Part shown: one piece after another, positions 1 to 64,000 of the stretch
Numbering within the stretch: the first letter of the stretch is position 1
Layout of the letters: the number at the start of each line of letters is the position of its first letter
Assembly: GCA_011033025.1 (NCBI GenBank)
Contig: WFMF01000417.1
Location: 95,834 to 159,833 of the forward strand
Origin: Beroe forskalii
Lineage: Eukaryota > Ctenophora > Nuda > Beroida > Beroidae
DNA: 64,000 nucleotides
Direction of reading: 5' to 3'
Notes under the pieces: model-generated
What the model saw: only the letters and a program-made list of their open reading frames with translations
Told to the model about the DNA's origin: nothing
The model's database searches: none
Position numbers and translations under genes: made by a program

Positions 1-550
1 AACTATGGCCGCAAAGCCAGTTGTGACTCACTTCTGCACCTTTGAGTGAGCATAATATACATTCAGTTTACATATTCGTTAGTAAATTTGATAGATTTCA
101 AAACATTTTAACTGCTTTATCTGCAAAGGCTCATTACAGTTGTGTATACAAACAATGATGCGTTATATATAGGCTACCTATACTAAATTAAATAAGGAAT
201 AAATAAATAAATCATGAAATCTTTACTAAATCCTTTAAAACCTCTCCTATGAAATATAACATGTATACCAGATTTAAGCACAAAACAAAATGATTTATAA
301 AACACGAAGACAAACATCTAGGAAATCACATGAAGAATTTTGCCTATACCTATTTCGCGTTTCGATGGCAGTCTTTTCTGCTGGACCTGTTTACCTAATA
401 CCTAAGACCTCTACCTGATCCCGAGAAGATCTGTTTTTTCCATTGAATATGTTTGTTTTTTCGGGATTATTTGAAAGAGAGATATTGAGGTTGTGTGTCA
501 AGTTCAATAGACCCTGAGTCCTGAGAAGAGTGCCAGTCACTCTAAATTTT
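1..550. other. AT-rich flank 3' of the LINE
   Basis: No gene is visible. Because the LINE reads on the minus strand and its last coding segment stops at 551, this stretch is probably its 3' untranslated region, or host DNA next to it. No poly(A) or microsatellite tail that would mark a LINE end was recognised, so the element may continue beyond the window. Confidence 0.4.
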
Positions 551-1350
551 TTACCATGTGATCTCACACCCTGCTTTTTGTTCCATTAGAAGTAAACTTC
601 TTAGTTTTGATTTTATGACTGTTGCTGATGTGGACAAATCGGAATTTTTTGCTGAACCAGGTACCACAATCCCACTCATATTTGCTGTACATGACTCAAA
701 CAGGTGTTTTGAATATTGATTCCAAAGCTTGCAAGCACTGAACACAAAGCTCTGAATACCGACGTCGAGGTTGACAGTCGGCAGTAATAGAGAAATTTTA
801 CGACTTTGTTTGCCAAATTTCATCAATTCGGCAATCGGGAAAGGGGATTTGTATTTCAGAATTTTAAAAAATTCAAGAAGTGTGAAATACTTATACATAT
901 TTCTCAAATTCAAGAGCCCATTCGCATTGAATAATGGTTTGGTGTGTTCAAGTATGAAGTTTTTTGGAGCCATGTGTTCAGAATGTGTTCTTGCTCTAGC
1001 ACATGTCAAATAATATTCTTGGTGATCAAAAGTCAATTCATTACCAAAGAGGAGTCGTACACATCTTTTTTGTATAGAAAATATTTTAGAGAGTTTGTTG
1101 TCAGATACCCCACCCCACACTGATATACAGTATGTGAGATAGGGTACAAAAAGTGCGTTATATATTTTCAAGTATTCCTTCTTTGGGATAAATTTTTTAA
1201 TTCTTTTTATCATAACTATACTAAGTTTAAGTTTTTTCTGAAGGTGGTCAATTTGTTCCTCCCATTTCAATTTTTCATCTATAATAACTCCAAGGAATTT
1301 GACTTTTGATACCTTTTTGAGTTTCTTGTTACAGAGCTTCAACGAGAGTA
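551..1350 (-). pseudogene. LINE reverse-transcriptase thumb and C-terminal tail
   Basis: This frame contains KFLGVIIDEKLKWEEQI, the standard FLGV-D--L-W block that follows the catalytic core of LINE reverse transcriptases. It also has YNALFVPYLTYCISVWG and a C-terminal helix-rich tail ending at 551. It lacks its own start codon and is the displaced continuation of the 2916-5501 frame. The two parts are separated by the inverted-repeat insertion. Reading inward from the break gives LLSLKLCNKKLKKVSKV. Confidence 0.88.
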
Positions 1351-1356
1351 ACTTGT

Positions 1357-2793
1357 CCAGGTGCCAGTCTAATGCAGGTCTAGCGCCAGTTTAATGCTGG
1401 TCTTACGCCAGTCTAGTGCAGGTCTAATGCAGGTTTGGCGCCGGTTTTGTGCAGGTTTAGCGCCGGTTTAGCGCGGGGCCAGCGCCAGTCTAATGCAGGT
1501 CCTGTGCCACTCTAATGCAGGTCTAGCGCCGGTTTGGTGCAGGTCCAGCGCCGGTTGAGCGCGGGTACAGCGCTGGTGCAATGCAGGTCTAGCGCCGGTT
1601 TAATGCAGGTCTTGTGCCAGTCTAGTGCCACTCTAATGCAGGTCTAGCGCCGGTTTGGTGCAGGTCCAGCGCTGGTTTAGCGCGGGTGCAGCGCTGGTCC
1701 AATGCACCTCGGATGCTATCTCAATATTACTTGTGCATTTCATACAGATTTGGCGCCGATTAAATTATGCAGGTTTGACGTCTTTTCATGAATGTTTGGC
1801 GCTGTTTTAATGCAGGTGCAACGCCATTCCAATACGGGTTTGGCGCCGGTTTCATGCAGGTTTAGCATGTTCAATTCTATGCCCCATGACTCTTCATAAT
1901 AATAATAAATAATGGTTACCGGTGGTAACTAACGTACTTCATCATTGTTACCGGTGGTAACTAACATACGTTACCATGGTTACCGATGGTAACTTACGTA
2001 CATAACCATGGTTATCTGCGGTAACTGACGAACGTTACCATGGTTACCGGTGGTTAATAACGTACGTTACCATGGTTACCGACCTGGTAACTAACGTGGG
2101 TTACCATGGTTACCGATGGTAGCTAACGTACGTTACCATGGTTACCGGTGGTAACTTAGGTGGGTTACCATGGTTACTAATGGTAATTAACGTGGGTTAT
2201 CATGGTTAACGGTGGTCACTGGTCACTAACGTAATAACGTATGTTACTATGGTTACCGATGGGAGCTAACGGACGTTACCATGGTTTATACCGGTGGTCC
2301 CTAACGGACGTTACCATGGCTAACGGTGGTAACTAACCTGCATTGGAATGGCGTTGCACCTGCATTAAAACAGCGCCAAACATGCATGAAACGACGTCAA
2401 ACCTGCATAAAATGCATTAGTAATATTGAGATAGCATCCGAGGTGCATTGGACCAGCGCTGCACCCGCGCTAAACCAGCGCTGGACCTGCACCAAACCGG
2501 CGCTAGACCTGCATTAGAGTGGCACTAGACTGGCACAAGACCTGCATTAAACCGGCGCTAGACCTGCATTGCACCAGCGCTGTACCCGCGCTCAACCGGC
2601 GCTGGACCTGCACCAAACCGGCGCTAGACCTGCATTAGAGTGGCACAGGACCTGCATTAGACTGGCGCTGGCCCCACGCTAAACCGGCGCTAAACCTGCA
2701 CAAAACCGGCGCCAAAGCTGCATTAGACCTGCACTAGACTGGCGTTAGACCTGCATTAAACCGGCGCTAGACCTGCATTAGACTGGCGCCTGG
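1357..2793. mobile_element. fold-back element with tandem-repeat arms inserted in the LINE
   Basis: The left arm (1357-about 1840) and right arm (about 2336-2793) are reverse complements. The left arm begins CCAGGTGCCAGTCTAATGCA and the right arm ends with its near-complement GACTGGCGCCTGG. Both arms are built of degenerate units of about 11 bp, alternating GGTCTAGCGCC and GGTTTAATGCA. The centre (about 1911-2335) is a different tandem array of GGTTACCGGTGGTAAC-like units. No transposase is visible. A clean target duplication was not found, because the terminal similarity runs a few bases beyond CCAGG. The insertion splits the LINE reverse transcriptase, so it is younger than the LINE. Confidence 0.75.
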
Positions 2794-2915
2794 AAAAAGT
2801 GGCAAACGGATCTATGCCCGTTCTATCTGTTCTCGCACAGGCTAATCTCTCGTCATTATTATATTCATGTCTAAAGTGCATATAACAACTTTTTTCAACA
2901 TTTATATGGAGCTGA

Positions 2916-5501
2916 TTAGCGTACATATACATAAATAGCATTCAAAACTATTTGAGATTTTTCATAGACTTCTTTCTCAGTGCTACCAGAAACAAAGATA
3001 TTTGTATCATCAGCATATAATACAAATTTTCCTAATTTTGAAGTCATCACGATATCGTTTACATATATCAAAAACAGTAAAGGTCCTAAAACTGACCCTT
3101 GTGGAACACCATATTCCATATTACATTCATCAGAATGTTCTGACTGAAACTTTGTGGTTTGTACCCTACCTGAAAGATAGCTTTTCATCAATTTGAGACT
3201 AATGCCTCTGATACCATAGAAGTTTAGTTTGTGGATAAGTTTTTCATGGGATATGGTGTCAAATGCTTTACTAAGGTCGATAAAAATCCCAATAACATGC
3301 CTCTTTTCCTCAATTTCGTCAATAATCTGTTTAACAGAGAAGTTTACCGCATGACTTGTGGAGTGATTTTTTCGGAAGCCATATTGATTTTCATAAATAG
3401 TATTGTTTGCTGTGAAGAAACTGTACAAACGATTATAAATCAATTTCTCTAAGATTTTTCCAAAAAGAGGGAGTGTAGATACTGGTCTATAATTATCAAG
3501 GTATCTTGAGTCACCCTTTTTGAAGATTGGTGTTACTGAGGCTTTCTTTAATACGCTAGGAAAAATACCATTCATAAGAAAGTAATTGAAAAATTTAGAA
3601 AGGGGCCCAAGTAGGGTTCCTGATGTCTTTTTTATGAGTGAGATTGGGATATCACTGGCTTTACCGTTTTCAAGGTTTTTAACTATATCAGCAACTTCGT
3701 CTATAGTGCAGGGAGACATGAAAAAGCTGTTGCACGATTTTTTCTTTGGATCTAAAAATTTCCAGAAGCTATCGCCTGGTCCTTCAAGACCTGTTGTCAG
3801 AGTAGAAGAATATACTTTTGTGTTAAGGTTCCTAGCAATAGATGAGAAGAATATATTAAACTCCTTGGCAATAACCCTTCTATCTCTTACCATTTCACCA
3901 TTGATTATGAATGAATCTTTGATGTTAACTTTTGATTTTCCCCTCAGTTCATTGATCAGTTTCCAGGTTTTTTTCATGTCTCCCTGTACATTTTCGAATT
4001 TCTTATAGTAATAAGATTTCTTGGCCTGCTTAATAACCTTTTTTAGCTCAAATCGGAAGTTCCTGTAACGTTGATAAAGTTCATCATCCCCCTGTTTGTT
4101 ATGCTCGTTACAAGACTTTTTCCACTGCTCATAGAAGTAAATTTTGCGCTGCACTGAGGCAATGATTCCATTTGTTATCCACGGGTTAAATAATCTGTTC
4201 CTTTTTGAATTTGAATAAACTTTTTCATCGATTAAAAAATGGGTGTCAATTTTTCCGTGGAGGAACGATACAAAGCCATTGAAATTGTGTTCATGGAATT
4301 CATAATTTTGGTGATGACTCGCAATTTTATTTTCTACATCGGAGATAAATTTATCTACATTCGTTTCACAGAAATCGTATTTTGGAAGTCTCTTCTCAGG
4401 TTTTGCATCACTGTTGGAGCTACATTCAAAAACATTGAAAATTGGGGAGTGGTGTGAGACTCTTGACTTGAGAACGCCTGACAAGAGCAATTTATCAGTT
4501 GAGTTAATCAGTATGTTGTCTATGAGGGAGGCTTTACAACCAGGCCTTTCATGGGTAGCTATAGATACTGTTGGGATCAAGTTTCTCTCGTAGATCAATT
4601 GCTCAAACTCGTCACTTCCCTTGCTGAGTAAGTCGATGTTGTAGTCTCCAGTTATATGAACGTTTTTATCAGGCAATTCCTTAAGAAGATCCTCAAATTC
4701 TTTATAAAATGTTTTTTGATCACCACTTGGTGGTCGGTAAACAACGCCAATAATTTGAGGAGAATCAGTGCTGGTTACTTCTATGAACAGAGACTCTAAG
4801 TTTTGAGTACAATGACAAAATTTCTCAATTCTAGTGAATTGGTGGTCATTAGTTATGTATATTCCCAGGCCACTACCTTTAGATTTGTTTGCAATTTTCG
4901 AGTTATACTCTGACTCGTAACCAGGTATACCATACAGCTCTTTATTTTCAACATCGCAATTTGTTTCAGCTAATGCTATCACATTGAATTTCAAGTCATA
5001 CTGACATATATCGGCAAGAAAGCTATCAAAATTGGAGCTATTCCCATCAATATTATTAAAAGCAATTGAAAACGTGCTTTTTGTTTTCGAAATACGATCT
5101 CTGGCAGTTTTAAGGCCAGTTTTGTCATATGACTTGCAATCATTGAGTATGTCAGAGATTGTTTTAACATCATCTAGTTGCTGCATATCAAACTGGTCAT
5201 GCCTGTCTGTTTCTAAGTCAATGAACGGATTATACCGTGGAATAGAGTTCAATATACAGTCAGCACATTGCCATTGCCTTGTCAGATGATTGAATTTGAA
5301 ACTTGATTTTGAGCATTCTGCATGGTATATAGTTTGACATTTTTGACAAGAAATAATACGGTTATGAGTCAGAATATACTTATTGCACACTTTACAACTC
5401 TCTCTTTCAATTCTTATATTGAACTCCTCATCATGATGATTGGTAACCATTATGACTTGGTATGTTCTGGCCTTCAGATCTCCTTCGGGAATCAGTACCA
5501 C
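2916..5501 (-). pseudogene. LINE ORF2-type protein: PHD finger, endonuclease, reverse transcriptase
   Basis: The open frame gives 861 residues. Residues about 36-82 form a Cys/His zinc finger (CKVCNK, then CQKC, HAEC, CADC). Residues about 140-360 are an APE-like endonuclease with FNNIDG, AETNCD, VYRPPSG, GDYNIDLL and SHHSPIF. The reverse transcriptase follows: motif A is FIDLSKAFDTISH, motif B is GVPQGSVLGPLLFLIYVNDI and the catalytic motif C is YADD. The frame ends just after motif C at a frameshift. The next conserved LINE segment (LHINVEKSCYMHF) continues in another frame at 2756-2941. The catalytic residues are intact, so the copy is fairly young. The true start is probably an internal Met (MVTNHHDEEF). 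Confidence 0.9.
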
Positions 5502-6013
5502 TACCTTCTAAAGCCCTCCTATAGTCCTATAGCTTCCATGCCCTCCACTAAAACGATTTGCAGACTCGGCCGATTGAGCTGAAAATTTGCACACCATCCA
5601 TGGACGACCTTAGAAAGACATACCACACTTCAGAATCCCGAAATCAGCCATTTTCTGTCTGTTATGGGGGGTAAAAATCGCGTTTTTCGGCTTAAAAACT
5701 GCCTTTTTTCACCCTTTATTGGGCGTAGATGTCTCATGGGTGGTCAAATAGAAGTGTATCTGGTCATAAATTATGCACCTGAAACCACTGAACCAATGAT
5801 ATTCGCCAGTTTTCCTTTGTTTTCCTGTAAAATCCAAAAAACCCTATTTTTACCTCTCCAAACAGTGATCCAGGACGTTCTTCATTAGTTCATTTCTGAG
5901 CCACCCAAGATCCGAAATCGAAAAACTTTGGCCGATTGAGCTGAAAATTTGCACGCCATCCATGGACGACCTAAGAAAGACATACCACACTTCGGAATCC
6001 CGAAATCAGCCAT
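5502..6013. repeat. 90-bp flanking repeat around the satellite
   Basis: A segment beginning GGCCGATTGAGCTGAAAATT and ending near CAGCCATTTTCT occurs at about 5568-5655 and again at about 5930-6016. A related copy lies beyond the satellite at about 9145-9240. It brackets the 335-bp array and looks like part of the same composite repeat. No coding potential is supported here. Confidence 0.7.
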
Positions 6014-9000
6014 TTTCTTAGTTGGATCAAACTGTACTGACCTGCAAAATTTCATGAGTTAACTAGTAAGTTTATTAGGACGACCCCCCCACCCCCGAGA
6101 TACTGATCAAAATTCAGAAAATACTTCGACACAATTGGACTTGAGGAAAACTCTGTGTATAAATGCATCATTATTTGGTTCTAGTACACTTTCTGGAAGG
6201 CAGTCACATGGGAAAAAGCAGTTGTCAGCCTTATTTTTGGTCCTTGTGGACAATTATAGACAAAAAAGTCCATTTTACGCCAAAAAATGGGGTTTTTAAG
6301 AGGCTGTAAATCGTGAAAATGGCCGAAATTCAAAATTCTGAAAGCAGCATTTTCTTAGTTGGATCAAACTGTACTGACCTGCAAAATTTCATGAGTTAAC
6401 TAGTAAGTTTATTAGGACGACCCCCCCCCCAAGATACTGATCAAAATTCAGAAAATACTTCGACACAATTGGACTTGGGAAAACTCTGTGTATAAATGCA
6501 TCATTATTTGGTTCTAGTACACTCTCTGGAAGGCAGTCACATGGGAAAAACAGTTTTCAGCCTTATTTTTGGTCCTTGTGGACGATTATAGATCAAAAAA
6601 GTCCATTTAGGCCCAAAAATGGGGTTTTAAGAGAGCTGTAAATCGTGAAAATGGCCCAAAATTAAAAATTCTGAAAGCAGCATTTTCTTAGTTGGATCAA
6701 ACTGTACTGACCTGCAAAATTTCATGAGTTAACTAGTAAGTTTTATTAGGAGGACCCCCCCCGCCCCCGAGATACTGATCAAAATTCAAGAAAATACTGC
6801 GACACAATTGGACTTGGGAAAACTCTGTGTATAAATGCATCATTATTTGGTTCTAGTACACTCTCTGGAAGGCAGTCACATGGGAAAAAGCAGTTTTCAG
6901 CCTTATTTTTGGTCCTTGTGGACAATTATAGACAAAAAAAGTCCATTTTAGGCCAAAAATGGGGTTTTTAAGAGGCTGTAAATCGTGAAAATGGCCGAAA
7001 TTCAAAATTCTGAAAGCAGCATTTTCTTAGTTGGATCAAACTGTACTGACCTGCAAAATTTCATGAGTTAACTAGTAAGTTTATTAGGACGACCCCCCCT
7101 CCCCCGAGATACTGATCAAAATTCAGAAAATACTTCGACACAATTGGACTTGGGGAAAACTCTGTGTATAAATGCATCATTATTTGGTTCTAGTACACTC
7201 TCTGGAAGGCAGTCACATGGGAAAAAGCAGTTTTCAGCCTTATTTTTGGTCCTTGTGGACAATCATAGACAAAAAAGTCCATTTTAGGCTAAAAATGGGG
7301 GTTTTTAAGAGGCTGTAAATCGTGAAAATGGCGAAATTCAAAATTCTGAAAGCAGCATTTTTCTTAGTTGGATCAAACTGTACTGACCTGCAAAATTTCA
7401 TGAGTTAACTAGTAAGTTTATTAGGACGACCCCCCCCCCCAAGATACTGATCAAAATTCAGAAAATACTCTGACACAATTGGACTTGGGGAAAACTCTGT
7501 GTATAAATGCATCATTATTTGGTTCTAGTACACTCTCTGGAAGGCAGTCACATGGGAAAAAGCAGTTTTCAGCCTTATTTTTGGTCCTTGTGGACAATCA
7601 TAGTCAAAAAAGTCCATTTTAGGCCCAAAAATGGGGTTTTAAGAGGCTGTAAATCGTGAAAATGGCCAAAATTCAAAATTCTGAAAGCAGCATTTTCTTA
7701 GTTGGATCAAACTGTACTGACCTGCAAAATTTCATGAGTTAACTAGTAAGTTTACTAGGAGGACCCCCAAGATACTGATCATAATTCAGGAAATACTCTG
7801 ACACAATTGGACTTGGGAAAAACTCTGTGTATAAATGCATCATTATTTGGTTCTAGTACACTCTCTGGAAGGCAGTCACATGGGAAAATGCAGTTTTCAG
7901 CCTTATTTTTGGTCCTTGTGGACAATCATAGTCAAAAAAGTCCATTTTAGGCCAAAAATGGGGTTTTTAAGAGGCTGTAAATCGTGAAAATGGCCGAAAT
8001 TCAAAATTCTGAAAGCAGCATTTTCTTAGTTGGATCAAACTGTACTGACCTGCAAAATTTCATGAGTTAACTAGTAAGTTTAATAGGAGGACCCCCCCCC
8101 GAGATACTGATCAAAATTCAGAAAATACTGCGACACAATCGGACTTGGGGAAAACTCTGTGTATAAATGCATCATTATTTGGTTCTAGTACACTCTCTGG
8201 AAGGCAGTCACATGGGAAAAAGCAGTTTTCAGCCTTATTTTTGGTCCTTGTGGACAATCATAGTCAAAAAAAGTCCATTTTAGGCCAAAAATGGGGTTTT
8301 AAGAGGCTGTAAATCGTGAAAATGGCCGAAATTCAAAATTCTGAAAGCAGCATTTTCTTAGTTGGATCAAACTGTACTGACCTGCAAAATTTCATGAGTT
8401 AACTAGTAAGTTTATTAATAGGACGACCCCCCCCCCCCAAAATACTGATCAAAATTCGGAAAATACTGCGACACAATCGGACTTGGGGAAAACTCTGTGT
8501 ATAAATGCATCATTATTTGGTTCTAGTACACTCTCTGGAAGGCAGTCACATGGGCAAAAGCAGTTTTCAGCCTTATTTTTGGTCCTTGTGGACAATCATA
8601 GTCAAAAAGTCCATTTTAGGCCCAAAAATGGGGGTTTAAGAGGCTGTAAATCGTGAAAATGGCCGAAATTCAAAATTCTGAAAGCAGCATTTTCTTAGTT
8701 GGATCAAACTGTACTGACCTGCAAAATTTCATGAGTTAACTAGTAAGTTTAATAGGACGACCCCCCCCCCTCCCCCGAGATACTGATCAAAATTCAGAAA
8801 ATACTGCGACACAATCGGACTTGGGGAAAACTCTGTGTATAAATGCATCATTATTTGGTTCTAGTACACTCTCTGGAAGGCAGTCACATGGGAAAAAGCA
8901 GTTTTCAGCCTTATTTTTGGTCCTTTCGGACAATCATAGTCAAAAAAGTCTATTTCAGGCCCAAAAATGGGGGTTTTTAACAGGCTGTAAATCGTGAAAA

Positions 9001-9110
9001 TGGCCGAAATTCAAAATTCTGAAAGCAACATTTTCTTAGTTGGATCAAACTGTACTGACCTGCAAAATTTCATGAGTTATCTAGTAAGTTTATTAGGACG
9101 AAAACCCCAA
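6014..9110. repeat. satellite of about 335-bp units, ten copies
   Basis: The landmark TTCTTAGTTGGATCAAACTG recurs at 6014, 6352, 6684, 7023, 7361, 7694, 8023, 8354, 8692 and 9033, giving periods of 329-341 bp. Units are nearly identical. Most length change is in a poly-C tract after TTAGGACGA (about 5-11 C) and in A or G runs. The high identity implies recent amplification or homogenisation. The array lies on the 5' side of the LINE coding region, in the position of a repeated LINE promoter. A lone, diverged, reverse-oriented copy at about 24686-24985 shows that the unit also exists outside the array. Confidence 0.95.
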
Positions 9111-9340
9111 TTTTTACCCGAAATCCAAAAAGCAGGCGCTTTGACCGATTGAGCTGAAACTTTGCACGCCATTCATGGAAGACCTACAATAGACATACCA
9201 TACTTCCATACTTCAGATTCCCGAAATCAGCCATTTTCTTCTTTTATAGGATAAAGATCGCGTTTTCGGCCTTTAAACTGCCTTTTTTCACCCCTTTCTC
9301 CCCTTTCCACTCCTTCCTGCTAACCCCCTCTTCACCTCAG

Positions 9341-9520
9341 TGGTACACTACGCTCAACAATCCGTTCGATGAAGGGTTCAGGATGAGGTTGACCCAAGGC
9401 CTGGATAACCCTGATGAGATCCGGGGACGTCTCAACAAGCTCCAAGCGCCTGAGGAGTACATGTCTCACTTGCCGGAGGAAGACTTCGTGGCGAGCAACC
9501 AGGGAGTCAGGGGCCTTTGA
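9341..9520 (+). CDS. orphan terminal exon of an unrecognised gene
   Basis: After a pyrimidine-rich stretch and an AG acceptor (CCCCTCTTCACCTCAG), an open frame of 59 codons runs to a TGA at 9518-9520. It begins WYTTLNNPFDEGFRMR and ends SNQGVRGL. Its GC content and codon usage stand out from the AT-rich surroundings, as real exons elsewhere in the window do. It would be a last coding exon, with the rest of its gene to the left, beyond the satellite and LINE. I do not recognise the family. It could be a stranded exon fragment left by rearrangement. The acceptor, length in phase and composition support coding, but nothing else does. Confidence 0.5.
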   Translation, partial: WYTTLNNPFDEGFRMRLTQGLDNPDEIRGRLNKLQAPEEYMSHLPEEDFVASNQGVRGL

Positions 9521-9639
9521 GAGGTGCTTGCTACTCTGCTGAACTAGGGGCTAAACGAACACGGTTCTAAATAGAAATGTAAAAAAACTAAATCCTTTCA
9601 TTGTCAGAACTGATGCTTCGAGGACATCATTCCATTTCC

Positions 9640-9750
9640 CGTGCGAAGTTGTCGGCTGTTGACAGACCCTCGTGAGGATTCAGCGCCGCGCCGAGCGCTG
9701 ATTCTCGTCGACTTTCGTCAGCGGGTCAGACAACGTCTGACAAGAGCGAA
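9640..9750. repeat. dispersed palindromic repeat, copy 1
   Basis: Contains TTCAGCGCCGCGCCGAGCGCTGATTCTC-like halves of a GC-rich palindrome next to GCGGGTCAGACAACG and CTGTTGACAGACCCTC. The same modules (GACCCGCTGACGCC, GGCGCTGATTCTCGAGAGGG, TCTGTCAA) recur at about 19495-19575 and 35490-35605, which defines a short MITE-like family. Confidence 0.65.
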
Positions 9751-10089
9751 GTTGTGAACATTTTATGCGCATTTTGTAGAGTAACAATCATTTTGAAGTT
9801 GAACTACCGAGGCTCGAAGTGAAAAATTGTAAAGCAACGTTCCCTAGAATAATCTAATTTGTACTCAATTTTTTTTTCCGCTAAAATCATCAACAGCTGT
9901 TGATGATTGGCAAACCTTAAGGTGTTTTAAAAGTCAATCACTTTAACCATCGGGTGTGAAAAGAATCATTTAAAGTGCTTTATCATATAATATCGTAAAA
10001 ATGTTAGAACCCATTCGTATCTGATTCTGAATTGTCATAATTTTCCCTTTTCATTAGCCGTTGAGGAAGTGAAAATTGAAAGTGAATTA

Positions 10090-10560
10090 ATATTGGTCGA
10101 TGACCAGTCATCCTAGATGCACTCAAAAGCACCCCAAACGCACCTTAGATGCATCCTCAACCGATAACCCTCGACGAACCCTACCTGCACCCTCAACGCA
10201 CCCTATCTGCAGTCTGCACCCCTTCAAATCAGTGAGCACCTTATAAAATTAAATAGACCCTAAATAAGCCTTAGGTGCCCTTTATCGCACCCCAAATCCA
10301 CCCGATATGGTCAATGACCAGTCACACGATGCACCCTAGATGCAGGTTCTAGATGCATCTTAAATGCACACCAAATGATCCAGGTGTGCCCTCTATAAAG
10401 TTTAACATCTAAGCGAACCCCTATCTGCACCCTTAATGCTCCCGAAATGCACCCTAAACACACCTCTATTGCCCTTTTTTAACTTTTTGCACACCAAATG
10501 CACCCTATTTGGTCGATGACCACCCTAAACGCACCCTATTTGCAACTTAAATGCCCATCT
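10090..10560. repeat. degenerate CACCCTAAATGCACC-type tandem repeat
   Basis: Units of roughly 10-13 bp of the form CACCCTANATGC recur with heavy drift. GGTCGATGACCA, itself a palindrome, is interspersed at about 10095, 10311 and 10512. No gene is visible from 9521 to 10800 apart from these repeats. Confidence 0.6.
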
Positions 10561-10924
10561 CTGAACCGACGTGCATCGGGCGACTGTTCATCATCATGGA
10601 CCTTAATATTGTGATATGATTTTTGCCTATGTCATAAACTAACACTTACGATTATATTTATTACGTTTAAAACATAATTCGAATTGAATTTTTTACTTGT
10701 TTTCTGAAAAAAAGCTGGGTATGTGTCCCATATAACTCTGGCTGAGTAACGTCACAGACCTAGAAGTAGACGTCAATATTTTTGTATCCTAAACCTAATT
10801 ATTTGTTTAACTTTATTGCCCTAACCAAAACCCTAACATTAGTAGTATTAGCCAATTTTGAGGGTACTTATAAGCGTGCAATAATTTGTAACAGTGCATG
10901 ACTGATTTGATTGTTTGTTTTGGC

Positions 10925-11072
10925 AGGGGAATAATTTCATCTCTGCTCATCGTGCAATAACTAATAATAGCCCATTTTGCAATTAAAATGCTCATGCAAA
11001 TAAGTTGAATTGAAAGTGCAATAATTTATAATAGAGCATTTTGCAATTAAAATGCTCATGCAAATAAGTTCT
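10925..11072. repeat. AATGCTCATGCAAATAAG repeat (two copies here, a third at 12117-12176)
   Basis: A roughly 60-bp module containing GTGCAATAATTTATAATAG, GCATTTTGCAATTAAAATGC and ATGCAAATAAG occurs twice in tandem here and once more at about 12117-12176. GCATTTTGCAATTAAAATGC is nearly self-complementary, so the module can form a hairpin. Each copy includes an ATGCAAAT octamer (a POU-type site), probably by chance. Confidence 0.7.
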
Positions 11073-11199
11073 ATTATTGTACTCCTAAAAATTTTGCTCT
11101 AAATAGCTATGGGATGATGATTATAGAACTCTCTGACGTTTTCATGCGGGTCTATAATATATAGACACTTGCCTGATCGGGTCTATATTGGTTTAGACT

Positions 11200-11535
11200 C
11201 TCGCCCTACGGGCTCGGGCCAAAACCGGATACATCCCTTGGGCTAACGTCCTCTGGAAGTATCCCAAAATGGACCCGATAGGCGCGTGTCTATGTATTTT
11301 ACAGATTCGTCCGGGTTACTGCGTGAGGATTTAGCCAGCGGGAGGGGATAAAAAATAGAGCGATAGACACGCTGACAAAATCGCCTCTATTAAATACATT
11401 CACTGTCTCTATTGCATAGTTTCAGTGTATTGTACTCCTTTCAAAATACACACACTCTCACTAGCAAATGTATACCAAATCAAATGCAAATGTTTCGTTC
11501 CCGCGAGAATCTCTCTAAACATGTAATTACCGTCC
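11200..11535. other. stretch without a recognisable gene
   Basis: No supported gene, RNA or element. The plus-strand open frame running from about 11412 across the E-box cluster has low-complexity, unconserved-looking translation and no splice context. Confidence 0.4.
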
Positions 11536-11603
11536 CACGTGACTCGCACACGTGCCACTGTTACTGTACCAAATCAAGGTCACGTGTTGCGCGCGCGCAC
11601 GTG
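11536..11603. promoter_or_regulatory. cluster of four CACGTG E-boxes
   Basis: Perfect CACGTG hexamers start at 11536, 11549, 11581 and 11598, which is four in 68 bp, with a fifth inside TCACGTGA near 12056. CACGTG is the palindromic site of bHLH factors of the MYC/MAX, USF and CLOCK type. No adjacent gene is visible, so a regulatory role is inference. The cluster sits among repeats and could be part of one. Confidence 0.4.
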
Positions 11604-12234
11604 CCACTGGTTTCGGAGCACTATCCTTCAGCAAACGGTTTCTCATTCTCTCATTCACAGTTTCTGTTTTGTTTCGCCGTTCTAGCTCTGCTTTACTTGT
11701 TTTCAGGGCGAGAAAAAGTCCATTTACCTCTTTTGCATGCTCTGCAGATTATATTGCAATGCCCTTATTCGTTAATATTGTTTTTGATTCTTTGATTGAT
11801 ATTGTTTTTGTTGTTGCATTTGTTATCGTACAATAGTGCTCTTTAATACATAGTCCTGTTTTATTCATAACATTATCAATTATTTCTGTTCATGAACCAT
11901 CCTTCTCCTTCAGTGATTGCTGATTATTTGTATCATAATTTTCATTGTTTCGTTCCTTTAGTTAACAAATTGTTTTATTCTAAAAGGCGTATCGTAATGA
12001 ATTTCAGACTTATTTGTAACACGCAGTAACATGATTTGTAGCTGTCACTGTGCGTCACGTGACCAACTTTTTGATATAGCAGCTGTGATTCATCTTTCCA
12101 CCTTTCATCGAAACTCGAAAGTGCAATAATTTATAATAGAGCATTTTGCAATTAAAATGCTCATGCAAATAAGTTTTAATATCGTCTTCCTCACACATTA
12201 ATATTTTACTGAGCATGGCTTGGGATACGCTAAT

Positions 12235-12425
12235 TACAGTTATTGCACTCGGCTTCGCTTCGTGCAATAACTGGGTTTATCGCACTCGGCTTCGCCTCGT
12301 GACGATAACCCAAATTATTTGCACTCGGCTTCGCCTCGTGCAATAATTTTTATTAGCGTATCCCAAGCCATGCTCTAAGCGTATATTAGCGCATTAATGC
12401 CCAGCCATGCTCTAAGCGTATAGTT
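12235..12425. repeat. hairpin repeats around GCACTCGGCTTCGCCTCGTGC
   Basis: Three near-identical inverted-repeat units occur in about 110 bp: TTATTGCACTCGGCTTCGC followed by CTCGTGCAATAA, a GATAA-flanked version, and a third. CAAGCCATGCTCTAAGCGTAT-type sequence follows twice. These are MITE-like or stem-loop repeats with no coding potential. Confidence 0.6.
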
Positions 12426-12583
12426 TAGTTTTGCGCGCGCCTTACCACATGTTAGTATGTTACGTGTCCCGCCCGGTTTGTTCGCGCGCGCTTTTCGTAG
12501 AAAAGTCTTCTCTAAAGAGGCGCGCTCGCAACTCCGTAACATGGAGTAACGCGTGCCTTATTATTAGTTATTGCCCTGGTTAC

Positions 12584-12828
12584 GGGTATCTCTCCCATAT
12601 AAACGGCTCTGAGTGACGTCACAGATCTAAACGTCAATTTTTCTGTATTCTAAACCTAACAATAGCCCTAACCAAAACCCTAACCTTAATCCTAACCCTA
12701 AGCCTAACAAATCTTGACCCTAATCCTGACCCTAACCTTTGTCCTTAAAGCGCTAGGTGCGCTTAATTATATTTTTCTGAGTGACGTCATTGTCATAGAT
12801 AATGAAGGCTCCCGTTTATATGGGAGAC
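12584..12828. mobile_element. short relative of the giant inverted-repeat element
   Basis: The left end reads GGGTATCTCTCCCATATAAA and the right end carries the complement, CCGTTTATATGGGAGAC. Both ends continue into GAGTGACGTCA inside. The direct repeat CTGGTTAC flanks both sides (12576-12583 and 12829-12836). These termini match those of the 12915-19378 element (GGTATGTCTCCCATGTAAAC, then GAGTGACGTCA). The interior has telomere-like CCCTAA repeats. A third, solo end lies at about 10715-10790. Confidence 0.6.
12655..12745. repeat. telomere-like CCCTAA repeats, degenerate
   Basis: The run contains CCTAAC, CCCTAACC, ACCCTAACC, TCCTAACCCTAAG and further variants, interspersed with AACC. It resembles the animal telomere repeat TTAGGG on the minus strand, but many units are imperfect. 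A shorter match lies at about 10800-10845. It sits between the matching ends of the 12584-12828 element and is probably carried by that element. Confidence 0.55.
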
Positions 12829-12914
12829 CTGGTTACGCGCACGGAGTGCGCGGCCCTGGTTAGGGGAATATTAGTTATTGGTTATCGTTTCGCGACGACC
12901 CTGGGCCTGGTTAG

Positions 12915-15900
12915 GGTATGTCTCCCATGTAAACGGGGCTGAGTGACGTCATTTTTTGCCCTACTTTTTTTTCACGACACCACTTATTTATTCATGAAAT
13001 TTCAAACTTATTTTGTGCGCGCACAACGTAGTTTTCCCATATTTTTTTTTAATAATTCTAATTTTTATAGTTATTTAAGAACAAGAACGGAACCGGAACT
13101 TAGATCTTAGAACAAGATCGTAGAACTGGATTTAGATCTTAGAACAAGATCGTAGAACTGGATTTAGATCATAGAACAAGATCATGGAACCGGAACAAGA
13201 TCGTGGAACAGGATTTAGATCTTAGAACAAGATCATGGAGCCGGAACAAGATCGTGGAACAGGATCGTAGAACTGGATTTAGATCTTGGAACCGGATCAT
13301 GGAACCGGAACAAGATCGTGGAACAGGATCGTAGAACTGGATTTAGATCTTGGAACAGGATCATGGAGCCGAACAAGATCGTGGAACAGGATCGTAGAAC
13401 TGGATTTAGATCTTGGAACAGGATCATGGAACCGGAACAAGATCGTGGAACAGGATCGTGGAACTGGATGTAGATCTTGGAACAGGATCTAATTGGAACC
13501 GGAACAAGATCGTGGAACAGGATTTAGATCTTGGAACAGGATCGTGGAACTGGATGTAGATCTTGGAACAGGATCATGGAACTGGAACAAGATCTTGGAA
13601 CAGGATCGTGGAACTGGATGTAGATCTTGGAACAGGATCACGGAACTGGAACAAGATCAGAAGATCGTGGAACAGGATCGTAGAACTGGATTTAGATCTT
13701 GGAACAGGATCTTGGAACCGGAACAAGATCGTGGAACAGGATTTAGATCTTGGAACAGGATCGTGGAACTGGACGTAGATCTTGGAACAGGATCATGGAA
13801 CTGGAACAAGATCTTGGAACAGGATCGTGGAACTGGAACAAGATCTTGGAACAGGATCGTGGAACTGTATGTAGATCTTGGAACAGGATCGTAGATTTAG
13901 ATCTGGGAACAGGATCGTAGAACTGCATTTAGATCTTGGAACAGGATCATGGAACTGGGTTTAGATCTTGGAACAGGATCGTGGAAAAGGATCGTAGAAC
14001 TGGAACAAGATCTTGGAACAGGATCGAAGAACTGGATGTAGATCTTGGAACAGGATCACGGAACCGGAAAAAGATCGTGGAACAGGGTCGTAGAACTGGA
14101 TTTAGATCTTGGAACAGGATCGTGGAACTGGATTTAGAACTTGGAACAGGATCATGGAACCGGAACAAGATCGTGGAACAGGATCGTAGAACTGGATTTA
14201 GATCTTGGAACAGGATCTTGGAACTGGAACAAGATCGTGGAACAGGATTTGGAACTTGGAACAGAGATCTTGGAACAGATCTTGGAACTGGGAACAGGAT
14301 TTAGATCTTGGAACAGGATCGTGGAACTGGGACAAGATCTTGGAACAGGATCATGGAACTGGAACAAGATCTTGGAACAGAATCGTGGAACTGGAACAAG
14401 ATCTTGGAACAGGATCGTGGAACTGGATGTAGATCTTGGAACAGGATCGTGGATCTGGATTTAGATTTTGGAACAGGATCGTAGAACTGCATTTAGATCT
14501 TGGAACAGGATCATGGAACTGGGTTTAGATCTTGGAACAGGATCGTGGAAAAGGATCGTAGAACTGGAACAAGATCTTGGAACAGGATCGTGGAACTGGA
14601 TGTAGATCTTGGAACAGGATCATGGAACCGGAACAAGATCGTGGAACAGGGTCGTAGAACTGGATTTAGATCTTGGAACAGGATCGTGGAACTGGATTTA
14701 GATCTTGGAACAGGATCATGGAACCGGAACAAGATCGTGGAACAGGATCGTAGAACTGGATTTAGATCTTGGAACAGGATCTTGGAACTGGAACAAGATC
14801 GTGGAACAGAATGTAGATCTTGGAACAGGATCATGGAACTGGAACAAGATCTTGGAACAGGACCGTAGAACTGGATTTAGATCTTGGAACAGGATCATGG
14901 AACCGGAACAAGATCGTGGAACAGGATCGTAGAACTGGATTTAGATCTTGGAACAGGATCATGGAGCCGGAACAAGATCGTGGAACAGGATCGTAGAACT
15001 GGATTTAGATCTAGGAACAGGATTGTAGAACATAGCTCACTAGATCGTGGAACATAGATCAATAGATCGTAGCACACTAGAACAAGATCATGGAACCGGA
15101 ACAAGATCGTGGAACAGGATCGTAGAACTGGATTTAGATCTTGGAACAGGATCGTGGAACTGGATTTAGATCTTATAGAACATAGCTCACTACATCTTAG
15201 ATCGTGGAACATAGATCAATAGATCGTAGCTGGATTTAGATCTAGAAACAGCTGATAGTGGAACTGAATTTAGATCTTAGAACATAGCCCACTAGATCGT
15301 GGAACATAGATCAATAGATCGTAGCTCACTAGAACAAGATCATGGAACCGGAACAGGATCGTATTACTGGATTAGGATTTAGATCTTGGAACAGGATCGT
15401 GGAACTGAATTTAGAATTAGATCTTAGACCATAGCTCACTAGATCATAGATCGTGGAACCGGAGAAGGATCGTAGAACTGGATTTAGATCTTGGAACAGG
15501 ATCGTGGAACTGGATTTAGATCTTAGAACATAGCTCACTAGATCATAGATCGTGGAAGTGGAACATATATCAATAGATCGTAGCTCACTAGAACATTATT
15601 ATGGAACCGGAACAGGATCTTGGAACAGGATCTCGGAACCGGGACAAGATCATGGAACAGGATCGTGGAACTGGATTGACATCTTGGAACAGGATCATGG
15701 AACTGGAACAAGATCTTGGAACAGGATCGTGACACTGGATGAAGATCTTGGAACAGGATCACAGAACCGGAACAAGATCGTGGAACAGGATCGTAGAACT
15801 AGATTGAGATCTTGGGACAGGATTGTTTAACTGGATTTAGATTTTAGAACATAGCTCACTGGATCGTGGAACATAGGATCCTGGAACTGGATTTAGATCT

Positions 15901-18900
15901 AAGAACATAGCTCACTAGATCATAGATTGTGGAACATATATCAATAGATGATCTAATGGTATATCTACATCCAGTTCCACGATCCTGTTCCGGTTCCATG
16001 ATCTTGTTCTAGTGAGCTACGATCTATTGATCCATGTTCCACGATCTATGATCTAGTTACCTATGTTCTAAGATCTAATTCTAAATCCAGTTCCACGATC
16101 CTGTTCCAAGATCTAAATCTTTATCCAGTTCTACGAATTACGATCCTGTTCCGGTTCCATGATCTTGTTCTAGTGAGCTACGATCTATTGATCTATGTTC
16201 CACGATCTAGTGGGCTATGTTCTAAGATCCAAATCCAGTTCCACAATCCTGTCCCAAGATCTCAATCCAGTTCTAAGATCCTGTTCCACGATCTTGTTCC
16301 GGTTCCGTGATCCTGTTCCAAGATCTACATCCAGTTCCACGATCTTGTTCCAGTTCCATGATCCTAGTGTTCCATGATCTACATCCAGTTCCACGATCCT
16401 GTTCCTAGATCTAAATCCAGTTCTACGATCCAGTTCCGGTTCCATGATCTTGTTCTAGTGAGATACGATCTATTGATCCATGTTCCACGATCTATGATCT
16501 AGTGAGCTATGTTCTAACATCTAATTCTAAATCCAGTTCCACGATCCTGTTCCAAGATCTAAATCTTTATCCAGTTCTACGATCCTGTTCCGGTTCCATG
16601 ATCTTGTTGTAGTGAGCTACGATCTATTGATCTATGTTCCACGATCTAGTGGGCTATGTTCTAAGATCTAAATCCAGTTCCACAATCCTGTCCCAAGATC
16701 TCAATATAGTTCTACGATCCTGTTCCACGATCTTGTTCCAGTTCCGTGATCCTGTTCCAAGATCTACATCCAGTTCCACGATCTTGTTCCAGTTCCATGA
16801 TCCTGTTCCAAGATCTACATCCAGTTCCACGATCCTGTTCCACGATCTTGTTCCGGTACTGTGATCCTGTTCCAAGATCTACATCCAGTTCCATGATCCT
16901 GTTCCAAGATCTTGTTCCAGTTCCATGATCCTGTTCCAAGATCTACAATAGATCGTAGCTCACTAGAACAAGATCATGGAACCGGAACAGGATCGTGGAA
17001 CTGGATGTAGATATACCAATAGATCATCTATTGATATATGTTCCACGATCTATGATCTAGTGAGCTATGTTCTAAGATCTAAATCCAGTTCCACGATCCT
17101 ATGTTCCAAGATCCAGTGAGCTATGTTCTAAAATCTAAATCCAGTTCCACAATCCTGTCCCAAGATCTCAATCTAGTTCTACGATCCTGTTCCACGATCT
17201 TGTTCCGGTTCCGTGATCCTGTTCCAAGATCTTCATCCAGTTTCACGATCCTGTTCCAAGATCTTGTTCCAGTTCCATGATCCTGTTCCAACATATCAAT
17301 CCAGTTCCACGAACCTGTTCCACGATCTTGTCCCGGTTCCGTGATCCTGTTCCAAGGTACTGTTCCGGTTCCATAATAATGTTCTAGTGAGCTAGGATCT
17401 ATTGATATATGTTCCACGATCTATGATCTAGTGAGCTATGGTCTAAGATCTAAATCCAGTTCCACGATCCTGTTCCAAGATCTAAATCCAGTTCTACGAT
17501 CCTGTTCCGGTTCCACGATCTATGATCTAGTGAGCTATGTTCTAAGATCTAATTCTAAATCCAGTTCCATGATCCTGTTCCAAGATCTAAATCCTAATCC
17601 AGTAATACGATCCTGTTCCGGTTCCATAATCTTGTTCTAGTGAGCTACGATCTATTGATCTATGTTCCACGATCTAGTGGGCTATGTTCTAAGATCTAAA
17701 TCCAGTTCCACTATCAGCTGTTTCTAGATCTAAATCCAGCTACGATCTATTGATCTATGTTCCACGATCTAAGATGTAGTGAGCTATGTTCTATAAGATC
17801 TAAATCCAGTTCCACGATCCTGTTCCAAGATCTAAATCCAGGTCTACGATCCTGTTCCACGATCTTGTTCTGGTTCCATGATCTTGTTCTAGTGTGCTAC
17901 GATCTATTGATCTATGTTCCACGATCTAGTGTGCTATGTTCTACGATCCTGTTCCTAGATCTAAATCCAGTTCTACGATCCTGTTCCACGATCTTGTTCC
18001 GGCTCCATGATCCTGTTCCAAGATCTAAATCCAGTTCTAGTTCTACGATCCTGTTCCAAGATCTTGTAGTTGTTCCAGTTCCATGATCCTGTTCCAAGAT
18101 CTACATCCAGTTCCACGATCCTGTTCCAAGATCTAAATCCTGTTCCACGATCTTGTTCCGGTTCCAAGATCCTGTTCCAAGATCTAAATCCAGTTCTACG
18201 ATCCTGTTCCACGATCTTGTTCCGGTTCCATGATCCTGTTCAAAGATCTAAATCCAGTTCCACGATCCTGTTCCAAGATCTAAATCCAGTTCTACGACCC
18301 TGTTCCACGATCTTGTTCCGGTTCGGTGATCCTGTTCCAAGATCTACATCCAGTTCCACGATCCTGTTCCAAGATCTTGTTCCAGTTCCATGATCCTGTT
18401 CCAAGATCTAAATCCAGTTCTATGATCCTTTTCCACGATCCTGTTCCAAGATCTAAATCCAGTTCTACGATCCTGTTCCACGATCTTGTTCCGGTTCCGT
18501 GATCCTGTTCCAAGATCTACATCCAGTTCCACGATCCTGTTCCAAGATCTTGTTCCAGTTCCACGATCCTGTTCCAAGATCTTGTTCAAGTTCCATGATC
18601 CTGTTCCAAGATCTACATCCAGTTCCACGATCCTGTTCCAAGATCTAAATCCTGTTCCACGATCTTGTTCCGGTTCCAAGATCCTGTTCCATGATCTAAA
18701 TCCAGTTCTACGATCCTGTTCCACGATCTTGTTCCAGTTCCATGATCCTGTTCCAAGATCTACATCCAGTTCCGCGATCCTGTTCCGAGATCTAAATCCT
18801 GTTCCACGATCTTGTTCCGGTTCCAAGATCCTGTTCCAAGATCTAAATCCAGTTCTACGATCCTGTTCCACGATCTTGTTCCGGTTCCATGATCCTGTTC

Positions 18901-19378
18901 TAAGATCTAAATCCAGTTCTACGATCCTGTTCCACGATCTTGTTCCGGCTCCATGATCCTGTTCCAAGATCTAAATCCAGTTCTACGATCCTGTTCCACG
19001 ATCTTGTTCCGGTTCCATGATCCTGTTCTAAGATCTAAATCCAGTTCTACGATCCTGCTCCACGATCTTGTTCCCGTTCCATGATCTTGTTCTAAGATCT
19101 AAATCCAGTTCTACGATCTTGTTCTAAGATCTAAATCCAGTTCTATGATCTTGTTCTAAGATCTAAATCCAGTTCTACGATCTTGTTCTAAGATCTAAGT
19201 TCCGGTTCCGTTCTTGTTCTTAAATAACTATAAAAATTAAAATTATTTAAAAAATGGAAAACTATGTTGTGCGCGCACAAAATAAGTTTGAAATTTCATG
19301 AATAAATAAGTGGTGCCGTGAAAAAAAAGTAGGGCAAAAAATGACGTCACTCAGCCCCGTTTACATGGGAGACATACC
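12915..19378. mobile_element. 6.46 kb giant fold-back (inverted repeat) element
   Basis: The outer ends are reverse complements: GGTATGTCTCCCATGTAAAC at 12915 and its complement ending at 19378. About 165 bp of non-repetitive sequence follows on each side (CTGAGTGACGTCA, GTGCGCGCACAACGTAG, ATAGTTATTTAAGAACAAG) at very high identity. Inside are arrays of 13-19 bp units (GGAACAGGATCGT, GGAACTGGATTTAGATCTT) that run forward at about 13080-15950 and reversed at about 15960-19210. A short forward patch at about 16946-17015 flips orientation again. The 8-bp direct repeat CTGGTTAG lies at 12907-12914 and 19379-19386, a likely target duplication. No transposase is present. All long open frames here are products of the repeat. 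Confidence 0.85.
12944..12951. promoter_or_regulatory. palindromic CRE (TGACGTCA) in the element terminus
   Basis: TGACGTCA, the full CREB/ATF half-site palindrome, occurs here and at the mirror position 19342-19349. It also occurs at 12614-12621 and 12782-12789 in the related short element. It is a fixed part of this repeat family's termini. Binding is not shown by the sequence. Confidence 0.5.
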
Positions 19379-19469
19379 CTGGTTAGAGGAAAAGCGGCGC
19401 ACACCTTGTCAGGCGTTGCCTGACTAATGGGTCTGACGGCGTCAGACACTCAGACAACGCACACCTAAT

Positions 19470-19575
19470 CCTATGCGGGCTTAATCCTAATGTTGTCGTA
19501 CGATGTATGACCCGCTGACGCCAGCGCGGCGCTGATTCTCGAGAGGGTCTGTCAAGTGTCAACGTCAGACAATCC
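19470..19575. repeat. dispersed palindromic repeat, copy 2
   Basis: Contains GTCGTACGATGTATGACCCG, CTGACGCCAGCGCGGCGCTG and ATTCTCGAGAGGGTCTGTCAA, which match the copy at 35490-35605 closely and the copy at 9640-9750 partly. The central palindrome is shortened here. Confidence 0.7.
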
Positions 19576-19582
19576 TAACGGT

Positions 19583-19729
19583 GGCGTGTCGAACTCATAA
19601 TCATATATGCGCGGCTTTTCAATGCGCGGCGTAATAGTGCGCGGCTCGCTGCCTGTAATTAACAGGCAGCGAGCCGCGCACGATTATGCCGCGCATGAAA
19701 AAGCCGCGCACATATGAGTTCGACACGCC
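19583..19729. mobile_element. 147-bp near-perfect palindrome
   Basis: The left half reads GGCGTGTCGAACTCAT, then GCGCGGC repeats, then GCGCGGCTCGCTGCCTGT. The right half is the complement, ending ATGAGTTCGACACGCC. The centre is TGTAATTAACA near 19657. The only sizeable asymmetry is an insertion in the left arm. As a transcript or single strand it would fold into one long hairpin, as MITEs and cruciform-forming repeats do. Confidence 0.7.
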
Positions 19730-19749
19730 CCTGTTATGAAGGCAAGCCT

Positions 19750-20045
19750 TGCAGTTGCTAAACACGTATATCCCCGTTCGGCTCGGCGCTCGCTATCCGT
19801 AGGGAAGCGCCGCGCGCTTGCTAAACACGTATATCCCTGTGTGGCTCGCTTCCCCGTAGGGAAGCGCGCGGCGCGTACACACACCTATGCGGGCTTAGGA
19901 AGCCGCGCTTGCTAAACACGTATATCCCTGTGTGGCTCGCGCGGCGCGTACACACACCTATGCGGGCTTAGGAAGCCGCGCGCGTGTACACACACCTATG
20001 CGGGCTTAGGAAAGGCAAGCCACAAGCGCTTCCGAGCGCCGCTCA
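19750..20045. repeat. GC-rich tandem repeat (GCTAAACACGTATATCCCTG units)
   Basis: The modules GCTAAACACGTATATCCC, GGCTCGC, GCGGCGCGTACACACACC and TATGCGGGCTTAGGAA recur three or more times in changing order. Related modules reappear at about 35645-35825. No coding content is supported. Confidence 0.65.
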
Positions 20046-20575
20046 GTTTCCTAAGCTTGCAGTTGCATAAGGCCATAAGAATTAAAAAATAAAGAAACAA
20101 AAGTTTAACCAAAATACAATAAAAATTAATAAAATTATCTGACAAATTGAAATAGGCAAACATCATGTCAAACTCTCATGGGTCTCATTCTCAAGCATTA
20201 GGCTTAGTAGATGGATTTCACCCATCCCTAGCGCGCAACACTCGGAAATTCGGAGGGTCGTGTTGCAGGAAAAAAAATGGCGCGCGGCGGAGGGTAGGGT
20301 AAAATCCTACTATAGGCTTAGCAACTAGCAAGTCATATTCATTCCTATTGAACACAATTATTAATATTTACACCATCAAACGATATTGAATTAGATACAG
20401 ATAAAAATATGAACACAACAAAGATGATGAACTCGAAGAACAATTCGCCAATCGAATGAGACTCTCACTCTCAGTGAGACTTAGAGGGGTAGTCTCATTA
20501 AATTCAAAACAAGTGAAGACTAAAAAACAAGTGAAAACTAAAAAATATAAATTGAAACTCTCATTAAACCCGCAA
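20046..20575. other. 3' flank of the PCYOX1-like gene
   Basis: AT-rich sequence with no supported gene. Since the neighbouring gene reads leftwards and stops at 20576, this probably contains its 3' UTR. No clear polyadenylation signal was pinned down. Confidence 0.4.
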
Positions 20576-25423
<4,848 letters not shown>

Positions 25424-25816
25424 CCTACAGTAACATGGCAGGTGGGGAAGCTAGAGTCATGGAAGCATTTCAGTTATCAATGAAACTGACTGTGTCAAGT
25501 TACAACTTCAAAAATTGAATGCATTATAATTGCAGTAGAGCAAGTGCAGAAACCAGATCGAACATATCAATACAAAACATTATCACAAATAAATCATGGA
25601 TAGCGGATTACATAAACTGTACCGGAAAATTATGTGACACCTACAAATGAAACCAATTCATGACTATGAAACAAACATAACTATAATCCGTTACCACGAA
25701 AACTATCATAGACAACAGAGAACCTAGAATAAATATTGTACACCTAGAACATAGATCTAATGAATCATATGTTCTAGAGCAAAGAGATAATCCTATGAAT
25801 TGTACATTCTACTATT

Positions 25817-27604
25817 CTAGAACAGAGATCTAATCCTATGAAGGATATCATCGAAGTCTAGCATCTTCTCCCTAGGTTTACCCCGCTCTCTCCCTTGCTC
25901 TTGCTCCATCTCATCTATCTTCTTCCAATCCTCAAACGTTACGAATTTCACTCCCCTCTCCTCCAACACTTCACACACATCTCCCCCTGCTCCCACTCCC
26001 ACTCCCCCTGCTCCCACTCCCCCCACTCCCCCTCTCTCCTCTAGATCCTTTTCAATAGTCCGGGCAGTATTAGCACTGTCTGTGATGGTTGTAGCGAGCA
26101 CTCCGTCCGAGCCCCTGCGGGCCCACCCGCTGGTGTAAAGCCCCGGGACTATCGGGCCCCCGTGGAACTCACAAACCCGGGATTCTCGCTCCGGGATCCG
26201 GTTAGTCAGGTCGCAGAAGGGGATGCCAGGGAGCTTGATAACTCGGGATCCGATGCTGGTAACGATACATGAACAGGGGATTTCTATGTGTTCGGAGGAA
26301 GGGGTGATGGAGGGAGACATCATGTCACCGGATATGAGGTTCTTCTGGAGAACAAGTCCTGAAACGTGACCTGAAGAGTCGGTTTGTATCTCCACCGGAC
26401 TCCAACCGAACTTCAACCGCACACCGATATCATCCGGTCCCGGCTGAGAGTCGTTAGCGTGTTTTATCAGAAGTTCCGTGAGTCGTTTCTTGTTCCGTGG
26501 TATTTGGGGAATGAGTGCTCTCACAGCCTCCACATTGTCACTTTCCACTGACAAATGTACCCTGGGTAACTTAGTGAACTCCCGAACCTCCTTAATCGTA
26601 CCTTGGAACTGTAGCAAACCCCTCCTCCCGTACAAATGTACATTCCTTATCCCTCTCCTCTCCCTCAAACACTTCACCGCATGTTCTGCTATGTCAGTCC
26701 GTTCTAAGTGCTCAATGGGGGCTGCCAGGATCCTAGCACAGTCTAGAGCCACGTTACCATGTCCTATCACTGCCACATTCTCCCCGGACAGGTCGGGGTC
26801 CAGGGAACTGCAGTCGGGGACGCCGTTAAACCACCCCACGAACTTGGAGGAGGGGTAGCAGCCCGGGGCGTCCTCCCCAGGGATTCCCAGAGAGTTATCT
26901 GAGGAGTGAAAATCAATATTTTCAAATAGTTGGACATGGCTTAGCAACAATAAAAACCTTGATTCAGTGGAGATTTGAAAATCATGAAATGTGCTGCATG
27001 AAATCGTACTTTCAGAGACCAAAATATGATTCAGAATGATGGCAATGATAATCATTATTTTGAAGCTAAAATAAAAGTTTTGGAATCCCCTAACCTGATC
27101 CAGCTCCGTATGCCAACACTACCACGTGATAACGTTGCAGTAACTCATCCACCTTCAGATCATACCCCACAGCTACGTTACCGAGGAAACGAACGTTGGG
27201 TTGAGACGCTATCTCTTCGAATGTAGATATGCAGTTCTTCACCTGAAATAAAAAGGGGATGAAGATTGAAGATACATTAGATGGTTGAAGTCTGTTCAAA
27301 ACGACGCTGTTCAGTTCAAAACGGTGCTATTCTGGGAGTTCCAAAAAGAAAGGGTGTGCACTAACAGAAAACTCACTGCCTTCACCTCAGGGTGATCTGG
27401 CGCCACTCCATATCTCACAAGACCGAAGGGTGCCGCTGACTTCTCGAATATATCCACATCAAATGTCGAGGATGTGCTCTTGAGAAGCTCCTGAGTGGTG
27501 TAGAACCCAGCAGGTCCACTGCCAACCACCGCTACCTTGTAGTGGGATAAGAGACGGGAGAGGGAGGGAGGGGAGAGGCGGGCGAGCTTCCTACATCCTA
27601 GCAT
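25817..27604 (-). CDS. FDXR: mitochondrial NADPH:ferredoxin (adrenodoxin) reductase
   Basis: Passes electrons from NADPH through FAD to mitochondrial ferredoxin for Fe-S cluster and steroid or haem-A pathways. The three exons are 27377-27604, 27095-27242 and 25817-26898. Exon 1 starts with an arginine- and serine-rich stretch (MLGCRKLARLSPPSLSRLL), as expected for a mitochondrial presequence. It continues with VAVVGSGPAGFYTTQELL (FAD loop) and FGLVRYGVAPDHPEVK. Exon 2 ends VVLAYGAGSD. Exon 3 has NVAVIGHGNVALDCARIL (NADP site), YGRRGLLQFQGTIKEVRE and SGWARRGSDGVLATTITDSA. The C-terminal third holds a Gly/Val low-complexity insert (GGVGGVGAGGVGVGAGG) that is unusual for the family. The stop at 25817 is 394 bp from the next gene's start codon. 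Confidence 0.93.
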
Positions 27605-28241
27605 CTAGGGCAGAGTGGAATGTTAGTTTATACAAAACAATCAATGTTAGTTTGTATTCATCGGGATGAAGTTCGGAGGTTTGATTAATAATTTAAAAGG
27701 CGGCTGAGAACATAAAACTTAAAATCTTGGAAGATTGATAAGAATAATTCAGTAATAAATCCGATGATGAAACAAATAATGGAGATACAGTTGTGAAATC
27801 GATAATAATTTGAAATACACACAAATTGGTCAGCACAAAATAGCGCAAACAGCAAATAGCCTAATATTATTTCAAATCGAACATGATGATCATCAGCAAA
27901 TACGGTTAAATTATTTGAACCACAAAAAACTATACAATTACAATACATAAATTCAATGATTCGTCTTCAATAATAATCACTGGATAAGTGAAAAACAATA
28001 TCAGTAATTACAGTTCATTATAGTTCGGTATATTGGCTCTACATTGCATGTGGAAGCTTGAACAAATGCCAGATGCCTCATTTCCGATTGCAGCATCTTT
28101 TCTCATGTTTTGCGACGCATAAAATCTTTGGTGCTTTATGGTATGTTGATAAATGAGCCATCAGATAAATTCTCACAAAAATATAACAGTAAAACGTCTG
28201 GGTCTAGCCGCAGATAAAACAATATGATTGTTGGTTTTGAG
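27605..28241. other. spacer between FDXR and the SNX14-like gene
   Basis: About 640 bp of AT-rich sequence holds the presumed FDXR promoter and 5' UTR and the SNX14-like 3' UTR. No separate gene is supported. Confidence 0.4.
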
Positions 28242-31200
28242 TTACTCAGGAGTGAGTGTTACGTTCTCCAAGTCGTCCTGTCTGTCGTGTTGGATGAGAA
28301 GATCCTCCCTTCTGAGGGAGGAAGATTAGATGAAGAAAACATAATGAATGAAGACATAATTTATCGCTAAATTTATTGGTAATTTACTAAATTAAAGCAA
28401 AATTGATCGGTAAATTCACTGATTTTTCACAAAAGTCATTCCAACTCACTCCTTGAACTCGCTGAGGACTTCCCCCAACAGCACGTCTAGTAGAGTGTAA
28501 ACCAGCTGTTTATTGAACTGTTTGTTCTGTACTCCGTTGTAGATGGTAAGAAGGGCATCATCCACCCTCTCCCTACCCAACACTTTCTTCATCGGACCTG
28601 GAGATATGGGGCAAATATTCAACTTGAAAACATGGCTATAAACTGTGGAGCCATTTTAAATCGTCCAAACGTTTGTGGAAGATTCCAATTTGATTTCGGT
28701 ACCTGGTATTTTATGGAGCATTTCCACCCTTGCCATGTCTGCCCTTTCTTTGATTTCTTCAGGTCCACGTGCTTCTGTGTCAAAGAACAGTATGTCTGAA
28801 ATAGGGAGGCGGTTTAAAGCTGATTTAGAACTATCAGAATTCTAAAATATCACTTGGTATAGAAATGATAAAGATATCTGAAAGAATTCAAAAGATGTTC
28901 ACAAAAGTATCATTTTCACTGACCGCGCGCCATCTCGATGATCTCCACGATCTCCTTTTCCTGCAGCACCAGGTTCATCTTGTAGTTGAGGTAGGAGATA
29001 ACAAAGTGGTCGATGGTGTTCTTTAGGACCAGGAGCAAGGAACATACGGCGTGTATCAGGATGTCTGGCAGACGTCCTGGGGACAATGGGATTAGATTGC
29101 TGGGGATAATGGGATTAGATTGTTTGGGGACAATGGGATTAGACGGACGATGAGATAAGATGAGCCTGAGGACAATGGAGTTTGGCTTCCTAGGGATGAT
29201 GGGATTAGGTTGAGAGGATCCGAGGGACAGGGGATTGAAGAGAAGAATTCAAAGATTCCTAAAGGCTTTAAATTTTGAGGAAAACAATGCGGTAAATTCT
29301 TGAAAATAGAGGATACAGAAAATGGTATAGTAACGTATACCTAGCAGAAGGATAGTGTATAGCAGGCACTCCGTAACCCCTGTCAGTTGCATGTATATGG
29401 CATCAGTGTGTGAGTGTCTCTTAGCAAGCTCTTCTTTTACCTTTTCCTGAGTTACAAAAAGTCATGTGTTAACAATACGATGACAAGTGGTATTAGAGAG
29501 GTAAATTCAGACACAAATGTATCACATGGACATATTCTGTCTTACAAACATGACCCAACCAAATCCCTCCCAATATTCTTGTAGTACCTGCATTTCCTTC
29601 GCATCTTGTACCTCCCTGCTCCCAGCCAGAGGATCTTGCCCCTTCCTTTGAAGGGTGGGTGTGGATACCGGGGTCGTGGGGTTGCTGCTTATCTCACTGT
29701 CTGCGGAATGAGTGGAGGTACACTCATATCTCATGATAGCACGAGTGGTAGTTTGACTTCTGTCCAAAATTTAATTAATTTTAAGTAGCGCCGCGCGCCA
29801 TAAAGCAGAAATCAACAAAATTAGGCAGTACGTGTGAGCTATAAAGAATAACCGCGCGTTACGCAGGAAATTTTCGAAATGTGCTAAAAAATGTGCCAAA
29901 TGGTCACAAAGTTTGTTATCATCTGTGTTGAGCAGTCGAGCCACGGGCATCACCCAAATATGGAGATATTCCAGGATGTGAATTGCAGTCAGTCACAGAA
30001 CTACTGCTAAATAATGTAGGAAAGTAGGTAGTAGGTACGTATCAAATATCACACTTCACAGAAATATCGCAGAAAAGCAAGATAATCATCGCAACTAACT
30101 TGTTCCCTGAATGTTTCCACAGTAACCCGGAGTAACAGACTTGCACACAGACTTCAGAAAAGGAAACAGGTACAGACTTTTCTCTTTTGGTCGTACCCCA
30201 CTCATCACCTTATCTGCAAACAGTAAGGTGGTCATATATTATTGTCATTTTCTTTCCATTCAAAGACGATACATAATTTAAAATAAGATAACGGATTATA
30301 CCAAGGAATTAAAAATCTCGAGCAATCCAGAGATTAAGTTAATTGTAAAGAAAATAAATAAAACACACTTCCTATTTCTGCTGCTGAACCCATCGCTTGT
30401 TTGGGCATACTGACAAACGCTATCTTGTTGAAATCATCGCATGAGGGACTGAGGAACTTAGCAATCAGTTCACTGTGCTTCAACGGCTCAGTGTTCATCA
30501 GTTTCTGAAATCATTCAAATTGCAATTTGTAATAATAGGTGATTATTAGGAATCAAATATGACGTGCCATCGAATTAAAGCAAATATGGCTAATGACATG
30601 AGATCGAATTCAAGTAAATCATAGGTATTATATTTAAAGTCCATGTTTTGAACTGAATAGCACAAAATAAAATGAGATATACAGAGGCAGGAGAAATACC
30701 TTGAGGTACACCTCAAGCTCCACCTTTCTGTACATTATGAACTCTCCGTTCAGCGCATTCATTGATTTTCTTTGCGGTAACTGGAGGCCTGGGCGTATTG
30801 AGATGTCACGTTTAACCAGAACAGGACTCGAAAAGAAAAATGCCAAATCTTCATTTTTGCAACGATTACTGACACTGTTAAAGACCAGTTACAAAAACTC
30901 AACCTACCATTCAGGGATCCATGGAACTTCCTTAATCGCTTGTGCAGCATAACAAACTCGCTGAACCGTCTACGAACTCTCATCTGCTCGTATCCCATAC
31001 CACTGATAGAGGTATCTTAGTGTCGAAATTGCCAAGTACTTTTCTATTAGATAAGCATATTATAAGCAACAAAACAGCCAATTTTCAGCTTGTTAGGTGC
31101 TAGTCTTTGGTCAATATTAGTCTAGATTATACTCGATCTAGAATGCTTTGTTTAATTGTTACGCAGTAGAAAATATCAAGATACACAGAGAATTGACACT

Positions 31201-34200
31201 TCGTCAACCAAACTAACTTGCGCTTCTCAACATCTGTAGTGACATCAATAACATAGGCAACGTATTGTCTGAGCCATTCTCCCAGAAGCTCGTAGTTGCT
31301 AACTTTAATACTCCAGTGGGACAGGTCAACGTTTGATTCCTCGTTGTAGTCGATCTGCTGTTCTTCCTCTGAGGGTTATGCGTGTCTGTTGCTGTGTTAA
31401 TATGTATCTTGGTCCTTTCAGACGAGAAATCACATCGAAATATAGAGTAAAATCTACACAATATTCATTTCAATTAGATGTATATAAAGCTGTAAACCCT
31501 CATTGCACTAGAACTCACCCTCATCAGGGGCCAGAAAACCGGCAGACGCAGTGATCTGAGCGAGGTGAGCAACTGCTCCTTCATCAAGCATTTCAAGCAT
31601 TGGGTCCAGGGGACTCACAGATAACTTGTCTTTCAGAGAACTGAACATCGCTCCTATTCCTCCCATGTTTTGCTTCCTCATCTGAAGATTAAAGTGATAT
31701 CAAATGAAAAAGTACGGCCGTAGACTTTAGAGAATAGTTCATAGCACTGCTGTACGCATTTTGTTCAAAGAAAAGTTTGATTCCAGAACTTCGGGCTGAT
31801 TCAAGAAGTAGCAAAACGAAGAACAGCATAGGGTTATGCCCTAAAATAACTTATTGCCATTAAGGCATTTATGTGATCACTGTTTTATGAACGTATTGCT
31901 GTGGCACTGTTTAAATGAACGGTTCAGCATCAGGTTTGAATCCTTGACACACGGGCTGTCACAAAAGCAGGGCTACTCACCTGTTCAGTCCAGCTTTCAG
32001 ATCGTTTTAGTTGCGGCTACAACAGTCAGGGTATTGTACTTGATAAACATAGGTAGAACATAGATGCAGAACAAATGACAAATTTGAGCTATAAAAGATA
32101 ATGGTATTGCTGTCGATATGTTGGATGCCTATTGCCTACAACTATACATCATATTTCAGCTATCATTATGAAGCACATATTAACGACGATGATTAATCTA
32201 GAGTAAGTCTGTTATGTCACTGTGCAAGTGCTTTATTAATGGAAAAGGCTTCAGGGTGATTTGCAGGTAACTACAAGTTGATAATACTGATTCCATCAAA
32301 TGAGATTACTGCACGCTCACCTTGCTCCAGGATGATAATTTTGGTGAAGGAGCAGATCTTTCTCCTAACAAGAGCTGGAAGAAGAAATCACTCTGGTAGA
32401 AGCCCACGCAGTAGTTACTTCTGAGATGCTCGATCAGGTACTCATACACTCTGTAGGGCGTAGAAAGTTAGAAATTTCCAATATTTCACCTTTTCTTAGA
32501 AAGCCATACCTATCAAGGCCAATCTGAAAGTTCTCATTGCCTTCTTCTTACTTCTTACCTCTCAAGAATGTTTTTGAAAGGATCACATCCCCTCTCGTAC
32601 TGTAAAAACAGACACGACTTCAAATGTTCTGCGATGTCTGCAGGGAAATCTATCTTATCACTGGAGTCTGCAGCTACGTAATGGTCGTATAAAGCTCGAA
32701 TACCGTTCTTATACCTGGAGAAATCGATTTATAATTAGAAATCTGCAGAGTAGCATGATCAGTGTAGAGAGGTAGAGAGATTGTAATGGGTTTGCTTTCA
32801 AACAAGAGCTATTCTTAATAATCTGTACCATACCCGGTGAATTTTATCTCTGAGTCGATTGGAGATGCATTCAGAGATTCAAGCCTTTCTTTCAGAGTGA
32901 GGTAGCACTGTAGAACATTAATTGCGCCATTTTTTCGCAGATACTGAAATGAGTTTGATTATTCAAACCCATAGAACAATTGAAATCCATCATTAAATGA
33001 TGGTGATGAACTGCTTGAAATATGACAGAGCACAACAAAGTAACATTCATACCTGCATGAACGAGTATAGGTTTGTTTGACTAGAAAGGATGTCCTCAAG
33101 GCTGTAATACTGTGAGTTCTGCAACACTGAAGTACTTCCAACAAAAGAAGATAGCAATTCTACCCTCTCAGATGGTCGATCTGGGTGTTCCTGGTACAAA
33201 ATTTGAGTTCACACTAACTAGGTATATCAGAACATTGTGTTTATTATAAAGTTCAATATGCTATTACACTTAATATAGTGATCAATATCAACATCTTTCA
33301 TCGAAATGCTGGGAAGATGAATTTACTACACCTTCATGCTTTCTGGATCAAGTAACATCCTGAATAAAAGATTGACAAAATCTGGATCAGCAATCAGATC
33401 TACACCAATCTTAATCATCACCATTGACACCAATTCTCGAATGAAAGAGGTAGCTTTCGGTGCTGACAATCTATTTTCAGGTACAAGGTGAGGTACCAAC
33501 AGCTCTGTTAATGATCTCAGATACCTGATATACAGATTGATAAAATTTGTTTCCATCAGGTAAATCAACGTTTATATCAGGTAAATCAACGTTTACAAAC
33601 GTTTACAAAGAATTGATAGAAAACAATAAATGTAGGTAGGTAAGTACCTATTCTCATTATCTTCACTGGTTAGGGCTATGTGAAGATTTTCCCCATACTC
33701 TTTGATTGCTAGCTCAGCTAGTTTGTCTGTTGATGTAATACCAACATATTTCTTTTTTGTCTTGATGTATGTATCAAGATGTAAAACAGCAAGAGGGATA
33801 AACTTTTCAGTTGTTATTTTACCTGAAATAGAATTAGATATCGATCTTAATTCCAATCCAATTTTCATTAGAAGAAAATTAATTGCACAGCTTTCAATTT
33901 ATAGTAAAACACTGTAATTGGCCAGTTTCAATTTCAGCATTAATTAATGTAACATGACAGAGTATACTCACCAAAATCAAGTTTTGTCACTATCCTTATT
34001 AATGATGCAACAATGAATCTAAAAATGCATCTGACATCATGTAGGAACTCAGTGTTTTTGCTTATAGGATGATACCAGTTGTATATGTAGTGAACCAACA
34101 ATAGCTGGCAAAACTCTTCCAATTTCTCATCAACTTTTTTGGGGATCATAATCCCATTCCAAATTTGGTCAGATTTTACTTGGACCTCATGTCTTTGACA

Positions 34201-34503
34201 GTTTTGCTTGTCACAAACTGGACACTGAACATATTTCACAGTTGGGACAGGAGATATGTCATAAGGAACAAACTTCAGTTTCAACAAGTATCCAAATATC
34301 CAAAAACTTGGAGGAGTAATATACTTCTGCAGAATGAACACTCCAATTGCAATTCCCCCCACAAACAACCATAGGTAAATAATGAAAACATGGTTCTGTG
34401 CAGCTCCAATTAGGATGAGGCCAAAGAGACTGGAAAATGTAATGGCAACATTCCTTGTCTCTGTATATGGCTTCCCAACACTTGTAAAAGCATTGATGAT
34501 CAT
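28242..34503 (-). CDS. SNX14: sorting nexin, SNX14-like (TM, PXA, RGS, PX, nexin-C)
   Basis: A membrane-anchored sorting nexin of the ER/endosomal SNX13/14/19/25 class. About 17 exons fall near 33971-34503, 33648-33822, 33332-33526, 33053-33192, 32831-32943, 32558-32716, 32322-32453, 31519-31680, 31217-31370, 30908-31010, 30702-30775, 30371-30506, 30115-30214, 29588-29702, 29341-29448, 28924-29078, 28702-28793, 28450-28597 and 28242-28311. Exon 1 has two hydrophobic segments (ITFSSLFGLILIGAA, YLWLFVGGIAIGVFIL), then CPVCDKQNCQRH, a signature of SNX14, and the start of the PXA domain. YLRSLTELLVPHLVPENRL continues PXA. RGS lies around 32.3-33.2 kb. PX is seen in LSHWSIKVSNYELLGEWL and MRVRRRFSEFVMLHKRLRKF. 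The C-terminal nexin domain ends NKQFNKQLVYTLLDVLLGEV. Exon edges are approximate except for the last two. Confidence 0.85.
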
Positions 34504-35000
34504 AACATCATATCTAGCTTGGATCTAATTGGTCATATTTCCTATGAAATAACTTCAAGTTAAATACACATGTTTACACATGGAGTGTATTAGATGTATT
34601 AATTAATTAATTACACATTGACTATTTTACAAAAAAAAATGAAAATTTCAGCAGAAATTGAATGAAAAGTATGTTGCATAAAATTTACATCTTAAATTTT
34701 AATCAATCCCTTCAATGACCAGTGCATGTGCACACACCTGGTCAATGATAAGAATGCTGGAAACACACAGAAATTGACCAAGATTAATCAATAAGTAGGT
34801 GAATTCAGTAACTAATCTCAACAACATTCAATCCAATGTTTTACATTAAGAGCACACACCATTGAGCACAAGTGTCCATCCATTAATAACCTATTAGACC
34901 ATGTCTCCAGTGAAACAATTGCAACCTTAAATGAAACCGAAAAAGACCTTTGACTGATCAAGTTCATCATGTGCCCACTGATAAGTTAACAATTCCATAA
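34504..35000. other. upstream region of the SNX14-like gene
   Basis: AT-rich sequence with no supported gene. It probably contains the 5' UTR and promoter of the leftward SNX14-like gene. Confidence 0.35.
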
Positions 35001-35369
35001 CAAAGTATGTGTCTCCACTCTTCTTCCTGGTTCTCTGGCCTCTCTCTTCTTTAGCTGATCATCCATTAAAATCAAATGAAATAAAGAATTTTGATGAATT
35101 CTGTCCACAGAACTCAAATATTTTCAACTTTCTACCTTTTGATGGATCATTAAATTTTCCACTTTTCCAGCTTCTTATGAAAAAGTGCGCAGGGCGCATT
35201 TTTCCCTAGTCTGGCAGTCTTCTACTCAACCCTCAACTCAAATTTCAGAGTGTTGCACGCGAGAGATGGATGCAATCCATTTACACTTTACAGTTTTGTG
35301 CGCGCAGCTTAAGTTTGCACGGCGTACAGACATGTTTTACGCCGCGCACAGAAAACTGGCAATTAAATT

Positions 35370-35460
35370 CCCCTAACCAGGGGTGTCGCGAAACGACGTT
35401 TAGCGCTTGCCGCGCCGCGCACTCCGTGCGCGTAACCAGGGTCCTGGTTAGGGCAAGCAA
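35370..35460. repeat. CCCTAACCAGG/CCTGGTTAGGG inverted repeat
   Basis: CCCCTAACCAGGGGTGTCGC opens and CCTGGTTAGGGCAA closes the segment, with GC-rich sequence between. Similar pairs lie at about 24645-24690 and about 35855-35925, and single halves are next to the element ends at 12576, 12829, 12907 and 19379. This is a short MITE-like family. Confidence 0.6.
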
Positions 35461-35484
35461 TTAAACTGTGTAGCTGTAGTTGAT

Positions 35485-35610
35485 CTTGTCGTACGATGTA
35501 TGACCCGCTGACGCCAGCCGCGACGCGAAGCGGCTGGCGTCAGAGGGATGAGAATCAGCGCCGCGCGCGCGGCGCTGATTCTCGAGAGGGTCTGTCAACG
35601 CCAAACAATA
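35485..35610. repeat. dispersed palindromic repeat, copy 3
   Basis: Contains GTCGTACGATGTATGACCCG, two CTGGCGTCAG-like halves (CTGACGCCAGCCG and CGGCTGGCGTCAG), and a perfect 34-bp palindrome at 35550-35583 (GAGAATCAGCGCCGCGC and its complement). The sequence then runs GAGAGGGTCTGTCAA. It is the most complete of three copies. Confidence 0.75.
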
Positions 35611-35999
35611 GTTGATCGAACTGCCACAGTAATTTACATCCTTCATGCTAAACACTTATATCCCTGTTTGTGGCGCGCCTAGGGAAGTGCGCGCCTCGGC
35701 GCCTACACTTACCACATGTTACGTGTCCCTGTTTGTTCGCGCTTAAGCTTGCGCGCGCAAAATAAGGCTTCGTAACATGAACATGGAGTAACGCCTACAC
35801 ACTTATGCGATGCGGACTTAGGAAAACTTCATTGAAACTGATTTTCTTATTCCTCTAACCAGGGTTGCCCTAACCAGCGCCCTGTTCCGCGCGCGTAAGC
35901 ACCTGGTTAGGTGAATAACCAGGGCATCGCTAAACACTTTAGCGGCGCAGCGCACGAAAACCAGCTGGTTTTGGTTATTTTTGAGGCGAAAGTAATCAT

Positions 36000-37345
36000 T
36001 TTTTCAAATTTGGAGCTATTGATAACAAATAATACATAGAATGATGGAATGTTGATTGTTGATGGTTTACTAAAACAAAAGGCGTATATATAACAGAATT
36101 ATTACCAGAAGATTTAAAAGACAAAAAGAGCCATCGAAAGTTAAAAAAGTTTTTTATTCATTAAAGTTTAACTATTCTTTCATTTGAAGCATAGCTACAT
36201 TGTAAAATTTAATTCATATCTGTTTACTATGGCCCACTTGGCATAATTGCATAAGCTATGTCTGTTGTAAGATTTTTGAGTTTGTTAGAACATTTCTATT
36301 TGACCAGTTCATTATATGGCACCAGTTCATTATATGGCACTACTCCAAGAATTGTGCATCAGTGGTATTTGTATCACACAGTGTGTTTATTGCTTTAGTT
36401 ACCCCATATAATATGGGTTTTAAAGACCAGTCATTATAATTATGTTGCATATTACAAAGATGACTACAAAGATGACTGTATTTGTTCTACACAGAAGATG
36501 TTTCTTATCAATTAATGCTCAATGCTTGCCGCTTGGCTTTACCTTGAATTGTTGTTATCCAGAATCTCAAAACGACATTTTTATTTTTTTGCCGCGCATG
36601 GGAAATGGTAATTAAACTATGTAGTTGATTCAAATTTGGAGCCATTGATAACAAATAATACATTTGAATGTTGATCATTGATCGTTGATGGTTTACTTTT
36701 CAATTATTTATGTTATGTTATGTTATTGAAACAAAAGCGTATATATCAGAATTATTCTAAAAAACTGAAGGAGCCATTAAAAAATTCTATGTAACGTTCG
36801 TTGGTCGATCGAATGGAATTGGTCGATTGATCAACTCCATTTGAACGGATGATGTGTTTTAATGATCACTGTTGACTTGAATTGTATTTAAATGAGCAAT
36901 ATTTAGTTGTCTCACTACTAGCTTGAAGATTTCCTATTAAAAACACATCAGTCGATCAAATGAAGTTGATCGATCGGCCAATTCCATTTGATCAACTGAC
37001 GAACATTACATGCACCTAACTATTCTTTCATTTGAAGCATAGCTACATTGTAAAATTTAATCTATATCTGATAACTATGACTCACTTGGCATAATTGCAT
37101 AAACTATGTCTGTTTTAAGATTTTTGAGTTTGTTAGAACATTTCTATTTGACCAGTTCATTATATGCTACTCCAAGAATTGTGTATTATGTGGTATTTGA
37201 TCACACAGTGTGCTTATTGCTTTAGTTACCCCAGATAATAAGGGTTTTGAAGACCAGTCATAATAATTAAGTTTCATATTAATTAATGCCCAATGCTTGG
37301 CTTTACCTAGAATCGTTGTTATCCAGAATCTAGGGAGTCTAATAT
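36000..37345. repeat. tandem segmental duplication upstream of DNAH2
   Basis: Two diverged copies lie side by side at about 36000-36568 and 36628-37332. Shared landmarks are CAAATTTGGAG then ATTGATAACAAATAATACAT (36004 and 36630), AACTATTCTTTCATTTGAAG (36169 and 37018), CACTTGGCATAATTGCATAA, and GTTGTTATCCAGAATCT. The second copy carries a 220-bp insertion (36791-37010) that the first lacks. Confidence 0.85.
36791..37010. mobile_element. 220-bp MITE with terminal inverted repeats
   Basis: The left end TGTAACGTTCGTTGGTCGAT and the complement of the right end, TGTAATGTTCGTCAGTTGAT, are inverted repeats. They extend about 60-70 bp into the element (GGAATTGGTCGATTGATCAA on the left, GGAATTGGCCGATCGATCAA on the right). 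The sister copy of the segmental duplication has no such sequence at the matching place, which provides an empty site. The target duplication is short or unclear. Superfamily is not assigned. Confidence 0.8.
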
Positions 37346-37512
37346 AGAAATCCGATTATCTTGCGGGTTTTTCGTTCACGAAGTTAATTTTTCCTTAAAA
37401 CTGAAAAGCTGAAGATTCATGTGTGTAGGTACCAAAATAATTTAAGAGATCTATACCTAAGACAAATCTCCATCTAGCTTAGAAGACTGTTGGGAGCTCA
37501 ATCAACTAGTTG

Positions 37513-40500
37513 ATGGCCTCCAATGGCATTGGCAATGCCAATGGATCCATGGAGAATGGTGAAAATGGACCATATGTTGCCCCTGTGAGTTCTTGTTTAT
37601 TTTCATTTGAAATTTACTGCTAGTTGTTCTTGATTTCTCCCTAAGAACACATTCAGATACTAAAGGGTCTATTTTTGCAATAAAGATGATATATACCCTG
37701 TTGACAGATCTTCATCCATGTGAATTATTTCAGGAGAATATTATCAAGCCAAGGACATGCTTGTCTGGATTGACACCAGAAATGTGGCAAGAGTCTCATT
37801 ATAGTGCAATTTACAGATTTTTCTGTGATGAAAATTGCAGAGTCCTGATATCATATGTAGACAAGACTCGAGGGCTAGTTTGTGAAAACTTTGTTCCCAC
37901 CACTCAGGTATTCCATAGTTCCATATTCATAAAGCAGTGATAAAACTAAAATGTTGGTTATTTGCTGCTGGAATCAGTAGCCATTTAAATTGAAGCCATT
38001 TTAAAAATTAAACTCAGATTTTTTTTGTTAGATGGGTACCTATATTGAATCAAATTTTTTATCTACAGCCAGAGCAAGTTTCCTACTTCATCAAGTTGCA
38101 GCCAGAAAAACTCTCTAGTGCTAACTTTCATCAAACTGTCACCTATGGAACATGCAATAGTGATTACATGCATGCTCTCCTTGGAACAATGCATTCTATA
38201 TATGCCCCTGTGTTCTTCAAGAACTCTACCTGGCCTGAAAGTATGTTGATTTCGACTTATTTGTAGTATTCGATCAATTTCAATCATTTTTGAATCTTGC
38301 ATTGAAATATCTATCTGTTAATGACTATCTTGCATCTGTATCACCATTTAGGTAGGTACTATTGGTACTTTTTAACCTCCCACTCTATAGGTGTGAGAAA
38401 TGACTTTGCTGCTCAATTGCACAAGTTCATGGCATGTCTCACTGACACAGCTTATAAGATAGAGGGCAAGACAGTTCTTTACATTCCTGAGGAGGATATT
38501 AGCACATCACTCGAGAAGTGTGCTAAGAACAAGGAACTAGTAGCTAGGCTAGAAAGTAAGTATCTAACTTTAAGCTCCAATTGCTCATTATTCTTTTCTG
38601 GCTATGAGTATGAGCTCTAGGCTTTGTCTAACCCATGTTCTTACCTTCTTTTTAAACATACAGTAAACCATAACCTTCAGCATCTGTGATCCATTGGACA
38701 AGACAGATCAAGGAGGTACTCAGTGCTCAGGATGCTCTGGAGATGAGTGAGAGCAGTGGTCCTCTTGAGGAGATTGCATTCTGGAAGAGTAGGTGCACTG
38801 ATCTCTCAGGGATTAGCAAGCAGCTCGACCAGGATGGGGTACTGGCAATCAAGGAGATCCTCACTTTGTCCAAGTATGTTCATTTGTTCCTCTGAAATGT
38901 TCATTAGAAATTACTTAATTCTTTAATACTTCTTTTGTGCTTCTCTTCTGGCATTCAAGAGTTCAGATGTGTTTTCAGGATTTTCGTGAAGAGTTTACTT
39001 CGAAGCCTCCTTTGATCTTTGATTCTAATCTCTATATTAGAACCATCACCATTAACCATCCTCAAATCCTCCTACATTGCACCATTCTCAAAACTTGCTA
39101 AGCAAATCCAAGACAACACAGCACAGGCTCAGAGCAACCTCAAGTTCCTGTCTGCTCTCAAAGAGCCATGTGAGGAGCTTTCGAGATCTGAACCTGCTGT
39201 TATCCCTCCAATGTTATCCAAGATACTCAATGTAATCAGGTGAGTGATTTGCAGCAGTGTTGTTATTTAGGTATCACCTCAATTACCTGTAGTATGATGG
39301 AATTTGAACCCATGTAGAGCTAATTATTCGTTAAAGCTTTCAATGTTAATGATCCACCTCTTTTAGGATTATCTGGACCAACTCGGAGCACTACAAGAGC
39401 AGGGAACGGTTGACAGCACTTCTGAGGAAGTTCTCCAATGAGATCATCATGAGGTGCTGCACTAAGATATCCCTGGATGATATCTTCTCAGGTTTGTATA
39501 GTTTATCGATCAGAATATAAGATACCATCTGATTCCTCAGCTGAATTTGTGCTGTTCTCTTGCTAACCACGAATAATATTTCTTGGAATGTACTAAATGT
39601 CCAGTTAATGTTGAAACACCATCAGGGGAGGTTGAGAAGAGCATGGAAGGTCTCGACCAGAGCATTGAGTGCTGTGAAGCATGGAAGGAGGCCTACAACA
39701 ACGCCGCTGCCACTCACAACCGATTCTGTGAGATCAAGTGGCTCCTGGATAGAAGCAGCATCTTCGCTCAGATTGATGCTTTCGTTCAGCGATGCAAGGA
39801 TCTGAAGGAGGTTGGTAACAACTTCCCTCCACACCATTCTATAAATTTGTGATCAACGATCGTGATCAACGATTTTTATCAATATTATAATTTGGTTTAA
39901 ATTAGAAACCGCATTAGGATAGCCAAAGAAGTGCGTATATAATCATTTCTCTTTCCTAACCTCCACAATAACCTCTAGGTGTGTGAAGGACAGTCTCAGT
40001 TTGGTAGATACTCCAAGGGACAGAAGCGTCCTCTACCAATCTTTGCTGGTCTGAGAGGACCAGAGATTGCCAGGAGTCTCAAGGAAATTGAGGATGCGTT
40101 CGAGAAGAACCTCTGTATCCTGATAAAGGTGAAGATGACCATTCTGGATGTGAAGTCCACAGCTTGGCATGATGCTTACAACAAGTGAGTTGAAATGAAT
40201 GTTTAATTGAAGACATTTGTTTTATTTTACTTGCACAAATGAATTGAATATGGTCATGCCCGTTGTTCATCATGTAACCTGTCTTTCTTTTAGGACTTTC
40301 ACTTTTAGAATGATGTCTACAAAACATTTTTCAAGTTCAGAATGGGCGTCAAGGACCTTGAGGTTATGATGCAGAATGTCATATCATCCGCATTTGAAAC
40401 CGTCACAACAGTTGAGCTGGGAGTTCAAGTCCTGGATGTCTTCCAACACCTTTCCACAAGAGAGGTAATTAAGTTCCCATACGTGTACCTTTTATTACTT

Positions 40501-43500
40501 TCAAAAGCCATTTGAAGTGTTTGAAGAACAACCTTTCTATTGTTCTGATGTGACTGGGACCTGGGTATCTTATCTGGCAATGCCTCTAAAATTCAATTTT
40601 CTCGCAGGCAATCCGAAGAACGATTGACAAGAAGACAGTGGACGTGTACCAAATGTTCAACGAAGAACTGAACCTAGTCAAGAAGGAGTTCAACACCAAG
40701 ACACCCAATCTGACGCCCACTCAACCCAAGTTCGCTGGTGCTGCGGCCTGGGCCCGTGCCCTCAAACGTCGCATAGACCGACCTATGGATGTGATCAACA
40801 AGGCGTACTACCTGCCTAAGATAGGAGCTGGTGAGGAGATCAGGAACCAGTACCTGCAACTTAGTCAGGCTCTAGAGGAGTTTGTGGGCAAGACCTTCCA
40901 AGAGTGGGCACTCAGCATTGACAAGGTAGGTTCAGGAAGACATTCATATAGATTTAGTAAAGTTGGGAGATGAAGCAAAACCGCTTTAGACTCTTCTTTC
41001 ATTTTAATCCCAAGACCTGAAGAAACCACTCTGCCCCAAGACCTTCAGTATTACCTTGATTACTAACGCTTACACCCAAGTTTTACGCACAGGATTTGGG
41101 ACATCTCCTGGACGCTCCCCTTATGGCAAGATGCCATGACAAGAACACGATGCTGGATGTCAACTTTGACAGGTTGGTTTGATACTTTGAAATTGGAAGA
41201 AGTAGGTATATTTTCCGTCAACTTGCATCGATTTTTCTGCAAATAATTTGCTGATATAGCATGGATTATGAAAATTAGTCAAGCAAGTTTCTAATAGCAA
41301 CGTGTATTCTATGCACATAACTTGCAAAATTCTAAAAACATCAACTATTTGTGCTTGTCGAAAAGCAGTCTATTCATAGCTAAGCATTATTGCTCAACTT
41401 TTGTAGAAAACAAAGTACATATAACAAGACATTACTTATTTTTTGGGTATCAACAACCCCTGAAATTCATAGAATACATTTCAATTTTGCACAAACCATT
41501 CCCACTCTTGACCCTCCCCTTTCTCCCCAGGACTCTCCTCAAGCTATTCCGGGAGATCTACTACTGGGAACGTCTCAAGTTTGAGATCCCCCACTACGCT
41601 GCTGAGGTGTATGCCAAGGAGGAAGACCTCAGAACGCTCAGAGAGAATGTCCTGTTGGTGGTCAGGGACTACAATAGGATCATAGCTGCTCTGAATACGG
41701 AGGAGAGGGGACTCTTCAAGGTAAACACAAGGAAATTTTCTATCTGTTAATCGTTAAATAAATCTTCGAATTATTGGTGATAATAAAAGTTTTGAATCCA
41801 TCTTCCATTTGCTGCGCACTGAACCATTGAAGATAAATCAGCATAAAAGATGGCAACTCATAAAATTAATCAATCCATCGCAGGAGAGGATTAAGTTCCT
41901 GGACAAGAAGATTCACCCTGGCTTGACTAAGCTGAGCTGGTCCAGCAAGGGACCCACCACAGACTATTTCATGACTGAGTGCAGAGGTCATGCTAGCAAG
42001 GTGAGGATAGGAAAATGCTGTTCATTTTCTGTGTTATATGCTTTGTTGTCTGCGACAGCGTAGTACGCACTGCCAATTTGAAGTATTAATACTAATTTTG
42101 TGTCATCCAATTTTCGTTTCAACCAGCGTATGTAACCAAATTTCTCAACTCAGGTGCAATCGATTGTTGACAGCTACAAACATGCTAACCGATCTATCCA
42201 AGCGTTGTGTAAGAAGATCAGCGAGTCTCTACTCGTCAGTATTGACAGCAAACGGATCTACGAAAACAATGAGGTAAGATATCTTGTTAATTTGGAAATT
42301 GTGATATTCATGTGTAAAGTCACTGTATTGGTATACCCCATCTTCCCCAACTCCGTTCCCTAATCCCTAACCATACGCATTTATATTTATTATTCATGGA
42401 CACAATGCGTCAACTATAATCCTTTTCTTCAATCTTAGCTCCCCCTCCTTTCTCAGTTCTAAATTCTAAACTTCAATCTCTTCAAATTCAGTTCGAAGTT
42501 GAGCAACAGAAGCACCGCACCACCATGCAAAGTAAGCTAGTACAGCTGCACGAGGAGATCATTACTATCATGAGGAGTACCTACGAGGTCTTCAAGAACG
42601 ACGGAACTGACGTGAGTTGCTTGGCATATTGTTGTATTGACATTCAGTTAACATTCATTATCCCTTTGAACAAGGAATAAGTTTTCAGAGTGTGATGTTT
42701 GTCCTTTTAAAGCACATTTTGCATATAAGGTACCTACGAATCCCAATCATAGGAATTAACCTTGTTATCTCGTCTAACCTCCCTTGCTTGCAGGTGCAAC
42801 TGCACTGGTACCGGTACACGGAGAAGACTGATAAGATGGTGGAGGAAGCATTCCGGCTGAACATCAAGCGCTCCCTCCAGGAGCTATCCAGGGCTATTCA
42901 TGGGGATGGCAAGACAGCTCCTAACCCACTCTTCAAAGTCAAAGTGGTACTCCATGAGAAGGATAAGGTACTTGGATTAAAAAGGGAATTGTGGATGAAA
43001 TGTGAAAATATGATTTGACAGGAAAACATGTGATTTGTGACATTTGAGATTGACGATCGTGCGTCTTCTTTCTCGAAGATCTTTGAAGATCTTTGAAGCT
43101 TGTTTCCTTCACGAAACTGGATATGTACTAAACAAAACGCTCATTCTTCAGGTGGATTTCTCCCCGACTACCAACAAACTGGCTGACATAATGAACGTGT
43201 GTGCCAAGGACTTGACTCTGTGTATCTCTGTTATCCCACGTCTCCCTGAGATACTGTCCAAGAGGAGAGGACACAAAGATATGATGGTGAGTGGGCTAAT
43301 TCCAGTGGGGTTTAAAAATTTGTTTGGTTGAGTAGGTTTGTTAGACTGGAGTGGTACGATTGAAAAGAATTCCAGTTCATGGATTGAGATTCTATTTAGA
43401 TAGGAGGTTTAGACTCATATAACATTCATCATTCGTTTGAAAAATATTAGTTTTCAAGTAGAATTAACCAAGCACGGCTTCAGCGAATGTTTAACATGGA

Positions 43501-46500
43501 AAGCAAGCAGAAAGTAAGTAGTGTTTGGTTGTGACCGTGACAGTGGTTATTATACGTCTACACTGTACAGCTGTGCTCAGTGCCAAATGTACTGTCAATT
43601 ATCTAGTCAATAATATATCAAGTGAATTAATCTGCTATTCTTATTCTTATAGCGATACATGGATCCTGCTAATGTACGTACCTTCCTAATCTATTGAAAG
43701 AAACTGATCAATTTATTAAATTGCGAATTCTATTCGCTGTTTTTTTTGCCAATATCACAAAAATAAAACAGCATCATTTACCAGCTGCCAACTACATTAA
43801 TAAAGAATTATCAAAAAGCTGAACTCAAATGAAAAACAATGATTTAGCTGAAAAAATCTATAATCCTCGAAATTTCAAATAATTATTTCGAATCAGTAAA
43901 ATTCAACGCTTTCTGATCTTTTGAAGCACATTATTTAATTCTTTTTCGCTGGATTCTTTTGCCATTACATCTAATAGATTAATAGACGCAGGAAATATTT
44001 TCTGAATTTCGCTTTATGGAACGCTTCTTTATCGTAAGGATGCACAAGAAGGTTACAATTGCAAGAATTTAGCGTCTTTAAATCTCTTCTATTTTCCATC
44101 CCTTACCACTCAAGACCCTACCTTGCTTAAATACCCCACTTATATAACCACCCATATTGTACCTCAGTTCCTCACTCCCCTCCCCTCCCAGCCAATCTAC
44201 TCCGTCATTGCTAACGACGAGGAAACGAAGAAGCTGAAAGCGCAGATCAAGCAGTGCATGGTAACTAACGCAGGACACCTGGTGAGTTATCTCCACACCT
44301 GGGACAACTGCAGAGAACTCTGGGATATCAACAAGGATGCCTTCATCAGGAGATACGAGAGGGCTAAACCGCTCATGAGCAAGTTCGATGCTGATATTTC
44401 CAGGTGGGTACTTGAAACCAGTTTCAATTGTAATGACGAGTGTGATTTTCACTATTTGTTGTCCTTGAACTTTTTTAACTTTTTAAACTAACTTCACAAG
44501 CATTGGCATGATGGAGACTTGAATAATCAATTTTAATCATTTCCAGGTATTCTGAAGTCGCCAACAACATCCAGAAGGAAGAAACTGTACAAACGATCCA
44601 ATTCGTGCTCCTTGACTGTCAACCACTCAAATTTGCTCTTCTGCAGGTTTTGATCCAATCTTTCTATTTGACACCATGATTTTGAGCTCCATCATTACCA
44701 AACTTTCTTCTCTTCTTTGATCATACTCAAATCTTACTCCTTAAATCCCCTCTTTCAGCACTGTAACGAGTGGCAGAACAAGTTCACCACTCTACTTAGT
44801 GAGATGGCAACCAACAAGCTCAACGATCTCGTCTTCTTCCTCAACGACAACTGCGAGAAGTAAGTTTCCACTGATAAATGATATAATCCAGCAACTGTGT
44901 TGACTTAGCTAAGTGCTGATTGAATGAATTTATTCCGGGCAAATTTCCTCACCGTAAATTTGTGTCCAGCAACAGAAGATGATATGTTCACATTAGGGTT
45001 TCCATTATCTACTTGGAATCTTTTATCTAGATAAATAGATAATTTTTTTGCAATTATCTAGATTATCTAGATAATCTAGATAATTTTTGAATCCGGAATT
45101 TATACATATTTGACATAACTTTCAACGTAAGAAACGCACAACTTTTGCAGTGGAGTATCATCCCATAACCAGCTCTTGGTTATTCACATTGTTGTTAATT
45201 GAAATTTATGATATCAATGACCACCAAAAGATCATTTGATATCGAATGAAGTTCAGGTGTTCAGGACATATGTTGTTTCATTTGATTATGTTGAAATATG
45301 TAATCATCCATAGAAAAGTAGCCTCAAGTTCCTCATCTACCCATCAGTCGCTATAAACACTTGCATTAGCCATTATCCATCGGAAAGGAGTCAATTAATG
45401 ACGAATTAAGGTTGATTTCATGATGATGGCCTCGGACAGTCGGAGTTGCTGGAGTGAGAATTAGAGAATAAGAAAAAGGAATGAAATTCCCTAATTAACA
45501 TACCAAAGTTAATGGTTGTTCGAGTTGGATGCGTTAACAATTTAATGTTGGTTATTTAGGGGTTGATTTTAAACAAGCAATGAATTTGCCATAGCTGGAG
45601 GCTAATTTCATACATATTTTCACCTCATTTTTTGAAAAGGGCACAATGTTTTGTGACAGAATATTTATATAGTAGTGGAGGAGAATATCGAGGTATTGAA
45701 CTTTTGTTTGATGTGATAAGATCCTTTATTAAACTTTTTAACATTGCCTTCTATTATCTAGTTCTGTTATTCATTTCAGTTTGACAATGGTCAAATTATT
45801 AGTTAAACAGATTGTACTTGAAGCCGGACAGTCTTTCCATTAACCTGGAGTTCCTGAACATTGAGCAATGTTCATAGAAGTCTGAAATAAGTCCATCTAT
45901 GCATAGCCACAAGGTGTCTTACTAACTTAGATCTCCAAAACGGATGTGAAAATGAACAGAACAGAAATTTTGAATATTCAAAGTCCAATAATTATTGAAA
46001 ATTTCTAGAAAATTGGAAAATTTAGCTGAAATTTCTCGGCAAAAGGGATATGAAGTTTATCTAGATATCTAGTAGAAATTATCTAGATAAATAGACAAAG
46101 ATTTTTTGCAAATTATCTAGATAATCTTATCTAGATAATATCTAGATGGAAACCCTAGTTCACATGTAATGATCCTTCTCATTCCCTTAGACTGAGTAAG
46201 CCTCCTGAGACGTTGGAGCAGCTAGGAGACAGTCTGGCCCTCCTGGAACAGTTGAAATCAGATCAGGAAGAGATCGGAGGACGCTTCCCTCCTCTTTACG
46301 AGCAGTTCAATATCCTCCGAAAACATGAAGTGCAAGTAGACGAGAAGGTCCAAGAGAAGGTTGTATCATCTTATCATGTGAATTGGGAATATGTTGCTAT
46401 CTTTCACTGAAAGGCCCTTGATTCTTCATGTGACATACTTGGTTATAACCGGCCTGGTTTTTTCACAGTTGCACATTGTAATGAGAAAGGGATCGGGAAT

Positions 46501-49500
46501 GGGGATATCTACACTTTCCTGATTTCACAACCCCCTTTAGGTCCAAGAAAGCTGGATGACCTGGGTAACGAATGGCAGAAGTTCGCCACGTGTCTTCATG
46601 ACAGCGACATCATGCTGAAGAAACACAAAGACAAGTTCAAGGCTGGTCTCCTCCACTCTGCAGAGGAGTACAAGAAGAGTGTGGCTACGCTGGTGGATGA
46701 GTTCAATAACAAGGGACCCTTCAACAGCGAGAAGGAAACGCAAGCGGCTAGATTCAGTACTTTTAAAATCAGAAGAAAAAATAATCTTATTATCATCAAA
46801 ATTTATGAGACCAACAAAATACTTTAGCCTTGAACAATGAATCGGAAACAAACAAGAATTGCACCTGCCGCCTGCTGGTGCATTTCTTATTTATCGTGTA
46901 TTCTGCTTAGTTCAATTTCCAAGCCATTTTTAGCTAACCCCCGCATGTTTCAGGCTATTGACATTATCAACGGTATCCGAGCATCATCCGAGCAGCTGAA
47001 ACAACAAGAAGCTGTCATCAGGAGAGGACTAAATATCTTCAAGATAGATCAGGCGCCCAATAAGGACGTTGTGCAACTAGATGCTGATCTGGAGAACCTA
47101 GAAACCATCTGGAACATCAACAAGTACGGAATTTCACGATCAATCATTGAAAGCTCTCACAGTATGAAGGATGCATTGTACATCTCATTAAGCGTATCTT
47201 ATCTCCTTACCTTCCAAAATAAAAAATCCCCTCGGTTACACCATTCCAAATCCCCTCACTTTCAATCAAAATTTTTCATGTTTTCTAAGGCTCCCCTAAG
47301 TTTCAAAGATAATAGGGCCCGCTTGCTTTTCTTACAAAAGCACTAACAATTAACAAGTGCAAGGCAATTTTTGATTCAGAATCTCTACTGTCCCTTTCTA
47401 GGCGCCGCAGGCGAAATTTTTGAAGGTTTTACCTCTGAGACTTCGTATGGGATCAATTCAGTAAAATGATTTGATCACAACAGCCCGCCGCAGGCGAAAA
47501 TTTTCAAGGTTTATTGCACATGAATCTGCCTCTAAGATCAATTTGGTAATGAATAATTTGATTACAACAGCCCGCTGCAGGCCTAATTTTTTAAAGTTTC
47601 ACATTTCTGGGTGTGTCTAAGACTGAAGGTGAAAATTTTCAAGGTTTTACCTCTGAGACTTCGTATGGGATCAATTCAGTAAAATGATTTGATCACAACA
47701 GCCCGCCGCAGGCAAAATTTAAGGTTTTTGCACATGAACCTGCCTCTAACATCAATTTGGTAATGAACAATTTGTTTACAACAGCCCACTGCAGGCGAAT
47801 TTTTCTAAAGTTTCACATTTCTGGGTGTGCCTGCAGGTGAAAATTTACAAGGTTTCACACCTGAAGCTGAATTTTGAATGATGAAAGTGACAGAACACTC
47901 TCACTTCTTCCAATTCGATGGGAAAAGGCTCTTATTCAAAAGATTGCAGGGTGAGAGAACTCAGGACACCCTCACTTCTTCCAAATTGATTGGAAAAGGC
48001 CCTCGTGCAAATGATAAAAGTGAGGGCTTAAGTGAAAAAACACTCACTCTTTACAAGTTGATACTAAATGGCTCTCATTCAAATGATAAAAGTGAGGGCT
48101 CAAGTGAGGAAACAGTAAACACTCCCTCTTTACAAGTTGATACTGAAAGGCTCTCATTCAAATGATGAAAGTGAGGGCCAAAGTGAGATAACACTCACTC
48201 TTTACAAGGTTATACTAAAAGGCTCTCATTCAAATCGTAAAAGTGAGGGCCCACGTGAGAAAACACTTACTTGTTACAAGTTGATAGGAAAAGGCCCTCA
48301 TTCAAATGATAAAGTGAGGGCCAAAGTGAGACAACACTCTCACTTCATCGAAATTGATAGGAAAATGCTCTCATATCTCTTAAATTGATGGAATTGGGGC
48401 CTTCATTTTGGGCTCTTGTTCACGCACAAGTAAGTTTGACAAAATCCCCTCACTTTTGATAAAAATCCCCTCGGTTACAGTGTAACCCGTGCAACCAAAC
48501 TTTGGAAGGTAAGCTTATCTCTTACTATACTAATAATCGCAGTGAGTGGACGGAGCTATACAATGGCTGGAAGATGGGCAAGTTCAAAGACCTGATCACA
48601 GACGAGATGGACCTGGTGGCTCAGAAGATCCTGAAGAGAATTGTCAAGGTGTCTCGTGACATTAAGGTACTTAGTGAATTGAATTAGTATTAGTGAATTG
48701 AAAAACTTCCAAGACTGTTTAATTACCCGTGAAATTTTAATCCCTCTCGTGGTATTTTCTAGACATTCAGACTCACTTGTATATTGTTGTTAGCTTTTGT
48801 TAGACAGATAGAAAGGATCACATTAATACACCAATTTACTCCCACTGAATTTCATTCCGAATAATTATGGATTCAATGGGCCATACGGATTACAAAACGC
48901 AATTGAACTTTCGAGTTCTATGATTTGAAAGATGTGCCCTGAAATAAATTTATTTAGGTCGACACATTTACCACTCTCTCAACAAACCTTGCAATTATTC
49001 AGGACAAAAAGTGGGAGGTTGCTGAGAGCGTGAAAGGTCGAGTAGAGCAGTTCAAACGGACCATGCCTCTCATCCAAGATCTCAAGAACCCCGCGTTACG
49101 ACCCCGACATTGGGTCCAACTCAAGGCCGAGGTTGGCAAGGACTTCAATCACGAGGATGATGACTTTACCCTGGAACGTATCATTGACCTGGGGCTGGAT
49201 CAGTACGGTACGAGTATTGGGGAGATATCTGGAGCTGCCAGCAAGGAGTTGTCTATTGAGCAGGCTATCAAAGCTATCAGCTCTACTTGGGAGACAATGG
49301 AGCTGGATATTTCACCCTACAAGGATAGAGGTAAAGGATTCGTTGTTCATGTCAAATATTTCAAATATTTTCGCTCATTATTCGAAATAGATCGCATTCA
49401 AATATACTGAATTTCTCAAATAACTTTCATCCCGAGTCGTAGCAAGAAGGAAATAACGACACTTCAAGCTACAAAGTTCTGATCTATCACCCTAGTATCC

Positions 49501-52500
49501 TCAGGCCACCATAGACTCAAGGCTACTGACGAGCTCTTCCAAATGCTGGAGGATAACCAAGTTTCACTTGCCACCATGAAAGCTTCAAGATACGTCAAAG
49601 CCTTCGAGAATGAGGTAACTATCTCGTAACAAATTATCTAGAATTTCAAATTAGAACCGACACAGTTTTCCAAATGAATTCCACTGATAATATGAGATTG
49701 TCGACAAAACACAGTTATCATTACATTCTCGGTGAATCATACGAAGTCACGCGTTTTCTACAATCTCACGCGTCACTCGCCAATCTCGCGTTACTTTCCT
49801 CCAGGTAGACCAATGGGAGAGAACGTTATCCCGTATCCTGGAGGTGATTGAGTTGATCCTGACAGTACAGAGACAGTGGATGTATCTGGAAAATATCTTC
49901 CTGGGCGAAGATATCAGAAAACAGTTGGGGTGAGATAGGAAATGAGATAAACAGACTCTGGAGATAACCATCTAGAACCATCTAGAATTTCCTTCCTATA
50001 ATTATCTAATCACTTAATTCCTTAATTTGTATTAATTTCATTTAGTTGATTTTGTTTAAGTTTCATACACGTTTTGACTGCATGAATGATACTAGAAGTT
50101 GACAAGCTGAAGATATTAAATTGATGTGTCCAATGTAAAGACTAAAGATTGAAGTTAATCATATTTCAAATATTTTTAAATTGTGCCCTTCGGGGTTTTC
50201 AAAATATCAGATTTTAAAATATACATTTGACGTTTTCAGTTGCCCCGTGAAAGTGCAGAGTTCGATGACGTGAACACCAACTGGAAGTCCATTATGGACA
50301 GCTTATCTAAAGATAACAATGCCCTGAGAGGCACCCACCAGCCAAGTGAGTTGTGCCATTGATACGTGACTTCGTTTTTAACATCATTCCAGTTACATGT
50401 GGCTTCAAACTGACACGTGGCTTCAAAACTGACACGCTGACTAAGTACATGTAGTTCTTAGAACTTTTATAGAGGAACAAAGGAACAGCTGGTTCTGTTT
50501 ATTGATTGAACTTTAATTTATGAAAACATTTAAAATATAATAAGACTAACCGAGTAACCGGCTTATGTCATGTTTTCAAAAGACTATAAAACTTTTCACA
50601 TAACAACGAAAAATTATTAAAAGATGTTGGTGGACACAATACAAACACTTGAAAAAATACATTATAAAAATAAATTTCGTTCTTCATTATGCAGAATTAA
50701 GGATGTTCAACTTGGGCGTTTTTACAAAGTATTCGGAAATAATGTCCCCCATTTCTTCCTGTTTCTACCTGACATGATTTCCTTCTTCACTTCTTCCCTT
50801 TCAAACATGTTGGAACGTCTGAATGACATGAACAACAAACTGGAAGACATCCAGAAGTCTCTGGACATGTATCTGGAGACCAAGAGACAGATCTTCCCCC
50901 GATTCTACTTCTTATCCAACGACGATCTGCTGGAAATTCTGGGACAGGTGCTGAATCTTAGTTAAACCAATGAAACTCTTATCGATATCACAGTCGAATA
51001 AGGGTGTATTTACCTAAGCAAGTAGTATATTCTTGAGGGTGGCAATGAAGAGGCAGGTGTTTTAGCCCAACTCAAAGTTTTACCATATGAAAAGTAATAC
51101 TATTTACAAAACTTATCAAACATATTATTATATTTTGTTAATAGGAATCTCTCTATCAAGAAGCTGCCCTAAATGTCTATATCTGAGGCTCAAGATCTAT
51201 CCAGCACCTGGGTGTAATTAAACGTTAATATCAGATCTTTCGTTCATTTTCCTTTCATTCGCATTAATTTGACCCTTGATTTCAGTCTCGAAATCCTACT
51301 GCAGTTCAACCTCATCTGAAGAAATGTTTCGACAACATTGTGCAACTACAGATGGAAAAGGTTTGAAGTTTGAAAATAATTTCACATCTTTTCGGATGTT
51401 CCGTCATTATAAATTTTCACGGTTTGTACTGATCAAGATGAAATTCTTGAGCAATTCTAAGACTTATTCCTTTGGTGATTCTCTGCCAATTATTGCTGAC
51501 ATCTCTGTGTAATTTCAGATCGGTATAGACAGCAAGGGTGGGAAGATGGAGGCTGTAGCCATGTTTTCTGCTGATGGAGAGAAAGTGGACTTCAACACCC
51601 AAGTTACTCTGGAGGGGCCTGTTGAGGTGAGTGTGGATTGTTACGTCACATGTTCATGATTAATTATCATATTCTTATTCATGTTTGTCTGGGCTCTGCA
51701 GAAAATAATAACTGATTAGACCTAGTTTACAAGTTACTTATGTCAGGCATTTTACAAAATGTACAGACATTCATATTTTGTGTAAAATGACAGGAAATTC
51801 GGTCACACCGGTCCAATAATGGATAGTATAATGAATCATGCAGACCCCCCGTAAGACAGATTATATTAAATCCACAACCCTGAACCCTCCTGACCTGGAG
51901 GGTCCAGTCGAGGCGTGGCTATGTGACATCGAGGACACCATGCGTGTAACTCTCAGACAACAACTCAAACTCTGTCGTGTGGCTCTGAAGAAAGCCGGAA
52001 CTAAGCGAGACAAGTGGACGAAGGAGTGGGCTGGTCAGCTCCTCATCACCACCTCGCAAATGCAGTGGACTCAGGACTGTACTAAAGCTCTGAGCATGAT
52101 CAAGGACAGGGGAGATAAGAAGAGCTTGAAGAGCATGAAGAAGAAGCAAGTGTCGATGTTGACGAAGTTCTCGGATGCGATTAGGGGTAATCTGACGGCG
52201 ATCCAGCGAGCTAAGATTGTAGCGTTGGTTACGATTGAGGTTCACGCTAGGGATGTCATTGATAAGCTGATCAAGAGTAACTGCAATGATGTCATGGGAT
52301 TCGAGTGGCTCATGCAGCTTAGGTTCTACTGGGAGAAGGTACGTTCAAGAGAGAATCAGAATGTTATCGCTCAAATCTAAATTCTAAATAACGTATGACA
52401 TGGAGTTTAACCTAAGCCTTAACCTTATTGAGCAGCATATTTCAGAATTTCACCCTAATTTAATTAGATCTAACTCGTGCCCCGTACCCTCGTAGGAGAT

Positions 52501-55500
52501 TGACGACTGCACGGTGCAACAGACGAACACTCAGTTCCGTTACGGATACGAGTACCTGGGTAACAGTGGCAGGCTGGTCATCACGCCCCTAACTGACAGG
52601 TGCTACATGACCCTTACTACTGCTCTGCATCTACACAGGGGCGGCTCCCCTAAGGGCCCTGCTGGTACAGGCAAGACGGAAGGGGAGTGAGAAGAGAATG
52701 GGATTACGAGTTTAGAAGCTAAGATGAGAACAAATTTTAATTTTAGACTTTTTCAATTTCATCTGAGCTTATGTTTCACAGATTCTTCCATTGAATCTGC
52801 ATCGATTTTCGAATAATTGCCAAGTTGAACGATCACAAAATTGAGAATTGCCTCCATCTGACCGCCTTTCCAGATCAGCTGAACTTCATTAATCTACAGG
52901 AAAGACAGAGACTGTAAAGGATCTGGGTAAGGCTCTGGGTGACTACGTCATCGTGGTCAACTGTTCCGAGGGTCTTGATTTCAAGAGTATGGGTCGTATG
53001 TTCAGTGGTCTGGCCCAGACCGGAGCCTGGGGATGCTTCGACGAGTTCAACCGGTGAGAGATTTGAGGATTTCAAAATGAAGGTTGTTCAAAGGAAGGAA
53101 AAATTTTGTGCAATAACTCAATGAATACAAAAATATTACTCATCTAACTTAGGTATCCAATATATTCTGCGTAGTATTTCGTAAGCAAAAACTATCGTTA
53201 TATATTTACAAATCAATAAATAAATCACATCTTTTTCCAAAAAACAATTCTATAAATCATCCCATATAATAAAGTGCCAAATCATTTTCAGTATCAACAT
53301 TGAGGTGTTGTCCGTCGTTGCCCAACAGATTTTGTCCATCTTGTCCGCTCTGGCTGCTGGATATGCCAGATTTGTTTTCGAATGCAGAGAGATCAATCTG
53401 GTGAGTTTTTTGAACTATTGATTGTCCTGGATAGTTTTTTAATAATAGTTACATTCATTACTTTGTTGGAATTTGTTCCATTCTGTTTAATAGCTCCACT
53501 GTACAGTGTACCCCCTTTCTCAGTCAGGACAACAGCTGCTGGATTATTCCCGTATCCCCTAACTTTTCATTTCAAGTCTGGTCTTGTGGTATCCCCTAAC
53601 TCTCCATTTCAGGTCTGGTCATGTGGTATCCCCTAACTTTCCATTTCAGGTCTGGTCTTGTGGTATCTTCATCACGATGAACCCTGGTTACGCTGGTCGT
53701 ACCGAGCTGCCTGACAACTTGAAGAGTATGTTCCGACCTATTTCCATGGTGGTACCTGACTCCTGTCTCATTTCCGAGATCATCCTCTTCGGTGAAGGAT
53801 TCAACAATACCAAGGTTAGTTTAATTGGTCCTGTGTTTCTTTTCGCCAACCCGTGTGGACTGTCCTTGCTTTAACTCATCTTCCTATCCCGCTAACTATA
53901 ACGTCTACTGGAAGAGTCCATGTTTTCAGAAGCCGTTCAGTGGGTTGTTTTCGTTAGTTCTAGTGCGGGATTCTCCACTCGACTAGCTCGACTGATCTCA
54001 CTGCCCACTCCCCTCTCCTTGCCCCCCTCACATCTACCCCCACACAAACCCCCTCAACCCCACACAAACCCCCACACTTCACTTTAACCCGCCCCACTAA
54101 ATCCCTCAAATACTGTTTCATCTCCGCATTCCTCGTGAAGTAAACCATCGGGTTGCATGCAGAGTTTATTGTCATGGGCAGGTACGTTGCTATCTTGGCC
54201 ATCAGGATGTCCTTTCCCGGTGGGGCGCTGTTCATGGACGATAAGATGAAAATACACCACACAATGTTGAAAATCACGAACAGGACACAGAATATGAGGA
54301 TCATCACCGTAGCAGAATTGTTGTGCGTTCCAGAAGAGTTGTCCTCAACGTTCTGCCGTAACTTGACTACACAGACAATGGAGCAAGTCACCACGAATAG
54401 GATCATGATGGATATTTCCACCAGCATGATGTTGGTTGGGATGGAGACCTCGCCCTCAGAGTCACTCACTAAAGCAGCGTTTGTCACCGAAGTGTTGGCA
54501 AAGCTCAGCACCAAACACCGGGATGTGATGTAAGTGCAGATAAAGGTGAAAGATCCGTACACCATCCTGTTGTTCACCGTGAAAAAGGGCGAAGCTATGG
54601 CAAGTCCTCAGAGCACACAAATAACAGGTCGTAACGCCGGAGCATTCCGCAAAGATACTGTAAATCATTGAAATCCGGTAGTGAACTCTATGATACTGCG
54701 CTGTTGTGTCGACCTCCATGAGCACCAGCGCCACCACAGCAATGATACACGAGGATGTGTCCAGGAGGTTGAGACAGAGCAGGAACTTGTCTCCCAGAGA
54801 CTTCTTGGGGCGTTTCCAGAGGAAGAAGGAGGCGAGGATGAGGTTGGCAATGATCCCGATGACGGAGAAGGTAGCTCCGATTGGGATGCCGTACAGGGAA
54901 CTGGCCATTTCTTTGGGGGTGGAGGATTGAGGGTTGGGGAGGTAGTGTTGTTGCTTGACATGCTGGAAAATAGTTGAATTGAGATATTGTTGTTGTTGAC
55001 ATGCAGGAAAATAATGAACCTGCATTAGCTGGTTTATCGGTAATCTTCATTTGAGTTGGTGAATATTTGAACAGCAGCTATATCGGCAAGTTCTTACATG
55101 ATATGTGAAGTTTGGTTACTGCACCACTGAATTTTAAAATTTGGGCAACCAAAGGATAAATTATTAAATCATAAAATCTGTTGCTGGAGGATCCGCAATA
55201 GGCAGCAAATTAACGAAAATCATAGTTAGAAATCTGCAAAGTAAATGATATAAATCCGACAGAACCATTTGAATTATTTACTTGGAAAGTCGTTATTCAA
55301 CTATAATTATGCCACCAATTATCAATAAAACGAACCCCCAATGCTCTCAAAAGTGGATGTCGGGGTTTCTCTGTCAGAATATTTATACAAACACTGTATA
55401 TATCAGGGTGCTTAGTCCATGCTCCCTCTCCTTCAAGCGAGGTCGTAAGGCAACTGCTGTGAACATCACCAAAACTCCTGGAACGAAACTCATTCATATA

Positions 55501-58500
55501 ATTAGATCTATTAATTATGTTTTTGGTATGTGATATTATCAACGGGCCTGCTGCATGCCCATATATTGGGGTTTTTATGAATATGGCAGAGAAGCACCAG
55601 GGTTTATGAGCTCTAAACACCGGTAAACTTTGATAGAGTGTGGTTGAACCAGCCTGAGATGGTATGAAGCATCAGTACGTCTCTGATTAGGCAGCGATTG
55701 ACGCTATGGTTCTGGATGCTTTTGACATATCCAACTAACCCCCGTATCCTATAAAACCACAAACTGGGGTTTGTGCCTTTCAACGTGCATTCAAGAACAA
55801 GGCTGACGGAAATTGAGAGCTAGATAGTTATAGATAACAAAAGGTAATAGATAACAAAAGGTACGCGTATACGCAGTTCTGCCTCCTTGGAGAGAGTGTA
55901 GGTATGGAGAGAAAATAATTCAGGAATTTAACAGCCTAAATATGCGTAGGATCTTTGATCCACTTAACCATTTCTTAGTGTTGAAGCTAATGACACAAAC
56001 AAGACAATTTATAAATATCCACGATGGCAAATGGTAGCGAATTTTAAGCAGAGATTGGAAAAGATGAAGAATTATTCAAAGAGTGATGCACACCTGAGAT
56101 ACAAGCTTCAGTATGAAGATTAAAATTTTCACTTGAAATACGTAGCATAAATATATAGCATAAGAAATCAATAACTCTTTGTCGAGCCTTCTCTATTTTT
56201 ATAACAAAGGCTGCGGCAAGGAGTTGCTAAGTTTATACTGAAAATATTATATATTCAAGAATTTTTTCATCACAAAGCACTAAAGTATGACTTAACTCTT
56301 TAATTTACGTTGAGGACTGCTTAATATAGTATTCCAATTCATGCCTCCTGCCTAGTGTAGTACACCAGACGGTTTAACAGAGGAAAATGATAAGTTAATG
56401 AAATATTAGTATGATTTGACAATAAACAAAATATATAGTTCAAACATTGCATAGCGTTAATACTTAAACGTGTTTAGTATATTCTTTATAAAAGCTAATT
56501 ATAATATACTAATAATTCACTCGACAACAACAATGATTTGAAGCTTAGTAAAAGGTTTAGTGTAGACTTCAGGTGCCCTTGGGTGGTAGCTAATAAATTG
56601 TGTGGTTACTCTATAATTAAACATCTTGGTTTGAACATTTTTCATCTTATCTTAAAGCATCATAGCAATATTATTAAGGTTGGTAAACAAATCTTAAGGC
56701 TGCATAGTGCATAATGGGGCGCATGCATTTTTATGAAAGCCAAAATAAATAGAAAAAAAGAACCATTTCATTTTTTGATGTTCATGTAAAATTAATAAAA
56801 TTGAGAGATTGTTTAGACAAACATAGAGACGTAACAAAAGAAAGTTTTTGAAGTACAACAGACAAATATATCACAAGATCATTCGAGATCCAAAACGTTC
56901 AATTGAGGAGCTCAAGACAAAAAATGGCTTTTTCATACAGTACACTACAAAATGATTAAAACAGCTGGTCCCTCTTACTTTCTTGAATTTTCTGTATACT
57001 GAAAAGTATTAGTAGTAGTATAAACTGAAAATTGAATGCATAAAACCCTTGAAATTCCCGATTTTGTGTCACGCATGATCAATAGTGAACGCGTAAATGC
57101 TAGAATGGTTGGGATTCTGAATAGCATTTAGAATATCCAGGTTTATTTTCCGTATTTCTTTCACGAATGGTATGGAAGCATGTATATCATAGTAAAGATA
57201 ATGCCAACCGTATGAAAAGCTAAAAAATAAGGGCATGAAGCCCAAAAAACAAGGCCTTCCCTACTTTTCTGATTCTTATGGATAGTTTTTTGTTGTTTTT
57301 TGGGCCTCATCCCCCGTTAAAATGAAAGATTCAAACTCAGTTCGTGATAAAGCTTGTATTGCTTCAGCTCTTCAATCCTGAGCGAGGAAGCAGCTGTGTC
57401 AAATTCAATTTCCCAACTTGATAATTAAATATGCTAATACTTATCTTAGTTATTCGATAAGTATAATTTATAGCTACAGGTGCACGTGGGATGAATTTGA
57501 AGAGTTATTGAAATTACACTGCAAAACTTGCCACAAAATTTTAAAAAAGGTCAAAATTAGTAAAAGGCAATACCTCAATAAAAAATAAACTGGAGGCTAT
57601 GCATTATGCAAACCTAACCGTGTTGAATAGATTTTTATGCACTATTCGGCATTCGCTGAGGGGTATTCAAATTGTGATAGCCAAGTCATTGATCCATAAA
57701 GTTTACCCTTAGAGGATTGAGTGGTTGACATTTTCACCGTGGTTTGACGTGGTACACTATTATAATTGACCTGCCAATTTGTCGCGTATGACCTCTGACC
57801 AGTGACGGTCAACAAAATGGTAAATCTTTTGTACTACTACCACTACTACTGACACTATCATGGGACTTTTGACTTATCAAATTCCATGGGTACATGAGGA
57901 GTCCTGGAATCAGTTAACCATTGCAATGTACTGAAGTCTATCAATTGACGATGTCATGGCAATGACATTTCACAATTCGTGTGCTTTGGAAAATTCCCCC
58001 ATATTACGAGAAGTTCTTATTGTCAAAGCTTCAAAGTAAGAAAGGTGTCAGTAAGTCAGTAATCCCGTGATGCAATATACTAAAATACTAATTATCGACT
58101 TATAAATTAGTGTTTAGCACATCAAAGTTCCTACCTATTCTTCGTTAATAACTAAATAACTGGCGTTAACTAGATAACTAGACAGTCAACAATGACACAT
58201 TCTAGTCAATATAGATCATTACAGAGGCTACCACTTAACCAGGAACACTCGTGAATGAGTATTGAGTATATCACTAAGATGCAAAGGTGATATATTGGCG
58301 AGAGTACCTATTGTACAAAACTTGATGCTATACAATTATAATAGAGTAGGTATAACAGTTGCGATAATAATATTCAGGATAACAAAGCGTTAAAGCAGTT
58401 GTAGAAATGTTAATCTCCTAGAATTTCTCTTTTACAATGAAGCAGCAATCGGAAAAAGCGTTCTTTATGATTATTTATTTATGATTTCAGTAGCTTTTGT

Positions 58501-61500
58501 TTACCAATACAAGAGATAGTGATGAAAACTTGACATAAAAAAACCATTTTGTAAAAAATTGAACTTCATTTAAATCCATGATGTGGCTTTTTAGCATAGA
58601 AAAATGACCTGTTTGAGCACACCTGTTCCAATGATTATGTACAACTTTTCCAGAAGTAAGTTGGTACTCACATACTCAAATGGAGACTATAGGTGAAGTA
58701 GTACCACTCTAGTGTACAACCGTAAGACAATAGCTGTAGATGCTAGATTATCAGGTAATTTGGTAATCTGTCGACGGACAGTTACCGGTCGGTTAACGGT
58801 CGGTTATCGGTCGGTTACCGGTCAGTTAACGGTCGGTTAACGGACGGTTAACGGACGGTTACCGCCCACGGACAGTTACCGGTCGGTTAACGGACACTTA
58901 ACGGACGGACAGTTACCGGTCGGTTACCGGTCACTTAACGGTCGGTTAACGGACGGTTACCGCCCACAGACAGTTACCGGTCCTTTAACGGTCGGTTAAC
59001 GGTCGGTTAACGGACGGTTACCGCCCACGGGCAGTTACTGGTCGGTTAACGTACGGTTACCGACCACGGAGAGTTAACGGTCGGTTACCGGTCACTTAAC
59101 GGTCGGTTAACGCCCACGAGCAGTTACCGGTCGGTTACCGGTCGGTTAACGGTCACTTAACGGTCGGTTAACGGTCGGTTAACGGACGGTTACCGCCCAC
59201 GGACAGTTACCGGTCATTTAACGGTCGGTTAACGAACGGTTACCGCTCAAGGTCAGTTACTGGTCGCTAAAGGCCGTTTCAAGCATCTCAATTGTTTTTT
59301 CCAGACCCTCAAACCCCCTCTCTTCAGTCAGCAATTGCAAACCCTCTCTCCATTCGGATGCTACATGATTATGTAATTAGTTAAAAACCAATTTTAATGC
59401 TTTAATGGCACTTATTAGATGATGATGTATAATATATTTCCATTGACAAACACTTATAAATATAATATATGGCACACCGTTTAACTGATGAGTAAGAAAT
59501 TGCCATCCGTTTATCATGGGTAAGTGAATGTTGCACTAAATAGGAAATTTTAACATTTAAATTATATGAATTAGCCCCTCCATTACGCCGCATCAGAGCA
59601 TCAGCTAATAAAACAAAGTTTAAATCAATTATACGGTAAAATACGATATTATATAACTTAATCAAAAATTCGTCTCATCAGTTCAGGGATCTCCTTGCTG
59701 AAGTTCTGTATGATGGAAGGACCAGTTCTGGTAAGGTTTCGCTTCTTCACCCACATGAATACACACAGAGCAATCGCCATGCTAGAGGAGTTTGATCGGC
59801 TTTGTCCAGTTCCAAGCCGCCTGTGCTTCTTGGCATGAAACCACATGCCCTCACAGGTGTTGGTGTGTTCAACAGTGAGTAGGTCCACGAAGCCTCTTCT
59901 TTGGTTGACCACCAGACGGATGAAGCCGTGATGAGAAAGGGAGCCGTCTGTCAGGATGACAGTTCCTGCTTAAACTTACTTCTTGATGAGACGGATGAGT
60001 GTGTATTTATCTCGCCTGTTCCTGGACACTCAACAAGGAAACAGTCCCCGCTGTTCCGACAGCAACCACCAAGCACCCACTTCCCCTTAACACGTCGTCC
60101 CCGAGTATACTTCCTCTTCCCGAATTTGGATTCGCATCAACCTCCGGGACATGTCATGTACTCGTAGTAGAACTGAAGAGATGAGAACTGCACTGACGAT
60201 TAAAGGAAGTTATGAAGCTGAAAGGGTTTCTCTGGCCTCTGCTCCGGAAAAGGTGCTATTTTTTAATGATACTAACCATTGCTACAAAAAAATCCTCGTG
60301 AAATCCCCATGTTCCTATCGTGAGATTTCACACCTTCATGTTATGGCACAGCGACATTACTAGCTATATACGTGATGAAATTGGTATTTCCCACCTTACT
60401 AAACTAGAGGTTACTTCTCGTTTAGTTTTTATTTTATTTGTAAACGATAGTTTATCAATAAGATAATAATATGCTAGTTAATTAATATATAACGCATTCA
60501 ATTGATTGTGACACTAACCGGCCGTTAAGTGACCGGTCACTGACCGTTAACCGACCGGTTACTGCCCGTGGGCGGTAACCGACCGTTAACCGACCGTTAA
60601 GTGACCGGCAACCGACCGTTAACCGACCGGTAACTGTCCGTGGGCGGTAACCGTCCGTTAACCGGCCGTTAAGTGACCGGTAACCGACCGTTAACCGACC
60701 GGTAACTGTCCGTGGGCGGTAACCGTCCGTTAACCGACCGTTAAGTGACCGTTAACCGACCGGTAACCGACCGGTAACTGTCCGTCCGTTAAGTATCCGT
60801 CAACCGACCGGTAACTGTCCGTGGGCGGTAACCGTCCGTCAACCGACCGTTAACCGACCGTTAAGTGACCGTTAAGTGGTCGGTAACCGACCGGTTACCG
60901 ACCGGTAACTGTCCGTCGACAGATTACCAAGTTGCCGATTATCACATACTAAGATATTTACATCTGGGTTTCATCTAATCAATGAACGATGCAGTAAATT
61001 GAGTGGAAGGAAAGGTATCTGTGTCTCATGAAGTGAACAACCAGTTGAGCAGTTGGAATAAACTAATGATTCGAACTCAATGTGCTGTGAATTAATTAGT
61101 TCATTAAAACTCTATTAAAAAATAAGCTATCCTAGCTCAATGACAGTCATAGAAGTATATTTGAGCCTTTATTGAGGTGTACGCTTGTCATAATTCTATC
61201 ATCATCTTCATATTTATTCTGAGCTTTTGATCTTGCTTACTCTGAACTTCTGAACTTCAAATGTTAATCTACGGAACCTCCATAAACCAGCCAGCAATGC
61301 TCTTATCATTTATGATGTATCAAAACACCCACCCAATGTCCATCTGAAACTCCTCACTACCTCCATTCTTACCTCTCACTTCCCCTCTAATTCACTGAAT
61401 GATTTCCCCTCTCTACTACTTAAAACCCTACTCAACCTGACCAGTCGAATGATGATTCTCCCAGTCTACCCCTCACAACTTCAATACTCAGCCCCAAACC

Positions 61501-64000
61501 TCCTCAGGTGCTCGCTAAGAAAGTCTTCACCCTCTACTCGCTGGCCGTACAGCAACTCTCCCAACAAGAGCACTACGATTTCGGTCTCAGAGCTCTGGTA
61601 TCTGTGCTGAAGTACGCGGGAAGGAAGAAACGAGCTCTGACTGAGTATCCAGATGAGGAGATCTTACTCCTGGCTATGAAGGACATGAACGTCGCTAAAC
61701 TTACTTCCGGTTAGTCTGGAGAGAGAGAATTGGGGAAATGCAAGTCCTTCAGTGCGAGATAACGATGATTCAGTATCTTGAGGGCCTCGAATTATTTTCA
61801 TAAATATGTACTGGAAATAGAATTTGTGCCCAAAACTTTAAATTTACACTTCCTTCCCTCCAGATGACACGCCCCTCTTCAACGGCATCGTACAAGATCT
61901 CTTCCCTGGCGTTGAAACCCCCGTACTCAACTACGGTGACCTACAGACTGCCATTGAGACCCAACTCACAGCGGACAATCTACAACGAGTTCCTGTCATT
62001 ATTACAAAGATTATCCAGCTGTATGAAACGAAGAATTCAAGGCATTCTGTCATGATCGTCGGTGATACAGGTAAAAAGCTTGAAATAATTCTCTGAAAGT
62101 CAGAATGAGTAATAGAACTGATACGATGGATCTGCAAATATCAACAAGGCGATTGATGTGGAATGATTAAACAGTATGATTCAAATGATCTGTGATCTCC
62201 ATAAATTCATTTAGCATTTGTTTTCATCGGTTACTTGGGCCACAAGATCAGATATATTTATCACTGAATGATCTCCATTGAATCGAATGGATTGAATTAA
62301 AAACGGTCTTCTTATTGACGCGCGCAGCACGCGCGCGCTTTTGTTGTCATAGAAACGTAGCTAAAATTCATGAAAAGTACATTTTGCGCGCGCGGCTTGG
62401 CAAGATATCAAGACTCAACCTTCGAACATGGCAACGGCTCTTCTATTTTAGTCCCACAGCAACGTCAAACCTGATCGGAAAAGAGAAGGCTCTCAAATTC
62501 CGAGGATCAGGCATAGCTTACCATTTAGCAAAAACTGAAGAAAAAGAGTATATTTACATATTTATCGATCCCAATAGAAAATTTACCCAATCAAGTTTTG
62601 AAACATATGAACTCCCTCAGGCTCCGGAAAGTCTGTGGTTTGGAGAACGCTGAAGTTTGCCCTGTCCAACATGTGGAAGAACGATGCTTCAAACCCCAAG
62701 AACAATGTCAAGGAGTACCCTATCAACCCTAAGGCTTTGTCACTGGGTGAACTTTACGGAGAATTCGATCTCAAGTGAGTTTAAAGCTACGTGTCAAATA
62801 TAAAGTCACTATTTGATGGTAATACGTAGATACCGCAAGCAAAGTTTTCTTTGGCCGTGGATTTGACTTCTTAGATTTCAACAGGATAGATCATACAAAT
62901 CACAAAATGCATATGTGGCTATTTCGGTCCAATAACCTATGATTATCAGCGTCCTATTATCTTATCATTTTCTCATCTGTATTATCTTATTATTATGTGA
63001 CTCATGGTCAATTAAACCAGAATATTTAAGCTCTAAATCCTTCATTAGAATGACTAATAGTCAAATGATTAATCGGTTATGCATGAGCCATGAGGAAATC
63101 AGCATTCCGCATACAGGCTATTGATATTAAGAATTCTATCGGTATTCCTGTGATCTTATGACAGGAAAGAGACGGATCTATCTTCTACTTCTAACTACTA
63201 CTTAAGTATCATTAGCCCATAATGAGGGTACTCGTATGCGTATTATAAACCCCTCTCTCCCAGCACTAACGAGTGGACGGACGGCGTCCTCCGCTACGTA
63301 TGAAGATGTTCGGAGGACCCTGGTGAGAAGTGGATCCTGATTAACTGCGGACACGCTTTGGATCGAGAGTATGAACTCCGTTATGGACGACAACAAAGTG
63401 CTGACACTCATCAATGGTGAACGTATCAGCATGCCTAACCAGGTGAGGTGATGGGGCTGAGAGGGTTCAAACTCACTGCTCCATTGGTCGTTGAATAAAC
63501 TTGTGCATTTTGCAAAAACAACGACGAAACAAAGTGGCATAATAACATATCATCTATATTCTATTTATTAATTATGGGTTTAAGAATGCTAAAACTGAAA
63601 TGGTGTAAAAGAAAGTAACAGCCGTTCTTCCTGCTGTAAACCTATCCGAACATACCTGTCGACAACTTTCAAATTCTTTAGAACAGTTTCTCATAAAGCA
63701 CCTCCCCACTCCCAAAAAAGAAAAATTACTTAATTGGGTTTCCCTTTTAAGAACTCCACTAACCTAAGACTTTTCAAAATAATTAACAACAAAAGAAATT
63801 CATATGTGATCGATCAATCCTTTCTAATCCATCCCAATAAATTCCCCCAACCAATTTCATCATTATTTCACATTTTAACCACCCTCCCCAGGTTCTCTTT
63901 TCGAGGTGGGGGTCTCCCTTTCCCCCCGGCCCGGTGTCGGGTATGGGCTTCATGGCTAGCTCTGACGGGGGGCCATTTGAGACAGCAGTGGGGGAAAAGA
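37513..64000 (+). CDS. DNAH2: axonemal dynein heavy chain, DNAH2 type (N-terminal half, continues beyond window)
   Basis: The motor heavy chain of an axonemal inner-arm dynein. It starts at ATG 37513 ([16 protein letters not shown]) and has about 40 exons. Exons I placed include 37513-37584, 37734-37907, 38069-38240, 38391-38555, 38681-38873, 39041-39239, 39367-39491, 39626-39810, 39979-40184, 40608-40925, 41531-41721, 42154-42273, 42794-42967, 44192-44403, 46191-46359, 46954-47123, 49003-49330, 49805-49929, 51286-51360, 51519-51626, 51913-52338, 52496-52670, 52900-53053, 53292-53400, 53650-53814, 61508-61709, 61864-62070 and 62621-62774. The tail and linker include [22 protein letters not shown]1 has GPAGTGKTE and [12 protein letters not shown]2 has [11 protein letters not shown]. 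Collinearity with DNAH2 is close throughout. Several junctions are non-canonical, and the last exons (63264-63442 and about 63892 onward) have broken frames. Confidence 0.93.
43484..43513 (+). other. putative 30-nt microexon in DNAH2
   Basis: TTCAG precedes and GTAAGT follows a 30-nt open segment encoding [10 protein letters not shown]. It lies between exons that both end in phase 0, so inclusion adds ten residues without a frameshift. The insertion would fall just after RGHKDMM in the tail domain. The acceptor's pyrimidine tract is weak. Confidence 0.5.
43653..43673 (+). other. putative 21-nt microexon in DNAH2
   Basis: A pyrimidine-rich TCTTATTCTTATAG acceptor and a GTACGT donor bound a 21-nt segment encoding RYMDPAN, again in phase 0. 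With the 30-nt microexon it sits in the intron between 43286 and 44192. Either, both or neither could be included without frame change. Confidence 0.5.
44994..46157. mobile_element. non-autonomous hAT-type transposon in a DNAH2 intron
   Basis: The left end TAGGGTTTCCAT and right end ATGGAAACCCTA are perfect 12-bp inverted repeats. Each is followed inward by TTATCTAGATAA-rich palindromic sequence. The 8-bp direct repeat GTTCACAT lies at 44986-44993 and 46158-46165. An 8-bp target duplication with a TAGGG-type end fits the hAT superfamily. The 1164-bp interior is AT-rich and shows no transposase, so it would have needed one in trans. Confidence 0.85.
47395..47865. repeat. tandem repeat with CGCCGCAGGCGAAA units
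   Basis: Units of about 90-240 bp contain CAGCCCGCCGCAGGCGAAA, AAGGTTTTACCTCTGAGACT, TCGTATGGGATCAATTCAGT and AAAATGATTTGATCACAACA. The landmark CAGCCCGCCGCAGGC or a variant recurs at about 47483, 47570, 47699 and 47780. It lies in the DNAH2 intron after exon 46954-47123. Confidence 0.75.
47880..48415. repeat. minisatellite with GTGAGGGC and CACTCACTC units
   Basis: About six to seven units of roughly 80-90 bp carry CTCATTCAAATGATAAAAGT, GAGGGCCAAAGTGAG, AACACTCAC and TACAAGTTGATA in order. It directly follows the CGCCGCAGGC array and ends before the exon at 48543. Confidence 0.8.
53552..53662 (+). repeat. triplicated 37-bp acceptor and exon start in DNAH2
   Basis: Three tandem 37-bp copies of GTATCCCCTAACTTTCCATT followed by TCAGGTCTGGTCTTGTG start at 53552, 53589 and 53626. 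The last copy provides the true acceptor (exon from 53650, VWSCGIFIT). The second copy is also a full acceptor followed by the same codons, but its use reads VWSCGIP and then a stop. The first has TTCAAG in place of TTCAGG. Confidence 0.9.
53960..54908 (-). pseudogene. rhodopsin-class GPCR, intronless, nested antisense, one frameshift
   Basis: Seven hydrophobic segments can be followed across two frames. The first (start 54906-54908, [20 protein letters not shown]) has TM1 with GIIANL, and TM2 with [20 protein letters not shown]. It ends in TM3 to intracellular loop 2 near CYLCALRT. The second frame resumes at [16 protein letters not shown] and carries TM4-TM7: [15 protein letters not shown] is TM5 and [10 protein letters not shown] is the NPxxY-type end of TM7. 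One extra base near 54598-54606 explains the shift. The usual DRY is not evident. The gene lies opposite to DNAH2, in its 7.7 kb intron. The frameshift may be a sequencing error, in which case this is a functional orphan class A receptor. Confidence 0.8.
54980..58745. other. long AT-rich part of the DNAH2 intron
   Basis: No gene, RNA or recognisable transposon is supported in this stretch. Scattered A/T-rich sequence includes short open frames with no conserved-looking content. Confidence 0.45.
58754..60936 (-). mobile_element. Merlin DNA transposon with tandem-repeat inverted termini
   Basis: The left end GGTAATTTGGTAATCTGTCG and the complement of the right end, GGCAACTTGGTAATCTGTCG, are inverted repeats. 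The 8-bp direct repeat GATTATCA flanks the element (58746-58753 and 60937-60944). The terminal arms (to about 59270, and from about 60515) consist of 10-11 bp units such as GGTCGGTTAAC and GGTCGGTTACC, with CGCCCACGGACAGTTACCGG at intervals. The interior encodes a broken IS1595/ISXO2-type transposase. An 8-9 bp target duplication and this transposase type define the Merlin superfamily. The element lies in the large DNAH2 intron, antisense to the gene. Confidence 0.9.
59658..60165 (-). pseudogene. Merlin (IS1595/ISXO2-like DDE) transposase remnant
   Basis: Read on the minus strand, the catalytic Asp-1 is in VD at about 60136-60141. A small frameshift follows, then [20 protein letters not shown] and [19 protein letters not shown] second shift leads to [13 protein letters not shown], two in-frame stops, then [20 protein letters not shown] with Asp-2 (about 59946). 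The last open part (59658-59912) has [20 protein letters not shown] with the catalytic Glu (about 59850) and [11 protein letters not shown]. It ends [10 protein letters not shown] and [11 protein letters not shown]. This order is that of Merlin transposases. With at least two frameshifts and two stops it is inactive, and the N-terminal zinc-binding part was not found. Confidence 0.9.
62300..62410. repeat. GCGCGCG-rich patch in a DNAH2 intron
   Basis: GACGCGCGCAGCACGCGCGC and TTTGCGCGCGCGGCTTGG resemble the GC-rich edges of the dispersed repeats at 12425-12500, 19600-19700 and 35700-35760, within otherwise AT-rich intron. No gene is supported. Confidence 0.35.

What the first reader, a model, noticed from the sequence alone, without database searches (positions are those of the whole stretch)
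58754..60936. Merlin transposon whose inverted termini have become tandem-repeat arrays
The element has a perfect 8-bp target duplication (GATTATCA) and a recognisable IS1595-type transposase with DDE residues. Its terminal inverted repeats are about 420-520 bp long and made of 10-11 bp units (GGTCGGTTAAC/ACC). Merlin elements are usually described with short simple termini, so a fold-back architecture with repeat-built arms, like Drosophila FB or Galileo, is unusual for this superfamily. The repeat units could be multiple transposase-binding sites (inference).
Basis: partly seen in the sequence, partly recalled or inferred. Interest (0 to 1): 0.72.

Follow-up and report, generated by a model that had tools for sequence, protein, structure and literature searches.

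The report
Merlin transposons ending in repeat arrays

Summary
Confirmed, and wider than reported. Window 58754-60936 is a 2183-bp foldback transposon with an 8-bp target duplication; its arms (about 517 and 422 bp) are mainly 11-bp units plus a 6-bp spacer. The genome holds 122 matching ends (reversed-pattern control: 0). Of 30 two-ended copies, 24 have perfect duplications. Arm lengths differ by whole units (74% of gaps; interior 18%).

The interior is a frame-broken Merlin (IS1595-type) transposase remnant. In the 35 of 39 sequences with nucleotide homology to the intact ORF, it starts at codon 143-145, so the family is non-autonomous. An intact 312-aa ORF lies beside the same array elsewhere.

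The design recurs: 17 of 18 Merlin transposase loci examined (of 35) have short-unit arrays beside them. Eight families (seven with a transposase locus) share a 22-bp tip, GGYARY-N11-YCGAY, followed by arrays whose unit differs by family. Elements of 111 and 132 bp with perfect duplications are little more than tips plus array-like units.

Best reading: a foldback lineage of Merlin working like Galileo, tip as core site, array as repeated secondary transposase sites (inferred; the array is not more conserved than the interior). New variant of a known kind.

The parts
58746..58753 (.). left target-site duplication GATTATCA
58754..58775 (+). left tip, GGTAATTTGGTAATCTGTCGAC (GGYARY-N11-YCGAY)
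58754..59270 (+). left arm (TIR): tip plus array of 11-bp units GGWCRGTTAMC with 6-bp GCCCAC spacers; inner limit approximate
59533..60155 (-). Merlin transposase remnant: homologous from codon 143 to beyond the stop of the intact ORF in L059, 87% identical, frame broken
60199..60485 (+). segment 83% identical to the region upstream of the intact ORF, inverted relative to the transposase remnant
60515..60936 (-). right arm (TIR): same 11-bp units in inverted orientation; inner limit approximate
60915..60936 (-). right tip, read inward GGCAACTTGGTAATCTGTCGAC
60937..60944 (.). right target-site duplication GATTATCA

Best explanation
Shown: the window element is a non-autonomous member of a Merlin (IS1595-type DDE) family whose terminal inverted repeats are a 22-bp tip plus an array of 11-bp units. 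The same plan (tip GGYARY-N11-YCGAY, then an array of short units, mirrored at the other end) is shared by eight families of this genome with different unit sequences; seven of them have a transposase locus in hand. Inferred: the window family spread recently from an internally deleted founder, moved in trans by a relative with an intact ORF. The transposase cuts and joins at the tip, which holds two boxes at fixed spacing. The array gives many secondary contacts, about one per helical turn, for the N-terminal domain or a transposase multimer, raising end recognition by avidity as proposed for Galileo. Arrays gain and lose whole units by slippage or unequal exchange, so arm length drifts while phase is kept.
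For: 8-bp duplications perfect in 24 of 30 two-ended copies. 122 ends, 0 in the reversed-pattern control. Arm gaps of 8 bp or more, in pairwise comparisons of 23 copies, are 11n or 11n+6 in 1077 of 1448, against 18% of 347 in interiors and 2/11 by chance. Homology to the CDS starts at base 428-434 in each of the 35 sequences, of 39 searched, that match it. Intact 312-aa ORF with PF12762 beside the same array in L059. Short-unit arrays at 17 of 18 transposase loci examined, of 35 matches in the genome. Tip matches at 14 of those 18. GGCAGT-N11-CCGAC: 439 matches, control 28. Of 18 distinct tips in fetched loci, 16 are followed by an array (autocorrelation 0.5 or more), against 22 of 3000 random stretches. 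Outside the elements 4 of 65 tandem arrays have smallest period 10-12, and two of those four proved to be arms of family K. L070 (111 bp) and L071 (132 bp), with perfect duplications, are little more than tips and array-like units. Galileo precedent: terminal part conserved between families, family-specific repetitive arm, extra THAP sites bound in vitro (PMC3688188).
Against: The array next to the tip is not more conserved between copies than the interior: median pairwise divergence 3.2% against 2.7%, mean 4.1-4.5% against 2.9% (28 copies; the array is five times richer in CpG; only the first 33 bp are lower, mean 0.9-1.1%, partly by selection of copies through that end). Arms do not match better within a copy than between copies (p 0.89). 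Tips of D and K differ at 2 of 22 bases but are followed by different arrays. L012, with an intact ORF, has neither tip nor array within 1.5 kb; L062, L063 and L066 have arrays but no tip match in the stretch held. 13 of 65 arrays outside the elements have smallest period 20-22, so the 21-bp period of family D is not unusual here. L069 (99 bp, two tips) has no array and no matching duplication; L072 and L017 have arrays without a matching duplication, as has G. L059 does not sit between matching duplications. At protein level three copies (L042, L051, L055) align from residue 118-119, so the shared breakpoint may not hold for all. No binding data exist.
Confidence: 0.55

Rival explanations
1. 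Passive expansion: the arrays are minisatellites that grew by slippage at transposon ends in a minisatellite-rich genome and do nothing for transposition; copies carry them because the founder did.
For: Outer array no more conserved than the interior. Unit sequences differ between families. Whole-unit gains and losses are what slippage gives. Internal tandem repeats are described in other Merlin elements, Repbase entries included (PMC8101967, passages).
Against: Arrays sit directly inside the tip on both sides in eight families whose transposases fall to 34-36% identity (A against D), mostly with period 11-12, while 4 of 65 arrays outside the elements have smallest period 10-12. The 111- and 132-bp elements kept array-like units and lost nearly everything else.
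Confidence: 0.25
2. Phase or structure rather than sequence: the array works by repeated one-turn spacing (bendability, nucleosome exclusion, hairpins, or weak non-specific multimer binding), so the unit sequence may change as long as the spacing is kept.
For: Spacing is kept while sequence is not. D and K tips agree at 20 of 22 positions but the arrays differ, and 0 of 23 listed K-like tips has a PF12762 match within 4 kb against 5 of 17 D-like tips, those five lying at three transposase loci, so K may be moved by D transposase. Arms of B, D, I and K hold palindromes of 8 bp or more above column-permuted controls (uncorrected, 14 arms tested; the control permutes at period 11, which does not fit B, D or K).
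Against: Such palindromes are not enriched in A, C, E, F, G or J. The period is 12 in B and K and 21 in D. L009 (family D) and K units share the core GGAATTCC, so these arrays may be related. Only the first 100 of 439 tips were listed, and tips between D and K are hard to assign.
Confidence: 0.2

Closest known systems
Merlin superfamily (IS1595/IS1016-related eukaryotic DNA transposons)
   Same: PF12762 transposase, 8-bp target duplications, ends beginning GG (criteria from PMC8101967)
   Different: TIRs reported in the parts I read are short (23-29 bp, 39 bp) and tandem repeats are called internal; here arms of hundreds of bp are tip plus array. That paper's table on Repbase Merlin repeats (S1 Table) could not be read, so array-built TIRs may exist there unnoted.
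Galileo (P superfamily, Drosophila)
   Same: Long internally repetitive TIRs, terminal part conserved between subfamilies, family-specific inner part, extra transposase sites bound in vitro (PMC3688188: abstract, sections 12 and 13)
   Different: P-type THAP transposase against Merlin/IS1595 here; a few long direct repeats, not 11-bp units.
Foldback elements FB, Phantom/Tm1, Tetris; sea urchin TU elements
   Same: Arms with tandem repeats; Tetris is non-autonomous with 8-10 bp duplications (PMC4079207, passages). FB and TU details are recalled.
   Different: Mostly placed in Mutator, or unclassified; units are longer (220 bp in Tetris; 31 bp in FB and 15 bp in TU, recalled).

Membership tests
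Merlin superfamily | DDE_Tnp_IS1595 (PF12762) transposase | tested here: met
   ORFs of L059, L060, L011, L012 and L063 score 46-71 bits, cut-off 27. The window fragment alone does not match, but is 97% (150-186) and 77% (185-312) identical to L059.
Merlin superfamily | 8-9 bp target-site duplication | tested here: met
   Family A: 24 of 30 two-ended copies. Also B (L013, L014, L070, L071, L073), C (L015), D (L011+L057), E (L058, L064), F (L075), K (L044, L074). Not met in L060 (G), L017, L069, L072.
Merlin superfamily | TIR begins with GG | tested here: met
   criterion from PMC8101967. One end of L020 reads TG.
Merlin superfamily | family K: transposase of its own | tested here: inconclusive
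   K is placed here by tip, array and duplication only; no PF12762 match near the 23 listed K-like tips.
Merlin superfamily | window copy itself encodes an intact transposase | tested here: not met
   a non-autonomous member
Galileo / P superfamily | long, internally repetitive TIRs | tested here: met
Galileo / P superfamily | THAP / P-element transposase | tested here: not met
   PF12762 is the only family above its curated cut-off in the five related transposase ORFs scanned. It works like Galileo but is not a member.
Mutator-type foldback (FB, Phantom) | MULE transposase, 9-bp duplication (criteria recalled) | tested here: not met
   PF12762 and 8-bp duplications instead
Galileo-like end recognition | array units bound by the transposase | not testable with these tools
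   needs EMSA or footprinting

The most novel reading that the evidence does not exclude
A Merlin lineage has a two-part end code: a fixed bipartite 22-bp tip read by sequence, plus an array read by one-turn spacing rather than sequence. The array sequence can then be exchanged (families D and K have nearly the same tips and different arrays), and new families arise by array replacement while being moved by the same transposase.
Probability: 0.2. Interest if true: 0.8.

Novelty: new variant of a known kind. Interest (0 to 1): 0.62.

Why it matters
Most foldback elements are placed in Mutator, with exceptions such as Galileo in the P superfamily (PMC4079207, passages), and the role of the long repeats is called uncertain (PMC3688188 section 13). 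Here one genome holds eight families with the same tip, the same array plan and different units, an intact ORF beside the window family's array, and natural elements of 111-132 bp. That lets tip, unit sequence, spacing and copy number be separated in binding and excision tests. Such arms may also seed satellites (proposed for Tetris) and promote inversions (Galileo, abstract).

Tried and rejected
Nested insertion of an unrelated transposase: rejected; 35 of 39 sequences share the remnant with the same nucleotide start, and an intact relative has the same array. Inter-arm gene conversion in family A: no signal (p 0.89); in B and E arms are alike within and between copies (93-100%), so no clear signal either. 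Stronger conservation of the array than of the interior: not found. Universal palindromic units: rejected. A separate family H (L062, 10-bp units on one side): dropped, because its other side carries family E sequence. In one search I left out seven of the 30 two-ended copies (swapped ends or insertions), three arms (two left, one right) were cut short by my arm-length rule, and the pairs compared are not independent. One search uses element limits that I set by hand. Relatives elsewhere: viral contigs gave none of 28 candidate stretches, genome contigs one weak bacterial locus of 49 (L068); nothing was learned about other eukaryotes. Other transposon types as controls: the one PIF/Harbinger stretch read (3.1 kb, L067) has no 10-12 bp array, but its ends were not determined. 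The Transposase_1 search rang nowhere, controls included, so it says nothing. The host was not identified.

Full report
Observation. Window 58754-60936 is bounded by GATTATCA on both sides. The outer 209 nt of the two arms are 90% complementary. Tandem Repeats Finder gives period 11 in both arms, with super-units such as 50, 61 and 72 bp. Autocorrelation at lag 11 is 0.66 (left) and 0.67 (right) against a background of 0.25. Cutting the arms of 30 copies at the unit's core gives 2421 tokens: 1811 of exactly 11 nt, 298 of 6 nt (294 of them GCCCAC) and 163 of 22 nt. The unit is 11 bp (GGWCRGTTAMC) with a 6-bp spacer.

Copies in the host genome. A search with the left 101 bp scored 40 of 147 candidates. 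I fetched 38 loci holding the 39 others. With the window this gives 30 copies with both ends in hand. Of these 24 have a perfect 8-bp duplication and 6 do not (L021, L026, L040, L047, L049, L052). In the other 9 loci no two facing ends were paired within the fetched piece. The 33-bp end with up to 3 mismatches occurs 122 times (60 forward, 62 reverse), against none for the pattern read backwards; those ends were not all checked for arrays. Interiors differ by a median of 2.7% (28 copies), which suggests recent spread. Gaps of 8 bp or more between arms of 23 copies are 11n or 11n+6 long in 1077 of 1448 pairwise cases; between interiors it is 18% of 347, which is chance.

What the interior is. 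tblastn with the 312-aa ORF of locus L059 (PF12762, 46 bits) matches the window on the minus strand over residues 150-312 in two frames. At the nucleotide level homology starts at codon 143. Of 39 sequences searched (38 loci and the window), 35 match the CDS, each starting at base 428-434. At protein level L042, L051 and L055 align from residue 118-119; L051 and L055 belong to a diverged subfamily with interiors about 80-83% identical to the window's. So most copies fit one internally deleted founder, and the rest are uncertain. L059 has the same 11-bp array beside its intact ORF. The other tip and array lie about 10.8 kb away (L061) with a piggyBac-type match in between (C358:126794). Its flanks are not a matching duplication.

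The design is lineage-wide. PF12762 gives 35 matches in the genome. I examined 18: the ten best-scoring (L009-L018) and eight chosen mostly for long open frames (L058-L060, L062-L066). Beside 17 of 18 lie arrays of 10-12 bp or 21-bp units. L012 has none within 1.5 kb. The tip motif is present at 14 of 18; L012, L062, L063 and L066 lack it in the stretch held. Families with both tips in hand: A (window; GGTCGGTTAAC), B (L013, L014, L017; CCGGCTAGCCGG), C (L015; GGAACTTAGTC), D (L011 with its neighbour L057; 21-bp units), E (L058, L064; GGCGGACCTAA), F (L075; CTCCGAGACTC; transposase in L016), G (L060; GCACACCTGGG) and K (L044, L074; CGCGGAATTCCG; no transposase seen). Perfect 8-bp duplications were seen in at least one element of each except G; L017 of family B lacks one. 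L063 (CTTCCCGGACC) and L066 (ACGCCAGTATC) have arrays without a tip in the fetched stretch. Transposases of A and D are 34-36% identical, of A and G 64%.

The tip. The eight families share GGYARY-N11-YCGAY at fixed spacing, directly followed by the array. Two further chance-like matches occur in the 64-kb window. GGCAGT-N11-CCGAC occurs 439 times in the genome against 28 for the control. Among 18 distinct such tips in the fetched loci, 16 are followed within 140 bp by a periodic array (autocorrelation 0.5 or more at the best lag), against 22 of 3000 random stretches of the window. Upstream only L013, which sits in a minisatellite, reaches 0.5 where it could be measured. These tips are not independent: several belong to one element, 16 of 18 lie in loci fetched for their transposase, and the motif was drawn from such elements. 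The K element in L044, with the window family inserted inside it and its own duplication CTCGACTC, came to light by the motif alone.

Background. Outside the elements, with limits set by hand, 65 tandem arrays were found. Four have a smallest period of 10-12 and 13 have 20-22. Two of the four are the K arms. So 10-12 bp arrays are rare outside the elements, while the 21-bp period of family D is not distinctive. One PIF/Harbinger stretch shows no 10-12 bp array, with its ends not determined; that control is a single case.

Minimal elements. Seven short stretches were picked from 14 convergent tip pairs among the first 100 listed tips. L070 (111 bp) and L071 (132 bp), with perfect duplications, are by eye little more than two tips and array-like units. 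L073 (333 bp) has a perfect duplication and array on both sides. L072 (177 bp) has array but no matching duplication. L069 (99 bp) has neither. L074 (1052 bp, K) and L075 (1434 bp, F) have perfect duplications and arrays on both sides.

Mechanism. I think the tip is the core transposase site and the array a set of secondary sites about one helical turn apart; this step is inferred. For it: position, symmetry, spacing, the minimal elements, and the Galileo precedent (PMC3688188: abstract, sections 12 and 13). The N-terminal part of the transposase diverges faster than the C-terminal part (A against G 57% and 70%; D against F 58% and 81%), which is compatible but common. Against it: within family A the array is not more conserved than the interior, and arms show no within-copy matching. 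Families D and K have tips differing at 2 of 22 positions but different arrays, with 0 of 23 listed K-like tips near a PF12762 match against 5 of 17 D-like ones, which lie at three loci (first 100 of 439 tips). The last point favours spacing over sequence, but L009 of family D and K share a GGAATTCC core, so the two arrays may be related.

Prior work. PMC8101967 (abstract; part 1 of 2 of sections 10 and 11; passages) reports internal tandem repeats, in Repbase Merlin entries too, and highly imperfect TIRs, with GG starts and 8-9 bp duplications. What I read does not describe array-built TIRs; its supplement could not be read. Nine paper searches showed no Merlin foldback by title or abstract start in their listings. 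One review holding both words (PMC10794571) was not opened. The library is open-access only and Repbase was not available. PMC4079207 (passages) says foldbacks mostly fall in Mutator, with exceptions. I therefore call this a new variant of a known kind.

Noticed in passing
window 12915-19378: A 6.46-kb foldback with 8-bp flanks CTGGTTAG, identical 24-bp ends starting GGTATGTCTCCC, and arms of 2-3 kb made of 13/19/32-bp units. Its end gave 41 matches from the 40 scored of 268 candidates genome-wide, its own two ends included. It lacks the Merlin tip motif.
   Followed up: partly
window 1351-2800: A third foldback with inverted arrays of 11-bp units (GTGCCGGTCTA) around a 32-bp-unit array, lying between ORFs that look reverse-transcriptase-like by eye; no tip motif or duplication found.
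   Followed up: partly
L011 2391-3107: A second open frame of 238 aa (stop to stop), proline-rich with a basic stretch, downstream of the transposase inside a family D element with matching 8-bp duplications; no Pfam match at E<=0.01.
   Followed up: partly
L051 and L052: Copies whose tip types are swapped relative to the interior and whose interior is about 80-88% identical to the window's: a diverged subfamily or inversion between the arms.
   Followed up: no
L013 712-886 and 3233-3330: A family B Merlin inserted in a minisatellite with units of about 43 bp.
   Followed up: no
window 6002-9101: Tandem array of about nine 337-bp units, 94% matches.
   Followed up: no
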